The notes beneath the pieces were generated by a model that was not told where the DNA came from, searched no databases, and saw nothing but the letters and a program-made list of their open reading frames with translations. This document shows positions 1-64,000 of a DNA stretch of 64,000 bases, piece after piece. The DNA comes from an uncultured Eudoraea sp. (GTDB lineage Bacteria; Bacteroidota; Bacteroidia; Flavobacteriales; Flavobacteriaceae). The translations under genes were made by a program, and so were the position numbers. The stretch lies in the NCBI RefSeq assembly GCF_947258925.1, contig NZ_CAMYKG010000002.1:1-64000 (forward strand), written 5' to 3'. Within the stretch, counting starts at the first letter, position 1. Each line of letters opens with the position of its first letter.

Positions 1-21
1 TATTCCATATGTTTCAGATGC

Positions 22-101
22 GCCCCGACTTAGTCGGGCTCGTATTCAGCCTGTCCGCCTTTGGCGGATTGCGCCTGCCTGCCTGAGGCAGGCCACGGGG
101 C
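22..101. repeat. REP-like element of nested hairpins
   Basis: Three adjacent inverted repeats are visible: CCCGACT/AGTCGGG (24-38), TCCGCC-TTT-GGCGGA (54-68) and GCCTGCC-TGA-GGCAGGC (77-93). They are enclosed by an outer GCCCCG (22-27) and CGGGGC (96-101). The GC content is far above the surroundings. Such clusters of short hairpins occur as dispersed intergenic repeats in many flavobacterial genomes. It lies just past the stop codon of the DksA-like gene and could also end transcription there. Only one copy is in this window, so its repetitive nature is an inference. Confidence 0.55.
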
Positions 102-109
102 CATTAGTT

Positions 110-433
110 TTAGCGAGCGCAAGTTACGCAAAAAGTGCTATTTGGTGCTAATAAAATACGTTCAATTGGTATTTTCTTTTTGCATTTAGGGCAGATACCA
201 AAATCTTTGGTTCCCAATTTATCCAGGTAATGATTAAGTCCCTTCAGATGTTCTTTTGCTTTAAGCAGGGCGGCTTCCATCACACTTTTATTATTTATTG
301 CATCCATGCGCGAAACACGACCTATTGCGTTATCCGGGGCAATGGGGCCGGACAGTTCTTCATATTGTTTTATCTTCTTTATTGTCCTTGCAATATCGGC
401 TTCAAGGCGGTCTTTAATCTCCGGAAGATTCAT
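110..433 (-). CDS. DksA/TraR-type C4 zinc-finger protein
   Basis: Small protein (107 aa) with an N-terminal helical half and a C-terminal four-cysteine zinc finger of the DksA/TraR type (CPKC near residue 82, CVTC at the end). The family binds the RNA polymerase secondary channel or acts as a transcription modulator; that role here is inferred. I chose the ATG at 433, seven bases after the stop of the upstream gene. A longer start at 484 would overlap that gene by 44 bases and add residues unlike the family. Coupled to the GatB/YqeY gene in one transcript. Confidence 0.75.
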   Translation of the reverse strand: MNLPEIKDRLEADIARTIKKIKQYEELSGPIAPDNAIGRVSRMDAINNKSVMEAALLKAKEHLKGLNHYLDKLGTKDFGICPKCKKKIPIERILLAPNSTFCVTCAR

Positions 434-440
434 TAAAGGA

Positions 441-890
441 TTAATTAAGTTTGGCTCGCACAATTTCTGAGATGGTCTTGCCATCTGCCTGTCCTGCCAA
501 TTGTTTAGATACGATACCCATGACTTTACCCATATCCTTCATACCACTGGCACCAGTTTTCTCTATGGTCTGGACTACGATACTTTCAATCTCATCAACG
601 CCTATTTGAGCCGGTAAAAACTTTTCTATTACTGCCACCTGATCCAGTTCAGGCTGCGCAAGATCTTGCCTACCCTGTTCAATAAAAATAGCTGCACTAT
701 CCTTTCGTTGTTTGACCAGCTTTTGAATCAATTTTATTTCATCCATTTCGGACAACTGGCCTCCAGCTCCTTTTTCGGTTTTGGCCATTAGTAAAGCAGA
801 TTTTATTGCCCTTAAAGACTCAAGAGCTGTAGCATCTTTTGCTTTCATAGCTGCTTTAATTTGTTCCATCACTTCATTTTGTAAGCTCAT
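441..890 (-). CDS. GatB/YqeY domain protein
   Basis: 149 aa, the full usual length of the stand-alone GatB/YqeY family. This corresponds to the helical tail domain of the GatB subunit of tRNA-dependent amidotransferase. The conserved N-terminal stretch LKAAMKAKD-like (here IKAAMKAKDATALESLRAIKSAL) and the C-terminal GKTISEIVRAKL block are present. The domain probably contacts tRNA or ribosomes, but the role of the free protein is not known. It starts after the ftsZ terminator and is followed closely by the DksA-like gene. Confidence 0.85.
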   Translation of the reverse strand: MSLQNEVMEQIKAAMKAKDATALESLRAIKSALLMAKTEKGAGGQLSEMDEIKLIQKLVKQRKDSAAIFIEQGRQDLAQPELDQVAVIEKFLPAQIGVDEIESIVVQTIEKTGASGMKDMGKVMGIVSKQLAGQADGKTISEIVRAKLN

Positions 891-912
891 ATTCTTTAAA
901 TTTTAGCAGAGA

Positions 913-953
913 CAAGATAAAAAATAAACCCGAAAATATGGTGCATTTTCGGG
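913..953 (-). terminator. Intrinsic terminator of the dcw operon
   Basis: A 9-bp perfect stem CCCGAAAAT/ATTTTCGGG (929-953) with a 7-base loop. On the minus strand it is followed by a T-rich run (913-928). It lies 39 bases after the ftsZ stop, so it closes the division/cell-wall operon. Confidence 0.85.
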
Positions 954-991
954 CTCATTGTTAGTTTGGGCGTAGTACTCCCAAAAAAGGA

Positions 992-2908
992 CTAGTCTAC
1001 ATTATCATGCAAAAAGGAATTGTTAGAACGCAATTGAATTTCATCATTGCTGTCTTCACTTAAAGTAGTTCTGGAAACTTTACCTTCTTTTGGTTTTTCA
1101 TTCAAATCAATCCCCTGACGTTTATAAGCAGGTTCCTTCTCTATTTCGTCAATATTGTTTACACTATTCTGAAACTTATAATTGAAATCTTTTAGTTTTC
1201 TTCTTCGCTCATCTGCCCTTTCACGCAAAATCTCTTCAATTGGAGTGTTCATAGGATCAGGCTCTTCCGACCCCATTTCCTTAGTATCATTCTCTGACTT
1301 AGCAACGGTTTTTCGTTCAAAAATCAACTCATCCTCAACGAGTTTAGGTTCAAATTCTTCCGCTTTGGATTTAGCACCTGTCAACTTATTCTCTAACTCC
1401 ATATAATCATCCAGGCTATAACGAGTCTCTCCTTCCTTATTGTATTCCAAAACCGGGATTACTTCTATATGCTCATTAACTTCAAGATCCCTGACATTTT
1501 CATCCAGGCTAAAAGTAATTACATTATCATTTTCAACTTCATCGGTTGAATCTGTAAGGGGCATATCAAAACTTAGTGCAATTTGTTCTTTTTCCTCTGT
1601 TTTGTTAGCGACAACTTCAGGATCTATTACCTCAATATCCTTTAAATCCTTTTTAGAATCTATAATAATAAAATCGTCCTTGTTAATTTCTTCAGCTACC
1701 ACCTCGTCATAAAACACATTAAAATTTCTAATGTAATTGGTTGTTGGTATAAGATCTATAATTTCTTCTTCTAAAGTATGTTTTATTATTGGCTCAAATA
1801 CTTCTTCCACCTTTTCCGGTTGGTATTCGTCATTTTTATCACTCAAATCTTGCTCTGCTTTTTGCTCATCTTCAAGAGTGTGTATAATCTTTTTGGTTTC
1901 GGTATTTACAATTTCATCCTGCTGGTCTATGTTAAACCCTGTGGCAATTACTGTAACGGCTATAGCTTCACCAAGATTTTCATCTTCACCAACACCCATA
2001 ATAATATTAGCACCATGCCCGGCTTCAATTTGAATATGATCATTTATTTCCCCTATTTCATCAATCGTAATCTCCTGAGAACCGGAAACTATAAGCAATA
2101 ATACATTTTTTGCTCCTGTAATCTTGTTATCATTCAATAACGGAGAATCCAATGCTTTCATAATGGCCTCCTGAGCTCTCGCAGATCCCGATGAGGTAGA
2201 GGATCCCATTATAGCTGTTCCACTATTTGAAAGTACCGTTTTAGCATCACGTAAATCAATATTTTGTGTATAATGATGGGTAATTACTTCCGCTATTCCC
2301 CTGGCGGCTGTTGCAAGAACTTCATCTGCCTTTGAAAAACCAGCTTTGAAACCCAAGTTGCCATATACTTCCCTTAATTTGTTGTTATTAATTACAATTA
2401 AAGAATCTACATTAGACCGCAGCTTTTCAATGCCAAGTTGAGCTTGTTGACACCTCATTTTGCCTTCAAATTGAAATGGCATTGTAACAATCCCTACCGT
2501 TAGGACATCCATTTCTTTGGCTTGCTTAGCGATAACCGGAGCAGCTCCGGTACCTGTTCCACCACCCATACCGGCCGTAATAAAGATCATCTTGGTGGTA
2601 TTATCCAGCATTTGCTTAATTTCCTCCATGCTTTCCAGGGCCGCCTGTTCACCTACTTCAGGATTCGCTCCCGCACCCAGGCCTTCAGTAAGGCTTACAC
2701 CCAATTGTATTTTGTTAGGTACAGGGCTATTTTGCAAGGCCTGTGAATCTGTATTACAAATCACAAAATCGACTCCATTTATTCCGGCCTGGAACATGTG
2801 ATTTATAGCATTACTTCCTCCCCCACCAACGCCAATTACTTTAATTACATTACTTTGATTCTTTGGTAAATCAAAGGCGATATTTTCAAATTCGGTATTC
2901 TTGCTCAT
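992..2908 (-). CDS. ftsZ: Cell division GTPase FtsZ
   Basis: Tubulin-like GTPase that assembles the division ring at midcell. The tubulin signature GGGTGTG is at residues 115-121, with the upstream GVGGGGSNA nucleotide loop near residue 27. The core occupies roughly residues 15-330. The remaining 300 residues form a very acidic, low-complexity tail ending in a short conserved-looking block. At 638 aa it is far longer than the 380-aa FtsZ of E. coli, though long tails are usual in flavobacteria. Last gene of the dcw operon, 41 bases after ftsA, followed by a strong terminator. Confidence 0.97.
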   Translation of the reverse strand: MSKNTEFENIAFDLPKNQSNVIKVIGVGGGGSNAINHMFQAGINGVDFVICNTDSQALQNSPVPNKIQLGVSLTEGLGAGANPEVGEQAALESMEEIKQMLDNTTKMIFITAGMGGGTGTGAAPVIAKQAKEMDVLTVGIVTMPFQFEGKMRCQQAQLGIEKLRSNVDSLIVINNNKLREVYGNLGFKAGFSKADEVLATAARGIAEVITHHYTQNIDLRDAKTVLSNSGTAIMGSSTSSGSARAQEAIMKALDSPLLNDNKITGAKNVLLLIVSGSQEITIDEIGEINDHIQIEAGHGANIIMGVGEDENLGEAIAVTVIATGFNIDQQDEIVNTETKKIIHTLEDEQKAEQDLSDKNDEYQPEKVEEVFEPIIKHTLEEEIIDLIPTTNYIRNFNVFYDEVVAEEINKDDFIIIDSKKDLKDIEVIDPEVVANKTEEKEQIALSFDMPLTDSTDEVENDNVITFSLDENVRDLEVNEHIEVIPVLEYNKEGETRYSLDDYMELENKLTGAKSKAEEFEPKLVEDELIFERKTVAKSENDTKEMGSEEPDPMNTPIEEILRERADERRRKLKDFNYKFQNSVNNIDEIEKEPAYKRQGIDLNEKPKEGKVSRTTLSEDSNDEIQLRSNNSFLHDNVD

Positions 2909-2949
2909 GTTTTTAGTATTATTGGGTTATTACGTGCTACTATTTAGGT

Positions 2950-4272
2950 TTACTCTGCGTTATCTAAAAAATCTTTAAGTTTTTCTGACCAAACGTCAAA
3001 TACAGATTTTCTTTCAACTTTTGACTTTTCCGCTGTTCTGCTCTCCGGATGACCTTCAAAAACCAATTCTTCAACATCCCCGTTTCCTTCCAAATATGCA
3101 GGATGCTTTACTTTATTTTCAATTGCATTCATCAACAGACCAACAGCTGTGGCATATAAAGGACTTGCAATTTCTTGATCTGAATCCCCGGCCAAATGCT
3201 CATTGGGGTACCCAATCCTCGTATCCATACCGGTAATATATTCTACCAACTGCTTCAAATGCTTTAACTGACTTCCGCCACCTGTCAAGACTATACCAGC
3301 AATAAGTTTCTTTTTTTGTTCCTCATGCCCGTAATTTTTTATTTCCACATACACCTGCTCAACAATCTCAACAACTCTGGCATGTATGATCTTGGACAAA
3401 TTTTTAAGTGTAATTTCCTTTGGCTCCCTTCCGCGCAATCCGGGAATAGAAACAATTTCATTGTCTTTGTTTTCTCCGGGCCATGCAGAACCAAATTTTA
3501 TTTTAAGAAGTTCTGCTTGCTTTTCTATAATTGAACAACCCTCTTTTATGTCTTCAGTAATTACATTCCCTCCAAATGGAATTACAGCAGTATGCCTTAT
3601 TATACCATCCTTGAAGATGGCTAAATCTGTTGTTCCTCCACCAATATCTATAAGAGCAACTCCTGCTTCTTTTTCTTCCTGGCTAAGCACTGCATCTGAA
3701 GAAGCCAGGGGTTCGAGGGTAATGTTTCCAAGGTCAAGCCCAGCACTTTTAATACATCTGCCAATATTCTTAATTGACGAAACCTGGCCTACAACCACAT
3801 GAAAATTGGCTTCAAGCCTACCTCCGTACATTCCAATAGGTTGCTTAATTTCTGCTTGTCCGTCAACCTTGTATTCCTGAGGTAAAACATGTATAATCTC
3901 CTCTCCGGGTAACATTACAAGTTTGTAGACCTGGTTGCAGAGTTTGTCTAAATCCTCCTCATTGATTACTTCTTCAGAATTTGCCCTTGTAATATAATCG
4001 CTATGCTGAAGGCTTCTAATGTGCTGACCAGCAATTCCAACAACTACCGATCCTATCTTCAGACCAGAATCGGCCTCAGCCTGCTCCACAGCCTGTTGTA
4101 TAGACTTGATGGTTTGAGTAATATTATTAACCACACCCCGATGTACACCAAGGCTTTTAGACCTGCCTATACCTAAAACCTCAATTTTACCATACTCATT
4201 CTCCTTCCCAATGATGGCAACAATTTTTGTAGTACCGATGTCTAATCCAACTGAATAATTACCTTTTTCCAT
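2950..4272 (-). CDS. ftsA: Cell division protein FtsA
   Basis: Actin-like ATPase (440 aa) that ties FtsZ filaments to the inner membrane. It begins with the actin-fold phosphate loop GLDIGTTKI (residues 9-17). A second phosphate motif DIGGGTTD lies near residue 210 and the adenosine motif LTGGGSQL near 333. The C-terminus SVFDVWSEKLKDFLDNAE is the amphipathic membrane-targeting helix. It sits six bases after ftsQ and immediately before ftsZ, the standard order. Confidence 0.96.
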   Translation of the reverse strand: MEKGNYSVGLDIGTTKIVAIIGKENEYGKIEVLGIGRSKSLGVHRGVVNNITQTIKSIQQAVEQAEADSGLKIGSVVVGIAGQHIRSLQHSDYITRANSEEVINEEDLDKLCNQVYKLVMLPGEEIIHVLPQEYKVDGQAEIKQPIGMYGGRLEANFHVVVGQVSSIKNIGRCIKSAGLDLGNITLEPLASSDAVLSQEEKEAGVALIDIGGGTTDLAIFKDGIIRHTAVIPFGGNVITEDIKEGCSIIEKQAELLKIKFGSAWPGENKDNEIVSIPGLRGREPKEITLKNLSKIIHARVVEIVEQVYVEIKNYGHEEQKKKLIAGIVLTGGGSQLKHLKQLVEYITGMDTRIGYPNEHLAGDSDQEIASPLYATAVGLLMNAIENKVKHPAYLEGNGDVEELVFEGHPESRTAEKSKVERKSVFDVWSEKLKDFLDNAE

Positions 4273-4278
4273 ATTAAT

Positions 4279-4998
4279 TTAAATTTTGGTGCACACTACC
4301 TGATTATTAAATTCCAAGCTTACTATATTATAGTTTGCCAATGTTTTATCTTTGGCAGCTTTGGTATAAAAAGCCTTGAAATTATTGAACTTTTGTTCCA
4401 AATCGGTCACATTCCCCAAATTCACAACAAAATTCTCCAACCGAAATTTCAACTGATAATTTTCTTCATCCTCAATGTGAATTCCAATTACATTTTTTCT
4501 TAAAAAGTCGTCCCTGTTTATATATTTCAAAATCACATAAACATCTTCCAAACTTTTTCCAGTAATATTGCCCGTAATTATCGGTACTCTGGCTGAGTGA
4601 TTATCAGATAAAGGCATGTTCTTACCTTCCTCATCAAGATAGAATTTTGTCTTTCCTTCTACACGTCCGATTGGTTGCCTTTGTTCAATATTTGATATAA
4701 GTTCACCGTTTATAGTAACATAGACTTGGGCACTTTTTACCATTTCATTGGTCTCGATGACCTCTTCCATAGTATTCAAAACTAATTTTTCTTTGGGCAC
4801 GTTTTTAATGATCCCATAATTTTGTATTAACAATTTATTAACCATAGACTGTGTCAGGTAGAGATTGTCCTCACCAGTAAATTTTATAGTTATCCCGCTT
4901 ACCTTTCTCAAATTATTTCGGTGATTCGAAAATGAATAAAGGCCTGTAATACAGATTATTAGTCCAATAAACTTGATGTAATTCCAATTAATTTTCAT
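4279..4998 (-). CDS. ftsQ: Cell division protein FtsQ/DivIB
   Basis: 239-aa bitopic membrane protein with one N-terminal membrane segment (about residues 8-24, FIGLIICITGLYSF) and a periplasmic part. In the family this part contains the POTRA and FtsQ domains linking FtsA/Z to FtsB/L. Sequence similarity is weak across phyla. The assignment rests on size, topology and its place between murC and ftsA. Its start overlaps the murC stop by 11 bases, suggesting translational coupling. Confidence 0.88.
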   Translation of the reverse strand: MKINWNYIKFIGLIICITGLYSFSNHRNNLRKVSGITIKFTGEDNLYLTQSMVNKLLIQNYGIIKNVPKEKLVLNTMEEVIETNEMVKSAQVYVTINGELISNIEQRQPIGRVEGKTKFYLDEEGKNMPLSDNHSARVPIITGNITGKSLEDVYVILKYINRDDFLRKNVIGIHIEDEENYQLKFRLENFVVNLGNVTDLEQKFNNFKAFYTKAAKDKTLANYNIVSLEFNNQVVCTKI

Positions 4999-6340
4999 GC
5001 TCCAGTTCTTTTTCTATTCTTGGTATTTCCAACCCTATATCACCTGCACCCATGGTGACTAATACTTCGGGTTCTTGTTCTTTAATTTCCTTAATCAGAT
5101 CTTCTTTTTGGATCAGTTTTTTATTCTGATTCCTTATTTTTCCCATGAGCCACTCCGAGGTAATACCCTCTATAGGTTCCTCTCTTGCCGGGTATATATC
5201 CAATAATAATACACTATCAAATTTTGCGAGGCTTAAGGCAAACTCATCAGCAAAATCTCTAGTTCTTGAAAATAAATGTGGTTGAAAAACAGCCAGTACT
5301 TTTTTACTATGATGCATTTCCGAAATAGCATCATATACAGCATCTATTTCCGTTGGATGATGCGCATAATCATCAATAAAAACGAAATCAATTTCGTTTA
5401 TTCGATATGAGAATCTCCGTTGCACACCCTTAAAGGTTTCGAGTGCTTTGACAAGACGGTAAGGTGGGGTACCTACCTGCAGTGCCATTGCAAAAGCCAC
5501 TAAACCATTGAGTAAATTATGTTTACCTGGTTTATTGAACTTAACGCCCTTAAGGGTAGTAACCGGAGTTTCCAAATCAAAAATGTAGGCGCCATGTGTT
5601 ATTTTTAAATTTCTGATACAAAAATCTGAATCATCTTCTATTCCATAAGTTATTCCTTCTAAAGGCAAACCATTTCTTATAAACAACTTGCCATTTGGTT
5701 TAATCTTGTTTACAAATTCCCTAAAGGATTTTATTAGTTCATTGCTGTCGCCATAAATATCTAAATGATCGGCGTCCATAGATGTAATACAAGCAATATT
5801 GGGTGATAATTGGAGGAAGGAACGATCATATTCATCAGCTTCAACGACGGAATATTCATTTCCACTGAACCAAAAATTACTATTGAAGTCCTCCGAGATC
5901 CCTCCCAGAAAAGCAGTCACAGGTGTTCCGGTTTCCTTTAGCAAATGTGCAAGGATACTGCTTGTTGTTGTTTTACCATGGGTTCCGGCAACAGCAAAAC
6001 AAAACGTGTTTCTGGTAATAATCCCCAATACTTCTGACCGCTTTTTTATTTCAAATCCTCCGGATAAAAAATAATTGTATTCTTTGTGCTCGGATGGTAT
6101 TGCAGGAGTATAAATAACCAGGGTATCACTTACATTTTTATATTCATTGGAGATCTCAGTAATATCATCTTTATAATGTATCTCAATTCCCAATTCGGAA
6201 ATCTCCCGCGTTAGCGGCGTCTCGGTTTTGTCATAACCGGCCACATTCTTATTTAACAATTTGAAGTACCGTGCCAGAGCAGACATCCCTATGCCTCCAA
6301 TGCCTATAAAATAAACGTTATGTATATCTTTTAGTACCAT
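4988..6340 (-). CDS. murC: UDP-N-acetylmuramate-L-alanine ligase
   Basis: Cytoplasmic Mur ligase (450 aa) that adds the first amino acid to UDP-MurNAc. The N-terminal Rossmann motif GIGGIGMSALA and the ATP loop GTHGKTTT (about residues 119-126) are present, with the usual three-domain Mur ligase length. It lies one base after murG and overlaps ftsQ. Confidence 0.96.
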   Translation of the reverse strand: MVLKDIHNVYFIGIGGIGMSALARYFKLLNKNVAGYDKTETPLTREISELGIEIHYKDDITEISNEYKNVSDTLVIYTPAIPSEHKEYNYFLSGGFEIKKRSEVLGIITRNTFCFAVAGTHGKTTTSSILAHLLKETGTPVTAFLGGISEDFNSNFWFSGNEYSVVEADEYDRSFLQLSPNIACITSMDADHLDIYGDSNELIKSFREFVNKIKPNGKLFIRNGLPLEGITYGIEDDSDFCIRNLKITHGAYIFDLETPVTTLKGVKFNKPGKHNLLNGLVAFAMALQVGTPPYRLVKALETFKGVQRRFSYRINEIDFVFIDDYAHHPTEIDAVYDAISEMHHSKKVLAVFQPHLFSRTRDFADEFALSLAKFDSVLLLDIYPAREEPIEGITSEWLMGKIRNQNKKLIQKEDLIKEIKEQEPEVLVTMGAGDIGLEIPRIEKELEHEN

Positions 6341-6341
6341 T

Positions 6342-7433
6342 TCAAATTTTTAGTAAATGCTCTATTTCATCTACAATATTCTTTGTTGCATTAGGTAAAG
6401 CCATAGCTTTGATATTCTCACATAAGACTTTTCTGCGATCCTCAGATTTGTACAGATCTGAAAAAACGTTCTCAAATTTCTCTTCCAGGTCTTTTTCCTC
6501 TACAAGTAATGCAGCTTCTTTTACCACAAGGCTCAGTGCATTTTTAGTTTGATGGTCTTCTGCTACATTTGGTGAGGGAATGAAGATGACCGGTTTTCCA
6601 ACGATGCACAATTCAGAAACTGAGCTGGCTCCTGCCCTTGATATGATGATGTCTGCAGCCGAGTACGCAAAATTCATTTTATTGATGAAGTCGTATACCT
6701 TCACATTTTCGGAGTCATATTTTTTATATTCCTGGTAGTAGCCCTTCCCGCACTGCCAAATAAGCTGTATCCCTAACTTTGAAAAGAAGTCAAGTTCTTT
6801 TTCAATAAGTTGATTTATTCTGCGTGCACCCAGACTTCCTCCCAGAACGAGCAACGTTGATTTAGCCTGACTTAAACCAAAAAAATCGTAATACTCTTTT
6901 GTATCTTTTGATGATGCTAATAAATCTTCTCGAACAGGATTCCCTGTTTTTACAATTTTATCTGAAGGGAAAAATCTATCCATATTGTCATATGCCACAC
7001 AAATTTTAGCCGCATGTTTAGCAAGCAATTTGTTTGTAATACCCGCATATGAATTTTGTTCTTGCAATACGTAGGGGATTCTTTTTCTAGAGGCCATTTT
7101 TAATAGTGGTCCACTAGCAAATCCGCCTGTACCTACCACCAGATGAGGCCTAAAATTCGCTACTATTTTTCCTGCACTAATCAAACTACTTATTAATTTT
7201 AATGGAAACATTAAATTTTTTAATGTCAATTTTCGTTGAATTCCACTTATCCACAAACCTTTAATCCGATACCCTGCCTTTGGCACCTTTTCCATTTCCA
7301 TCCTGTCTTTTGCACCTACAAACAAAAAAGATGCATTTGGATGTCTTGATTTCAATTCATCGGCTATGGCAATTGCCGGGTAAATATGACCTCCTGTACC
7401 ACCACCTGATAATATAAATCTATAATTGTCCAC
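6342..7433 (-). CDS. murG: MurG glycosyltransferase (lipid II synthase)
   Basis: 363-aa peripheral membrane GT-B transferase that adds GlcNAc to lipid I, giving lipid II. It shows the N-terminal loop [12 protein letters not shown] (about residues 9-20), a second glycine loop [11 protein letters not shown] and the donor-binding block [12 protein letters not shown]. The start is GTG at 7433, inside the end of ftsW (14-base overlap), as the family N-terminus requires. Confidence 0.96.
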
Positions 7434-8619
7434 TCAATACTTCTAAAGGGTTGGTTTCATCTATATCAGACTCATTGGGATCCACAGATCTGAATTTTCT
7501 ACTTGCACTTAATACAACACCAATCGCCAAACAGGTCATCCAGATAGAAGTACCTCCACTACTAATAAGAGGTAACGTCTGCCCGGTAACCGGAAATAAT
7601 TCTACAGCAACAGCCATGTTTATAAGCGCCTGAAAAACGATAGGCAAACCGACTCCCATTACCAATAATTTCCCAAATACCGTCACGTTTGCGTTTGCCA
7701 CTACGACAATTCTAAACAACAAAAGCATATAAAAAAACATCAGAATAAATCCTCCCACAAGACCATATTCCTCTATTATGATCGCATAAATAAAATCCGA
7801 AGAACTCTGAGGAAGGAAATTCTTCATTACACTTTTTCCCGCTCCATTGCCAACTATTCCACCACTGGCAATGGCTATCTTTGCTTTTTCTATTTGATAG
7901 TCCGACTCCGTATCAGCCGGATCCCAAAAACTTTCAACTCTATTAATCCAAGTATCAACTCTATTCGGGAAAAGATCGGGATACGCTTTAGCAGTAAGAA
8001 CAAAAATGGTAAGAACCAACAAGCCTGCACCTACTATACCCGAAAGGTATTTTATTGGGTAACCCCCTAAAAAGCAAAGGGTCAATACCATAAAGAAAAG
8101 AATTGCAGCAGTAGAAAAGTTGGCCGGTAATATCAAAATGACAACTACAAAAACAGGAAGCCATAAAGGGACAAGACTTTCACTGAATGTGATTCGTTTG
8201 TCTTTGATTTTGGTTAGATATCTTGCAACGTAAATCATGAGTACAACCGCTGCCAAATTCGAAGTCTGAAAGGTAATTCCAACTAAAGGAAGACGTATCC
8301 ATCTGCTGGCATTTGCACCTTCGATTGTTGTGCCCTGCGCAAGTGTATATACCAATAAAACCAGTACAATTGGCAGAGCAATTATAGACAACCCTTTAAA
8401 AAAATGTGTAGGAATTCGATGCACTCCATAGATTATACCAAATCCTAAAAAAAGCAACATCCCATGTTTAACCAAATGCCCAATTGTTGTGCCATTCCCG
8501 ACTACATATACCAAATTACTGCTGGCACTATAAACAGGTAGAAATGAAAAAAGGGCTAGAAGGGCAACTACACCCCAAATGGCCTTATCTCCTTTTATAC
8601 TGTTTAAAAACCTGGACAT
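7420..8619 (-). CDS. ftsW: FtsW peptidoglycan polymerase
   Basis: SEDS-family integral membrane protein (399 aa) with about ten hydrophobic segments. It polymerises lipid II at the septum together with FtsI. The family C-terminal block is present: [19 protein letters not shown] near residues 340-360. It sits between murD and murG with a two-base gap and a 14-base overlap. Confidence 0.95.
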
Positions 8620-8621
8620 TT

Positions 8622-9959
8622 TTATAAGTTTTTTATTGCTTCTTTAAATTGATTTCCTCTGTCTTCATAATTTTCAAAAAGATCAAAACTGGCACAAGCA
8701 GGAGAAAGTAATACTGTATCTCCCCGTTCTGCAATCTTATAAGCCACTTTTACCGCTTCACTCATAGCATAGGTCTCCACAATCAAATCTACTACGTTGC
8801 CAAAGGCATATTTAATTTTGGAATTATCCATCCCCAGGCAAATAATTGCTTTCACCTTCTCCCTGACAAGAGGCATCAGTGCCTTATAATCATTACCCTT
8901 ATCTACACCTCCTACAATCCATACTATGGGAGTATTCATACTCTCCAAAGCATAATATGTGGCATTAACATTGGTGGCCTTTGAATCATTTATATATTGT
9001 ACATGGTGAATTTTTAATACCTTTTCCAAACGATGAGCAGCCCCGTCAAAATTCTGTATACTTTCGCGTATTGTCTCTTTACGAATTCCAACCAACTTTG
9101 CAACTGTTGATGCAGCCATTGTATTTTTAAGGTTGTGTAAACCTTCTAATGCTAAAGAATCTGCTTTCATTTCCATGGTTTTATTATCTGTTCTTATCAC
9201 TATTTTATTGTTCTCTAACCATGCCCCTTCGTTTAGTTCTTTGCTTATCGTAAAAGGCAATAATTTTGATCTTATTGGGTTATCCTCCAGCCATCTTTTA
9301 ATTACGTCATCATCGTGATCATAAATCAAGCTGTTTTCCTTGTCCTGGTTTTGAGTTATCCTGAATTTAGACGCCACATAATCCTCAAAGGAATTATTAT
9401 ACCTGTCTAAATGGTCAGGGGTTATATTTGTTATCACCGCGATTTCCGGTTTAAAATCAACCGTCCCATCCAATTGAAAACTGCTTATTTCCAGGACATA
9501 ATAGTTATGGTCCTCTTCAGCAACCATTCTGGCAAAACTTTTGCCAATATTACCTGCCATCCCCACCTTCAAACCACCATTTTTTAAAATATGATAGGTC
9601 AGCATGGTAGTAGTTGTTTTGCCATTACTACCCGTAATACCTATTATAGTGGCATCTGTATATTTAGCTGCAAACTCAATCTCAGAAATTACCGGAACAC
9701 CGGTATCCAGAAGTTTTTTTACCAATGGCACCGTATCCGGAATACCCGGGCTTTTCATTACAATGTCTGCATTGAGAACTTTGTCTTCTGAATGTTGCTC
9801 TTCTTCCCAATCAATCTCAAAATGTTCAAGAACTTCTTTATAATTTTCTTTAATCTTACTCTTGTCCGAGACAAAAACCCTGTACCCCTTTTTTTTAGCC
9901 AGAATGGCCGTTCCAACCCCACTTTCACCAGCCCCGAGCACAACCAATAATTTCATCAT
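8622..9959 (-). CDS. murD: UDP-MurNAc-L-alanine-D-glutamate ligase
   Basis: Mur ligase (445 aa) adding D-Glu in the cytoplasm. N-terminal nucleotide motif [13 protein letters not shown] loop [11 protein letters not shown], and the C-terminal [12 protein letters not shown] block. I chose the ATG at 9959, which overlaps the mraY stop as ATGA. A longer reading frame from 10013 would run into mraY and add residues foreign to the family. A second ATG follows directly at 9956. Confidence 0.95.
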
Positions 9960-11176
9960 CTCACTTTGAGCGTCACAATGGTAATTACGGCCAATAGTAT
10001 TCCTACAATCCAAAACCTTGTGACTATTTTACTTTCGTGATATCCTTTTTTCTGATAATGGTGATGCAGGGGAGCCATTAAAAAAATTCGTTTCCCTTCA
10101 CCTGTTTTCTTTTTGGTATACTTGAAATAACCAACCTGCAACATTACCGAAATGGATTCGGCAAAGAATATTCCACAGAGAATGGGAATCAGTAACTCCT
10201 TTCTTACAATAAGAGCAATCACAGCAATAACACCACCTATTGTAAGACTTCCCGTATCACCCATAAAAACTTGAGCTGGAAAAGCGTTGTACCATAAAAA
10301 CCCGACTAGTGCGCCAACGAATGCAGCTATGAATATCAATAGTTCACCAGCCCGTGGTATATACATGATGTCCAGATATTCTGAAAAAATGATATTACCT
10401 GAGACCCATGCAAAAATCCCCAGGGTTAGCACGATTATGGCTGAAGAACCGCCAGCCAATCCATCAATGCCATCTGTAAGGTTTGCGCCATTGGAAACGG
10501 CAGTTACAATTAAGATCACGATTGGAATGAAAATCAACCACGCATATGAAGCTGCATTTTTGCCGGCCCACGAGATCAGATTGGCATAATCAAACTCATT
10601 ATTTTTAAAAAATGGAACGGTGGTCATTGTAGATTTTATATCTCCACCATTTATTTTTTCGACCTTATATTGCTCCGTAATAATTGTATTGGTCCTCTCA
10701 CGCATGGTAACATCAGGATGGAAATATAAAGTTGCACCAACAATGAGTCCCAAAACCACCTGACCCAGGATCTTAAACCTACCCTTTAGGCCTTTTTTGT
10801 TTTTCCTGAATATTTTAATGTAGTCATCTATGAACCCTATAATCCCCATCCATAGGATGGTAACTATCAATAATATGACATAAATATTCTTTAGATCGGC
10901 AAATAATAATACAGGAATTAAGGTGGACATTATTATTATTAATCCACCCATTGTTGGGGTGCCGGTCTTTTGCTTTTGTCCCTCAAGTCCAAGATCACGG
11001 ATGGTCTCTCCTATCTGTTTTTTCCTTAGCAATAGAATAATTCGCTTTCCATATACTGTTGCCAATAGCAGAGATAATAATACCGCCATAGCTGCCCTGA
11101 ACGTCTGAAACTGGAACAGACCTGCTCCCGGCAGTTGGTATTCCTTCTCTAAATATTCAAACAGATAATACAGCAT
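9956..11176 (-). CDS. mraY: MraY phospho-MurNAc-pentapeptide translocase
   Basis: 406-aa polytopic membrane enzyme that transfers phospho-MurNAc-pentapeptide to undecaprenyl phosphate, forming lipid I. The hallmark blocks TPTMGG, the [12 protein letters not shown] aspartate motif and the HHHYQKKG histidine motif near the C-terminus are all visible. About ten membrane segments. Its stop codon overlaps the murD start. Confidence 0.96.
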
Positions 11177-11190
11177 ATTGGATTGTCTTG

Positions 11191-12654
11191 TTATTTGTTT
11201 AAACTGGTTAATACTTCCTTCACAATTTTAAAATCGTCAAAATCTACTCGTTCGCCGTTTGTTTCCTGATATGTTTCATGGCCCTTTCCTGCAACGAGGA
11301 TAATATCATTAGGCAGCGCTAACTGGCAAGCAGCTTTGATGGCCTGGTCCCGATTTTCAATCGATAAAACCTTCTTTACATGCTGAGGTTCAACACCGGC
11401 TTCCATCTCTTCAATGATAATCAAAGGTGGTTCTGATCTTGGATTATCAGAGGTGAAAATGGCTTTGCTGCTCATTGCTGAAGCGATATGTCCCATTACC
11501 GGACGCTTAGACCTGTCACGATCACCACCACACCCCACTACGGTGATGACGTTTTCATTTCCAGTCCTCAATGTATTGATAGTATCAAGTACATTTTTTA
11601 AGGCGTCCGGCGTATGGGCATAATCAACAATAGCTGTTATTTTTTCTTTAGAAATAAAATATTGAAACCTTCCATCTACATTTTCCAATTCACTAAGCAA
11701 CCGAAGGATTTCTAGTTTTTCCAATCCCAGCAAGTCGGCTGTTGCATATATTGCCAGGATATTGTAAGCATTGAAATGTCCTATTAACCTTGTCCAAAGC
11801 TCATTTTCTTCTATTTTTAGCAACTGCCCGTTAAACTGATTTTCCAATATCTGAGCCCTGTAATCAGCATAACTTTTTAGTGCATAGGTATATTTCTTAG
11901 CTGTTGTATTCTGAAGCATCACAAGCCCATTCTTATCATCAATGTTGGTTAAGGCAAATGCTTTTTTTGGCAAGTCATCAAATAACTTCTTTTTGGTATT
12001 CCTATATTCTGCAAAAGTCTTGTGATAGTCCAGGTGGTCATGTGATAAATTTGTAAAGATTGCTCCCTCAAACACCAGCCCTTCCGTTCTTTTTTGATGA
12101 ATGCCATGGGAACTCACTTCCATAAAACAAAATTCCACCCCTGCTTCATTCATCAGGGAGAGATAATGATTGATTACCATGGCATCCGGTGTGGTATGAC
12201 TAGTAGGGAATTCCTCATTATCTACAATAATTTTTATAGTAGATATTAGTCCAACTTTGTAACCGGCTTTCTTAAATAATTGATACAGCAAACTACTGAC
12301 CGTCGTTTTTCCATTGGTACCGGTAATGCCAATGAGTTTTAAATTTTTGGATGGAGTATCATAAAAATTGGATGCCATAATAGCAAGGGCCTGATTAGCA
12401 TCGCCAACTTCAACGTATGTAATATTATTCTTCAAATTTGAAGGGAGGTTTTCACATACAATTGAATTGGCACCTGATGCTATTGCCTTATCAATATATT
12501 TATGACCATCAGTTATCAATCCCCGAATAGCTATAAAAACATCTCCCTTGACCACTTTTCTTGAATCAAAGCAAATGGTATTTACCAAAACTCCCGTAGA
12601 CCCACTAACCGCAGAAAGTCTAACCCCATATAGTATATCTTTTAGCGGCTTCAT
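11191..12654 (-). CDS. murE: UDP-MurNAc-tripeptide ligase MurE
   Basis: Mur ligase (487 aa) adding the third stem-peptide residue. The ATP loop [10 protein letters not shown] is near residue 113 ([10 protein letters not shown]). The block TSDNPRSE corresponds to the DNPR motif of ligases that use meso-diaminopimelate, so a meso-DAP peptidoglycan is likely. Its ATG overlaps the ftsI stop as ATGA. Confidence 0.95.
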
Positions 12655-14657
12655 GAAAGTTCTAGAATTATTTTCTTTACCTTTTTCAAATCTGTTCCTT
12701 TAGAAATAGATTGATTTTTAACCTTTCCATTTCCTTTGACCTCTACTTCAAGTCCCATGTTTTCTAAAATTGAAATAGCGTCCATACCACTCATGCCTTT
12801 AACATCCGGCATCTGTTTATAATTTTTTTGAGCCTCCAAATAATAACTCTGAAAACTTGCATCTAAATCAACGTTGTAAGGGTCTAATGTGTTTATTTCG
12901 TCTATTAATGGATTGTTGGCATAAATCTTTCTGGCAATGGATTTGAAGACCGGACCAGATACATCTGCTCCGTAATACCCAACACTTTTATCAGGCTCAT
13001 GAATTACTACTATGCACGAGTATTTGGGGTTGTCGGCAGGAAAATAGCCTGCAAAGGTTGAGATATACCTTAATTTGTCCGGATCACGGGCCACATAGTT
13101 TTTTTGAGCCGTACCGGTTTTACCTGCCATGGAAAAATTCTTGGAATACAAACGGTGTCCTGTTCCATGTTCCTTTTCCACCACATTTTTTAATAAGTCC
13201 TGCACTTGTTTTGCAGTCTCTTTGGAACAGATAGTTTCCTTAATAACTTCTTTGTCAAATTTATAAATGGTTTTGTTCCATTCTCTAACCTCTTTTATTA
13301 GGCGAGGTCGCAACATTTCACCATCATTGGCAATGGCATTATAAAAAGCCAGGGTCTGTAAAGGTGTAAGGGATACTTCATAACCATGAGACATCCAAGC
13401 CAGTGAAATACCAGACCATCCCTTATCTCCCGGATACCTGATTACAGGTTTACCTTCTCCTTTAATCGGCATTCCCAGTTCCTGATGAAGCCCCATAGAC
13501 ATCAGGCGATCTACATAGACAGTTGGTTCTTCTTTATAACTATTATGAATCATTTTAGCGAAAGCCGTATTTGAAGAAACTTCAAAAGCCCTTGCCATTG
13601 AAATTTTACCATAACCTCCGTGCTTGGAATCCCGTACAGTTCTATCGTATATTCTCCAACGTCCTTTTTCGGTATCAATAACAGTGCTAGTGTCTATTTT
13701 ATCATCTTCAAGGGCAGCAACCAAGGACATTAGTTTAAATGTAGAACCGGGTTCGTGTGATTCTCCTATCGCATAATTTAGTCTCTCATAATATTTACCA
13801 TCTTCTGTTCTTCCAAGATTGGAGATGGCTTTTATTTCCCCTGTTTTGGTTTCCATTACAATCACACATCCATGGTCTGCTTTATACTTTTCTAATTGCG
13901 TTAGAAGACCATGATGGGCAATGTCCTGAATATTAATGTCAATGGTTGAAACAACATCGTACCCGTCTTTTGGTTCAACAATATTGTCTAAACCAATAGG
14001 TTTCCACTGTCCTTTTGCAATTTTCTGTTTTAGTCTTTTGCCTTCAATTCCTCTTAAATAATTACCAAAGGCCCCTTCAAGTCCAACCCTGGTCACATAG
14101 CCATTTTCATCGAAACGTTCATAACCAACACTTCTTTCCGCTATTTTACCTAAAGGATGTTCCCTCACTGTTTTTTGTTCCACAATAAAGCCTCCTCTAT
14201 TAGGTCCTTTATTAAAAAGCGGAAAAGATTTGACCTGCATATAGTCGGAATAATCAAGATTCCTCACCACTAAAGCATATCTGTTTTTATTGGCTTTGGC
14301 CTTTCTCAAGACTTGCTCATAATGGGCAGCGGGTTTTCCAAATAGCTTGGCTAAAGCGTCTGACAATGGCTTTACTTCTTCTTCAAAATCTGAATTTTTT
14401 ACAGTAACGGCATCAAATCGTATGGTATATCTTGAGACCGATGTAGCCAGTAAACTTCCATCATCAGAATAGAGGTTGCCTCTGTTGGGAGCAATTGTAA
14501 AAAGCCTTTCGGTTCGCTGCAGAGCCATCGCCTTATACTTATTGCCGTGAACCATCTGGATACTTACCAGCTTAACAGCCACAGAAATCGCAAACAGGAA
14601 AAGACATGCAGATACTATATAAAGTCTGGTCAATATTTTTTTTTCGGATATGGCCAC
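12651..14657 (-). CDS. ftsI: FtsI/PBP2-type transpeptidase with PASTA domain
   Basis: Class B penicillin-binding protein (668 aa) that cross-links septal peptidoglycan. One N-terminal membrane anchor (about residues 10-32) is followed by the dimerisation domain and the transpeptidase domain. Catalytic motifs are visible: SxxK at S305-K308, SxN at 361-363 and KTG at 513-515. A single PASTA domain occupies about residues 605-668, as in SpoVD-like enzymes. The start is GTG at 14657, directly after the ftsL stop. Confidence 0.95.
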   Translation of the reverse strand: MAISEKKILTRLYIVSACLFLFAISVAVKLVSIQMVHGNKYKAMALQRTERLFTIAPNRGNLYSDDGSLLATSVSRYTIRFDAVTVKNSDFEEEVKPLSDALAKLFGKPAAHYEQVLRKAKANKNRYALVVRNLDYSDYMQVKSFPLFNKGPNRGGFIVEQKTVREHPLGKIAERSVGYERFDENGYVTRVGLEGAFGNYLRGIEGKRLKQKIAKGQWKPIGLDNIVEPKDGYDVVSTIDINIQDIAHHGLLTQLEKYKADHGCVIVMETKTGEIKAISNLGRTEDGKYYERLNYAIGESHEPGSTFKLMSLVAALEDDKIDTSTVIDTEKGRWRIYDRTVRDSKHGGYGKISMARAFEVSSNTAFAKMIHNSYKEEPTVYVDRLMSMGLHQELGMPIKGEGKPVIRYPGDKGWSGISLAWMSHGYEVSLTPLQTLAFYNAIANDGEMLRPRLIKEVREWNKTIYKFDKEVIKETICSKETAKQVQDLLKNVVEKEHGTGHRLYSKNFSMAGKTGTAQKNYVARDPDKLRYISTFAGYFPADNPKYSCIVVIHEPDKSVGYYGADVSGPVFKSIARKIYANNPLIDEINTLDPYNVDLDASFQSYYLEAQKNYKQMPDVKGMSGMDAISILENMGLEVEVKGNGKVKNQSISKGTDLKKVKKIILELS

Positions 14658-15002
14658 TTATTTATTGCTGGTTTTTACTTTTATTTTTTTAGGTGGTGTT
14701 TCTGAAGGAAAAAGTCCTTCATCCATTACATTTTCAGTAATAGTGGATTCCAATTTCAAGCGTTGCACATCCGAACGCATATCTACGAATTCATTTTTTA
14801 ACTCCTTAACTTCTTCATTCAAAGCTGCTACCTGATGCACTTTCTTATCAGCACTATGTGAACTTGCAATCATTACAGTTGCTAAAACGGATGCAAAAAT
14901 GATAAAGAGCCAATTTTTTGGAGCATCCCCACTCACAAGGAACTTCCCTTTTAAAATATCTATGATGCCTTTTCTCATAAGTATTGTGTTATTTTGAACC
15001 AC
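14658..15002 (-). CDS. ftsL: FtsL-like cell division protein
   Basis: 114-aa bitopic protein with a short cytoplasmic start, one membrane helix (about residues 30-46) and a periplasmic coiled-coil heptad region (about 52-90). It ends in a lysine-rich tail. This is the expected architecture of FtsL, which partners FtsB and FtsQ. FtsL sequences hardly align between phyla, so the call relies on topology and its place between rsmH and ftsI. Confidence 0.82.
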   Translation of the reverse strand: MVQNNTILMRKGIIDILKGKFLVSGDAPKNWLFIIFASVLATVMIASSHSADKKVHQVAALNEEVKELKNEFVDMRSDVQRLKLESTITENVMDEGLFPSETPPKKIKVKTSNK

Positions 15003-15015
15003 TTAAATTCACAAA

Positions 15016-15921
15016 TTAAATTCGCTCGGCTATTCTTAACCTTGCACTACGCGCCCTACTATTCCGAGCTATTTCGCTATCTGTTGGAACAATTAATCCT
15101 CCTATCTTTTTAAAGGGAGTAATTGTGTTGCCGTAAAAATCTTTTTCCACTTCACCAGAAAAATTACCGGATCTGATAAACCTCTTTACCAGTCTGTCTT
15201 CTAAAGAGTGGTAACTAATTAAACTCAGCCGGCCCCCTTTGTCCATTATATCAGGAGTTTGTAACAGAAATTCCTCAATTGCCGATAATTCCTCATTCAC
15301 TTCAATGCGAATAGCCTGATACACCTGTGCCAAAATTTTGTTCTCCTTAAATTTTGGCAGATAATTTTTTAATGCCAATTTCAAGTCCGATGTTGTCCTG
15401 ATAGGAGTTTTATCCCTATGTTCCACAATGGTTTTAGCCATTGGATCGGCACGTCTCAAATCTCCATAACGAAACAAAACTTTTCGGAGATCATCATAGC
15501 TGTATGAATTAACAACCTCATAAGCACTCTTTTTGTTACTGGAACTCATTCTCATATCCAGATTCGCATCAAAACGGGTAGAAAAACCACGTTCAGCCTT
15601 GTCAAATTGATGCGAAGAAACCCCAAAATCTGCCAAGATTCCGTTCACTTTCCTAATGCCATAGAACTTTAGAAACTGCTTTATATATCTAAAATTTTCA
15701 TTGATCAGCGTAAATCTTTCATCCCTAATAATATTCTGTAAAGCCTCTTCATCCTGATCAAATGCAAACAATTTACCTGCATCACCCAATCTCCTCAAGA
15801 TCTCTCTGGAATGTCCACCACCACCAAAGGTGACATCGACATAAATTCCATTTTCAATTATATTAAGTCCATCAACGGACTCTTTTAACAATACAGGATT
15901 ATGATAGTTCGTCTCCATCAT
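15016..15921 (-). CDS. rsmH: 16S rRNA (cytosine-1402-N4)-methyltransferase
   Basis: SAM-dependent methyltransferase (about 301 aa). The N-terminal block YHNPVLLKESVDGL and the SAM-binding VDVTFGGGGHSREIL are typical, as are GILADFGVSSHQFD and the C-terminal SYHSLEDRLVKRF. It modifies C1402 in the ribosomal decoding centre. The start is one of two tandem ATGs (15921 or 15918), overlapping the end of mraZ by about 20 bases. Confidence 0.95.
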   Translation of the reverse strand: MMETNYHNPVLLKESVDGLNIIENGIYVDVTFGGGGHSREILRRLGDAGKLFAFDQDEEALQNIIRDERFTLINENFRYIKQFLKFYGIRKVNGILADFGVSSHQFDKAERGFSTRFDANLDMRMSSSNKKSAYEVVNSYSYDDLRKVLFRYGDLRRADPMAKTIVEHRDKTPIRTTSDLKLALKNYLPKFKENKILAQVYQAIRIEVNEELSAIEEFLLQTPDIMDKGGRLSLISYHSLEDRLVKRFIRSGNFSGEVEKDFYGNTITPFKKIGGLIVPTDSEIARNSRARSARLRIAERI

Positions 15922-16363
15922 CACCCATTACCTCTTCCGCTAATTCTGCAAAATTTTCTGCAGTTTCATCTAGAACTTGTTCATAGCTATTCTTATCCCA
16001 AATCTCAATTATATTTATTGCTGAACTCAAAACAACTTCTTTCTTTATCCCTGCGATGGAGACCAGATTTTTGGGGATTAATAACCTTCCTGTACCATCT
16101 ATTTCTATGGGTTTTACGCCGGCTGAAAATCGTCTGATAAAGTCATTATTCTTCTTTTTGAACCTGTTTTTCTTATTCATTTTCTCCATTAAGAGATTCC
16201 ACTCATCCATAGGGTACAATTCAAGACAAGGCTGAAAAACAGAGCGTTTTATGACAAAGCCCTTGTTAAGAACAGGGGCCATCTGATTTTTAAGGGTAAC
16301 TGGTATCATTACTCGCCCCTTAACATCAGCTTTACAATCATATGTACCTATAAAACTTATCAC
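15899..16363 (-). CDS. mraZ: MraZ transcriptional regulator
   Basis: 154-aa protein with two AbrB-like SpoVT half-domains, each carrying the DxKGR/DGxGR-type motif (DVKGRVMIP near residue 13, DGTGRLLIP near 94). MraZ binds short direct repeats at its own promoter and controls the dcw operon. A matching repeat array lies just upstream. The start is GTG at 16363, giving the family-typical N-terminus (ISFIGTYDCKADVKGR). First gene of the operon. Confidence 0.94.
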   Translation of the reverse strand: MISFIGTYDCKADVKGRVMIPVTLKNQMAPVLNKGFVIKRSVFQPCLELYPMDEWNLLMEKMNKKNRFKKKNNDFIRRFSAGVKPIEIDGTGRLLIPKNLVSIAGIKKEVVLSSAINIIEIWDKNSYEQVLDETAENFAELAEEVMGDDGDELS

Positions 16364-16393
16364 TTAAAACTGGCCGGTTTTGTATTATAAACT

Positions 16394-16401
16394 CAAATAT
16401 A
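16394..16401 (-). promoter_or_regulatory. -7 promoter element of the dcw operon
   Basis: TATATTTG on the minus strand, an exact match to the Bacteroidetes -7 consensus TAnnTTTG, 31 bases upstream of the mraZ start codon. No equally good -33 element was found at the expected distance, where the MraZ boxes sit instead. Confidence 0.7.
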
Positions 16402-16410
16402 TAGAATTTA

Positions 16411-16437
16411 TTACCACAATTTACCACAATTTACCAC
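16411..16437 (-). promoter_or_regulatory. Candidate MraZ operator: three direct repeats
   Basis: Three copies of GTGGTAA on the minus strand (forward TTACCAC at 16411, 16421 and 16431), spaced exactly 10 bases apart. The two outer copies read GTGGTAAATT in full and the promoter-proximal one reads GTGGTAATAA. Known MraZ sites are short G-rich direct repeats with a 10-base period upstream of mraZ. The position, directly before the -7 element, fits autoregulation of the operon. Confidence 0.75.
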
Positions 16438-16632
16438 TTTATTGAAAAAAATTCAATCTTGCCAGAGAAGTTTTATGCCAGATTCCGCTGTTTTAAGAAG
16501 TATTTTCAACAGCAGAAAGCTTCTTTTTAAAGGTAAAAATTCAGTAACATATAGTTAAGGACATTTTTACAAAAGTATTGGTATTATTCGGAAATGCCTA
16601 TATTTGCCCACTGAAGAGTGAAGCAGTATTTA

Positions 16633-17397
16633 ATGGAAGAACACATTAAAAAAGAAGGCAAATACAAGTTTATTGAAGTTGGAGAAGGAACTCCGATGAT
16701 TATACTTCATGGCCTTATGGGTGGCCTCAGTAATTTTCATGGGGTTACAAATTATTTCCCTGGTAAGGGTTATAAAGTCCTGATCCCTGAACTACCAATT
16801 TACTCTTTGCCTCTCCTAAAAACCAATGTTAAAAACTTTGCGAGGTTCCTCGAGGGTTTTATTGAATACAAAGGACTTAAAGATGTGATTTTACTGGGTA
16901 ATTCCCTTGGAGGTCATGTAGGCTTGCTACATACCAAACTTTATCCACAAATTGTAAAAGCCCTTGTAATTACCGGTAGTTCGGGGCTCTATGAAAGTGC
17001 TATGGGAGATGGCTATCCCAAAAGAGGAGACTATGATTTTATTAAAAAGAAAGCTCAGGATGTTTTTTATGATCCGGAAGTAGCTACCAAAGAAATTGTA
17101 GATGAAGTTTTTGCGACAGTAAATGACAGAAAAAAACTAATTAAGACGTTATCAATCGCTAAAAGTGCGATACGACATAATATGTCCAAAGATTTACCCC
17201 ATATGATGACGCCCACTTGTATTATTTGGGGTGAAAATGATTCCGTAACACCCCCTAATGTAGCAAGGGAATTTCATGACTTACTTCCGGATTCAGAACT
17301 TTTCTGGATAAAGAAATGTGGCCATGCACCCATGATGGAACATCCAAATGAATTTAATGACATCCTGGACAAATGGTTGCAAAAGCGTCAATTCTAG
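16633..17397 (+). CDS. Alpha/beta hydrolase
   Basis: 254-aa alpha/beta-hydrolase fold protein without a signal peptide. The oxyanion block [11 protein letters not shown], nucleophile elbow GNSLGG (Ser), acid [10 protein letters not shown] (Asp) and catalytic His in [10 protein letters not shown] are visible, so it should be an active hydrolase. The substrate is unknown. I prefer the ATG at 16633 over the GTG at 16618. It is followed after 13 bases by engB and runs divergently from the dcw operon. Confidence 0.85.
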
Positions 17398-17410
17398 CAC
17401 CACAACCGTT

Positions 17411-18022
17411 ATGAAAATAAAGTCTGCCGACTTTTTAATGAGTAACTCCAGTGTGGATAAATGCCCAAACCAACAATTACCGGAGTATGCTTTTATTGGA
17501 AGATCGAATGTAGGGAAATCTTCACTTATAAATATGCTCACTTCCCGTAAGAACCTCGCTAAAACATCAGGGCGACCAGGAAAAACTCAACTTATTAATC
17601 ATTTCAAAATAAATGATAACTGGTTCCTTGTAGATTTACCCGGATATGGCTACGCCAGAGTTTCTAAAAAAGACAAGAAGACTTTTCAGAAATATATTAC
17701 CGATTATTTCTTAAGAAGGGAACAATTGGTTAATGCCTTTCTTCTGATTGATATTCGGCATGAAGCTCAAAAAATAGATCTTGAATTCATGCAGTGGTTA
17801 GGTGAGAACGGCATCCCGTTTTCTATAATTTTTACCAAGGCCGATAAACTGAAACCTAAAGCAATTGAAAGAAATGTAAAAAATTACTTAGATCATTTAC
17901 TTATGGGTGCCTGGGAAGAGGTGCCTATTCATTTCGTAACTTCCTCATCAAACAGGATGGGCAGGGAAGAGGTTTTGGATTATATAGAAGAAATAAATTT
18001 AGAATTCTACCAAAAGAAATAA
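17411..18022 (+). CDS. engB: Ribosome biogenesis GTP-binding protein EngB/YsxC
   Basis: 203-aa TrmE-Era-type GTPase needed for large ribosomal subunit assembly. G1 [10 protein letters not shown]2 region RPGKTQ, G3 DLPGYGYA and G4 TKAD are all present. The start at 17411 gives the family N-terminus ([11 protein letters not shown]). A longer reading frame from 17348 overlaps the upstream hydrolase and is rejected. Confidence 0.95.
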
Positions 18023-18033
18023 TGACTGTTACC

Positions 18034-18423
18034 CTACGCTGTCAGTGCTTTGCTTCTTTTCTTAATTAAATCAATTAAGGCTTCAGTATTCTCTAGTTCA
18101 TTGAGTTCTTTTGTCGTAATAAACACCTGTAACTCTTCATTTACCGCTAATAATACGATTGGGAACTTAAACTTATATCCAAACTTTGATGCATAGAGTT
18201 TACTATACTCATCTTTATGCAAAAATTCCATGTGCCAATCTTCTTGTTCCCGGAATTGTTTCCATCTTTTCTTCTCATTAAAAACATCAAATGTCAGATC
18301 ACAGAGATTGCACTGGTATGTATTTGGACTTAGCGCTTTATGCGCTGCATCCAAAATGGAATTTTTCATTCCCGAATTGGCATTATAAATAAAAATCAGC
18401 TTGCCCTTTATGTCTTCTTTCAT
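18034..18423 (-). CDS. Conserved hypothetical protein with CxxC motif
   Basis: 129-aa protein, apparently cytoplasmic. After a short beta-strand-like start (LIFIYNANSG) it has CNLCD around residues 38-42, a CxxC pair that could bind metal or be redox-active. A conserved-looking hydrophobic strand (FKFPIVLLAVNEELQVFITT) and a helical end follow. I do not recognise a named family, although similar small proteins are common in flavobacteria. It converges on engB with a 12-base gap and is transcribed alone. Confidence 0.6.
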   Translation of the reverse strand: MKEDIKGKLIFIYNANSGMKNSILDAAHKALSPNTYQCNLCDLTFDVFNEKKRWKQFREQEDWHMEFLHKDEYSKLYASKFGYKFKFPIVLLAVNEELQVFITTKELNELENTEALIDLIKKRSKALTA

Positions 18424-18531
18424 ATTTATTTAATACATTTAAAAAGCACTGATCCGTGCTTTGACTATACTTTGTAGTCAATAAAATTACGCATTACTTA
18501 CATCACATATAGCTATCTGATCAACCCTACT

Positions 18532-20148
18532 ATGTATAAATGTATAAAATATTTTATTCTGTTAATTGCGTTTTCACCGCAGATAGGTCATACCCAATTG
18601 GGATCCGCCCCATTAACTGCCCCTTTTAAAGATTTAGATACACTGGCAACCAATGATTGGTGGAATAGGGAATCTAATCCAATAATCAATCTAAAAGTTA
18701 ATAGAGATAGTGTGGTGGCCTTTGGCCTTTATACCGTACACAATAATACTCTAAAATTAACGGGGCAACTTTATCCCCTATACCCCAATGAAACGAGAGA
18801 AATTATCCTGGAGCTATACAGTGATGAAAAATGGAAAGAAGTCCAAAGGCAAAATGTTAATGAATTGGGATGGTCTGCATTATTCAGGGTAGAAAATTGG
18901 GATTCGACCAAAGATATCAAATACAAAATTACCCATGGGAAACGGGCCTTTTTTGAAGGTATTATCAGAAAAAATCCTGCAGATAATTCAGAGATTGTTA
19001 TGGCGGCACTTTCATGTAATTCAAATAAAGACAGGGGGTTAAGAGAAAATTATGTGCGGAATATAAATTATCAGGACCCGGACCTGATGTTCTTTGCCGG
19101 GGATCAGTCATATGATCATACTGAGCATACCGCCGCATGGCTCAAATTCGGGCTTCAATTTCGTGAAACTTTCAGGAACAGGCCCTGTATAACCATTCCT
19201 GATGATCATGATATTGGCCAGGGTAATCTTTGGGGTGAAAATGGTAAATTATCTACCGCAAAAGGAAGTAGTGATGGAGGATACACCTATCATCCGGAAT
19301 ATGTGAAAATGGTTGAAAGGTGTCAAACCGCCCATCTGCCGGACCCCTATGATCCAACACCCATTGAACAGGGCATTGGGGTGTACTTTACAAATCTTAG
19401 TCTTAGCGGTATTGATTTCGCCATCCTGGAAGACAGAAAGTTTAAATCCGGGCCGGAAGGTAAAATTCCTCAGCAAGGCCCTCGTCCTGACCATATCAGG
19501 AATCCAGAATACGATCCAAAGTCTATTGATCTGGAAGAGCTGACTTTATTAGGCGAGAGACAACTTGCTTTTTTAGAAAATTGGGCTGGTGAAAATCCCG
19601 GGTCTATGAAAGTAGTTTTATCCCAAACCGGGTTTTGTGGGGGTGCCCATATTCATGGTTCCATTGATAATCGGTTACATGCGGACCTGGATTCCAATGG
19701 CTGGCCCCAAAGCGGGAGAAATAAGGCATTGAAGCTCATTAAAAAAGCAAATGCGGTACATATTGCAGGAGATCAGCATCTGGCAACTGTTATCCAACAT
19801 GGTATCGAAGAATTTAGAGATGGACCCTGGGCCTTCGTGGTACCCGCAATTGTAAACGACTATTATAGCCGATGGTGGTGGCCGGAAGATGAACAAGCCG
19901 GGGTTAACCCTAATAATAACACCTCATTGCCATGGACAGGTGATTATTTAGATGGATTTGGCAACAAAATAAGTGTTATGGCCTATGTTAACCCTGAAAG
20001 CCCTTCCCATGGCGGTGGTTACGGATTAATAAGATTTAACCAAAAAGAGAAGCGTGTTACCTTTGAATGCTGGCCCAGATATACCGATGTCACAACAGGC
20101 AAAGCTTCTCAATTTGAGGGATGGCCCATTACTGTTGTACTGGATTAA
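18532..20148 (+). CDS. PhoD-like alkaline phosphatase (metallophosphatase)
   Basis: 538-aa secreted protein. An N-terminal signal peptide (about residues 1-21, ending near GHTQ) is followed by a beta-sandwich domain and a metallophosphoesterase domain. Metal-ligand motifs are visible: FFAGDQSYDH, the PDDHDIG block and AGDQHLATV near the C-terminal third. PhoD-type enzymes are phosphodiesterases/alkaline phosphatases that release phosphate outside the cytoplasm. The substrate is uncertain. Its stop codon overlaps the convergent gldC stop. Confidence 0.82.
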   Translation: MYKCIKYFILLIAFSPQIGHTQLGSAPLTAPFKDLDTLATNDWWNRESNPIINLKVNRDSVVAFGLYTVHNNTLKLTGQLYPLYPNETREIILELYSDEKWKEVQRQNVNELGWSALFRVENWDSTKDIKYKITHGKRAFFEGIIRKNPADNSEIVMAALSCNSNKDRGLRENYVRNINYQDPDLMFFAGDQSYDHTEHTAAWLKFGLQFRETFRNRPCITIPDDHDIGQGNLWGENGKLSTAKGSSDGGYTYHPEYVKMVERCQTAHLPDPYDPTPIEQGIGVYFTNLSLSGIDFAILEDRKFKSGPEGKIPQQGPRPDHIRNPEYDPKSIDLEELTLLGERQLAFLENWAGENPGSMKVVLSQTGFCGGAHIHGSIDNRLHADLDSNGWPQSGRNKALKLIKKANAVHIAGDQHLATVIQHGIEEFRDGPWAFVVPAIVNDYYSRWWWPEDEQAGVNPNNNTSLPWTGDYLDGFGNKISVMAYVNPESPSHGGGYGLIRFNQKEKRVTFECWPRYTDVTTGKASQFEGWPITVVLD

Positions 20149-20483
20149 TCCTTTTTTAAATCCAGTTTTTCTGCAAAATAGGAACAAAAATCCTTCATAG
20201 TTGCAGTCATCTTTTCGTCCTGAGTGGCTTTCATAAAAGTATCAGACATTGCGATCAAGGTTTGGTGAAAGAATACTTTCATTTCATCTACAGGCATATC
20301 TTTTGTCCATAAATCAATTTTTAAAGACTCCTGGTTCTTACTATCCCATACCGATAAAAACATGGCTTTTGCCTCCTCATTTACAATACCGCCATCTTCT
20401 GCAGACCAGTTCAACTCTTCCGGAACACGATTCTCATCGAGGCCAACTTTTAGTGTTATTTGCGAAGTATGTAATTTACCCAT
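20145..20483 (-). CDS. gldC: Gliding motility protein GldC
   Basis: 112-aa cytoplasmic protein matching flavobacterial GldC over its full length (VGLDENRVPEELNWSAEDGG, LWTKDMPVDEMK). GldC supports gliding motility, probably as a partner of GldB, though its biochemical role is not known. It follows gldB by only three bases, the arrangement known from Flavobacterium johnsoniae. Confidence 0.92.
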   Translation of the reverse strand: MGKLHTSQITLKVGLDENRVPEELNWSAEDGGIVNEEAKAMFLSVWDSKNQESLKIDLWTKDMPVDEMKVFFHQTLIAMSDTFMKATQDEKMTATMKDFCSYFAEKLDLKKD

Positions 20484-20486
20484 GAT

Positions 20487-21449
20487 TTATTTTTTCGGTT
20501 TATAATTAGATTTCTTAAATATTTCATCTGCAGATAATTCCAAAAGCTGATTAAGTTTAACATCATTATTTTCCATAAATGATCTTACTATTTGCCATCC
20601 CATCCACCTACCCAATCTTCCGGGAGATTCGTTATCAAGTTCTAACCTGAATTTAGAAAACGGAGCAGGGTCTAAAAATCTTGGCGCGAGCATATTATCC
20701 GTACTATAAAGTAATTCTCTTTCAATAAAATAGCGCCAAATCTGTTCTTCATTGGCCTCTGCCCATGCTATTTGTTCAGGAGAATATCCAATTTTTTGAG
20801 CATCGGTGCTTAACGGCATCAATCTGTCCTTAAGGTATAATTCTTTCCCATAGTATATCATCTGTCCCAAAAAAGTACGGTCTTGTGGAGGGGGTAGTCT
20901 TGTTTTTGCAAAAGTACTTGCCACATCACTAGTTAAAAAGTTTTTATCCAGTCCGGCAGCTATATAATTCTCAATGCCCGCATAAAATTTATGCTCCTTG
21001 CCCAAATAATTATCCAAGCCTATCAATAGAAGCGTGTCTGCTAAAATAACACGGTTGGTGTAATCCACATCAGAAATAACTGTAACTACTCTAGGAACCC
21101 TGTATTTGGGAAAGTAATACAAGGTATGTTTGAACAAGAGTTCGAGATCTTTTGTTTCTTGTTTAAAATCGGGAAAAACAGCCTTGACTTCACTACTTAA
21201 TTCAATTTGCAAGGTATCCTTCATTTTTGCAATCCAAACACTATCGGAATATTGCTTTGGAAAAAGATATGGGAATTTCTGTTTTAGTTTTGCCATATCC
21301 TCCGGTTGTGCTTCTGCAAACTCCCTGTCAAAACGCTCTACTTTCAGGTCTAGCTGAATCATTGAAACATCTTGAGATACTTTTTTTTCCTTTTTACAAG
21401 CTTGTAGGGTAAAAAACATTACTAAAATGGTAAAAAGTATTTTTTTCAT
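20487..21449 (-). CDS. gldB: Gliding motility lipoprotein GldB
   Basis: 320-aa lipoprotein with a signal peptide and lipobox at about residues 15-18 (LQAC). The rest matches GldB, including blocks around MIYYGKELYLKDRLMP and WRYFIERELLYSTD. GldB is essential for flavobacterial gliding and linked to the type IX secretion system. It precedes gldC in a two-gene operon with its own promoter. Confidence 0.92.
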   Translation of the reverse strand: MKKILFTILVMFFTLQACKKEKKVSQDVSMIQLDLKVERFDREFAEAQPEDMAKLKQKFPYLFPKQYSDSVWIAKMKDTLQIELSSEVKAVFPDFKQETKDLELLFKHTLYYFPKYRVPRVVTVISDVDYTNRVILADTLLLIGLDNYLGKEHKFYAGIENYIAAGLDKNFLTSDVASTFAKTRLPPPQDRTFLGQMIYYGKELYLKDRLMPLSTDAQKIGYSPEQIAWAEANEEQIWRYFIERELLYSTDNMLAPRFLDPAPFSKFRLELDNESPGRLGRWMGWQIVRSFMENNDVKLNQLLELSADEIFKKSNYKPKK

Positions 21450-21507
21450 AGTAAGTAATTCCTCTTCAGTTTTATTATTCAGGGTTTTGGTTTTATTTTT
21501 ATCGCTG

Positions 21508-21515
21508 CAAAGTTA
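21508..21515 (-). promoter_or_regulatory. -7 promoter element of gldBC
   Basis: TAACTTTG on the minus strand matches TAnnTTTG and lies 58 bases upstream of the gldB start. It is in the gap shared with the divergent nadE. Confidence 0.6.
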
Positions 21516-21540
21516 GTACTTCCATATAATAATGTAGCCT

Positions 21541-22329
21541 ATGCAAACAGAAAAGGTAGTTGATCACATCGTAAATTGGTTAAAGGAATATGCAACCCAG
21601 GCAAAAATTAAAGGATTTGTTATAGGTGTATCCGGAGGGATAGATTCCGCAGTCACTTCAACCTTATGTGCAAAAACAGGTTTTAAATTATTATGTGTTG
21701 AAATGCCTATCCACCAGGGTAAAAACCAAGTGACGCGAGCATCCAATCATATTGATTGGCTAATGCAAAACTTTGAAAATGTTTCAAGGCAGCCTGTAAA
21801 TCTTACCGATGTGTTCGATAATCTGGTTGCATCACTGCCACCAGTTGATAATGTGGAAGACAGGTTTATGTCTTTGGCTAACACACGTGCAAGACTTCGT
21901 ATGACAACGCTTTATTATTTTGCGGCCCTTGAGAATTATTTAGTAGCAGGAACGGGGAATAAGGTGGAAGATTTTGGTATTGGCTTCTATACAAAATATG
22001 GGGATGGTGGTGTGGATCTAAGTCCAATCGCTGACCTTCTAAAGACAGAAGTCTATGAAATCGCAGAATATTTAGGCATTAACCACGAAATAATTATTGC
22101 GCCTCCTACAGATGGTTTATGGGGTGATGATCGCACCGATGAAGATCAGATTGGGGCAAGTTATCCCGAATTGGAATGGGCCATGCAAATGGATGATAAT
22201 GGGAAGGAAGCCAAGGATTTTAAAGGAAGGGAAAAAGAGGTATTTCTTATCTTTAAAAGATACAATACCATGAATCAACACAAGATGCTCCCAATCCCTG
22301 TTTGTGAAATTCCGGACAATCTAAAATAA
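21541..22329 (+). CDS. nadE: NH3-dependent NAD+ synthetase
   Basis: 262-aa cytoplasmic enzyme converting deamido-NAD to NAD with ATP and ammonia. The PP-loop SGGIDSAV lies at about residues 30-37. The later GNKVEDFGIGFYTKYGDGG and PPTDGLW blocks fit the family. There is no glutaminase domain, so it uses free ammonia. Divergent from gldB, as in other flavobacteria. Confidence 0.95.
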   Translation: MQTEKVVDHIVNWLKEYATQAKIKGFVIGVSGGIDSAVTSTLCAKTGFKLLCVEMPIHQGKNQVTRASNHIDWLMQNFENVSRQPVNLTDVFDNLVASLPPVDNVEDRFMSLANTRARLRMTTLYYFAALENYLVAGTGNKVEDFGIGFYTKYGDGGVDLSPIADLLKTEVYEIAEYLGINHEIIIAPPTDGLWGDDRTDEDQIGASYPELEWAMQMDDNGKEAKDFKGREKEVFLIFKRYNTMNQHKMLPIPVCEIPDNLK

Positions 22330-22440
22330 CATCTTGGCTAAGAATAAGTTAATTAAAACGAATAATAGGGCTATTATTCCTAATTATTAAGAAAAAAAGT
22401 ACACTTTTGTTTAAGAAATTAGATAATTTAACCTTACATT

Positions 22441-22464
22441 GCATGTCAGTATTTTTAGACATGC
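22441..22464 (+). promoter_or_regulatory. Hairpin in the leader of the response regulator gene
   Basis: A perfect 7-bp inverted repeat, GCATGTC and GACATGC, around a 10-base AT-rich loop, ending 31 bases before the start codon at 22496. There is no T run after it, so it is not a terminator. It may be an operator dyad or an mRNA structure. Function unknown. Confidence 0.4.
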
Positions 22465-22495
22465 CCTAGTGTTAAAATCTAGAAAACCAATCAAA

Positions 22496-23125
22496 ATGAT
22501 AAAAGTTTTAATTGCGGATAATCATCCGATAGTCAGAATGGGAATAAGGGACGTATTAAGTTCGGCCTCCGATTTTGAGATTATTGATGATGTTACCACT
22601 ACTACTGAACTTTTTAAAAAATTAGAGACGTTAACCCCCGACGTTGTAATACTTGAAATGGATATCCCGGAAATCAATGGAATAGCTGCGCTTAGAAAGC
22701 TTAAACAAGAATACCCGGATATAAAAGTATTGATCTATAGCGGTCAATCTGAAGACGTTTACGCTTTAAGTACGATAAGGGCAGGAGCATTTGGTTATCT
22801 CTCAAAAACTGCAGATTTGGACTACATAATTACTGCGGTTAAAAAAGTTAGTGAAGGTAATATGTTCATCACAAATGAGTTGGCACAACGTCTGGCGTTT
22901 GATGAAGGAACTCAGAAGCCTCGAAGGTTCTTCAGAAAATTGTCTACCAGAGAAGTTGAAGTACTTAAACTTTTGGCTAGCGGCAAGCGCAACAAGGATG
23001 TTGCCCTTGGGTTGAATCTCAACGAAAAAACCGTGAGTACGTATAAAGCTCGTCTAATGAAAAAACTAAATGTTGACAATCTTGTGGATTTACTTCAACA
23101 AGCTAAAGCTTTGGAGTTGTACTAA
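22496..23125 (+). CDS. NarL/FixJ-type response regulator, atypical receiver
   Basis: 209 aa: receiver domain (about residues 1-120) and a LuxR-type helix-turn-helix (about 140-205, LSTREVEVLKLLASGKRNKDVA). In the usual PDVVLLD pattern the phospho-acceptor Asp is replaced by Glu54 (PDVVILEMD), with an Asp two places later (Asp56). The conserved Lys (YLSK) is kept. A Glu there can mimic phosphorylation, so the protein may work without a kinase. I chose the ATG at 22496 over an upstream start at 22439. No histidine kinase is nearby. Confidence 0.9.
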   Translation: MIKVLIADNHPIVRMGIRDVLSSASDFEIIDDVTTTTELFKKLETLTPDVVILEMDIPEINGIAALRKLKQEYPDIKVLIYSGQSEDVYALSTIRAGAFGYLSKTADLDYIITAVKKVSEGNMFITNELAQRLAFDEGTQKPRRFFRKLSTREVEVLKLLASGKRNKDVALGLNLNEKTVSTYKARLMKKLNVDNLVDLLQQAKALELY

Positions 23126-23146
23126 GTTAAGATTGATTAAAATAAT

Positions 23147-23174
23147 AACCCTGACTCATAAGTCGGGGTTTTTT
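23147..23174 (+). terminator. Intrinsic terminator of the response regulator gene
   Basis: Stem AACCCTGACT/AGTCGGGGTT (one G-T pair) with a 4-base loop, followed by a T run. It lies 21 bases after the stop codon. Confidence 0.9.
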
Positions 23175-23210
23175 ATGGAAACCAAGTTTAAAATAGCCAA
23201 GTCGGTTTAG

Positions 23211-25190
23211 TTACGCGAGTACCCTGTTTAACTTCTTATTTAAGAGTTTGTTCAATTGAAGGTAATTCATTATTTCTTCAAGGGTTTCCTTGTGATCTCC
23301 GTTTGAATCTTCGGTATTTTCCTGGAGCGAAGTAATCCGTTTTTTAATCAGAAAGCAACGTAAAGTTAAGATGGTTTCACTTACCAACTGGGAGATACTT
23401 TTTTCCTTGTCTTTTGGATAGATATCCTTTCGCTCCCATTGATGTAACTCATATTTTTCCTCTTCCATCAAGATAGAGGAGATTTGGGAGACCATTTCCT
23501 GATCGAGTTCAGTCATAAAAGTAGTTATGGAAAATTCTTCATTTTCTGTAAGTCCCTCCATTAATTTGTAATAGATATTTCTGAATTGGTCATGTGTGAG
23601 TTCTATCTCATCTTCCTGAAGGTCCAGATATACCTTTTCATAAACCTTTGCTTCCATGTTTTCCGGTTCTAATACGAGATCTCCTTCCTCATTTTCCTTT
23701 AAAATAAGGTCCTCGAATTCCTGAAGTTCATTGCCGTAAAGGAGAAGCATTTCTATTATTTTTCTTTCCAGTTCATATTGAACATCTAATTTTTGTTCCT
23801 TTTGGCTATGCTTAACAACCTCAAAAGCTTTTTGTTCCTGCCTCCGTTTTGTGGCCGTTTCTGTTTGTTCTTTTCTTCCAATCTGAGCCAGCGTATTGAA
23901 CAAGACCTCTTCTGAAATATTCATTATTTGCGAACACTCCTGAATATAAATCTCACGCTTAATCCTATCCGGGATTTTAGAAATACTATTTACAATTTCA
24001 CGAATAGTTTCAGCCTTTTTAATCGGATCATCAGCCGCATCTTTGGCCAGTAAGGAGGTTTTAAACTGAATAAAATCTTTGGCATTTTTCTGAAGATATC
24101 CCAAGATTTCTTCAATCTCATTGTTTTTTGCGAAACTATCAGGGTCTTCGCCTTCAGGAAATGTACAAATCCTAACATTCATTCCCTGTTCAAGGATAAG
24201 ATCAATCCCTCGAAGTGAGGCGCGTAAACCTGCTGCATCGCCATCAAATAATACCGTAATATTTTTTGTTAATCTGTTAATTAGCCTTATTTGTTCAGGG
24301 GTAAGTGCGGTTCCACTGGATGAAACTACATTATGTATTCCTCTTTGATACAGTTGAATAACATCTGTATAGCCTTCTACCAAATAGCAGTTATCCTCTT
24401 TTGCGATAGCTTGTTTGGCAAAATATATTCCATATAAGACTTTGCTCTTGTGATAAATTGCACTTTCAGGAGAGTTGAGATATTTTGCAGCCTTTTTTTC
24501 CTTAGAAAGTATCCTGCCTCCAAATCCGAGTACACGACCGCTCATAGAATGAATGGGAAACATTACCCTTCCTTTAAACCTATCAAATTTTCTAGAAGTC
24601 CCGGGATTGCCAGCATCCTCTTTTAGAATCGTAAGACCTGTTTTTTGCAAAAATTCCAGCTGATATCCTTCTTTCAGGGCTGAATTGGTAAAAACGTCCC
24701 ATTGGTCCAGGCTATAGCCCAATCCAAACTTTCTAATTATGTCATCTGTAAAACCGCGTTCTCGGAAATAACTAAGTCCAATTGCCTTTCCTAATTCTTT
24801 CTCCCAAAGGGTTTTCTCGAAATACTGTTGGGCATATTCCGAAACCAGATACATACTTTCTCGCTCATCGGCTTGTTCCTTCTGTTCATCAGTACGTTCA
24901 GTTTCTTCTATTTCAATATTGTATTTCCTAGCCAAATATTTAATAGCCTCGGGATAGGTAAAATGCTCGTGTTCCATGAGAAATGCAACAACATTTCCAC
25001 CTTTGCCACTGCTAAAGTCCTTCCAAATCTGTTTTACGGGTGACACCATAAAACTTGGTGTGCGTTCATCCGTAAAAGGGCTTAACCCCTTAAAATTGGA
25101 ACCAGCCTTTTTGAGTTGCACAAAATCCCCGATGACTTCCTCTAGCCGGGCAGTTTCATAAACTTGATCTATTGTAAATTTTGAAATCAA
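23211..25190 (-). CDS. dnaG: DNA primase DnaG
   Basis: 659-aa primase that makes RNA primers at the replication fork. The N-terminal CHC2-type domain (1-95), the catalytic TOPRIM core (about 255-340, with LFDGDAAGLRA) and a C-terminal helicase-binding region can be recognised. The four zinc ligands of the CHC2 domain are missing: residues 37, 40, 58 and 61 are Ser, Thr, Asp and Ser. The surrounding fold residues (TPSF, GKGGN) are kept. This zinc-less form seems usual in flavobacteria. Confidence 0.95.
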   Translation of the reverse strand: MISKFTIDQVYETARLEEVIGDFVQLKKAGSNFKGLSPFTDERTPSFMVSPVKQIWKDFSSGKGGNVVAFLMEHEHFTYPEAIKYLARKYNIEIEETERTDEQKEQADERESMYLVSEYAQQYFEKTLWEKELGKAIGLSYFRERGFTDDIIRKFGLGYSLDQWDVFTNSALKEGYQLEFLQKTGLTILKEDAGNPGTSRKFDRFKGRVMFPIHSMSGRVLGFGGRILSKEKKAAKYLNSPESAIYHKSKVLYGIYFAKQAIAKEDNCYLVEGYTDVIQLYQRGIHNVVSSSGTALTPEQIRLINRLTKNITVLFDGDAAGLRASLRGIDLILEQGMNVRICTFPEGEDPDSFAKNNEIEEILGYLQKNAKDFIQFKTSLLAKDAADDPIKKAETIREIVNSISKIPDRIKREIYIQECSQIMNISEEVLFNTLAQIGRKEQTETATKRRQEQKAFEVVKHSQKEQKLDVQYELERKIIEMLLLYGNELQEFEDLILKENEEGDLVLEPENMEAKVYEKVYLDLQEDEIELTHDQFRNIYYKLMEGLTENEEFSITTFMTELDQEMVSQISSILMEEEKYELHQWERKDIYPKDKEKSISQLVSETILTLRCFLIKKRITSLQENTEDSNGDHKETLEEIMNYLQLNKLLNKKLNRVLA

Positions 25191-25307
25191 AGTGACGAAC
25201 TATTTGAATTGTAAAAATAAGAAAATAGAATGCTTTAAAATAACGTATTTTTAGATTACAGTTCTATGGGGAAACATTATTTATAGTAAAACTAATTGAA
25301 ATCTAAT

Positions 25308-25556
25308 ATGATCCTATTTTTTGGTATTCGGCCGGGGAAGACAAGAACAGTTAACATGAGTCATATAAAGTGTTCTCATTGTAATCAGTCCAATACACTT
25401 AGGGGTGAAAGTACACCTCATTTTTTTCACTTATTCTGGATTCCTATTTTTCGCGTATCTACACCTAAGGTAGTGCATTGTGATCATTGCAAAAAAGGAT
25501 TCTATGAAGAAGAATTTACACCAGAAATGAAACGGAGCTTCGAAAAGCAAAACTAA
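25308..25556 (+). CDS. Small zinc-ribbon protein
   Basis: 82-aa protein with two cysteine pairs, CSHC near residue 22 and CDHC near residue 58, separated by a hydrophobic FFHLFWIPIFRV segment. It looks like a single zinc-ribbon domain. The start is ATG 25308, because the only alternative at 25296 is TTG. Divergent from dnaG. Function unknown. Confidence 0.7.
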   Translation: MILFFGIRPGKTRTVNMSHIKCSHCNQSNTLRGESTPHFFHLFWIPIFRVSTPKVVHCDHCKKGFYEEEFTPEMKRSFEKQN

Positions 25557-25575
25557 TTCTTAACAAAAATGAGTG

Positions 25576-25621
25576 TCTGTCTCAGGTAAATATAATTCTG
25601 GCTGATTATACCTGAGACAGA
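25576..25621. terminator. Long hairpin between convergent genes
   Basis: 13-bp perfect inverted repeat TCTGTCTCAGGTA/TACCTGAGACAGA around a 20-base loop, between the stop codons of two convergent genes. T runs on either side are short, so efficient intrinsic termination is uncertain, but the position fits a bidirectional terminator. Confidence 0.5.
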
Positions 25622-25639
25622 ATTTCAAATCTTGCCGTT

Positions 25640-26719
25640 CTATATATCAAATCGGAGTCCAAGTGAAATATTCCTCTGTTCCTGGGATGGACTTTTGAAA
25701 ATCGGATTTAGATCGTATTTAACATAGAGCAGAAACCAATCTACTCCAATGTAACCACTTAATCCATAGATAAAGGGATTACTGTTTAAACCGCCCTTAA
25801 TCTTTGTTTTTTTACTAGAACCACTATCATTGTATTTCAACTTTTGGCGTGTCCCCATGTTAAAACCACCATATCCGCCAAGACCAATTCTAAACTGATG
25901 CTTTAAAGAATATTTTACATTATTATCAGAGATTCTTTTTCTCGACGGACCAAATTCAAAATGAATGGGTATAACCAGGTTGTCCAACTTAAGTTTTGAT
26001 TTCCTAAGATCGAACGGAAATTCTTCCTGAACTGTTTCTCCTTCATCATTCACCACATAATAGAGGTTATTCTTTGATTTTAATCCATTAAACTGAAAGG
26101 AAAAACCGTAATGGATCCTCATAAAATTTGTTTTGTTAAATACCCTTGTTCGCCATGCCCAGCCAATTTCAAAAAACCTGCTTCCACCAACCTTATAAGG
26201 AGTATCATTCAAGGACTGACCTTCAATTATTGCATTATTCAAACCAAATGCAACAATAAGGTCTGAATAGGTACGCCTTCCATATTTTGACCAGCCATAC
26301 TTGTTATCATTTATTTCCCATTCTTCATCGTCAATTCTTATGGTAAAACCATCATCATCATCATTCCCGGTATTATCCTCTTCCTGAGCCAGCACTTCTC
26401 CCTTATTGCGCTCCAGTAATGCAATTTCGTTGTCAATTATTGCTATTCTGTTCTCAATATTTAAAGCTCTTTTCCTGGCGGCTTCTTCTTTAAGTTTTTT
26501 TGCTTCTTCAGTGGTGATTGCACCATTTTCTGAGCGCTTATTAATGGCTTCTACTTCCCTTTTTAAAGCCTCTTTTTCTTCCTGTGTTATTTTTTCTTTC
26601 TGTTCTTTAAGTGCTTCTATCTTTTCTTTATAGTCTTCTTGATGGTCTTCCTGCGCCGCTATGGAATTGGAAATAAAACACATCAAAATAATAACGAAAT
26701 AAGTGCTGATTGTTTTCAT
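25640..26719 (-). CDS. Outer-membrane beta-barrel protein with coiled coil
   Basis: 359-aa exported protein: signal peptide (about residues 1-22), a highly charged coiled coil (about 25-105) and an acidic linker (NDDDD). The C-terminal half has alternating strands ending in Phe-Asp-Ile, typical of an outer-membrane barrel. It follows the ECF sigma and membrane-protein pair, 82 bases downstream, so it is probably part of their operon or target set. No specific function is recognisable. Confidence 0.65.
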   Translation of the reverse strand: MKTISTYFVIILMCFISNSIAAQEDHQEDYKEKIEALKEQKEKITQEEKEALKREVEAINKRSENGAITTEEAKKLKEEAARKRALNIENRIAIIDNEIALLERNKGEVLAQEEDNTGNDDDDGFTIRIDDEEWEINDNKYGWSKYGRRTYSDLIVAFGLNNAIIEGQSLNDTPYKVGGSRFFEIGWAWRTRVFNKTNFMRIHYGFSFQFNGLKSKNNLYYVVNDEGETVQEEFPFDLRKSKLKLDNLVIPIHFEFGPSRKRISDNNVKYSLKHQFRIGLGGYGGFNMGTRQKLKYNDSGSSKKTKIKGGLNSNPFIYGLSGYIGVDWFLLYVKYDLNPIFKSPSQEQRNISLGLRFDI

Positions 26720-26801
26720 TTTGGTTTTGATTAATGATTGATGAATAAACTCTGTTAAGCTTTTTAAGTATAGTAAGAAGGTTCTAAGAACCTGATTAAT
26801 A

Positions 26802-27545
26802 CTAATTATTACGATCCGCCACAGCCGTCCTGACTTTTACAAAACCCGTTTTCAATTTTTCGAAAATCTGATCACGGAATGATTGATCCAGCTCTTCTTC
26901 TACCTGTGAAAGCAGAGCTGATGGGTTGATTGAATTATCAGAATTTGTAATTTTTTCTGCTAAAATTTCCCTTTGTGCCTGTCTTAAGAGCGAATCAATT
27001 TCCATATCCGATAGCTCTTTGTCTTTCCCTTCCATTTCATTCACCTGAGCCATTACCTCGGCAATTTTGGCATTAAAAAGTTCATCAGAATCTGAGTCCG
27101 GATTGTTTTGGGTGTTTTCTATTATGGGTTCTTGTGTATCTTCAACCAAAACCATCTCATGCTTTGATTGGGATTTTGGCACTTCATACCTGTTTTCTTT
27201 GTCTTCAGTTACCAATTTTTCTACAGTAGTCACTGCTTTTTCTGAAACAAGATCTGTCTCATCCTGTGGTAACACCCGTTCTGGTTCTATCACAGGTATT
27301 AAAGGTTTATCAACAATTTGAAACTCCTGCTCTAAAGCCTTATCATCTTTCCAAAAAAATAGTGCCGCTATCAGTAAAAAGCCGATAAACCCAGCCGCAA
27401 TGCCATACCGGAGATATTTTCTTTTTTCTGGCATATAGTCATTCCCAAGCTCTTCTTTTATTTTATGCCAGGCCTCCTCTGAAGGATTAATTTTCCTCTT
27501 ATCCAGAGAGTTTTTAATATGATTTTCAAATTTAGTGGGTTCCAT
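26802..27545 (-). CDS. Single-pass membrane protein, probable anti-sigma factor
   Basis: 247 aa: cytoplasmic N-terminal segment (1-43), one transmembrane helix (about 44-65, YGIAAGFIGFLLIAALFFW) and a charged, mostly helical extracytoplasmic part. It overlaps the ECF sigma gene by 14 bases, the usual sign of a sigma/anti-sigma pair. It lacks the HExxxC zinc motif of ZAS anti-sigma factors, so the role is inferred from position and topology. Confidence 0.6.
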   Translation of the reverse strand: MEPTKFENHIKNSLDKRKINPSEEAWHKIKEELGNDYMPEKRKYLRYGIAAGFIGFLLIAALFFWKDDKALEQEFQIVDKPLIPVIEPERVLPQDETDLVSEKAVTTVEKLVTEDKENRYEVPKSQSKHEMVLVEDTQEPIIENTQNNPDSDSDELFNAKIAEVMAQVNEMEGKDKELSDMEIDSLLRQAQREILAEKITNSDNSINPSALLSQVEEELDQSFRDQIFEKLKTGFVKVRTAVADRNN

Positions 27546-28104
27546 AACCTAAAATACTTTGTTCTTTTAATTTATGCTGTAATATTCTTCTGGCCTTAAA
27601 CAACTGAGATTTTGATGTGCTTTCTGAAATCCCAAGCATATTTGCAATTTCAGAATGTTTATACCCTTCAATAGCGAAAAGCATAAAGACCATTTTATAC
27701 CCTTCTGGTAAATTGTCAATTAATTGTTGAATATATTCAACATCTAATGCTGATGGAATGGTAATCTGTTTTTGAGCGCTATATTCATAAACCTGCTCAT
27801 CAAAGACAACAAATTGTTTTTTTCTTAGATAAGAGATAGATTCCCTAACCATTATTTGTCTGACCCAGCCTTCAAAGCTTCCTTCATGTCTAAATGAACT
27901 TAAACTTTTAAACACCTTAACAAAACCATTGATCATTACATCTTCAGCATAGTGCAGGTCTTTAATGTACTGCCTGCATACCCCAAGCATCTTGGGTGCA
28001 TACTTTTCGTAGATACCCCTTTGCGCGTCGGGATGACCTGATATCGCCTTCCTGATCAGGGCTTTTTCATTATTGTAAAAGGAAATAATTTTCAAGCGTT
28101 TCAT
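27532..28104 (-). CDS. ECF-type RNA polymerase sigma factor
   Basis: 190-aa sigma-70 family protein with only regions 2 and 4. Region 2 is about residues 25-95 (YAEDVMINGFVKVFKSL, FEGWVRQIMVRESISYLRK). Region 4 is about 125-175 with the helix-turn-helix EGYKHSEIANMLGISESTSKSQL. A promoter of ECF type lies directly upstream, suggesting autoregulation. It is co-transcribed with the membrane protein that overlaps its end. Confidence 0.92.
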   Translation of the reverse strand: MKRLKIISFYNNEKALIRKAISGHPDAQRGIYEKYAPKMLGVCRQYIKDLHYAEDVMINGFVKVFKSLSSFRHEGSFEGWVRQIMVRESISYLRKKQFVVFDEQVYEYSAQKQITIPSALDVEYIQQLIDNLPEGYKMVFMLFAIEGYKHSEIANMLGISESTSKSQLFKARRILQHKLKEQSILGYGTH

Positions 28105-28124
28105 TTTGGTCCTCTGTATATAAA

Positions 28125-28148
28125 GACGTTTTCAAAATCAAAAACGTT
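28125..28148 (-). promoter_or_regulatory. Candidate ECF-type promoter (AAC-N17-CGTC)
   Basis: On the minus strand AAC (28146-28148) is followed after exactly 17 bases by CGTC (28125-28128), the classic ECF -35/-10 layout. It lies 20 bases before the sigma start codon. The same bases form an inverted repeat ACGTTTT/AAAACGT. Confidence 0.6.
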
Positions 28149-28199
28149 GCCTGAGATCAGAATTTTATTCTAATTGACTTATGATTAGATAATAAAGCA

Positions 28200-29177
28200 C
28201 TATTTTTTTCGATCCACAACATAACTTACTAATAATGTAAGTGCATCCTTATACTCCGAATTGGGGTAAGTATTCAAAAGATCCAGGGCATTATTTTTAA
28301 ACTCATGCATTTTAGCTTCTGCATAAGACAGCCCTCCTTTTGCTTTAACCAGTGCGATTACTTCTTTAACCCGGGATTTGTCCTTATTGTAATTTTTTAC
28401 CGAGTTAATAAGCCATTTTTTCTCTTTGGGAGTACTATGGTTAAGGGCATATATTAACGGTAGTGTCATTTTTTGCTCCTTTATATCAATCCCGGTAGGT
28501 TTACCTATTTTTTCTTCTCCATAGTCAAAAAGATCATCTTTAATCTGAAAGGCCATACCACAGAGTTCTCCAAATTTTCGAAAAGTTTCAACATCTGAAC
28601 TCCCCGGTTTTACTGAACAGGCTCCAAGACTGCAACACGCCGCGATAAGGGTCGCTGTTTTTTGTCTGATGATTTCGTAATATACTTCCTCGGTAATATC
28701 TAATCTCCTGGCTTTATCAATTTGAAGCAATTCGCCCTCACTAATTTCGCGGATTGCGATTGAAATAATTTTTAATAAATCAAAATCTTCATGCTCAACG
28801 GAAAGTAACATGCCCTTTGAAAGCAAATAGTCCCCAACAAGCACTGCAATCTTATTTTTCCAAAGTGCGTTGATAGAGAAAAAACCTCTTCGCTTATAAC
28901 TATCATCTACTACATCATCGTGGACCAGAGATGCTGTATGTATCAATTCTATTACCGATGCTCCCCGATATGTCCGTTCATTGACAACACCGTTATTCAC
29001 CAGCTTTGCCGTAAGAAAAACAAACATTGGCCGCATTTGCTTTCCTTTACGGTTTACAATATAGTAAGTAATCCGATTAAGAAGTGCCACTTTTGTTGAC
29101 ATGGAATCACGAAACTTTCTTTCAAAAAGTTCCATTTCTTCATTGATCGGTTCAGTTATTTGCGCGACAATTTTCAA
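28200..29177 (-). CDS. Polyprenyl diphosphate synthase
   Basis: Trans-isoprenyl diphosphate synthase (about 325 aa) that makes the long prenyl chain for menaquinone. Both Asp-rich motifs are present: HDDVVDDSYKRRG near residues 80-92 and KDDLFDYG near 205-212. No ATG fits. I prefer the TTG at 29177, giving the family-like KIVAQITEPINEEMELFE start; another TTG lies at 29195. Chain length cannot be told by eye. Confidence 0.9.
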   Translation of the reverse strand: MKIVAQITEPINEEMELFERKFRDSMSTKVALLNRITYYIVNRKGKQMRPMFVFLTAKLVNNGVVNERTYRGASVIELIHTASLVHDDVVDDSYKRRGFFSINALWKNKIAVLVGDYLLSKGMLLSVEHEDFDLLKIISIAIREISEGELLQIDKARRLDITEEVYYEIIRQKTATLIAACCSLGACSVKPGSSDVETFRKFGELCGMAFQIKDDLFDYGEEKIGKPTGIDIKEQKMTLPLIYALNHSTPKEKKWLINSVKNYNKDKSRVKEVIALVKAKGGLSYAEAKMHEFKNNALDLLNTYPNSEYKDALTLLVSYVVDRKK

Positions 29178-29336
29178 TAGAATTGATTTTACCAATGATG
29201 GACGATAAATTTAGGGAAAATAACAAGGAGAACGACGTGAGAATTAAGAAATAAGAAGATACTGGCAGTACGTCATCCGGGCTAGTTTTATTATTCTGAA
29301 ATTCGCCCATGGAAAATCCGTTGATCAACTTGCATT

Positions 29337-30380
29337 TTATAAAGATTTATTCGCCAGTTGTCCGCAGGCTGCATCAATATCTTTTCCCCTTGATCGTCGC
29401 ACTGTAACAACAATTCCATTACGCTCCAGGGTTTCCACATAATTATTAACTGCAGCATTAGATGCCTGCTTAAAGTTAGAATCATCTATAGGGTTATACT
29501 CTATGAGGTTCACTTTTGAAGGTGCAAATTTGCAAAATGCCACGAGGGCATTTATATCTTTTTCACTATCGTTAATCCCCTCCCACACCACATATTCGTA
29601 GGTAATCCGACTCTTTGTTTTAGAATACCAATAGATCAAAGAATCCCTCAAATCCTTCAGGTTAAATGTTGCATTAAAAGGCATTATTGATGTCCGGACC
29701 TCTTCGATAGCTGAATGAAGAGATACTGCTAGTTTAAATTTAACCCCCTGATCGGCCAGCTTCCTAATCATTTTTGGAACTCCCGAAGTAGAAACAATTA
29801 TCCGTTTTGGAGACATTCCAAGGCCTTCGGGTGAAGTTATTTTGTCTATTGCCTTTAGAACATTATTATAATTCATTAGCGGTTCACCCATTCCCATAAA
29901 AACAATATTGCTTAAGGGTCTGTTGAAATAAAGTTCGCTTTCATTATTGATGGCGACCACCTGATCATATATTTCATCAGGATTAAGGTTCCTCATCTTC
30001 TTTAATCTGGCGGTGGCACAAAATTTACAATCCAGACTGCATCCCACTTGAGAAGAGACGCAAGCGGTGGTCCTGTCTTTGGCTGGAATAAGTACAGATT
30101 CTACCACCAAGCCATCGTGTAACCGGACTGCATTCTTAATTGTGCCGTCGGAGCTTTTTTGTAATTGATCTACCTTTATATGATTAATCACAAAATTCGC
30201 TTCCAATTTTTGGCGCGTATCTTTAGAGATATTCGTCATTGCATCAAATGAATGCGCTGATTTTTGCCATAACCATTCATAAACCTGATTTCCCCGAAAA
30301 GCTTTATCTCCCTGATCCTGGAAAAAATCACGAAGTTGCTCTTTGGTAAGGGCACGGATATCTTTCTTCTTTGCAACCAT
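29337..30380 (-). CDS. rlmN: 23S rRNA (adenine-2503-C2)/tRNA methyltransferase RlmN
   Basis: 347-aa radical-SAM methyltransferase. The cluster motif CSLDCKFCAT (CxxxCxxC) is at about residues 112-119, and the conserved VFMGMGEPLMNYNNV and C-terminal Cys (DIDAACGQLA) are present. It methylates A2503 of 23S rRNA and A37 of some tRNAs. It starts 10 bases after the queA terminator hairpin. Confidence 0.95.
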   Translation of the reverse strand: MVAKKKDIRALTKEQLRDFFQDQGDKAFRGNQVYEWLWQKSAHSFDAMTNISKDTRQKLEANFVINHIKVDQLQKSSDGTIKNAVRLHDGLVVESVLIPAKDRTTACVSSQVGCSLDCKFCATARLKKMRNLNPDEIYDQVVAINNESELYFNRPLSNIVFMGMGEPLMNYNNVLKAIDKITSPEGLGMSPKRIIVSTSGVPKMIRKLADQGVKFKLAVSLHSAIEEVRTSIMPFNATFNLKDLRDSLIYWYSKTKSRITYEYVVWEGINDSEKDINALVAFCKFAPSKVNLIEYNPIDDSNFKQASNAAVNNYVETLERNGIVVTVRRSRGKDIDAACGQLANKSL

Positions 30381-30387
30381 TGTTTAA

Positions 30388-30435
30388 GCGAAAAAATCCT
30401 GCCGCACCTTTATGGTAAAAGGTTTTGGCAGGATT
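30388..30435 (-). terminator. Intrinsic terminator after queA
   Basis: Outer stem AATCCTGCC/GGCAGGATT (30395-30403 and 30427-30435) with an inner CCTTT/AAAGG pairing, followed on the minus strand by a run of T. Placed between the queA stop and the rlmN start, it could also attenuate read-through into rlmN. Confidence 0.8.
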
Positions 30436-30457
30436 CTCTATTTTTTTATAACATTGT

Positions 30458-31507
30458 TTATATGATAAGCATAGCATCTCCATAGGAATAAAAGCGATAT
30501 CCCTCAAGTATTGCTTCTTTGTAAGCCCTTTTCATTAGGTCATGCCCCATAAAAGCAGAAACCATCATCAATAGGGTAGACTTTGGCAAGTGAAAATTAG
30601 TTACCATGGCATTGGCAATACTAAAGTCATAAGGTGGAAAAACAAATTTATTGGTCCAACCGTTATACGTGTTCAGAGTATGTTCTGATGAAACGGCACT
30701 TTCGAGACCTCTCATTGCAGTTGTTCCCACTGCACATATTCTTTTCTTGTTCTTTTTCGCTGAATTCACAATCTCTGTAGCCTTTTCCTCTATAACCAAT
30801 TCCTCACTATCCATTTTATGTTTGGACAGATCCTCTACTTCCACAGGATTAAAGGTTCCCAGCCCAACATGGAGCGTGAGTTCTGCAAAATCCACACCTT
30901 TTATTTCCAATCTTTTTAATAAATGTTTGGAAAAATGAAGCCCTGCAGTTGGTGCGGCAACAGCACCTTCGTACTTCGCATATATGGTTTGATACCGTGA
31001 TTCATCTTCGGGTTCAACATCTCTTTTAATATATTTTGGAAGGGGAGTTTCACCAAGCTCTCTTAATTTCCTTCTGAAGTCGGTATAAGATCCATCATAA
31101 AGAAAACGGAGTGTTCTTCCTCTTGAAGTAGTGTTATCTATAACTTCAGCCACTAAACTCTCATCTTCCCCGAAGTATAACTTATTTCCAATTCTGATCT
31201 TCCTTGCAGGATCAACCAAAACATCCCATAATCGTTGCTCTTCATTGAGTTCCCTAAGTAAAAACACTTCTATCCTGGCACCTGTTTTTTCCTTATTACC
31301 ATATAACCTGGCAGGAAATACTTTGGTGTTATTTAATACCATAACATCGCCTTCATCAAAATAATCAATAAGGTCCTTGAACATTTTGTGTTCAATTTTA
31401 CCGGTATCTTTGTGAACTACCATTAATTTGGATTCATCCCTGTGCTCCGCAGGATACTCTGCCATGAGATCATTTGGTAATTCAAAACTAAAGTGTGATA
31501 ATTTCAT
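30458..31507 (-). CDS. queA: S-adenosylmethionine:tRNA ribosyltransferase-isomerase
   Basis: 349-aa enzyme forming epoxyqueuosine in tRNA by transferring the ribosyl part of SAM to preQ1. Family blocks [21 protein letters not shown] at the start, [10 protein letters not shown] in the middle and [19 protein letters not shown] near the end are clear. It has its own promoter 30-60 bases upstream and a terminator downstream. Confidence 0.95.
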
Positions 31508-31537
31508 ATGTGAATTTTAATTCGCCTTTTGCGGCTG

Positions 31538-31569
31538 CAAATATACAATCCTGAAGTAGGGCTTGTCAA
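31538..31569 (-). promoter_or_regulatory. Promoter of queA
   Basis: -33 TTG (31567-31569), a 21-base spacer and -7 TATATTTG (31538-31545) on the minus strand. This is close to the Bacteroidetes consensus TTG-N19/21-TAnnTTTG. It lies in the 81-base gap after aroA. Confidence 0.7.
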
Positions 31570-31588
31570 GTAAATGCAGTATTAAATA

Positions 31589-32821
31589 CTATTCTTGATT
31601 TCTTATTTTAAATCCGAGATGTTCCAGGTCTTCCCAAAAATCCGGATATGACTTGGATACCACTTCCGCGTCATTAATCGCTATTTCTTCTTTTAACGCG
31701 AGTGGACTAAACGCCATGGCCATTCTATGATCATTATAAGTATCTATAGCCACCCCTTTTTTTATCCCATCAGAAGGTTCCAGAGAAAGCATGCTATTAG
31801 TTACAGAAATAGCTGCCCCTAATTTTGAAAGTTCCTTTTTAAGGGCCACCAGCCTGTCTGTCTCTTTGATTTTCAGGGTGTGTAAACCGCTAAGATGGCA
31901 TCGTATTCCCATACCAAAACATGTCACGGCTATAGTCTGGGCTAAATCAGGAGCGTTTGTCAGGTCGTAATGTACATCCTTTTTTAAACCAATTTTACTT
32001 TTTGAGAGCGTGATACTGTCCTTCTTAAATTCAGTATTAACCCCAAAATCCTTATAAAGTTCTTTGAGAATGGAGTCGCCTTGAAGGCTGTCTTTCCGAT
32101 ACGAGGACAACGAAATTTTTGTGCCTATATCGCTAAGTGCTGCAATACTGTAATAATATGAGGCTGAACTCCAATCAGATTCCACCGTTAAAGTCAATTC
32201 ACCCACAGATCTTTTGGGAAGAACGGTAATTATATTGCCATCAAAAGAGCTCTCAACACCTATTTGGCCCAATAAGCCAAGGGTCATTTTTATATAGGGA
32301 ACCGAAGTAATATTTCCTATCAATTCCAATTGAAGCCCTCGTTCCAATCCCGGTGCAATAAGCAATAAAGAAGAAATGTACTGACTACTAATATCTGCCG
32401 GAAGTTTTACTTTCGCTTTGCTCAACGTTCTCCCGTTAATTCGTAATGGTGGATAATTCTCATTCTTTAAATAAGTTATGTCTGCTCCTAAAGACTTCAG
32501 AGCATCCACCAATATTTTTATTGGTCTTTCCTGCATTCTTTGTGAACCGGTGAGGGTAACGTGTTTACCTTCATGAGATGCAAAATAAGACGTCAAAAAA
32601 CGCATAGCTGTTCCGGCATGGTGGATATCAACTTCTCCTTCATTAACTTGTATTCCTTTCTTCATGACAGCTGCGTCATCAGAATTCGAAAGGTTTTTTA
32701 TTGAAATCCCGGGATAACAAGCTTTAAGTAATAACAACCTGTTGGATTCACTCTTGGAACCCGTAATCTTAATGTGGGATTTCAATAGCTTATCCGATGG
32801 GCCAGAGAGATATAATTTCAA
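31589..32821 (-). CDS. aroA: 3-phosphoshikimate 1-carboxyvinyltransferase
   Basis: EPSP synthase (410 aa), sixth step of the shikimate pathway. The N-terminal KSESNRLLLL block, HAGTAMRFLTSYF (normally NSGTAxR) and the C-terminal TYNDHRMAMAFSPLAL signature are visible. It follows the MazG-like gene by 36 bases and is probably co-transcribed with rsgA-dtd-mazG. Confidence 0.94.
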   Translation of the reverse strand: MKLYLSGPSDKLLKSHIKITGSKSESNRLLLLKACYPGISIKNLSNSDDAAVMKKGIQVNEGEVDIHHAGTAMRFLTSYFASHEGKHVTLTGSQRMQERPIKILVDALKSLGADITYLKNENYPPLRINGRTLSKAKVKLPADISSQYISSLLLIAPGLERGLQLELIGNITSVPYIKMTLGLLGQIGVESSFDGNIITVLPKRSVGELTLTVESDWSSASYYYSIAALSDIGTKISLSSYRKDSLQGDSILKELYKDFGVNTEFKKDSITLSKSKIGLKKDVHYDLTNAPDLAQTIAVTCFGMGIRCHLSGLHTLKIKETDRLVALKKELSKLGAAISVTNSMLSLEPSDGIKKGVAIDTYNDHRMAMAFSPLALKEEIAINDAEVVSKSYPDFWEDLEHLGFKIRNQE

Positions 32822-32857
32822 TTTGGTATTGTTTTTAAGAGGAAATCAAAGATACTA

Positions 32858-33184
32858 CTATTTCAATTTTTCATTGTTTTGATGCCTGTCGTGATCCCGC
32901 CTAGCTTTCATATCCAGTTTACGGTCAAAAGCCTCCTGCAGATCAATTCCTGTTTGATTAGCCAGGCACAGAACGACGAAGAGAACATCGGCCAATTCCT
33001 CGCCCAAATCCTTTCCTTTATCCGACGGTTTTTCACTTTGCTCCCCATACCTCCTGGCGATAATACGTGCTACCTCGCCAACTTCTTCTGTAAGCTGAGC
33101 CATGTTCGTTAATTCGTTAAAATAGCGAACACCATGATCTTTAATCCAATTATCTACAGCCAATTGTGCATTTTCAATATTCAT
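32858..33184 (-). CDS. MazG-like nucleotide pyrophosphohydrolase
   Basis: 108-aa single-domain protein of the MazG/iMazG type with acidic metal-binding helices (LTEEVGEVARIIARRYGEQ and GEELADVLFVVLCLANQTGIDL). It probably hydrolyses non-canonical or excess nucleoside triphosphates. The substrate is not predictable by eye. Its start overlaps the dtd stop as ATGA. Confidence 0.88.
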   Translation of the reverse strand: MNIENAQLAVDNWIKDHGVRYFNELTNMAQLTEEVGEVARIIARRYGEQSEKPSDKGKDLGEELADVLFVVLCLANQTGIDLQEAFDRKLDMKARRDHDRHQNNEKLK

Positions 33185-33636
33185 AAGTCCTTATTTTTTG
33201 TATCAAACAATATGGTAACAGGGCCATCATTCACCAGGGAAACTTTCATATCCGCACCAAAAACCCCTGTTCCTATCTTCTTTCCTAAATCTGTTTGCAT
33301 CTGCTTTATAAAAGCTTTATAAAGAGGAATAGCAATATCTGGTTTGGCAGCCCTAACATATGAAGGTCTATTGCCTTTTTTGGTCGAGGCGTGTAACGTA
33401 AACTGACTTACAACAATAGCATCTCCATCAGTATCCATTAATGACAGATTCATAATCCCATTGGCATCGTTAAATATTCTGAGGTTTACAATTTTTTTTG
33501 ACAGCCATAAGATATCATCAGATGTATCAGCATCTTCAATACCGAGCAATATCATAATACCCGATTCAATTTGGGAAATTATCTCACCATCCACCCGGAC
33601 ACTTGCTGAGGAAACTCTTTGCAATACTGCTTTCAT
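33181..33636 (-). CDS. dtd: D-aminoacyl-tRNA deacylase
   Basis: 151-aa enzyme, the usual Dtd length, that frees tRNA from mistakenly attached D-amino acids or glycine. Signature motifs SQFTLHAST (about residues 79-87) and NDGPVTILFDT with the Gly-Pro dipeptide (about 137-147) are intact. Four-base overlaps with both neighbours indicate translational coupling. Confidence 0.95.
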   Translation of the reverse strand: MKAVLQRVSSASVRVDGEIISQIESGIMILLGIEDADTSDDILWLSKKIVNLRIFNDANGIMNLSLMDTDGDAIVVSQFTLHASTKKGNRPSYVRAAKPDIAIPLYKAFIKQMQTDLGKKIGTGVFGADMKVSLVNDGPVTILFDTKNKDL

Positions 33637-34583
33637 AAGTCCTCATAATTATCCATCCTATAGGTATCCTCATCACCAGAAACGATCTGTACATAACTCC
33701 TATATCTGCTCCATGACACCTCATCTTTTTCCAAAGCTTCTTTGACAGCACATTTCGGCTCATCCAAATGCAGGCAATTATTAAACTTACAATTACCCTT
33801 TAACCTGAAAAATTCCGGAAAATAATCTCCAATTTCATCCTTATCCATGTCCACAACACCAAATCCTTTGATACCCGGAGTATCAATTATTCTTGCCCCG
33901 AATTCCAGATCATACATTTCTGCAAAGGTTGTAGTATGTTGACCTTGATAGTGTTGATCAGAAATTTCAGTGGTCTTTATATTAAGACCGGGTGCAATGA
34001 AGTTTATTAGTGTGGATTTTCCCACCCCTGAATGTCCGGCAAACATGCTTGTATGTTCCTTCATCAAGTCTTTTACTTTATCAATATTTTTTCCGGTTTT
34101 TGCAGAAATCCCAATACAAGTATAACCAATTTGCCTGTACAAGGAAGCTAAATATTTTACTTCCGATAACTCATTTTCATTATATATATCAACCTTATTA
34201 AAAAGAAGTACGGCTTTTATATCATAGGCTTCCGAGGTTGCAAGAAAACGGTCGATAAAAATGGTGTAAGTTTTTGGATTCTTAAGGGTAATCAATAAAA
34301 AAACCTGATCAATATTGGCAGCTATGATATGAGTTTGTTTGGATAACTTAACTGATTTCCTGATTATGTAATTCTTACGTTCCTCAATTTCAGATATTAC
34401 ACCAAATAACTCGTCTCCAACTTCCTCCACTTTAAAAACCACCCTGTCACCAACTGCGATTGGATTGGTGCTTTTTATTCCCTTAAGACGGAATTTTCCT
34501 TTAATCCGACATTCATAAATATCTCCATCATCAGTCTTAACTGTATACCAGCTTCCAGTGGACTTATAAACAATTCCATGCAT
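33633..34583 (-). CDS. rsgA: Ribosome small-subunit GTPase RsgA
   Basis: 316-aa circularly permuted GTPase acting late in 30S assembly. An N-terminal OB fold (1-70) is followed by G4 LFNKVD, then G1 GHSGVGKSTL and G3 DTPGIKGFG. A zinc-binding C-terminal region contains CKFNNCLHLDEPKC. First gene of the rsgA-dtd-mazG overlap group. Confidence 0.95.
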   Translation of the reverse strand: MHGIVYKSTGSWYTVKTDDGDIYECRIKGKFRLKGIKSTNPIAVGDRVVFKVEEVGDELFGVISEIEERKNYIIRKSVKLSKQTHIIAANIDQVFLLITLKNPKTYTIFIDRFLATSEAYDIKAVLLFNKVDIYNENELSEVKYLASLYRQIGYTCIGISAKTGKNIDKVKDLMKEHTSMFAGHSGVGKSTLINFIAPGLNIKTTEISDQHYQGQHTTTFAEMYDLEFGARIIDTPGIKGFGVVDMDKDEIGDYFPEFFRLKGNCKFNNCLHLDEPKCAVKEALEKDEVSWSRYRSYVQIVSGDEDTYRMDNYEDL

Positions 34584-34686
34584 AAATGTTTGTCTTTCAA
34601 TACAAAGAAACGAATTACTTTAATTTGGAACGGAATTTTTGTTTCGGTAATTCCCAATTTATCACTTCCACTGCATTTTTTTGCAC

Positions 34687-34716
34687 TAAAAAACCGGCAA
34701 ATACAGATTGCCGGTT
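34687..34716 (-). terminator. Intrinsic terminator of the GIN-domain gene
   Basis: Stem AACCGGCAA/TTGCCGGTT (34692-34716) with a 7-base loop, followed on the minus strand by a run of five T. It is 20 bases past the stop codon at 34737. Confidence 0.88.
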
Positions 34717-34736
34717 CTATTTATAACCTTTTTATA

Positions 34737-35411
34737 TTAGTCTTTGAAAACAATTCTACCTCCCGCTAAAGTGGTTTTGTTGACATCCTTTGGATTACCA
34801 TAAACATATACATCTCCTCCTGCCTTTACATCGATATCCAATTTCTTTGTAGCATGAAGCTTTGCCTCACCTCCAGCCGAAATTTTGACGCTGGCTACTT
34901 CCGTTAATAGTTCTTTCCCTTCAAATACACCTCCTGTATTCAAAACAATAATTTGATTTTTTGCCAATCCTGACGCCTCAATTATTCCTCCGGTAACGGC
35001 TTTCATTTCAACGTTCACAACATCCATCCCAATTTTTATTTGCGCCCCTTCCTGAGCCCTTATCTCTATCTTCTCTTTTTCAACAAGTTCATTACAAACA
35101 ATCTTAGACCCTTCATTTCCGTCAATAGTGCGTAAATCTGTATAATATACTTCCACAAAAGTATCTTCGCCCCGGAATTTTTTATCTAATTCCATCCGCA
35201 ATTTTAAGATCCCATTCTTGTTTACGAATTTTATATCATAGACGTTATGACCCTTAATGGAAATTCTATTATTGTCCGACTTAATAAGGTTCACTTCAAT
35301 CAGGTCATAAACCTTTATTTCGTGGAAATCACCAACCTCTTTATCCAGAATAGTTTGTGAAAAGGAATTAAAAGCCATAAATATGAAGCATAGTGTCAAT
35401 ATTTTTTTCAT
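34737..35411 (-). CDS. GIN-domain (DUF2807) exported protein
   Basis: 224 aa with an N-terminal signal peptide (about residues 1-18) followed by repeated short beta-strands with Ala/Gly turns. This is the right-handed beta-helix-like pattern of the putative auto-transporter adhesin head GIN domain (DUF2807). The role is unknown; such proteins are surface or periplasmic and abundant in Bacteroidetes. A second, lipoprotein version lies at 41918-42691. It sits 109 bases after the aromatic operon. Confidence 0.8.
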   Translation of the reverse strand: MKKILTLCFIFMAFNSFSQTILDKEVGDFHEIKVYDLIEVNLIKSDNNRISIKGHNVYDIKFVNKNGILKLRMELDKKFRGEDTFVEVYYTDLRTIDGNEGSKIVCNELVEKEKIEIRAQEGAQIKIGMDVVNVEMKAVTGGIIEASGLAKNQIIVLNTGGVFEGKELLTEVASVKISAGGEAKLHATKKLDIDVKAGGDVYVYGNPKDVNKTTLAGGRIVFKD

Positions 35412-35520
35412 CTTTTGAAGTGTTAATGGTTTTTATAAAGACTTTGCCAATTAAGTTTTGTTACACTTTGAATGTTTATTTTTTAATTGACTTTAAAGCT
35501 CAAGGAGATTAGCTATTATA

Positions 35521-36621
35521 TTATTTCACTAAGGATTCTGAAGCTTTTATTATTTTTTCCTGATGGTTAATGGATTCCTGGTGAATGGCCTTAAACATTT
35601 TGAGGACAAATTCCTCGCTAAGCCCTTTGGATTCTCCTTCGAGTATCATTTTACCCAAAATAGCATTCCATCGATTGGTTTGAAGTACGGCAACGTTTCG
35701 CTGTTTCTTCAGTTCCCCGATTCCATCAGATACTTTCATCCTTTTAGCAAGTGTATCTATTAGCTGATTATCGATGATATCTATTTGTGCCCGAAGATTA
35801 CTAATTTTTTGGTTATAATCTGCTTCCTCATCTGTTTCTTTTCTGATCTTTAAATCTTCCATGATTTGAATTAGCCTTTTTGGTGTCACTTGCTGTGCAG
35901 CATCACTCCAGGCATTATCCGGATCATAATGCGTTTCGATCATTAGACCATCAAAATTAAGGTCGAGAGCAGTCTGTGAAATATCAAAAATCATATCCCG
36001 ATTTCCACTAATATGTGATGGATCATTGATAAGAGGCAGATCAGGAAATTTTGTTTGAAGTTCAATGGCCATTTGCCATTCGGGAATGTTGCGGTATTTG
36101 GTTTTTTCATAGGTCGAAAAACCACGGTGAATTACCCCTAAATGCTTGATATTTGCCTTTGACAATCTTTCTACTGCACCTAACCACAAGGACAGGTCCG
36201 GATTGACAGGGTTTTTCACCAGAACAATCTTATCTGTGCCTTCTAAGGCGTCTGCAATTTCCTGGACTATAAAAGGGCTTACAGTAGACCGGGCGCCTAT
36301 CCAGAGTAGATCCACATCATGTTCCAAGGCAAGATCCACATGAGTTTTATTGGCGACTTCAGTTGCTGTCTTAAGTCCGGTTTCTTCCTTTACTTTTTGT
36401 AACCATTTTAGACCTATTGCTCCTACGCCCTCAAAGTTGCCAGGCCTGGTTCTAGGCTTCCAGATACCTGCTCTATAATAATTTACATCAGTATCTTTAA
36501 GCTCATGAGCTATTCCCAATACCTGATCTTCAGTTTCTGCACTACACGGTCCTGCAATTACCAGCGGATGTGGTAACTTCATGTCATCTAACCATGATCT
36601 TAGTTTTTTCGAATTCTCCAT
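35521..36621 (-). CDS. DAHP synthase / chorismate mutase fusion
   Basis: 366-aa bifunctional enzyme. An N-terminal DAHP synthase of the KDO8P-synthase-like type (about 1-260, VIAGPCSAET, IWKPRTRPGNFEG, INDPSHISGNR) makes the first shikimate intermediate. A C-terminal AroQ chorismate mutase (about 275-360, LRAQIDIIDNQLIDTLAKRMKVSD) converts chorismate to prephenate. So the first and branch-point steps of Phe/Tyr synthesis are in one protein. Last gene of the attenuator-controlled operon, two bases after prephenate dehydrogenase. Confidence 0.94.
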   Translation of the reverse strand: MENSKKLRSWLDDMKLPHPLVIAGPCSAETEDQVLGIAHELKDTDVNYYRAGIWKPRTRPGNFEGVGAIGLKWLQKVKEETGLKTATEVANKTHVDLALEHDVDLLWIGARSTVSPFIVQEIADALEGTDKIVLVKNPVNPDLSLWLGAVERLSKANIKHLGVIHRGFSTYEKTKYRNIPEWQMAIELQTKFPDLPLINDPSHISGNRDMIFDISQTALDLNFDGLMIETHYDPDNAWSDAAQQVTPKRLIQIMEDLKIRKETDEEADYNQKISNLRAQIDIIDNQLIDTLAKRMKVSDGIGELKKQRNVAVLQTNRWNAILGKMILEGESKGLSEEFVLKMFKAIHQESINHQEKIIKASESLVK

Positions 36622-36623
36622 TA

Positions 36624-37490
36624 TTATCTGTCTTTGTTATTTTGTGGTATTCCTTTTAAAATTGCTTTTATCTTATTCGTATTATCCATTTCATTATATA
36701 TGCCTTCAAAATTATCGTCTAATAGCTTTTGTTTAAAATCTTCCAGATTTTGAATATATTCATCCAGAGTCTCTACAACATTTTCTTTGTTCTGTTCGAA
36801 GATAGGCGTCCACATAGCCGGTGAACTTTTAGCCAATCTCACCGTACTTTCAAAACCACTGCCCGCCATATCAAATATGTCGCGCTCATTTTTCTCCTTT
36901 TCGATCACCGTTTTTCCTAGCATAAAAGAACTAATATGTGAAAGATGAGAAACATACGCAATATGCTTATCATGAGCCTCAGGATTCATGTATCTTATGC
37001 GCATACCTAACCTACTAAAAATACTTAATGCGCGTTCCTGAAGCTTAAATGCCGTTTTTTCAACTTCACAAATTATGTTTGTTTTGCCTTCGAACAAACC
37101 TGAAATTGCTGCGGAAGGCCCGGAAAATTCCGTTCCGGCAATAGGGTGTGAAGCCAAAAAGTTCCGTCTTCTTTTATGATTTATTATCCTTCTGCATATT
37201 TCTGATTTTGTTGATCCTGCATCTATTACCAGGGTATCGTCATTTATCGCATCTAATAATTTTGGAAGTTCATGTACAATAGCGTCTACCGGGATACTAA
37301 TATAAAGGACATCAGCCTCTGCCAATTCCTTTGCACTTGCAATCCCATCTATCAATTCTAGCTCTATAGCTTCTTTAAGGTGGGCGTCACTTGCATCTAT
37401 TCCATAGATTGATATTTCCGGATAATGGGATCTTAAATCCCTGGCCAATGAGCCACCAATTAATCCGATACCTACGATTACAACATTCAT
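36624..37490 (-). CDS. tyrA: Prephenate dehydrogenase
   Basis: 288-aa NAD(P)-dependent enzyme making 4-hydroxyphenylpyruvate, the tyrosine precursor. N-terminal Rossmann motif GIGLIGGSLARDL, and the family blocks SHPIAGTEFSGPSAA and HLSHISSFMLG. It has no ACT domain, so feedback control may be mainly at the attenuator. Third gene of the Phe/Tyr operon. Confidence 0.93.
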   Translation of the reverse strand: MNVVIVGIGLIGGSLARDLRSHYPEISIYGIDASDAHLKEAIELELIDGIASAKELAEADVLYISIPVDAIVHELPKLLDAINDDTLVIDAGSTKSEICRRIINHKRRRNFLASHPIAGTEFSGPSAAISGLFEGKTNIICEVEKTAFKLQERALSIFSRLGMRIRYMNPEAHDKHIAYVSHLSHISSFMLGKTVIEKEKNERDIFDMAGSGFESTVRLAKSSPAMWTPIFEQNKENVVETLDEYIQNLEDFKQKLLDDNFEGIYNEMDNTNKIKAILKGIPQNNKDR

Positions 37491-37567
37491 ACTTCCAATT
37501 TAACTTCTTTTACCCCTATCTGATTTTCCCACAATAAATTAACCTTCATATATACTTCTTCCGTGGG

Positions 37568-38713
37568 TCAAAATCTTTGGATTGCCTCTTGAATCTTTTC
37601 TTCAGTTACACAAAGTGAAAACCGAATATAGCCCTCACCATTGCTTCCAAATATGGTCCCTGGTGCAATAAAAATATTTTTATCCTGCAATATTTGATCT
37701 ATAAAAGCCTCTGAATCCGCTGATCCATTGGGCAGTTTCGCCCATACAAACATGCCCACGGCATTGGTGTCATAAGTGCATTGCAGTTTATCCGCCAACT
37801 GATACATCAACTTTCGGCGGGATTCATAGATCTTATCCAAGTGAAAAAACCATTCTTTTCCACTCTTTAATGCTTCTATAGCACCTTTCTGAATCCCATA
37901 AAACATTCCGGAATCCATATTACTTTTTACTTTTAATATTGCATCCAGATTGAGTTTGCTTCCTAAAACCATACCAACTCTCCAGCCCGCCATATTGAAA
38001 GTCTTACTGAGGGAATTAAGTTCCAAAGCCGTCTCAGAGGCTCCTTTTACACTTAAAATACTCAATGGATTCTTACTTAATACAAAGCTGTAAGGATTGT
38101 CATTTACCAATAAGATGCTATTTTTTTTTGCGAAGGTAACCAATGCTTCCAACTGCAAAGAACTTGCAGTAGCACCTGTAGGCATATGGGGGTAACTTAC
38201 CCACATGATTTTTACTTTAGACAGGTCTTCCTTCCCTAGTTTCTCTAAATCAGGAAACCATCCGTTTGCAGCAAGCAGGTCATATTGCCTTGGAATAGCT
38301 CCAACAAGCTTTGTGACCGCAGTATATGTTGGGTAACCAGGGTTGGGAATCAAGACTTCATCCCCCTGGTTTAAAAAGGCCATGCTAATATGCATGATCC
38401 CCTCTTTTGAACCCATTAGCGGCAATATCTCCGAAGACGGGTCTACATCAACATTAAATTTTTCCTTGTAAAAGTGAGCAATGGTTTCTCTTAATTCTGG
38501 AAGCCCCTGATAACTTTGATACTGATGTGCACCTGCATGCCTTATTGACTCCTGAAAAGAAGAGATTACAGCTTCGGATGGGGGAAGGTCCGGGCTACCT
38601 ATCCCTATATTTATTATGGGCTTACCCGAAGCAGCCATACTTCTGACTTCCCTCAATTTTATAGAGAAATAGTACTCCTCTACTGTTTGTAAACGATCAG
38701 CCGTTTGTATCAT
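37568..38713 (-). CDS. Class I/II PLP aminotransferase (aromatic)
   Basis: 381-aa fold-type I aminotransferase. The PLP lysine is in SLSKTFNMAGWRVG (about residues 230-243). The NPGYPTY and SYPHMPTGA blocks and the C-terminal RFSL arginine are visible. Between prephenate dehydratase and prephenate dehydrogenase, it most likely transaminates phenylpyruvate and 4-hydroxyphenylpyruvate, though such enzymes are often annotated as aspartate or LL-DAP aminotransferases. Its start overlaps the upstream stop by four bases. Confidence 0.85.
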   Translation of the reverse strand: MIQTADRLQTVEEYYFSIKLREVRSMAASGKPIINIGIGSPDLPPSEAVISSFQESIRHAGAHQYQSYQGLPELRETIAHFYKEKFNVDVDPSSEILPLMGSKEGIMHISMAFLNQGDEVLIPNPGYPTYTAVTKLVGAIPRQYDLLAANGWFPDLEKLGKEDLSKVKIMWVSYPHMPTGATASSLQLEALVTFAKKNSILLVNDNPYSFVLSKNPLSILSVKGASETALELNSLSKTFNMAGWRVGMVLGSKLNLDAILKVKSNMDSGMFYGIQKGAIEALKSGKEWFFHLDKIYESRRKLMYQLADKLQCTYDTNAVGMFVWAKLPNGSADSEAFIDQILQDKNIFIAPGTIFGSNGEGYIRFSLCVTEEKIQEAIQRF

Positions 38714-39537
38714 AAACGCGCATTTTTATATTCACCCAAAACTTTAAAATCTTCAGACATAATATCTAATAAGGATTTGGCTTTTTCAAAATGATTATAA
38801 CTATCAAAAGTAATATCCACAAAAAATGCATATTTCCATGGCGTTTCAATAATAGGCAACGATTGTATTTTAGTTAAATTTAAATTACAATCGCTCATAA
38901 CATTTAAAACGGTCGCCAGACTACCTCTTTTATGATCTGTAACAAACCTTATCGAGGCTTTGTTGATCACTTCTTTCGGAAGTTCTTTATTTTTTGTTTT
39001 GACGATAATAAATCTTGTGGAATTATTTTTAATAGTTTGAATTTCAGGTGCAATGACTTTTAAATCATAAAGTTCTGCAGCTACTACAGGTGCAATGGCT
39101 GCTATACCCACTAAACGCTTTTCCTGAATTTGCTTCGCCGTTTCTGCCGTATCCACATCTTCAACCATTTTAATATGCGGTTGTGTCTTTAAATATTCCC
39201 TGCATTGTAACAGGGCCATAGGGTGTGAGCGTACTTCCTTTATTTCGGACAGTTGCTGCCCTTCCAAAGCCATAAGATTATGATGAATATTGAGATAATG
39301 TTCACCAATAATGTGCAAATTATTGTGGTAAACCAAAGCATAGTTCGGAATAATAGAACCTGCAATTGAATTTTCTATGGCCATTATGCCTTTATCAGCC
39401 TTTTTGTTCAGTAATTGGTCTACCAATTTATGAAACGACAGGCATTCAACTAAATCTATATCATTCCCAAAGTAATTCAAAGCTACCTGGTGATGATTAG
39501 ACCCTTTAATTCCCTGTATGGCTATTTTAAGACCCAT
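38710..39537 (-). CDS. pheA: Prephenate dehydratase
   Basis: 275-aa enzyme that turns prephenate into phenylpyruvate. The catalytic region covers about 1-180 (MAIENSIAGSIIPNYAL, NSTRFIIV with the catalytic TRF). A C-terminal ACT domain (about 195-275, KRGSLATVLNVMSDCNLNLTKIQSLPI) binds Phe for feedback inhibition. No chorismate mutase part is fused; that activity is on the last gene of the operon. First gene after the Phe/Tyr attenuator. Confidence 0.95.
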   Translation of the reverse strand: MGLKIAIQGIKGSNHHQVALNYFGNDIDLVECLSFHKLVDQLLNKKADKGIMAIENSIAGSIIPNYALVYHNNLHIIGEHYLNIHHNLMALEGQQLSEIKEVRSHPMALLQCREYLKTQPHIKMVEDVDTAETAKQIQEKRLVGIAAIAPVVAAELYDLKVIAPEIQTIKNNSTRFIIVKTKNKELPKEVINKASIRFVTDHKRGSLATVLNVMSDCNLNLTKIQSLPIIETPWKYAFFVDITFDSYNHFEKAKSLLDIMSEDFKVLGEYKNARL

Positions 39538-39553
39538 TTGGTTAAACTACTAA

Positions 39554-39581
39554 CAAAAAAAAATCCCGTATTTCACGGGAC
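39554..39581 (-). terminator. Attenuator terminator of the Phe/Tyr operon
   Basis: On the minus strand: TCCCGT, loop GAAAT, ACGGGA (39564-39580) followed by nine T (39555-39563). It lies 17 bases before the pheA start codon and after a Phe/Tyr-rich leader peptide. Its 5' arm also belongs to an antiterminator pairing, so it is a regulated terminator. Confidence 0.9.
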
Positions 39582-39624
39582 CTCATTTGATATATTTTTC
39601 ACAATAATCTAAAACAGTCCCATG
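39574..39624 (-). promoter_or_regulatory. Antiterminator of the Phe/Tyr attenuator
   Basis: CAUGGGAC (39617-39624, inside the last codons of the leader peptide) can pair with GUCCCGUG (39574-39581). This is eight base pairs with a single U-G. The second arm overlaps the 5' arm of the terminator, so the two structures exclude each other. A ribosome stalled on the upstream Phe/Tyr codons leaves the first arm free and would favour read-through; a ribosome that reaches the stop codon covers it. Confidence 0.82.
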
Positions 39625-39680
39625 CTTCTTTTAAAAAAGAAGTAAAAATAGAAACCGTTCCAAAAATAATTGCTTGTCAT
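39609..39680 (-). CDS. pheL: Phe/Tyr-rich leader peptide of the aromatic operon
   Basis: A 23-codon frame starting at ATG 39680 and ending at TAG 39609. Seven residues are Phe and three are Tyr. The core reads FYFYFFF (codons 10-16), with another YF at codons 5-6 and a final F. One Trp is also present. The chance of such a run directly before an intrinsic terminator and the prephenate dehydratase gene is very low. It acts in cis as a sensor of charged tRNA-Phe and tRNA-Tyr, and the peptide itself needs no function. The symbol is by analogy with the enterobacterial leader. Confidence 0.88.
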   Translation of the reverse strand: MTSNYFWNGFYFYFFFKRSMGLF

Positions 39681-39937
39681 TTTCTTTTAATTATAGGACT
39701 AAGGTAAATATTAAATTTAAAAATTAAAGTTTATAAATATCTTTTTCTGAATATTCACCATATTGAACAATTCTTTGCGGATAATTTTTTTAATATTATT
39801 TTTTTTTGAGAATTTGTCATTGCCTGAGAGCAAGGAAAACTTGTTAAGCATATACAATCCTTACAAAGTCGTTAAAAATATTCCAAGTTAATTCGGGCTT
39901 AAGTGCGCAATGTTTATTTTTACTGAAAATATTTTAC

Positions 39938-40834
39938 ATGTCGTTAAAGGTTAAAAATATCTCCAAGAGTTATGGTGCGCAAAAAGCACTAAAGGGTGTG
40001 TCCTTTGCCATTCAGAAAGGTGAGATTGTAGGTTTCCTGGGGCCAAATGGTGCAGGAAAATCTACTATGATGAAGATTCTGACAACGTATAGTAAAGCAG
40101 ACGATGGTGAAGCCTATGTAAACGAATTTGATGTAAATTCCCAGTCAAGGCAAGTACAAAAAAGCATAGGTTATTTACCCGAGCATAACCCACTTTACAA
40201 AGACATGTATGTAAAGGAATATTTGGCTTTTAATGCAGAAGTTTATAAAACATCTAAAAGTAGAATCCCTACTGTAATTGAACAAACCGGTTTAGGTGGA
40301 GAAGCACATAAGAAAATCGGGGCATTGTCCAAGGGATACCAGCAACGTGTGGGGCTTGCCTCTGCCTTATTGCACGATCCTGATGTACTTATCCTGGATG
40401 AACCTACCACGGGACTGGACCCCAATCAACTCATTGAAATAAGAAAACTTATTAAACATATTAGTAAAGAAAAGACCATTTTGTTATCCACACATATCAT
40501 GAAAGAAGTGGAAGCGGTTTGTGACCGGGTGCTTATTATCAATGAAGGCGTCCTGGTAGCCGATAAAAAACTTGCAGATCTAAGAGAAGAAAATGAACAA
40601 ATAATAGAAGTTGAGTTTGATTATCGAGTGGAAGAAGCTTTCCTTAACAAACTTCCCCATGTCCTAAAAGTAGAAAACACTGGTGGCTTCGTGTATGAAA
40701 TTACCTTTGGGACTTCCAAAGATATGCGCTCTGTAGTTTTTGATTTTGCACATGATAATCAACTCAAAACACTACAACTTAGTCGAAAAAATAAAAATCT
40801 CGAAAGCCTGTTCACCGAATTGACCGCTACTTAA
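39938..40834 (+). CDS. gldA: ABC transporter ATPase GldA
   Basis: 298-aa ABC ATP-binding subunit. Walker A GPNGAGKST at about residues 35-43, signature LSKGYQQRVGLA near 129, Walker B LILDEPTTGLDP near 150, and the H-loop STHIMKE. The C-terminal third matches GldA of flavobacteria, where it works with GldF and GldG in gliding. Those partners are not in the window. The stop codon is one base from that of the convergent serine hydrolase. Confidence 0.9.
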   Translation: MSLKVKNISKSYGAQKALKGVSFAIQKGEIVGFLGPNGAGKSTMMKILTTYSKADDGEAYVNEFDVNSQSRQVQKSIGYLPEHNPLYKDMYVKEYLAFNAEVYKTSKSRIPTVIEQTGLGGEAHKKIGALSKGYQQRVGLASALLHDPDVLILDEPTTGLDPNQLIEIRKLIKHISKEKTILLSTHIMKEVEAVCDRVLIINEGVLVADKKLADLREENEQIIEVEFDYRVEEAFLNKLPHVLKVENTGGFVYEITFGTSKDMRSVVFDFAHDNQLKTLQLSRKNKNLESLFTELTAT

Positions 40835-40835
40835 A

Positions 40836-41864
40836 TCAGCCCAGCAATTCAGTTGAGAGAAAAACATCTATAATACTATCCAATTCCATCTGCACTTTGG
40901 GATCCGTACAGTTAATTAATATTGCGATTACTATTTCCTGTTGGGGGTAAATATAAAAATTAGAATAGCCGCCAACTCCATTACCAATATGTCCATAATA
41001 GGGTCGTCCTTTATTATCAAAACTCGACTGCCATCCAAGACCATAATAGGTAGGGGTATCCCCTATTTTCTGTGATGTGATAAATTCATCAACTACAGTC
41101 TCATTGACAATTTTCTTATCCAAATAGGCTTTCCCGAGTTTAGCAAGATCTGCCGAAGTAGATAGATAACCCCCTCCGGCTAGTTTATACAAATTGTTCA
41201 CCGCTACCGCAGGTTTAAACCCCGATGCTTTTCTCGTGTAAAAAGTGGCCCAATTACTATTCCGATCATGTGGAGATTCGGGATAGGTATTAAAAAGACC
41301 CAAAGGCTTTAAAACGTTTTGTTCAACATATTCTGCAAATGGGATTGCACTCACTTCCTGCATCGCCAGGGACACTAAAACCCAATCGTAGCTGGTATAA
41401 AAATAATCTGAACCAGGTTTGAAAAGCAATTCATCATCTTTAAAAATATCTATACTTTCCTTGATGTCCAAAGGGAGGTTCAGGGCATATTCTTTTCCCC
41501 GATATCCCCGTAAGCCAGCAGTATGACCCGCCAATTGACGAATAGTAAAATCTTCTGATTTTTTGGGATAATAAGGCACATAATCATAAAAAGATGCGTC
41601 TAAATTCAATATCCCTTCTTCAACCATATGAGCCAGAGCTGTGGCTGCAATTGGCTTTGAAGCGCTGGCTATTCTAAATATTGTTTTTAAAGGATCCACC
41701 GGTATCCTGGTTTCAATATGGGCAAAACCATACCCTCTTTGTAAAAGGACTTGATTGTTTTGCTCAACAGAAATAGACAAACCAGGCACCTTATTTTGCA
41801 TTACGAGCGCGTTTAACATTTTATCTGCCCTAGTAAACGCGTTAAGCATAGTATCTTTCTTCAA
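40836..41864 (-). CDS. Serine hydrolase, beta-lactamase class C family
   Basis: 342-aa protein of the penicillin-binding/class C beta-lactamase fold. The nucleophile SxxK motif is in ASASKPIAAT (about residues 52-61) and the second tyrosine motif in YTSYDW (about 150). A C-terminal HIGNGVGGYSNF replaces the KTG box with HxG, as in esterases and peptidases of the family. No signal peptide is evident. Substrate unknown. Confidence 0.8.
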   Translation of the reverse strand: MKKDTMLNAFTRADKMLNALVMQNKVPGLSISVEQNNQVLLQRGYGFAHIETRIPVDPLKTIFRIASASKPIAATALAHMVEEGILNLDASFYDYVPYYPKKSEDFTIRQLAGHTAGLRGYRGKEYALNLPLDIKESIDIFKDDELLFKPGSDYFYTSYDWVLVSLAMQEVSAIPFAEYVEQNVLKPLGLFNTYPESPHDRNSNWATFYTRKASGFKPAVAVNNLYKLAGGGYLSTSADLAKLGKAYLDKKIVNETVVDEFITSQKIGDTPTYYGLGWQSSFDNKGRPYYGHIGNGVGGYSNFYIYPQQEIVIAILINCTDPKVQMELDSIIDVFLSTELLG

Positions 41865-41917
41865 TTGTATTTATTGTCCTAAAAAATTCATTTTTAGCAT
41901 CTTAACAGGAGGCGTCT

Positions 41918-42691
41918 CTAATCATTAAATAGTAACCTGCCTTTATAAATTTCATCCACTTCTATATTGTCCGGACGGTTATAACTAATAACATCACCTA
42001 CACCTCGAATTGTACCTCTTAGTGATTCCTGGGGATTAATAAGTATATCGTTGCTTCCCCTATGATTGACCGTTACATTTTGCACAATCAATGACTCTGC
42101 CTCAATCCTGGAATCTCCTGCTGCGACCACCACACTTAAATCTACTGAATTTCCTCTCAACTTAAAATATGCAATCCCGTTAACTACTACATTAATGCGC
42201 TGTGAATCCAATTCCAAATCAAACTCACCATCGGTCGTCAGGTTTTCAGGGTCATTAAAGCTTTCAGAAATCAATTTAATTTCAGGATAGGTCAGCACTC
42301 CATCGCTGATTGTAGAAAAACCTGTATTACTTCGGATCTCGGTAATATCCGGGGCGGTGACATAAAACGTGGTAACTCCGTATGGTCTAAAAAAGTTACA
42401 GTTATTGTTATCGTTTAAACTTAAGGTCCCGTCTGTGACTCGGGCACTTACTTCATTCCTCAAAAATTTTCCGGTTTCAACTTCCACCAACGGTGTATTT
42501 CCTTCTTTAAGTACCAGTTTAACATTTTCATTTACTACTATTTTTGTGAAGTTTTCTACCGGAATTACTTCCCGAATAGAATCCCCTGCATTTTGAAAGC
42601 AATCGGGCACATTATCCCCGTTACAACCCATAAAAAAGATGAACCCGACATAAACAGGAATCCACCGTAGTGTATGTTTCAATTGCTTCAT
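41918..42691 (-). CDS. GIN-domain (DUF2807) lipoprotein
   Basis: 257 aa with a lipoprotein signal peptide (lipobox FFMGC, Cys near residue 23). A beta-rich domain of the DUF2807 head-GIN type follows (ENFTKIVVNENVKLVLKEGN, and repeated short strands later). Probably anchored in the outer membrane. Function unknown. It sits 40 bases from the PagL-like gene. Confidence 0.75.
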   Translation of the reverse strand: MKQLKHTLRWIPVYVGFIFFMGCNGDNVPDCFQNAGDSIREVIPVENFTKIVVNENVKLVLKEGNTPLVEVETGKFLRNEVSARVTDGTLSLNDNNNCNFFRPYGVTTFYVTAPDITEIRSNTGFSTISDGVLTYPEIKLISESFNDPENLTTDGEFDLELDSQRINVVVNGIAYFKLRGNSVDLSVVVAAGDSRIEAESLIVQNVTVNHRGSNDILINPQESLRGTIRGVGDVISYNRPDNIEVDEIYKGRLLFND

Positions 42692-42731
42692 TTTCTAGCT
42701 ATTAGCAGTAATTGTAAGTTATTTATTCTTT

Positions 42732-43832
42732 TCATAATCGTATTCCGAATCCAAATTCTACAGCTTCGGCTTTCGCACCGTGAGATTTTAAGGTCATTGC
42801 TCCATGTATTTTTTTGCCAAAATAGTATTTCAAACCAATTCGATTGTAAACCCGCCCCTCAAAATCGAAGGGGTAATAAACATAATAGCCCAGTTGGGCT
42901 ATAGCACTTAATTTAGAAATATACAGTTCATATCCCAGGAACATTCCTACTCTTTTATAATCCGTATCGGGATCAACATTTGATTCTGGAAAAGATGTAG
43001 CCTGAAAGCTAATTAATTCCTTGAGAAAATTGGAAAAGAACAGATCTGCACCCAATTGTAAACCACTCTTTCTGGAAAGGCGTTTATCCGCATAAGCCGA
43101 GAAAATATAGAAGGGGAATTGTCCCGAATTAACCACATCACTTTCATTAATACCTGTTCTAAATACAAGATTGGCTCTAATGGGTTCTTTAATCTTTTCC
43201 TTCTTTTGTTTTTTTATATAAACTATCTCTTCATTTCCGTTAAAATCGTAAACAAGCCCTGCGTTAAAGGCAAAAGTATTCGTTGAGGTATTAGGTGCTT
43301 TCACATTAGCATTAGAGTAATGAATAATTGAAATTCCCGCCTTAAAACCCAAACCTTTTAATATCTGTTCCTTATGATAATTAAGCATAAAAAAAGTGGT
43401 ACTCATAATATGTGATCCATATGCGTTATTCCTGAAATTATCATTCTTATCATATGGGTTGGTATTGTATGCTAAACCCTGACCGATTCTGAACTGCATG
43501 TTCCGTTTAAAGAAGTAAAAATTATAATGCAGGTATAAACTATAGTTATCACCCAAAGTTTTATTTTTCATACCCTGATAAATAAAAGAAATACCGGTAT
43601 CGGGGTAATTATATTCCTGATGCCATTCTTCAGATCCGAAATTTTTCTTGTTGAACCCAAGAATGACGCCTGCAGGGTGTTCATTTATCAAATGAGAAAT
43701 ATCTGTGTTGTGAAGGATAATAGAACCATAAAAGGGATTGGCATCTACTGTAAACCTCTTAGATGTTTCATCTTTTTGGGAAAAACACCATAAACAGGAA
43801 AGCAAGCAGGCATAAAATAATCTGGTGTCCAT
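42732..43832 (-). CDS. PagL-like acyloxyacyl hydrolase family protein
   Basis: About 366 aa, exported (signal peptide about residues 1-18), with a beta-barrel pattern. The IHYSNANVKAPN block around the middle matches the His-Ser catalytic region of lipid A deacylase PagL/acyloxyacyl hydrolase-type proteins. The rest is longer than PagL. Deacylation of lipid A is therefore plausible but not certain. Start at ATG 43832; an upstream in-frame ATG at 43859 would put charge-poor residues before the signal peptide. Confidence 0.68.
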   Translation of the reverse strand: MDTRLFYACLLSCLWCFSQKDETSKRFTVDANPFYGSIILHNTDISHLINEHPAGVILGFNKKNFGSEEWHQEYNYPDTGISFIYQGMKNKTLGDNYSLYLHYNFYFFKRNMQFRIGQGLAYNTNPYDKNDNFRNNAYGSHIMSTTFFMLNYHKEQILKGLGFKAGISIIHYSNANVKAPNTSTNTFAFNAGLVYDFNGNEEIVYIKKQKKEKIKEPIRANLVFRTGINESDVVNSGQFPFYIFSAYADKRLSRKSGLQLGADLFFSNFLKELISFQATSFPESNVDPDTDYKRVGMFLGYELYISKLSAIAQLGYYVYYPFDFEGRVYNRIGLKYYFGKKIHGAMTLKSHGAKAEAVEFGFGIRL

Positions 43833-43998
43833 TGGGTGTAAAAATAACAAATAAAACAAGTAATCAAATCTTGAAGTGAGAGGTCTGCATAAAGAAATTA
43901 AATGTACTAAACCTTACCAAAACCTCAGGGAATTAGCACAGCGATAAGAATAACAAAACTATCAAAAATCATAAATCCCTTCAAAAAAAGGACTTTTA

Positions 43999-44952
43999 TT
44001 AAAATACCGCCTCAGCAATAGCTTTAATATTAGTTGATTTGCCCATAGAATAATAATGAAGTACGGGTACTCCCGCCTCCTTTAATTCTTTTGACTGTTC
44101 AATGGCCCATTCAATCCCTACTTGCCGTACTTCTTTATTGTCTTTACACTTTTCAACGGCATCAATCAAATCTTGAGGAATGTCAATCCTAAATACCTGA
44201 GGCAATAATTGTAAATGCCTTTTAACGGCAATTGGTTTTATCCCGGGAATTATTGGAACGTTAATACCCATATTTCTTGCTGCTTCAACAAAATGAAAAA
44301 ACTTTTTATTATCAAAAAACATTTGGGTTACCACGTAATCTGCACCAAGTTCAACTTTTTTCTTCAGCCATTTTAAATCTGTTTGTAAAGAAGGTGCTTC
44401 CATATGCTTTTCGGGATAACCGGCTACACCAATACAAAAATCAGCACAATAATCTGTCTCAACTACTTCATGTAAATACTGCCCGCAATTTAGATTATGT
44501 ATTTGTTGAACCAGTTCTGATGCATACACGTGACCCCCTTTTGAGGGTTCAAAATATTTCTCCTCCTTCATTGCATCTCCTCTTAGGGCCATAATATTGT
44601 CTATCCCCAGATAGTGACAATCAACTAACAAATATTCTGTTTCTTCCCTGGTAAATCCTCCACAAAGGACATGCGGTATGGTATCCACATCATACTTGTG
44701 CTTTATTGACGCACAAATTCCAACCGTACCCGGCCTCATACGCGTCAGTTTCTTATCTAAAAGTCCATCCTTGTCGATGTAGATATATTCTTCCCGAGAA
44801 GTGGTGACATCTATAAAAGGAGGATTGAAATCCATTAAAGGATCTATGTTGTCATATAGCTCTTTTATGTTTCTTCCTTTAACCGGAGGAATAATTTCAA
44901 AGGAGAACAGCGTTTTCCCTTTTGCCTTCACAATATGTTCCGTAACTTTCAT
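43999..44952 (-). CDS. metF: Methylenetetrahydrofolate reductase
   Basis: 317-aa FAD-dependent TIM-barrel enzyme that makes the 5-methyl-THF used by MetH. Family blocks FSFEIIPP near the start, NIMALRGD (about 120-127), GADYVVTQMFFDN and PIIPGIKPI are present. Third gene of the metH-metH-metF operon under a SAM-I riboswitch. Confidence 0.94.
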   Translation of the reverse strand: MKVTEHIVKAKGKTLFSFEIIPPVKGRNIKELYDNIDPLMDFNPPFIDVTTSREEYIYIDKDGLLDKKLTRMRPGTVGICASIKHKYDVDTIPHVLCGGFTREETEYLLVDCHYLGIDNIMALRGDAMKEEKYFEPSKGGHVYASELVQQIHNLNCGQYLHEVVETDYCADFCIGVAGYPEKHMEAPSLQTDLKWLKKKVELGADYVVTQMFFDNKKFFHFVEAARNMGINVPIIPGIKPIAVKRHLQLLPQVFRIDIPQDLIDAVEKCKDNKEVRQVGIEWAIEQSKELKEAGVPVLHYYSMGKSTNIKAIAEAVF

Positions 44953-45004
44953 TTTACACGCCGATTTTCAATTTATTTTATTTAAAATCTTAAAGGATGC
45001 TCAC

Positions 45005-47773
45005 TTATTTATCAGCTAGATTTGGGGCCAGCCATTTCCTGGCATTACTTATCTCGATTTGCTTTCTCGTGGCATAATCTTTTAACTGGTCCTCAGTTAT
45101 TTTACCCAGTCCAAAATATCGTGATTCCGGATGTGCAAAATAATACCCGCTGACACTGGCTGCCGGAAACATAGCAAGGTTTTCGGTCAATTTTACGCCA
45201 ATCTTATTATCTACATCCAGTAATTCCCATATAGTTTGTTTTTCGGTATGATCCGGACATGCCGGATAGCCCGGTGCCGGTCTTATTCCCACATACTCCT
45301 CTTTGATTAAATTCTCATTGGATAGCTGCTCCTTTGTCGCATATCCCCAATATTTTGTGCGTATTTCCTTATGCAAATACTCCGCAAAAGCCTCAGCTAA
45401 TCTATCTGCTAATGCTTTGATCATAATAGCATTATAATCATCCAGTTCCTTCTCATATTTTTCTGCTAACTCAGCAGTACCAAAACCTGCCGTGACGCAA
45501 AAACAACCCATATAATCCTGTTTCCCAGATTCCTTGGGAGCAACGAAATCTGCCAAAGCCAAATGAGGAACACCAGATTTTTTCTTGGATTGCTGTCGCA
45601 AGGTTCTAAAAATGAAATGCTTATTCGTTTCATTTATAGCAGACATTTCTGGATTAGAAGAATGCACTCTTACTTCAATATCATCATGATTAATTGTATT
45701 TGCTGAAAAAATTCCAAAAACCGCCCTGGCCTTCAATAATTTCTCCTCAAATATCTTTTGGAGCATCAACTGCGCATCTTTAAAAAGCTCCGAAGCCTGT
45801 GTGCCTACAATTTCATCACTTAAGATTGCCGGATATTTTCCATGAAGATCCCAACTCCTAAAAAATGGGGTCCAGTCAATAAAATCTTCCAGGATCGGGA
45901 GATCTAATTCGTCAATAACCTTGATCCCTAACTCTTTGGGTTTTATGATTTCGGAAAGTTCCCAATCTATTTGGAATTTATTCTTTCTTGCTTCCTCCAA
46001 ACTTAAATATTCTTTTTGCTTCCCCCTACTGAGAAATTTCTCCCTGAAAACAGAATAGTCGGTTTTTATATTTGCTTTATAAGCATCGGCTGATTCTTCC
46101 TTCAGAAGATCCCCCATTACCGTAACGGCCCTGGAGGCATCATTTACATGCACCACTGAAGCGCTGTAATGTGGATCAATCTTTACAGCAGTATGAGCCT
46201 TACTGGTTGTTGCTCCTCCAATGAGCAGGGGTATTTTAAATCCTTGGCGCTCCATTTCACGAGCCAGATGTACCATTTCGTCCAGAGATGGTGTGATTAA
46301 ACCACTTAACCCTATTACATCTACCTGTGCTTCTTTGGCTTTTTGAATTATTTTTTCGGGAGGTACCATTACACCCAAATCAATAATCTCATAGTTATTA
46401 CAAGCTAAAACTACGCTTACAATATTCTTACCAATATCATGTACATCACCTTTTACAGTTGCCATAAGGATTTTACCGGCCAACTGCGATTTATTGTCTT
46501 TATCTTCTTCAATGTAGGGCAGTAAATAAGCCACAGCCTTCTTCATTACCCTTGCAGATTTAACTACTTGTGGGAGGAACATTTTTCCACTGCCGAAGAG
46601 ATCACCAACAACATTCATCCCGGTCATTAAATAACCTTCTATGACTTCTATAGGCTTAGAGACAGCCAATCGAGCCTCTTCAACGTCATTCAGGATGTAT
46701 TGATCTATTCCTTTTACCAAAGCCCTGGTAATCCTATCCTGAAGCGGTTCATTTCGCCAGGATAAGTCTACTTTGTTATCCTTTGCCTTTCCCACTACCG
46801 TTTCGGCAAAATCGAGTAGTCGTTCAGCGGCGTCATCCCTTCTGTTTAAAATAACATCTTCCACCTTTTCCAGTAAATCTTTTGGAATGTCGTCATATAC
46901 TTCCAGCAGGGCCGGATTAACAATACCCATATTCATACCGGCTTGAATTGCGTGATATAGGAAAACTGAATGCATGGCTTCGCGCACAGGGGTATTCCCC
47001 CTAAAAGAGAATGAAACATTACTCACTCCCCCACTAACACTGCAATAAGGAAGGTTTTTTCGCACCCAAGCAGTAGCTTTAATAAAATCTACCGAATTTC
47101 GATTGTGTTCCTCCATTCCGGTTGCCACCGGAAAAATATTAAGATCAAAAATGATATCTTCCGGTGGGAAATGAACCTTTTCAACCAATATATCGTAGGA
47201 TCTTTTCGCTATTTCTATACGCCTCTCAAAATTATCAGCCTGCCCTTTTTCGTCAAAGGCCATTATTATTACTGCTGCTCCATAAAGTCGTATTAGTTTT
47301 GCCTGACGAATAAACTCTTCTTCTCCTTCCTTCAGACTAATTGAATTTACAATACATTTTCCCTGAACCAATTGCAGGCCTGCCTCGATAATCTCCCATT
47401 TAGAACTATCAATCATAATGGGTACCCGGGCAATATCCGGTTCGGCCATAACCAAATTCAAAAACCTGCTCATAGCCTGTTTTCCATCTATAAGCCCATC
47501 ATCCATGTTTATATCAATGATCTGGGCACCTCCTTCAACCTGATGACGGGCTATCTCCAGAGCTTCCTCATATTTTTCTTCCTTAATTAAGCGTAAAAAT
47601 TTTTTTGATCCTGCAACATTTGTTCGTTCCCCTACATTAATAAAATTGCTCTCCGGGGTAATTACCAGGGGCTCCAGGCCAGATAGCTTTAGAACTTTTG
47701 ATTTAACCAATGGCTTATTTCCGGCTTTTTGTTCCTTGTCTGTATTATAAGGTATGTTGGTTGAATTTGTCAT
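45005..47773 (-). CDS. metH: Methionine synthase MetH, pterin/B12/activation part
   Basis: 922-aa protein carrying the folate-binding domain (about 35-310, [16 protein letters not shown]). It also has the cobalamin cap and B12-binding domain (about 340-590, [10 protein letters not shown] with the B12-ligating His) and the SAM-binding reactivation domain (about 600-922, with [12 protein letters not shown]). The homocysteine-binding domain is on the separate upstream gene, three bases away. The split is common in flavobacteria. Confidence 0.93.
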
Positions 47774-47776
47774 GAT

Positions 47777-48796
47777 TTATATGGCAACCCCTTTTCCTTG
47801 AGACAAACTAAACTTCCTGGGGCTATAATCAGCCGCAATATTTGCTATCGCAGTAATATGCTCCGGGGTAGAGCCACAGCAGCCTCCGATAATATTTACC
47901 AGACCCTTATCCAGGTACTCCTTTATTTGATCAGCCATTTGATCGGGTGTTTGATCATAAGCTCCGAAGGCATTAGGCAAACCCGCATTAGGATGAGCAG
48001 AAATTGCAATTTCCGTACGGTTGGCAATAGCCTCTAAATGAGGTACTAACTGCTTTGCGCCCAATGCGCAATTAAACCCAACCGACAGCAGCGGAATATG
48101 CTCTACGGATATCAGAAATGCTTCTGCTGTCTGTCCGGATAGGGTACGTCCTGAGGCATCCGTAATGGTACCGCTTACCATAACCGGAATATTCGTATTT
48201 CGTATTTGTTTTACTTCTTCAATTGCAAAAAGTGCTGCTTTAGCATTAAGTGTATCAAAAATGGTTTCCACCATAAGAATATCAACTCCGCCATCTAAAA
48301 GTGCTTCGGCCTGCTGTTTATATGCTAAACGTAATGTCTCAAATGTCACGGCCCTGTAACCAGGGTCATTTACATCGGGTGACATACTTGCTGTTTTATT
48401 GGTGGGTCCCATGCTGCCTACCACAAATCTTGGCTTATCTGGTTCTCTTTTCGTAAATTCACCGGCCACCTTTTTGGCTATTCTCGCAGACTCATAATTA
48501 AGTTCATATACTAAATCTTCCATATGGTAATCCGCCATAGCTATGGAAGTAGCAGAAAAGGTATTGGTCTCCACAATATCCGCACCTGCATCGAAATATT
48601 TTCTATGAATTTCGGCAATAGCGTCCGGCTGCGTAATCGTCAACAGGTCATTGTTTCCCTGAAGCGGATGAGGCCAATCTTTAAAACGGTTTCCCCGAAA
48701 GTCTGCTTCCGTAAATTTATAACGCTGAAGCATAGTTCCCATGGCACCATCCAATATCATAACCCGCTCTTTAAGTATCTCCTGAATCTTCTTCAT
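47777..48796 (-). CDS. Methionine synthase, homocysteine-binding part
   Basis: 339-aa homocysteine S-methyltransferase domain: ILDGAMGTMLQ at the start, VGFNCALGAKQ with the first zinc Cys, and GGCCGSTPEHI with the two further Cys. It equals the N-terminal module of full-length MetH and needs the downstream B12 module. First gene after the SAM-I riboswitch, with a leader of about 300 bases. Confidence 0.92.
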   Translation of the reverse strand: MKKIQEILKERVMILDGAMGTMLQRYKFTEADFRGNRFKDWPHPLQGNNDLLTITQPDAIAEIHRKYFDAGADIVETNTFSATSIAMADYHMEDLVYELNYESARIAKKVAGEFTKREPDKPRFVVGSMGPTNKTASMSPDVNDPGYRAVTFETLRLAYKQQAEALLDGGVDILMVETIFDTLNAKAALFAIEEVKQIRNTNIPVMVSGTITDASGRTLSGQTAEAFLISVEHIPLLSVGFNCALGAKQLVPHLEAIANRTEIAISAHPNAGLPNAFGAYDQTPDQMADQIKEYLDKGLVNIIGGCCGSTPEHITAIANIAADYSPRKFSLSQGKGVAI

Positions 48797-48878
48797 ATGT
48801 TACTTGTAATTAGGAATTAAAATTTTCTTTTCTAATGTTATACGTCCTTAAAATGCAACTATTAGAAATAATACTTGA

Positions 48879-48899
48879 TACATTTGATCATCAAATGTA
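48879..48899 (-). promoter_or_regulatory. Hairpin in the metH leader
   Basis: Palindromic TACATTTGA-TGA-TCAAATGTA on the minus strand, a perfect 9-bp stem about 60 bases downstream of the riboswitch aptamer and 83 bases before the metH start. No T run follows it, so it is not a standard terminator. It may be part of the expression platform or an operator. Confidence 0.4.
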
Positions 48900-48959
48900 C
48901 TCACAGCACGTTCTATAAAATTATCAAGAAATTAGGTGTCGGTTATTTCCTATACTCGT

Positions 48960-49075
48960 GTTATCTAGCCCTGTTTGCGCAAAAAGCATAATAGTGGTAG
49001 AATGTAGCACCTTCTTTATAGTTAAAGGGTTGCTAAGGTTTCAACGGGTCTATTCCCTACACCTTTCTTGATAAC
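48960..49075 (-). ncRNA. SAM-I (S-box) riboswitch before metH-metF
   Basis: The minus strand shows the S-box core: GTTATCAAGAAAGG, then a GGGAATAGACCC helix, GAAACCTTAGCAACCC, and the AAGGTGCTA block. Closing stem P1 is GTTATC (49070-49075) with GATAAC (48960-48965). It senses SAM and should turn the methionine synthase operon down when SAM is plentiful. No obvious U-tailed terminator follows, so the output mechanism is unclear. Confidence 0.93.
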
Positions 49076-49101
49076 AATGTCAATGTTGTAATGAACTGGC
49101 A

Positions 49102-49132
49102 CAAAGAAACACCACGTGTTATTTAAAAACAA
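49102..49132 (-). promoter_or_regulatory. Probable promoter of the metH riboswitch transcript
   Basis: TTG (49130-49132), a 20-base spacer, then TTTCTTTG (49102-49109), one mismatch from TAnnTTTG. It lies 27 bases upstream of the first riboswitch base on the minus strand. Confidence 0.55.
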
Positions 49133-49327
49133 GGAAAATGTACTTTTTTTGGTTTGACCGGAGCTATGACCAAAGTGGCCGAATGAATACACTAACCCGA
49201 TCAAATATTGAGCTGGTTTTATATTATCAGGCCCAAATTATAAATTGAATTTATACTGTTCTTGATTTAATCACTCTGTCCTTTAATGCCTGATACTATA
49301 AGTTTTGAAATTCAAATAGAGCTCTCC

Positions 49328-49668
49328 TTAGCTATCTGAAATTAGTGTTTCGGTAATTTCATTCATTTTATCAACTTTTTGTTCAAAATCGCCTTTAATT
49401 GTCTTTCTCTAAAGATTAAGATTCTTAACCATCCTGTTGATATCTTGGGGAATGATCTCTTCAAAAAACTTTCTTAATCTTTTAGCCATTGTCGTGGATT
49501 TTCCATTGGTTGATATAGCAATTTTAACATTGCCCTTAGTCGCAATCCCGCCAATATAAAAATCACAAGAAGAAGTGGTGTCAGCAACATTAACAAGTTA
49601 ATGCCTGCTTCTGCAGTCATTGTAAACCATCATGTTAATTTCTGGTTTGTCTGTGATAGCAATCACCA
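49328..49668 (-). pseudogene. Decayed precorrin-2 dehydrogenase (siroheme synthase)
   Basis: The C-terminal half of a precorrin-2 dehydrogenase can be read in one frame: LVIAITDKPEINMMVYNDC, then RSRH, stop, LVNVADTTSSCDFYIGGIATKGN and so on to FEQKVDKMNEITETL. Two nonsense codons break it: TAA at 49598-49600 (where the family has Lys) and TAG at 49409-49411. The N-terminal NAD-binding part is missing. It is fused in frame to a sulfite reductase fragment. The gene cannot make siroheme. Confidence 0.85.
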
Positions 49669-49925
49669 GCGCCCTAAAGTTCTCGAGTCCAAGGTTTTTT
49701 AATTGAAACTTCAATCGCGCTTTGGCCCTGCTTTTTCTTTCGCCATATCTGTAAAATAAACGAATAACAGCCTCCATCATGGGAGTAATTTTCCTGGCCG
49801 CTAGAAATGCATACAATTCATCTGCATGGCGGGGTTGTGAACCTAATCCGCCACCTAACATTACCTTAAAACCTTTTAGACTGTAGTTTGTTTTGGTTAT
49901 AAAGCCCAGAACGCTTATTCTTAAG
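49669..49925 (-). pseudogene. Internal fragment of a sulfite/nitrite reductase
   Basis: About 85 codons match the middle of a flavobacterial siroheme-dependent nitrite/sulfite reductase (GFKVMLGGGLGSQPRHADELY, YGERKSRAKARLKF). The N-terminal third and the whole C-terminal half with the iron-sulfur/siroheme cysteines are gone. It begins at the cysH stop codon and runs in frame into the siroheme synthase remnant near 49668, so two deletions made a chimeric frame (49598-49939). No function is expected. Confidence 0.82.
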
Positions 49926-50544
49926 AATGTAATCCGCATTCGCGGTTTTCTAAAACTTTGGTAGGATCAAAATAAGTATGTTCATTAGGAAGTCCTCTTT
50001 TATTTAAATAGGCATCGAGCCTGGTATCACTCCAATGGTAAAACGGACTTACCTTGAGTACCCCTGTCTCACTTAAGCTTAAAATATTTAAGGTATCCCT
50101 TAAAGCTGTCTGACCCTTTCGGAGGTTTGTAAACCAGACGTCCGGTTTATATTCTGCCATAGCCCTGCGAAAAGGTTCCAACTTTACCTGTTCAGTAAAT
50201 TCTTTATGCCTGGGGTCATCAATATCGGGAATCCCCATTACTGCATCTCTATGTGCTGCTGTTTGTTTGGGTAAAAATAGCTTGATATTCAAATCCAGGC
50301 CAACTATCAATTCTTCTGCATGCCTGTATGTGTTGGGCGTATTATAACCTGTATCACACCAGATAACGGGAATATCCGATTTAACTTCAGTGACCGCATT
50401 TAAAATGGCAACTTCGTAAGGCCTGAAATTTGTAGTTACAACAGGCTTGGAACCATAGAGAATTGCCCATGAAATTATTTCTTCCGGGGGAATTCCTCTG
50501 AAATGATTATTTAAATGCTCAATATCCTCCTTTGATAAACCCAT
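49921..50544 (-). CDS. cysH: Phosphoadenylyl-sulfate (PAPS/APS) reductase
   Basis: 207-aa enzyme of the adenine nucleotide alpha-hydrolase fold reducing PAPS or APS to sulfite. PVVTTNFRPYE, PVIWCDTGYNTPNTYRHAEEL, and the catalytic Cys in the C-terminal ECGLH (residues 202-206) are present, so it looks intact. ATG 50544 gives the usual start; a GTG at 50595 would overlap DUF2061. Its normal partners (sulfate adenylyltransferase, sulfite reductase) are absent or broken here, leaving it stranded. Confidence 0.85.
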   Translation of the reverse strand: MGLSKEDIEHLNNHFRGIPPEEIISWAILYGSKPVVTTNFRPYEVAILNAVTEVKSDIPVIWCDTGYNTPNTYRHAEELIVGLDLNIKLFLPKQTAAHRDAVMGIPDIDDPRHKEFTEQVKLEPFRRAMAEYKPDVWFTNLRKGQTALRDTLNILSLSETGVLKVSPFYHWSDTRLDAYLNKRGLPNEHTYFDPTKVLENRECGLHS

Positions 50545-50567
50545 ATCTGACTTTTTTAAGTTAAAAA

Positions 50568-50831
50568 TTACCGGCCCCACTTGATAGTATTCCACAATCT
50601 TTCATGCATAAAGTACAAGACCATCTTTGTAATCAATTCCACTAATCCAATGGAAAATGCCAAAGAAAGAGTTCCTGTAATTATCCATGATATCAGTATT
50701 GTATCTAATGTTCCTACCAGGCGCCAGCTAATAGACTTAACGATACTTCTTTTCGGATGTTCAGAAGTACTATCTGCTTTATAATTGCTAGGTGTTGTTT
50801 TTCTATCAATTAAAATTCGGTCTGCAATCAT
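50568..50831 (-). CDS. DUF2061 membrane protein
   Basis: 87-aa protein with a polar N-terminus and a DUF2061 domain from about residue 30 (KSISWRLVGTLDTILISWIITG), with two membrane segments, ending in HERLWNTIKWGR. DUF2061 proteins often sit beside sulfate assimilation genes in Bacteroidetes, as here before cysH. They may act in sulfate transport or membrane anchoring. Function unproven. Confidence 0.82.
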   Translation of the reverse strand: MIADRILIDRKTTPSNYKADSTSEHPKRSIVKSISWRLVGTLDTILISWIITGTLSLAFSIGLVELITKMVLYFMHERLWNTIKWGR

Positions 50832-50859
50832 CTATTTTACTTTTACCCTATCGATTTTA

Positions 50860-50930
50860 TAGAGTTAACAAAAATAAAATAATATTTTAGAGTAAGACGT
50901 TAATAATTATTAAATATTCTTTTTACTCTA
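50860..50930 (-). promoter_or_regulatory. Promoter and candidate operators of DUF2061-cysH
   Basis: A -7 element TATTTTTG (50869-50876, minus strand) lies 38 bases before the DUF2061 start. Around it the half-site TAGAGTAA occurs as a perfect inverted repeat (50888-50895 and 50923-50930). A third near copy, TAGAGTTAA (50860-50868), abuts the -7 element. The sites would cover the promoter and so are candidate operators, perhaps for the Rrf2 protein encoded 79 bases upstream. Confidence 0.5.
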
Positions 50931-51008
50931 TAGTTTTAATAGATTAATTAAATTAAGATGCAGTTATTGCGTATGATTCATTGATTTCTCAAGTATTTTA
51001 GAAATGTG

Positions 51009-51422
51009 TTATTCCGAAATAAGATCAGCAAGTGTATTTTTTCTGTAGACTTCCAGGGCACTATCACGAACCTGAAGCATTAACTTGTGGACAGCGCATT
51101 TATTTTCATCGGGACAATCGTCGCACTTTTCATAAAAATTTAGACTTACACACGGCACCATGGCAATAGGACCTTCCAAGACACGTATAACTGTTGTCAT
51201 AGGAATTTCATTGGGTTCTTTTATCAGGTAATAACCCCCTCCTTTTCCCTTCTTCGATCCTAATAATCCTGTTTTGCGCAAAGTAAGTAAAATACTTTCT
51301 AAAAACTTTTGAGGAATATTCTCGTGCCTGGCTATTTCCGAAATCTGCACAGGTTCTCGTTTACTTTGTAATGCTAAATAAGTAAGAGCCTTTAAGCCAT
51401 ATTTGGTCTTTTTAGAAAGCAT
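51009..51422 (-). CDS. Rrf2-family transcriptional regulator
   Basis: 137-aa winged-helix regulator starting LSKKTKYGLKALTYLA with the recognition region ISEIARHENIPQKFLESILLTLRK. A cysteine cluster (CVSLNFYEKCDDCPDENKC, about residues 93-111) could hold an Fe-S cluster as in IscR/NsrR-type members. Between the met operon and cysH, it probably controls sulfur or cysteine genes. It starts 37 bases after metZ, in the same direction. Confidence 0.9.
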   Translation of the reverse strand: MLSKKTKYGLKALTYLALQSKREPVQISEIARHENIPQKFLESILLTLRKTGLLGSKKGKGGGYYLIKEPNEIPMTTVIRVLEGPIAMVPCVSLNFYEKCDDCPDENKCAVHKLMLQVRDSALEVYRKNTLADLISE

Positions 51423-51459
51423 GAAGCGAAGATAGTCAAAATAGGAAGATTTCTATCTC

Positions 51460-52632
51460 TCAAATATTATCCAGCGCCTGTTGGATATCCCCAATAATAT
51501 CATCTACGTGTTCCAATCCAACCGAAATACGTACCATCCCATCTGTGATGCCACATTCCGACCTTTCTTCGGAAGATAATTTGCCATGGGTGGTGGATGC
51601 CGGGTGTGTTACTATACTTCTGGTATCGCCTAGATTAGCGGATAGAGATAACAATCCGATAGAGTCAAAAAATCTCTTGCCCGTATCCAGTCCACCCTTG
51701 ATTTCGAATGCAACGACGCATCCACCAGCTGCCATTTGTTTCCTGGCAAGCTCATACTGAGGGTGGGATTTCAAAAATGGATATTTTACCCAATTAACAC
51801 TTTTATGAGTTTCAAGAAATTCTGCCACTTTTAAGGCATTTGAACAGTGTCTGTCTACTCTAACTCCCAAAGTTTCAAGACTTTTAGAAAGAACCCAGGC
51901 ATTAAATGGAGATAAAGCAGGTCCGGTGATTCTTGAATATCGATAAATCTGATCTATTAAATCAGCTCTGCCGACCGTAATACCCGCTAAAACCCGTCCC
52001 TGACCATCCATAAGTTTTGTGCCAGAATGTATAACGAGATCTGCACCAAATTTTATAGGTTGCTGCAGGTAAGGTGTAGCGAAGCAATTATCAACAATCA
52101 TTATCAAATTATGCTTTTTTGAAAACCGGCCAAGCGCTTCGAGGTCCAGGATATCTACTGCAGGATTTGTTGGGGATTCTACAAATAGTATTTTCGTGTG
52201 CGGAGTAATTAATGCATCAAGTTCAGGCGTTTCAGTTGTTTTGAAATAACTATGGTTTATATTCCATTTAGGGAAAACCTGAGTAAACAGACTATGGGTT
52301 GATCCAAATATACTGCGTGCTGAAAGAATATGATCCCCGCTACTCAATAAAGCAGCGAAAGTTGAAAAAACGGCAGACATTCCGGAGGCGAATGCAAAAC
52401 CATCTTCTGCACCTTCCATTTTGCATACTTTTTCGATGAATTCTGAAGAATTAGGGTTAGAATATCTGGAATAAATATTTCGCTCTTTCTCTTCAGCAAA
52501 GGATGCCCTCATATCTTCACTGTCTTCAAAAACAAAACTGGAAGTAAGGTATAATGGGTTCGAATGTTCCAAAAACCTGGTACGCTCTATTTGTGTACGT
52601 ATTGCCTCAGTTTCAAATCTTTTTTTCTTCAT
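51460..52632 (-). CDS. metZ: O-succinyl/O-acetylhomoserine sulfhydrylase (MetZ type)
   Basis: 390-aa Cys/Met-metabolism PLP enzyme. The PLP Lys lies in IHSGTKLMDGQGR (about residues 200-212), with YSRYSNPN near 50 and the C-terminal THPASTTHGKL block. It makes homocysteine from an acylated homoserine and sulfide, though a cystathionine gamma-synthase or lyase role cannot be excluded. With MetX in the same operon, O-acetylhomoserine is the likely donor. It follows the metX-thrA fusion by 32 bases. Confidence 0.85.
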   Translation of the reverse strand: MKKKRFETEAIRTQIERTRFLEHSNPLYLTSSFVFEDSEDMRASFAEEKERNIYSRYSNPNSSEFIEKVCKMEGAEDGFAFASGMSAVFSTFAALLSSGDHILSARSIFGSTHSLFTQVFPKWNINHSYFKTTETPELDALITPHTKILFVESPTNPAVDILDLEALGRFSKKHNLIMIVDNCFATPYLQQPIKFGADLVIHSGTKLMDGQGRVLAGITVGRADLIDQIYRYSRITGPALSPFNAWVLSKSLETLGVRVDRHCSNALKVAEFLETHKSVNWVKYPFLKSHPQYELARKQMAAGGCVVAFEIKGGLDTGKRFFDSIGLLSLSANLGDTRSIVTHPASTTHGKLSSEERSECGITDGMVRISVGLEHVDDIIGDIQQALDNI

Positions 52633-52664
52633 CCTTACTATAAGCTGTCTTATTTAAAAAGTAA

Positions 52665-55600
52665 TTATCCTTTCTCCGCAATACGCAAAATATCCCCAAA
52701 AACTCCGCGTGCCGTTACGGCTGCTCCGGCTCCTGCTCCTTGTATAACCAAAGGATGTTCACCATATGATTCTGTATAAATCTCTATAATAGAGTCTGAA
52801 CCCTTTACCTGGCCCAAGGCACTTTCTTTGGGAACAGATATCAGTTTTACGTCTAGTTCACCTCGCTCTTTTTGCAAATCCCCATGTAGATCTCCCACAT
52901 ATCGAAGGACATGATTGGGCTCCTGATTATCTTTAATTTTATTAAAAAAATCATCCAGGATATCCAGGTTATCCAAAAATTCCAACACAGTGCCTTTACG
53001 AAGCGATTCGGGGATGAGATTTTGGATGGAAATATCATCAAATTCATTTTCAAGATCCAATTCTCGAGCTAAAATCAATAATTTTCTTCCTACATCATTA
53101 CCGCATAAATCTTCCCTGGGATCAGGCTCAGTAAATCCATTATTAATGGCTTCATTTAAAATTGCAGAAAAAGAAGATTCCCCTTCCGAAAAAGTATTAA
53201 ATATATAGCTCAGAGACCCTGAAAAAACACCTTTTATTCGCGTTATGTTTTCGCCAGACAGGTGTAAAAGTTTAATGGTATCTATCAATGGCAAACCTGC
53301 ACCAACATTGGTTTCATATAGGTATTGTTTCTGTTTTTTTGCCAACTCGTCCCTAATCAAGCTATAGTAATCAAACCCCAGCGTATTGGCAATTTTATTC
53401 GAAGAAACCAAATCGAATCCATTTTCGATAAAATTAAAATAATTAGCCACAAAATCCTGACTTGCCGTATTATCAATGGTAATTAAATTTTCAAGATGAT
53501 GCATTCTGGCATAATCAAAGAGATCCTCAATAGTATAAGACATCCCCTTTTCTTGGATATCCTCACGCCAAGATTCTGAGATACCACTTTTGTTTAAAAG
53601 TAATTTTCTTGAATTCGCCAAAGCAAAGATATTTAGATTAATGCCTTTCCTTTCTTCTATTCCTTTTTTCGATACTAATATCTGATCTACAAGGGTGCCG
53701 CCTACGTTTCCATGTCCAAAAATTGCAAGGTTAACTTTTTTACTAATTCCAAAAATTTGACCATGCATTACATTAAGTGCCTTGTGAAGATCAGATTTCT
53801 TTACCACCAGGCTCACATTCTTTCCTGTTATGGTATTATTAAACAACAGGGGCACTATTTGGTTCTTAATTAAAGCATTATACGGTTTGTGAAAAGTGCT
53901 TAAATCCTGACCAACTATTGAGATAACGGAAACTTCACTTACAATGGTAATCGCATTAATATCACGTGATTGGAAATCGCTTTCAAACTCCATTTCCAAC
54001 GCCCTTTTTGCCAAAAGGGCCTTTTCTGAATTCACCACCAATCCTATTCCTCGCTCAGAAGATCCCTGGGAGATGATACTCACACTGATATTATTCTGGC
54101 TAAGCGTTCTGAAAATTCGCGCATCAATACCTACCTTCCCCAGCAACCCCCTACCTTCGAGGTTAATTAATGCATCGTTTTCAATAACAGATAATGATTT
54201 TATTCCTTCCTTGCTGGACTTCGCACTGATAAGTGTCCCCTCGTTGTCATTGTTAAAGGTATTGAGTATCCTTAGTGGAATATTCTTTTCGATTAACGGA
54301 ATAATGGTCTTTGCGTGTAAAATAGTTGCTCCAAAGTTAGCAAGTTCATTAGCCTCACCATATGATAATTGCGCAATCCTCTGTGCTTCAGCAACATATT
54401 CGGGATTTGCTGTAAAAATACCATCTACATGCGTGTAGTTCTGAAGCTCTTCAGCATCCAAAAAATTAGCAATAAGGGAAGCTGTATAATTACTGCCATT
54501 CCGCCCAAGCGTAGTGGTTTCATCGGTCTCTGTTGATGCGATAAAACCCGTGATCAATGGCACCTCTTCTGTCTTTATTTTGGAAAATTCAAGAAGTACA
54601 TTTTCTCTGGATATCTCTTCCAGAACTTTTGCATCTCCATAAGTCGCATCTGTTTTTATCAACCGGCGGGTGTCAAGCAATTTTGCATTAATCCCTTCCC
54701 CTATTAGCAACTTTGTCATCAACTTGCCCGAAATAAGTTCCCCATATGCCAGAACCTGGTCTTTTATTTTAGCACTATAGTCTCCAAGCAGGGCAACTCC
54801 CTCAAACAATTTTACCAATGCACTGAATTCTTCTGAAAGATTGATATTCTTAAAAGTATGCTTTTGATATTGTTCAAATCTCCCAAATTCCTCTCTATAG
54901 TCTATTCCTTTTGCCGCCTTGTCTAATATGGTTTCGAGTTGATCAGTCCCTTTTTCACGCGCTGACAAAACCACGGCAATGTTTTCGTCATTTTTTACTT
55001 TTTCCTTTATAATTTCTAATACCCTACCCAGGCCTTCTCCATTAGCAAGTGACTTTCCGCCAAATTTTAGAATTTTAATTCTTCCGGATTTACCATTTTT
55101 GTCAAATATCCCTTTAAGTAGCTGCTGCATTTGTTCATATTCAATAAGAAATGCATCATGTCCGTGCAGCGATTGTATTTCACCATAAGTTACATTGCTA
55201 TTGGCTTGGGCTAATTGTTTAAAGGTGTCCTTGTTCTCATTCGCGGTAAAAAAAAGATCAGAATCTACCCCAATAATATGAATATTGGTAGGGCTGTTTT
55301 GTAAATTAACAAATGCATCTTCCCCTTCTCTGGTAATATCTATTGTCTTTAATAACTGGTTAGTCAATTTGTAAGCGGAAAGCTCAAATCGCTCATTCAG
55401 TTTTTTACCATGATGAGACAGCCAACTCTCCACATTAAAAACCTGGAGTTCTTCATTTGTGCTTCTCTGGAACCGTGCTTTAAAAGACTGTGGCGTTCTA
55501 TAACACAGCATAGCATGCATTCTGGCATCGTGTACCGGTTGCTTGGAATTAACAAGAAACTGCTCCTGAATCTGACAATTGGCAATAAGCCAATCTGTTG

Positions 55601-56069
55601 ATTTCCAATCGGCTGCAACAGGAATCAAATGTTCTGTTAGTAAAGGATTCATCGCCGCCATTTCCCAGGCAATTCCACCACCTAAAGAACCGCCTATTAA
55701 GGCATAAATCCGTTCTATATGAAGCGCTTTCAAACCTTCAATAAAAATCCTTGCAACATCACCAGCAACAAAATCTTTATAGTTATCAATTACAAATCCA
55801 TCGTAACCATTACCCGGAATATTGAATGCCAGTACCGTATACTTATTTGTGTCAATACATTTACCGTCACCTATCAAAGTGGCCCACCATCCTTCATAGC
55901 CAGCTACATTTGAATTTCCGGTTAAGGCATGATTAACCAATACAATTGGAGCGGAATGCAATTCCTGACCAAAAAGTTGATAGGATAACTCCAAATCTTG
56001 CACTACCCCACTATAGGTTTTATAAGAGGGGATTTTTATACTTTGAAGTTTTGTATTCTGGTCTTTCAT
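52665..56069 (-). CDS. thrA: MetX - aspartokinase - homoserine dehydrogenase fusion
   Basis: 1134-aa three-module protein. Residues about 1-325 are an alpha/beta hydrolase of the homoserine O-acetyltransferase (MetX) family with nucleophile GGSLGGG, acid GVDSD and HGHD histidine. Residues about 333-770 are aspartokinase (KFGGKSLANGEG) with ACT domains. Residues about 790-1134 are homoserine dehydrogenase (IFGHGNVGGTLVDQ, GVFSGSLSYIFNTF). One chain thus covers aspartate phosphorylation, homoserine formation and its acetylation. It lies downstream of metY in the SAM-riboswitch operon. Confidence 0.92.
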   Translation of the reverse strand: MKDQNTKLQSIKIPSYKTYSGVVQDLELSYQLFGQELHSAPIVLVNHALTGNSNVAGYEGWWATLIGDGKCIDTNKYTVLAFNIPGNGYDGFVIDNYKDFVAGDVARIFIEGLKALHIERIYALIGGSLGGGIAWEMAAMNPLLTEHLIPVAADWKSTDWLIANCQIQEQFLVNSKQPVHDARMHAMLCYRTPQSFKARFQRSTNEELQVFNVESWLSHHGKKLNERFELSAYKLTNQLLKTIDITREGEDAFVNLQNSPTNIHIIGVDSDLFFTANENKDTFKQLAQANSNVTYGEIQSLHGHDAFLIEYEQMQQLLKGIFDKNGKSGRIKILKFGGKSLANGEGLGRVLEIIKEKVKNDENIAVVLSAREKGTDQLETILDKAAKGIDYREEFGRFEQYQKHTFKNINLSEEFSALVKLFEGVALLGDYSAKIKDQVLAYGELISGKLMTKLLIGEGINAKLLDTRRLIKTDATYGDAKVLEEISRENVLLEFSKIKTEEVPLITGFIASTETDETTTLGRNGSNYTASLIANFLDAEELQNYTHVDGIFTANPEYVAEAQRIAQLSYGEANELANFGATILHAKTIIPLIEKNIPLRILNTFNNDNEGTLISAKSSKEGIKSLSVIENDALINLEGRGLLGKVGIDARIFRTLSQNNISVSIISQGSSERGIGLVVNSEKALLAKRALEMEFESDFQSRDINAITIVSEVSVISIVGQDLSTFHKPYNALIKNQIVPLLFNNTITGKNVSLVVKKSDLHKALNVMHGQIFGISKKVNLAIFGHGNVGGTLVDQILVSKKGIEERKGINLNIFALANSRKLLLNKSGISESWREDIQEKGMSYTIEDLFDYARMHHLENLITIDNTASQDFVANYFNFIENGFDLVSSNKIANTLGFDYYSLIRDELAKKQKQYLYETNVGAGLPLIDTIKLLHLSGENITRIKGVFSGSLSYIFNTFSEGESSFSAILNEAINNGFTEPDPREDLCGNDVGRKLLILARELDLENEFDDISIQNLIPESLRKGTVLEFLDNLDILDDFFNKIKDNQEPNHVLRYVGDLHGDLQKERGELDVKLISVPKESALGQVKGSDSIIEIYTESYGEHPLVIQGAGAGAAVTARGVFGDILRIAEKG

Positions 56070-56091
56070 GTGAACGAAATAATTTAAAACC

Positions 56092-56130
56092 GAGTTGAAA
56101 AGTTACCAGTACAGCATAACCATTCAACTC
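56092..56130 (-). promoter_or_regulatory. Intercistronic hairpin between metY and metX-thrA
   Basis: Minus strand GAGTTGAA-TG-GTTA ... TAAC-TT-TTCAACTC: an 8-bp plus 4-bp stem separated by a 2x2 internal loop, with an 11-base loop. No clear T run follows. Possible roles are partial termination, RNA processing or mRNA stabilisation. Confidence 0.45.
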
Positions 56131-56156
56131 AGCTTTGAAAAGAGGTGTTTGGCGTT

Positions 56157-57449
56157 CTAAGCCAGAACAGATTTATCAATAGTTGAAAATGCCTGTTCCA
56201 GATCGGCCTTTAGATCATCTAAATTTTCCAAACCAACAGATAATCGAATTAAATCTTTGGTAACACCTGTAGCTTCCTGTTCTGCATCATCTAATTGCTG
56301 ATGCGTTGTACTTGCAGGATGTATGATCAGAGATTTTGTATCACCTATATTGGCTAAAAGAGAAAAGATCTGTGTTCCATCGGCTATTTTCTTTGCCGAA
56401 TCGTACCCGCCTTTAACACCAAATGTTATTAATCCACTTTGTCCTTTTGGCAGATAAGCCTCAGCCTCTGCAAAATATTTACTGCTTTTTAGACCCGGAT
56501 AATTCACCCAGGTAACTTCATTTCGGCCTTCAAGCCATTCGGCTAGTTCAAGCGCATTATCACTATGCTTTTTCATACGTACCTCTAGAGTTTCAAGACC
56601 CTGGATAATTTGAAAAGCATTAAACGGACTTAGGCAAGCTCCGTGATCCCTCAGGCCTTCGATCCGAACCTTAGCGATAAATGCCGCCGGTCCCAGGGCA
56701 TCATGATATACTAAACCATGATATCCCGGTGAAGGTTCGGTAAATTCCGGAAATTTCCCATTAGCCCAATCAAAAGTACCGGCATCTATTACTACCCCGC
56801 CCAGGGCTGTGCCATTACCATTTATATATTTGGTAAGTGAATGAATAACAATATTTGCTCCATGCTCAATAGGATTTAACAAAGCCGGTGTTGCAACTGT
56901 ATTATCCACGATAAAAGGTACTTTAGCAGCTTTTGCTTCGGCAGATATTGCCTTGAGGTCCAGCACATCAAGTTTTGGATTTCCTAAAGATTCTACAAAA
57001 ATCGCACGTGTATTCTCTTTTACTGCATTACCAAAATTAGAAGGGTCTGAAGGGTCTACAAATGTTGTTGTAATTCCTAATCTGGGTAGGGTAACACTTA
57101 ATAAATTATACGTTCCTCCATACAGGCTGTTTGAAGCTACTATATGATCTCCTGATTTCAACAATACTAAAAGCGCCGTATTAATTGCTCCGGTTCCGGA
57201 TGAAGTAACAACGGAGGCAATACCTCCCTCCAATGCAGACAAACGTTGTTCCAAAATATCATTGGTAGGATTATTTATCCTTGTATATATGTTCCCAATC
57301 TCCGCTAATGAAAATAAATTAGCAGCATGTTCAGAATCATTAAAAACGTAGGCTGTACTCTGATAAATCGGGACTGCACGTGTACCTCCATTTATAGTTG
57401 TGTCATGACCGGCATGTAATGCATTGGTAGAAAATTTGTGTTCACTCAT
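56157..57449 (-). CDS. metY: O-acetylhomoserine sulfhydrylase MetY
   Basis: 430-aa PLP enzyme of the Cys/Met family making homocysteine from O-acetylhomoserine and sulfide. The N-terminal FSTNALHAGHD, PLP lysine in VIHSLTKYINGNGTALGG (about residues 205-222) and the long family-specific insert (FPEFTEPSPGYHGLVY) mark MetY rather than MetZ. First gene after a SAM-I riboswitch, with a leader of about 300 bases. Confidence 0.93.
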   Translation of the reverse strand: MSEHKFSTNALHAGHDTTINGGTRAVPIYQSTAYVFNDSEHAANLFSLAEIGNIYTRINNPTNDILEQRLSALEGGIASVVTSSGTGAINTALLVLLKSGDHIVASNSLYGGTYNLLSVTLPRLGITTTFVDPSDPSNFGNAVKENTRAIFVESLGNPKLDVLDLKAISAEAKAAKVPFIVDNTVATPALLNPIEHGANIVIHSLTKYINGNGTALGGVVIDAGTFDWANGKFPEFTEPSPGYHGLVYHDALGPAAFIAKVRIEGLRDHGACLSPFNAFQIIQGLETLEVRMKKHSDNALELAEWLEGRNEVTWVNYPGLKSSKYFAEAEAYLPKGQSGLITFGVKGGYDSAKKIADGTQIFSLLANIGDTKSLIIHPASTTHQQLDDAEQEATGVTKDLIRLSVGLENLDDLKADLEQAFSTIDKSVLA

Positions 57450-57629
57450 AATGTTCGTTTCTATGTATTCAAATTGAATACTGGTTCTTAATACAATTCT
57501 TTCAGCGACTTTCTCGTCGCTCTTTGGTCAAAAATAATAGTGCAATCCAAGCCTCGGCGCTCTTAAAGGCAACCAGGCATGATTAAAATGTTAATAAGAA
57601 AGATAAATTACTAGGGGTAATTCTATATT

Positions 57630-57737
57630 GTTATCTGTCACACAATACATGTGATAGAATTTAGCACCTTCTCCGTATTTGACACAAAGGGTTGCTAAGG
57701 TTTCATAGGGTCTATTCCCTCCACCTTTCTTGATAAC
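57630..57737 (-). ncRNA. SAM-I (S-box) riboswitch before metY
   Basis: Minus strand GTTATCAAGAAAGGTGGAGGG, an AGACCCTATGAAACC helix, TTAGCAACCC and AAGGTGCTAAATTC form the S-box core. P1 is GTTATC (57732-57737) with GATAAC (57630-57635), and P4 is the TCACA/TGTGTGA hairpin. It should shut off metY-metX/thrA-metZ when SAM is abundant. No clear terminator follows. A separate hairpin AGCGAC/GTCGCT (57504-57521) lies near the start codon and may take part. Confidence 0.95.
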
Positions 57738-57767
57738 TTTTCAACAAGTGATTGAACTTAGTAAAAG

Positions 57768-57775
57768 CAAATATA
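57768..57775 (-). promoter_or_regulatory. -7 promoter element of the metY riboswitch transcript
   Basis: TATATTTG on the minus strand, an exact TAnnTTTG match 31 bases upstream of the aptamer. The -33 region is weak. It lies between the metK stop codon and the riboswitch. Confidence 0.65.
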
Positions 57776-57815
57776 GGAATGGAAAAAGGGTTATTCCTAA
57801 TATTTGAACAAAAAA

Positions 57816-59072
57816 TTACAAATTGAATGCGGATTTGACCTTATCCACCATATCCAATTTCTCCCAGGTGAATAACTCCACCTCTTTTTCAACCCTCCCA
57901 TTATAAGGGGATTCAAATACTTTAGATACCTTTTTGGGCTCTTTGCCCATATGCCCATATGCAGCTGTTTCAAAATATATCGGATTTCTCAGTTTCAGGC
58001 GATCTTCTATAGCAAAAGGCCTCATATCAAAAAGATCAGCTACTTTTTCTGCTATTTCACCATCAGTCAAAGCAATTTTTGAAGTTCCATAGGTATCCAC
58101 AAAAATAGAAGTGGGTTCAACAACGCCAATAGCATAACTTACCTGAACCAATATCTCTTCCGAAACTCCGGCTGCAACCAGGTTTTTTGCCGCATGCCTG
58201 GCAGCATATGCCGCGCTGCGGTCTACCTTACTGGGATCTTTACCGCTGAATGCGCCACCTCCATGCGCACCTTTGCCTCCATAGGTATCAACAATAATCT
58301 TTCTTCCGGTTAATCCGGTATCTCCATGGGGACCTCCAATGACAAATTTACCCGTAGGGTTTATATGATAGATAATCTTATCATTAAACAAGGCCCGGGT
58401 GTTCTTCGGTAACTTAGCTATCACCCTGGGCATTAAAATACCAATAAGATCTTCTTTGATTTTAGACAACATTTTGGCATCATCTTTATCAAATTCATCA
58501 TGCTGTGTTGATATTACAATAGTATCAATCCTATCAGGTACATTATCATCTGTGTACGATATTGTAACCTGTGATTTGGCATCCGGCCTCAAATAGGGAA
58601 TATCTTTATTTTCTCTTCTCATTAATGATAATTCCCGAAGTATTCGATGTGAAATATCCAGGGCCATAGGCATGAAATTTTCACTTTCACTGGTTGCATA
58701 ACCAAACATCATGCCCTGGTCGCCTGCTCCCTGATCTTCTTTCTTTCCCCGGTCTACTCCCTGGTTTATTTCCTTAGATTGCTCATGTATTAAAGAAATC
58801 ACCCCACATGAATCACCACTAAACTGATACTCCCCTTTTGTATAACCAATCTTATTAATAACATCACGGGCTATTTGCTGAAGATCTACATAAGTATGAC
58901 TTTTAACTTCTCCTGCCAAAATAACCTGACCGGTAGTTACCATGGTTTCACAGGCTACTTTACTTTCCGGGTCAAATGCTAAAAAATTATCCAGTAACGC
59001 ATCGCTAATCTGATCGGCTATCTTGTCCGGATGTCCTTCACTGACAGATTCTGAGGTAAACAAATAGGCCAT
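57816..59072 (-). CDS. metK: S-adenosylmethionine synthetase
   Basis: 418-aa cytoplasmic enzyme making SAM from methionine and ATP. Family blocks TSESVSEGHPDKIADQISDA, GAGDQGMMFGYA, and GGGAFSGKDPSKVDRS are present. I chose the ATG at 59072, which gives the standard AYLFTSESVSEGHPDK start. A frame open to 59165 adds 31 unrelated residues. A leader of about 200 bases with two hairpins precedes it. Confidence 0.96.
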   Translation of the reverse strand: MAYLFTSESVSEGHPDKIADQISDALLDNFLAFDPESKVACETMVTTGQVILAGEVKSHTYVDLQQIARDVINKIGYTKGEYQFSGDSCGVISLIHEQSKEINQGVDRGKKEDQGAGDQGMMFGYATSESENFMPMALDISHRILRELSLMRRENKDIPYLRPDAKSQVTISYTDDNVPDRIDTIVISTQHDEFDKDDAKMLSKIKEDLIGILMPRVIAKLPKNTRALFNDKIIYHINPTGKFVIGGPHGDTGLTGRKIIVDTYGGKGAHGGGAFSGKDPSKVDRSAAYAARHAAKNLVAAGVSEEILVQVSYAIGVVEPTSIFVDTYGTSKIALTDGEIAEKVADLFDMRPFAIEDRLKLRNPIYFETAAYGHMGKEPKKVSKVFESPYNGRVEKEVELFTWEKLDMVDKVKSAFNL

Positions 59073-59215
59073 AAATAAATATGTTTTAAAAAAATTAAAT
59101 TGATTTGACGAATGCCGAAAAAGAAGTTTACAACTCAGATTAATCTGTAGAAACTGCTTTAGCATTTTTTCTTTTACTGAACCTGAATGATCTTAAAAAA
59201 ATGTTTTTATCCGAT

Positions 59216-59268
59216 CAGAAGCTGGGTTCTGTATAAGAGGTTGCAATCAGTCAAATCCCTCCTCTTAT
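59216..59268 (-). ncRNA. Structured metK leader, unrecognised element
   Basis: Starting only a few bases after the predicted transcription start, the minus strand shows two structures. One is an 8-bp stem ATAAGAGG/CCTCTTAT (59261-59268 and 59233-59240) around a 20-base loop. One base later comes a 5-bp hairpin CAGAA-CCCAGC-TTCTG (59216-59231). The GGG of the first loop could pair with the CCC of the second, a possible pseudoknot. It is not an S-box and I do not recognise it as another SAM riboswitch class. About 145 bases separate it from the metK start. Confidence 0.5.
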
Positions 59269-59278
59269 TTAGTGTTGA

Positions 59279-59286
59279 CAAAAATA
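59279..59286 (-). promoter_or_regulatory. -7 promoter element of metK
   Basis: TATTTTTG on the minus strand matches TAnnTTTG. The predicted start of the transcript (about 59272) puts the leader stem at its very 5' end. Confidence 0.6.
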
Positions 59287-59427
59287 CACAAATGACATTG
59301 AAATAAAAACTTTGATAAAATATAATTATCTCTGGTATTTCAACAACTATTTTTTCTCTTCCAGAAGATACTTTGTATATTGTGTTTCTCTTAAAATTAA
59401 GACACCAACCATAAATTCAAACACTAT

Positions 59428-60048
59428 ATGCATATTGCCGTTGCTGGAAATATAGGAGCCGGAAAAACTACCCTCACCCGCCTTTTAGCTAAACATTACA
59501 GGTGGGAGGCACATTTTGAGGACGTAGTAGACAATCCATATTTAGATGATTTCTACAACCAAATGGAGCGTTGGAGTTTTAACCTGCAGATTTACTTTTT
59601 AAACAGCAGGTATCGACAAATTTTAAAGATCAGGGAATCCGGAATTAATATTATCCAGGACAGGACAATCTACGAAGATGCCCACATTTTTGCACCTAAT
59701 TTACATGCAATGGGCTTGATGACAAACAGGGATTTTGGTAACTATTCCAGCCTTTTTGAGCTTATGGAAAGTCTTGTGGAGCCTCCTGATCTGCTGATTT
59801 ATCTTAGGAGTTCAATTCCAAATCTGGTGAACCAAATTCATAAACGAGGACGGGATTACGAAAATTCTATTTCCATAGATTATTTAAGTCGGTTGAATGA
59901 GCGTTATGAAGCCTGGGCTCACGGTTATGAGAAAGGTAACTTGTTGATAATTGATGTGGATGAATTAGATTTTGTAGATAATCCTGAACATCTTGGCGAA
60001 GTAATTAATAAGATAGATGCGGAAATACACGGATTGTTTGAGAAATAA
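59428..60048 (+). CDS. Deoxynucleoside kinase
   Basis: 206-aa kinase of the dNK/dGK-dAK family for salvage of deoxynucleosides. P-loop AGNIGAGKTT at about residues 6-15, the DRT motif in QDRTIYEDAHIFA (about 79-91), and a lid with arginines (KRGRDYENSI). The preferred nucleoside is not clear by eye. Divergent from metK and closed by a strong palindromic terminator. Confidence 0.9.
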   Translation: MHIAVAGNIGAGKTTLTRLLAKHYRWEAHFEDVVDNPYLDDFYNQMERWSFNLQIYFLNSRYRQILKIRESGINIIQDRTIYEDAHIFAPNLHAMGLMTNRDFGNYSSLFELMESLVEPPDLLIYLRSSIPNLVNQIHKRGRDYENSISIDYLSRLNERYEAWAHGYEKGNLLIIDVDELDFVDNPEHLGEVINKIDAEIHGLFEK

Positions 60049-60063
60049 TGATACTTATAACCC

Positions 60064-60102
60064 AAAAAAAGACCCCCATGTGCACATGGGGGTCTTTTTT
60101 TT
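60064..60102. terminator. Bidirectional terminator
   Basis: Perfect 24-base palindrome GACCCCCATGTG/CACATGGGGGTC (60071-60094) flanked by seven A on the left and eight T on the right. It serves both the deoxynucleoside kinase gene and the convergent pyrophosphatase gene. Confidence 0.95.
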
Positions 60103-60124
60103 GATATCCTACCAAGGTAGTTCC

Positions 60125-62515
60125 TTATTCCTCGCTAACTTCCTTTATCACCTTTTCTATTTGAATTTTGGCGTTATCATTATCATTATTTAAGGCTTCT
60201 ATCTGTGCCTTTACCTCATCTTCGCTGCCTTCAAAAACAAGCTCCTTGGTATTTTCAGTCCCATTTTCCGAAGTAGTTATTGTAACAACTGCCTTTACAA
60301 GGCCAGAATCACTATTCTTCATCTCTACGCGAACTTCTTTTTTAACTTCGAAGTTTGCATTCTCCTGGTTATAAGCAGTTAGACTATCTGAGGAAATTGC
60401 AATACTTGGTGCAATAACCAAAGCTACAACAGACATGAGCTTTAAAAGAATATTCAATGAAGGTCCCGAGGTATCCTTAAATGGATCTCCAACCGTATCA
60501 CCAACAACAGCTGCCTTGTGTGCATCAGATCCTTTACCGCCATCGGCTTCAATCATTTTCTTGGCGTTATCCCATGCGCCTCCTGCATTAGATTGGAAAA
60601 TAGCCATTAGAACCCCACAAGTAGTTACACCGGCCAAAAGACCTCCAAGCATTTCAGCACCGCCAATAAATCCAACTGCTACTGGAACTGCTATTGCCAA
60701 TAATCCCGGGAATACCATTTCCTTAATGGAAGCTTTGGTTGATATGTCAACACATTTATCATATTCAGCAACTCCGTCTGCAGCATCAAATATTTTTCTA
60801 TCCTCAGCACTGGCCTTAGACATATCCGAATCATACTTGCGCATCACTTCTAATGCCGCATGCAATTGAGGAATATCCCTGAACTGTCTGCGTACTTCTT
60901 CTATCATCGCCATAGCCGCGCGGCCCACTGCATTCATTGAAAGCGCAGAGAACACAAAAGGAAGCATCCCACCTACCAATAATCCGGCCATGATATCCGG
61001 TCTGGAAACGTCTATCGCAGTAACATTGGCGACTTTCATAAAGGCTGAAAACAAGGCCAATGCCGTCAACGCAGCTGAAGCAATAGCAAAGCCTTTTCCT
61101 ATAGCTGCGGTAGTATTTCCTACTGCATCCAATTCATCTGTGCGCTCACGAACCTCTTTGGGCAATTCTGCCATTTCAGCAATACCTCCGGCATTGTCAG
61201 AAATAGGTCCATATGCATCTACCGCCAATTGAATACCTGTGTTGGCTAACATACCAACTGCCGCAATGGCAATTCCGTATAATCCTGCAAAATGATGAGA
61301 AACCAAGATTGCACCGGCAATTAATAGTATAGGCACTGCCGTAGACATCATTCCCACTCCTAAACCTGCAATGATATTAGTGGCAGCCCCTGTATTGGAC
61401 TGTTTAACGATTGATTTTACCGGCTTTGTACCGGTACCCGTATAGTACTCTGTTATTTTTCCAACACCAAAACCTGCTATTAAACCGGAAAGTGTAGCAA
61501 AAAATACACCCATTGCTCCAAATGGCAGACCTTCAATACTTTCCGGCAGCATTCCAGTAATTATAAAATAGGAAGCAACAATCATTAATGCACCTGAGCC
61601 GAATTCTCCTAAATTCAATGCTTTGTGAGGGCTTCCGCCTTCTTTTACTTTAACAAAGAATGTACCTATAATAGACATTACAATCCCAACAGCGGCTAAT
61701 ACCAATGGTAAATACACTGCGCCTAATCCTCCAAATTCAGGAGTGAAAATAAAAGCTCCAAGAACCATTGTTCCAATAATGGAACCGACAAAGGATTCAA
61801 ATAAATCCGCGCCCATACCTGCAACATCTCCTACATTGTCTCCAACATTATCCGCAATCGTAGCCGGATTTAAAGGGTGATCTTCCGGAATCCCAGCTTC
61901 AACCTTACCTACCAAATCTGCTCCAACATCAGCGGCTTTCGTATAAATACCGCCACCAACACGAGCAAATAACGCGATGGATGACGCTCCTAATGAAAAT
62001 CCGGAAAGTACGTTTAATACCATTGGAATATTTTCCGATCCCGGCCAAATCATCTGGTAAATCATAAATAACCCGCTCAATCCAAGAACGCCTAAACCAA
62101 CTACCCCCAGTCCCATAACCGAACCACCTGCAAAGGCCACTTCGAGTGCTTTCCCTAAGGATTTTCTGGCGGCTTGTGTTGTTCGAACATTGGCTTTGGT
62201 AGCTACGCGCATTCCAATAAAACCAGCTAGTGCAGAGCAAATTGCACCCACTATAAAAGATAATGCGACCATTCCGTTGGAACCTTCTTCAGAATTACCC
62301 TTAAAATATAAAAGGATAGCAACTGCTATCACAAAAATGGATAAGATTTTGTACTCTGCCTTTAAAAAAGACATTGCTCCATCGGCAATGTTTTTAGCAA
62401 TCCGTTTCATCTTCGGATCGCCATCGTCCTGTTTTGAAACCCATACATTCTTGACATAAACAAAAAGAAGTGCTAAAACACCAAAGGCTGGTAAAATTTG
62501 TACTATTAATTCCAT
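60125..62515 (-). CDS. hppA: Membrane-bound ion-pumping pyrophosphatase
   Basis: 796-aa polytopic enzyme (about 16 membrane segments) that couples pyrophosphate hydrolysis to Na+ and/or H+ export. Active-site blocks [35 protein letters not shown] and [18 protein letters not shown] are intact. The [10 protein letters not shown] motif, with Ala where K+-independent enzymes have Lys, points to a K+-dependent, probably Na+-pumping type. After the last membrane helix an unusual charged tail of about 85 residues (from about 712) extends beyond the family core. Confidence 0.93.
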
Positions 62516-62547
62516 ACTAGTTAGTTATTTACAATTTAAAACGGGTG

Positions 62548-62555
62548 CAAAAGTA
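62548..62555 (-). promoter_or_regulatory. -7 promoter element of hppA
   Basis: TACTTTTG on the minus strand, matching TAnnTTTG, 33 bases before the start codon. No clear -33 partner. Confidence 0.55.
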
Positions 62556-62602
62556 GTAAAACAGATTAGAATAAAAAAGCTTAAATACGTTCCCTCAAGG
62601 AT

Positions 62603-64000
62603 TTAAAAACTAAAACCAAAAGTTCCTTTAACACTAAAAGAGCGAGCACCCGGATTTTCCAGATAATTACCCCTGAAGTTAAAATCAATTCTAAAAATCT
62701 TGAAGATATTCCCAATACCAAAGGAGTATTCCCAATAAATCTTATCAGAAGGAGCCATTAACGGAATGTTTGTCGGGCTGCTGAGCAAAATATTATCGTC
62801 GGACAAAGTACCCCACGCCCCCCTTAAACCTACTATTTCTCTTAAATTCCAATTTCGTATTAGGGGAATCCTTGAAAAAATCCGCCCATTAAAATTGTGT
62901 TCCAGATGAACAGTAGCATAGGTATCTGTTACAAATTCATAAAAATTCAGATTCGGGAATGTATTATAAATGGTCCACAAGGTTTGGTTTCCCGGTATTA
63001 CACTCAGCAGGCCAAGTGGAACAGCACCAAAGGTTTTACCTACTTCAACAGTACTAAGCAGCCTTCCAAAACCACCTATTTGCCAAGGTTGGGTGTATGA
63101 AAATTGAATTTTTTCAAACTCAAAATCACTTTGAAAAAAACCTTTTAGCCCCTTCGTGTAATTCAGTAAAAGAGTGCTGTAGTTATCATTTACATTTCTG
63201 CGTTCCACACCATTACCAATCGTTCGTTTACCGGGGGTATATAATAATATGGTGTTTAATTCAAACTGTTGAATCTCGGAAGATATTCCTGTTGGAGATG
63301 AGGGATCAAGATAATCAAGGCTAAATGCATCGGGTAGCGCTGAACTCAGGGTACGATATGAACTTCCGAATCGAATTCTTAAATTAGTAACCGGTTCAAT
63401 ATCTACGTTGAATGTGGTCAGGTTTATGTTGGTAAGTCTGTCATTAGCCCCCACCGTAAAAATTGCTGAAGAAGCTACACTCCTGCCAAGAACATCAGTG
63501 GTTTGTGTAAGGTTAATTCCCAATTGTTCTATATCTCTTCGGTTACCACCGGATAATATAAGCCTGGTTTTTTTATCTATCAGCCATTTACCGGAGAAGC
63601 CATGCTTGAATTTTTCATCTTTAAAGCCGTATGCGAGGTAGCCTTCAAGACGCCAGGGATCATTTTGCCCAAAATAGGTTCGGGCACCGCCTCTTAACCT
63701 AATTCCCTCTGCCTCGTTATATCCAAAACCACTGTAAATGCTACCCAGGTCTATATTCCATCTATCAATCTCAACGTAGCCAGAGCCTAGAATACTTACA
63801 ATGTTATAAGCAGTATTAAAACGGGGGACTGTTTTTAAGGTATCCAAAAGCGCATATATGCCCTGCTCGTCTTTATTGAGAGATTCCAACCTGTTATTTT
63901 CCCAGAATACGCTATCCCTTTCAAAGGTTATCGGATTAAAGGGGTCTGTTTTGTTTTTATAGAATTTTTTGGGTTTAACTATATCAAATTTATAATTCCC
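62603..64000 (-). CDS. DUF5686-family outer-membrane protein, 5' end missing
   Basis: The frame is open to the window edge, so only the C-terminal part (about 465 codons) is seen and the start lies beyond 64000. The sequence has the alternating beta-strand pattern of an outer-membrane barrel and ends in Phe (VKGTFGFSF). It matches flavobacterial DUF5686 proteins with a carboxypeptidase-like N-terminal domain (NPITFERDSVFWENNR, DPWRLEGYLAYGFKDEKFKHG). Function unknown. Confidence 0.8.
   Translation of the reverse strand, partial: GNYKFDIVKPKKFYKNKTDPFNPITFERDSVFWENNRLESLNKDEQGIYALLDTLKTVPRFNTAYNIVSILGSGYVEIDRWNIDLGSIYSGFGYNEAEGIRLRGGARTYFGQNDPWRLEGYLAYGFKDEKFKHGFSGKWLIDKKTRLILSGGNRRDIEQLGINLTQTTDVLGRSVASSAIFTVGANDRLTNINLTTFNVDIEPVTNLRIRFGSSYRTLSSALPDAFSLDYLDPSSPTGISSEIQQFELNTILLYTPGKRTIGNGVERRNVNDNYSTLLLNYTKGLKGFFQSDFEFEKIQFSYTQPWQIGGFGRLLSTVEVGKTFGAVPLGLLSVIPGNQTLWTIYNTFPNLNFYEFVTDTYATVHLEHNFNGRIFSRIPLIRNWNLREIVGLRGAWGTLSDDNILLSSPTNIPLMAPSDKIYWEYSFGIGNIFKIFRIDFNFRGNYLENPGARSFSVKGTFGFSF

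Follow-up and report, generated by a model that had tools for sequence, protein, structure and literature searches.

A Phe- and Tyr-rich leader peptide and a probable transcription attenuator upstream of the pheA operon in Eudoraea

How might a flavobacterium adjust the expression of its phenylalanine and tyrosine genes to the supply of these amino acids? The question is raised by a short region in front of pheA in an uncultured Eudoraea, a genus of Flavobacteriaceae. The window, that is, the whole stretch of DNA that was analysed, comprises the first 64,000 nucleotides of contig NZ_CAMYKG010000002.1; among the matches listed, the pheA nearest to that of the window is 91% identical and also comes from an uncultured Eudoraea. 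The original prediction placed here a leader of 23 codons with seven Phe and three Tyr, which could be read directly on the minus strand: MTSNYFWNGFYFYFFFKRSMGLF contains 7 Phe, 3 Tyr and 1 Trp, Phe or Tyr taking up 10 of the 23 codons, and its ATG lies 143 bases upstream of that of pheA. We conclude, from sequence and in silico folding, that the region is very probably (a probability of about 0.92) a ribosome-mediated transcription attenuator of the operon formed by pheA, an aminotransferase gene, tyrA and a gene for DAHP synthase/chorismate mutase. The Trp codon, a possible protector hairpin, a promoter-like -7 box and the extent of the spread go beyond what had been predicted. All features are listed in Table 1.

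Table 1. Features of the attenuator region and of the neighbouring genes in the window
Feature	Positions	Strand	Remarks	Basis
Promoter-like -7 box	39699..39706	minus	TACCTTAG; one mismatch to Bacteroidetes consensus TAnnTTTG	
Leader peptide ORF	39609..39680	minus	23 codons + TAG, MTSNYFWNGFYFYFFFKRSMGLF	sequence
Region 1, 5' arm of possible protector	39651..39663	minus	codons F-W-N-G-F	RNAalifold consensus
Apical stem of possible protector	39625..39642	minus	CUUCUUU/AAAGAAG	window fold
Region 2	39609..39624	minus	pairs with region 1 (39609-39620) or region 3 (39616-39624)	
Weak A/T hairpin within antiterminator loop	39589..39609	minus		window fold
Region 3, antiterminator 3' arm	39574..39582	minus	overlaps terminator 5' arm; 9-bp helix with 39616-39624	
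Putative intrinsic terminator (regions 3 and 4) + nine T	39555..39584	minus		sequence, scan, alignment
pheA, prephenate dehydratase	38710..39537	minus	275 aa	Pfam PF00800, E 1.4e-58
Class I/II aminotransferase	37568..38713	minus		Pfam PF00155
tyrA, prephenate dehydrogenase	36624..37490	minus		Pfam PF02153 + PF20463; NCBIfam NF006307 above cut-off
DAHP synthase fused to chorismate mutase	35521..36621	minus		Pfam PF00793 + PF01817
ABC transporter ATPase	39938-40834	plus	next gene beyond leader	

The four genes had been proposed to form a Phe and Tyr operon, and their identities (dehydratase, aminotransferase, prephenate dehydrogenase, DAHP synthase-chorismate mutase) hold by Pfam, the ACT domain of pheA scoring below Pfam's cut-off. 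An aminotransferase homologue was present at all 80 close pheA loci (the best 80 of 532) and at 40 of the 48 wide loci checked, and tyrA, or at least its start, at 75 of the 80 close loci, the gene often being truncated by the end of the flank. By these assignments, the leader stands upstream of its cognate biosynthetic operon. Behind it, the segment TCCCGT-GAAAT-ACGGGA is followed by nine T (39580-39555; stem 39580-39575 with 39569-39564, T run 39563-39555), as had been predicted, and it was the sole terminator-like site returned by a scan of 39300-40000 (shuffles: mean 0.5). An intrinsic terminator is thereby predicted between leader and pheA. As the gene that follows beyond the leader runs on the plus strand, this terminator closes no adjacent upstream gene of the same strand. 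The 8-bp antiterminator predicted from the last leader codons was also found, and folding of 39574-39632 extends it to 9 bp (-16.3 kcal/mol, z -4.5, with none of 200 shuffles as stable).

If the region is an attenuator, the leader frame should be conserved in relatives and the two stems should covary, as the original prediction had proposed to check. A close set was composed of the window and the best 80 of 532 relatives (Flavobacteriaceae genera and MAGs), that is, 81 loci; the window's own copy (L001) and a locus at the same place (L082) were left out of the counts. Loci were scored for an ORF in which 5 or more of 8 residues are aromatic, together with a terminator within 260 nt. All 81 loci had this combination, compared to none of 810 dinucleotide shuffles. 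By itself, an aromatic ORF was encountered in 54 of the 810 shuffles (5 of 8 aromatic) and on the reverse strand at 5 of the 81 loci: such an ORF is not rare in DNA of this kind, while its combination with a terminator is. A wider sample of 69 loci was drawn from the family and the class, L120-L123 and L125 being left out as they lie on contigs that match those of close loci in length and range; the ORF was found in 58, the terminator in 54 and both in 52, compared to both in none of 690 shuffles. In a second wide set of 86 pheA upstream regions, window included, from which L119 was also left out, though needlessly, leader and terminator were found in 68 regions (the window among them). The other 18 had no such pair by the criteria used, one of them (L147) failing as its contig ends; one region that passed (L158) resembles chance, with a helix score of 12. 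All 68 wide leaders hold Phe and Tyr, and their aromatic richness is kept while length (16-40 codons) and flanking residues vary.

The aromatic leader is thus conserved throughout the close set. Its length is 23 codons in 75 of the 81 leaders, and a codon table was drawn up from the 74 distinct 23-codon leaders, the six with other lengths being left out. Codons 2-4 are variable, every one of these leaders has Phe at codons 12, 14 and 15, and codon 7 is Trp (45), Tyr (18) or Phe (11), and nothing else. Phe and Tyr occur together in 81 of 81 close-set leaders, and a Trp codon occurs in 51. At codon 23, the last before the stop, the window and 28 of the 81 leaders have Phe, Leu being commoner; a Phe at this place counts against the attenuator, as a stall there should favour termination. 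The leader stop is TAG (39609-39611 in the window) in 59 of the 74 distinct leaders, a preference that may be due to pairing of this TAG with region 1 in the consensus fold.

The start of the leader has an A at -3 at 69 of the 81 loci, and an SD-like motif precedes it at 2. This context fits the A-3 preference and the absence of SD described for F. johnsoniae in sections of PMC6847099, in which the -7 consensus is given as TAnnTTTG. A TAnnTTWG box was found before the leader at 75 of the 81 loci, at 69 of them 25-27 nt before the ATG, and in 65 of 1620 mononucleotide shuffles; a strict match to TAnnTTTG was present at only 1 of the 81 loci. We take the box to be part of a presumed promoter.

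Covariation was measured on an alignment of the 81 close-set sequences (80 distinct rows), and both stems proved to covary. For the terminator, 99.0% of cells were paired and 7 of 9 pairs were changed on both sides; for the antiterminator, these values were 91.3% (shuffled mean 90.2) and 5 of 8. The covariation score of each was above all 500 shuffles, in a test that overstates covariation because the sequences share kinship. At its two outer positions the antiterminator fails to pair in 34 and 14 of the 80 rows. A helix slid by +1 gave 12 doubly changed cells compared to 10 for the antiterminator, yet only 44.5% of its cells were paired.

Complementarity persists across the wide set. The mean match between leader tail and terminator arm was 18.4 for the 68 sequences' own pairs, compared to 14.0 for swapped pairs and 11.5 for shuffled tails; the maximum of 10,000 permutations was 15.6, and in 65 of the 68 sequences the own match was above the sequence's swapped mean. 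Common descent and base composition may still inflate such matching somewhat. When the leader tail was recoded with synonymous codons, drawn for every sequence from the codon usage of five window ORFs, the antiterminator match fell in 81 of 81 close-set leaders (from 18.8 to 13.0) and in 62 of the 68 wide ones (from 18.4 to 13.4). Own-versus-swapped matching and recoding both reduce the worry about kinship. As recoding keeps the peptide and yet lowers the match, RNA pairing appears to be selected apart from the peptide, and the choice of codons is tuned to it. The spacer between stop codon and terminator, by contrast with its conserved look by eye, was weak against shuffles, folding better than its shuffle mean at 54 of the 81 loci, and its hairpin was dropped as a conserved element.

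For the protector hairpin, two pairing registers were counted. Its apical stem was paired in 95.7% of cells with no pair changed on both sides, and its covariation in the close alignment was not above shuffles, 135 of 500 reaching the observed value. Codon choice raises the pairing of region 1 over that of synonymous codings in 76 of the 81 close-set leaders, and in the wide set the protector match was 13.9 for own compared to 12.1 for swapped sequences, a value that none of 10,000 permutations attained. As its covariation in the close alignment does not rise above shuffles, we regard the protector as possible only, and it is the weakest part of the attenuator.

The effect of ribosome position was modelled by folding the transcript through region 3 with a ribosome-sized block at each codon, for the 81 close-set leaders. 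With the downstream edge of the block at +11, the mean antiterminator probability was 0.84-0.98 for A-site codons 2-16 and, within these, 0.86-0.98 for codons 4-16; it was 0.26 for codon 17 and 0.00 from codon 18 onwards. The aromatic run ends at codon 16, and in this model the fold switches state near the end of the run. A larger footprint (edge +14) moved the drop one codon earlier, to a mean of 0.26 at codon 16, which makes that codon borderline. In silico, antiterminator and terminator exclude one another; a ribosome at the stop codon hides the 5' arm of the antiterminator, and one halted at the control codons leaves this arm free. Helix scores of 15 or more were reached by 58 wide leaders, and in 51 of these 8-17 nt separate the last codon of the aromatic cluster from the antiterminator arm. 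When no ribosome was placed, the antiterminator was favoured in 51 of the 81 leaders, at a mean probability of 0.60 (0.80 in the window), and the protector was not dominant, its probability reaching a mean of only 0.21 (window 0.14). This suggests that the protector may be weak and that an untranslated leader might read through.

Taken as an attenuator, the region would work as follows. RNA polymerase would start just upstream of the 23-codon leader and transcribe the four genes as one messenger, and a ribosome translating the leader would follow, presumably coupled to the polymerase. When charged tRNA-Phe or tRNA-Tyr is short, the ribosome would halt on the aromatic codons 5-16; a shortage of tRNA-Trp might also be sensed, at codon 7. 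The halted ribosome would cover region 1 and leave region 2 free to pair with region 3, a pairing that would block the terminator, and all four genes of the operon would be transcribed. With plentiful amino acids, the ribosome would reach the stop codon and cover region 2; region 3 would then pair with region 4, and transcription would end before pheA. The operon is expected in this way to respond to Phe or Tyr starvation.

Other explanations were weighed against the same observations. Exit-tunnel arrest by a nascent chain is known from the TnaC or Erm leaders, and the aromatic peptide could itself be the sensor, its arrest responding to a small molecule and being followed by the same RNA switch. 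This would account for the conservation of N8 (70 of the 74 distinct leaders) and G9 (57 of 74), which are not aromatic; however, pairing with region 2 can account for the conserved N-G codons, although this pairing is itself only partly supported, and both the swaps among Trp, Tyr and Phe at position 7 and the changing flanks and lengths of wide leaders that stay rich in aromatic codons tell against a sensor peptide, which we consider very improbable. RNA structure and covariation would also suit a ligand-binding RNA, of riboswitch or T-box type, to which the ORF is incidental. Yet the aromatic frame is there at all 81 close-set loci, and leader and terminator diverge jointly, staying complementary and aromatic. 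Moreover, no Rfam match reached the gathering cut-off in 39450-39800 (T-box, trpB motif and others included), the best one below it at the leader being the trpB motif (25.8 compared to 59), and none did at the leaders of 20 further loci, of roughly 150 with a leader; two Flavo-1 matches in one of the loci (L148) lie outside its leader. We give a ligand-binding RNA very little credence.

The terminator, lying between the promoter-like box and pheA, would release an RNA of about 140 nt, which leaves room for an unregulated premature stop or for a separate small RNA or peptide gene. What argues against both is that the antiterminator is under selection, as judged from codon choice, covariation and own-pair matching, and that the element stands before pheA at 81 of 81 close-set loci (only that place was searched); an explanation of this kind is highly improbable. 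As for a chance aromatic ORF in A/T-rich DNA beside an ordinary terminator, T-rich DNA does yield aromatic ORFs, as the shuffles above illustrate, yet not one of the two series of shuffles combined such an ORF with a terminator, and the leader is conserved in relatives down to the codon level, so that we regard chance as negligible. A ribosome-mediated attenuator remains the preferred reading.

How far this attenuator extends was assessed with two kinds of search. An RNA model (R1), searched over 296 genomes of the order, gave a match at E <= 0.01 in 135. Most R1 matches among those listed score below about 42 bits, a range that also holds genuine leaders, such as one of 36.4 bits directly before pheA (G064); a search anchored on pheA took the place of R1. 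Within the window's own genome, R1 had 34 matches up to E 10, of which only the pheA one is clear (128.1 bits; next 34.8). The figures for spread apply to genomes with such a pheA. In a draw at class level (a class which we take to be GTDB's Bacteroidia), pheA was matched at 1e-10 in 26 of 99 genomes. Outside the family, 24 places were found to include an aromatic ORF (at least 5 in 8) in 16 cases and leader plus terminator in 10, the chance-like L158 being one of them. Going by these sequences, the leader is present well beyond Flavobacteriaceae.

In a draw at phylum level, pheA was matched in 102 of 118 genomes, and the sequence was inspected at 27 places in genomes that belong to other classes. 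Two of them, L210 and L213, have leader plus terminator; their antiterminators match weakly (12 and 14). The other 25 (L216-L240) gave no ORF with at least 6 aromatic residues in 8; one (L226) has an ORF with 5 in 8, about 1.1 kb before the end of the stretch. Places L221-L240 were scanned for ORFs only, and L239 is cut by a contig end. No other pheA match from another class scores as high as those of L210 and L213 (238 and 220 bits, followed by 183), a hint that operon and attenuator may have moved together by horizontal transfer.

A broader reading would make the element an ancient pan-aromatic attenuator, in which the charging of tRNA-Phe, tRNA-Tyr and often tRNA-Trp is read together, the common DAHP step and both branches are governed, ribosomes follow the polymerase closely, and the device is widespread in those Bacteroidia that have this pheA. 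We find the case for and against it evenly balanced. Messenger RNAs of the group lack Shine-Dalgarno sequences, according to parts of PMC6847099 and PMC9976891. If the broader reading is true, it follows from the selection on codon choice that, in this SD-less group, ribosomes run close enough behind the polymerase for classical attenuation; if the mechanism itself is as outlined, coupling would be tight enough for attenuation there, which a reporter can test, and the leader would be a natural sensor of two or three amino acids. The arrangement would also supply a rule by which unannotated leaders can be sought in many genomes.

The same genome contains further elements of this sort. A Bacteroid-trp match of 71.8 bits contains a Trp-rich leader, MKIRVVNTWWWNNLRLKS, before a long ORF (contig 20; L193, L243), and a His-rich leader, MKIQNTHHHLYTCAQAR, precedes hisG and is followed, by eye, by a hairpin and a T-rich tail (contig 19; L194). 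A Thr-rich ORF ending NTTTTPLG was noticed by eye before an aspartokinase-homoserine dehydrogenase gene (contig 15; L241); no evident terminator was seen behind it by eye, and it is perhaps a translational attenuator. Together, these leaders suggest that the pheA attenuator is probably one of a set. For the operon of a TPP-enzyme (acetolactate synthase), no convincing leader was seen before the ORF that we take to be ilvD.

Three SAM riboswitches were also observed within about 10 kb on the minus strand of the window (48958-49077, 57628-57739 and 59149-59270). Two belong to RF00162 SAM and one to RF01726 SAM-II, and the presence of two Rfam classes on one pathway cluster is worth recording. 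The genes of this cluster have domains of homocysteine S-methyltransferase, Cys/Met PLP-enzyme (two), aspartokinase-homoserine dehydrogenase and SAM synthetase. Also on the minus strand, 52665-56069 encodes a single protein of 1134 aa with alpha/beta hydrolase, amino acid kinase, ACT and homoserine dehydrogenase domains.

Among known systems, the enterobacterial pheA leader (RF01859 Phe_leader) combines a short Phe-rich leader, a terminator and an antiterminator before pheA, and the window shares with it a Phe leader peptide element in front of this gene. The likeness in geometry that had been predicted is there; membership is not, since the leader reaches 17.6 bits where the family's cut-off is 55. 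Here, moreover, Tyr codons (and Trp codons in the 51 close-set leaders) are mixed with those for Phe, and beyond phenylalanine the operon serves tyrosine synthesis and the first common step. The E. coli ilvGMEDA and thrABC leaders carry codons for more than one end product, and are comparable in this respect; the mix of Phe, Tyr and, in part, Trp is what sets the present leader apart. Bacteroid-trp (RF01692), a putative cis-regulatory RNA of Bacteroidetes, shares the genome with the pheA leader and differs from it in its codons; it was absent from the matches at the pheA leader, also with the threshold relaxed to E 10. It dates from 2010 (PMC2864571) and has been compared with the E. coli trp leader (PMC6414381), as far as the relevant excerpts of these papers go.

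Amino-acid attenuators had been held to be little described in Bacteroidetes. They are indeed hardly studied, yet the pheA element was already flagged: a 2021 paper on Flavobacterium psychrophilum, as represented by its main-text section, presents strong indications that operons for amino acids are preceded by leader-peptide attenuators, and 5' elements of pheA and hisG that are conserved in other Flavobacteriaceae and have no Rfam hits (PMC9723704). Its pheA element is very probably the one analysed here; leader sequence, codons and antiterminator are absent from that main-text section. Short ORFs resembling attenuator leader peptides in long 5' UTRs are mentioned for Bacteroides thetaiotaomicron in a portion of PMC7366714, and a comparative attenuator survey of 2010 is cited in a passage of PMC4833913. 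For the Phe/Tyr leader itself, no description was found among the papers listed from the open-licence PMC literature. Given the precedents of PMC9723704 and Bacteroid-trp, the kind of system is already known, and what is new here concerns its anatomy, a sensor that mixes Phe and Tyr (and Trp), evidence that the choice of codons serves the switch, and the spread beyond the family: the map is extended rather than redrawn.
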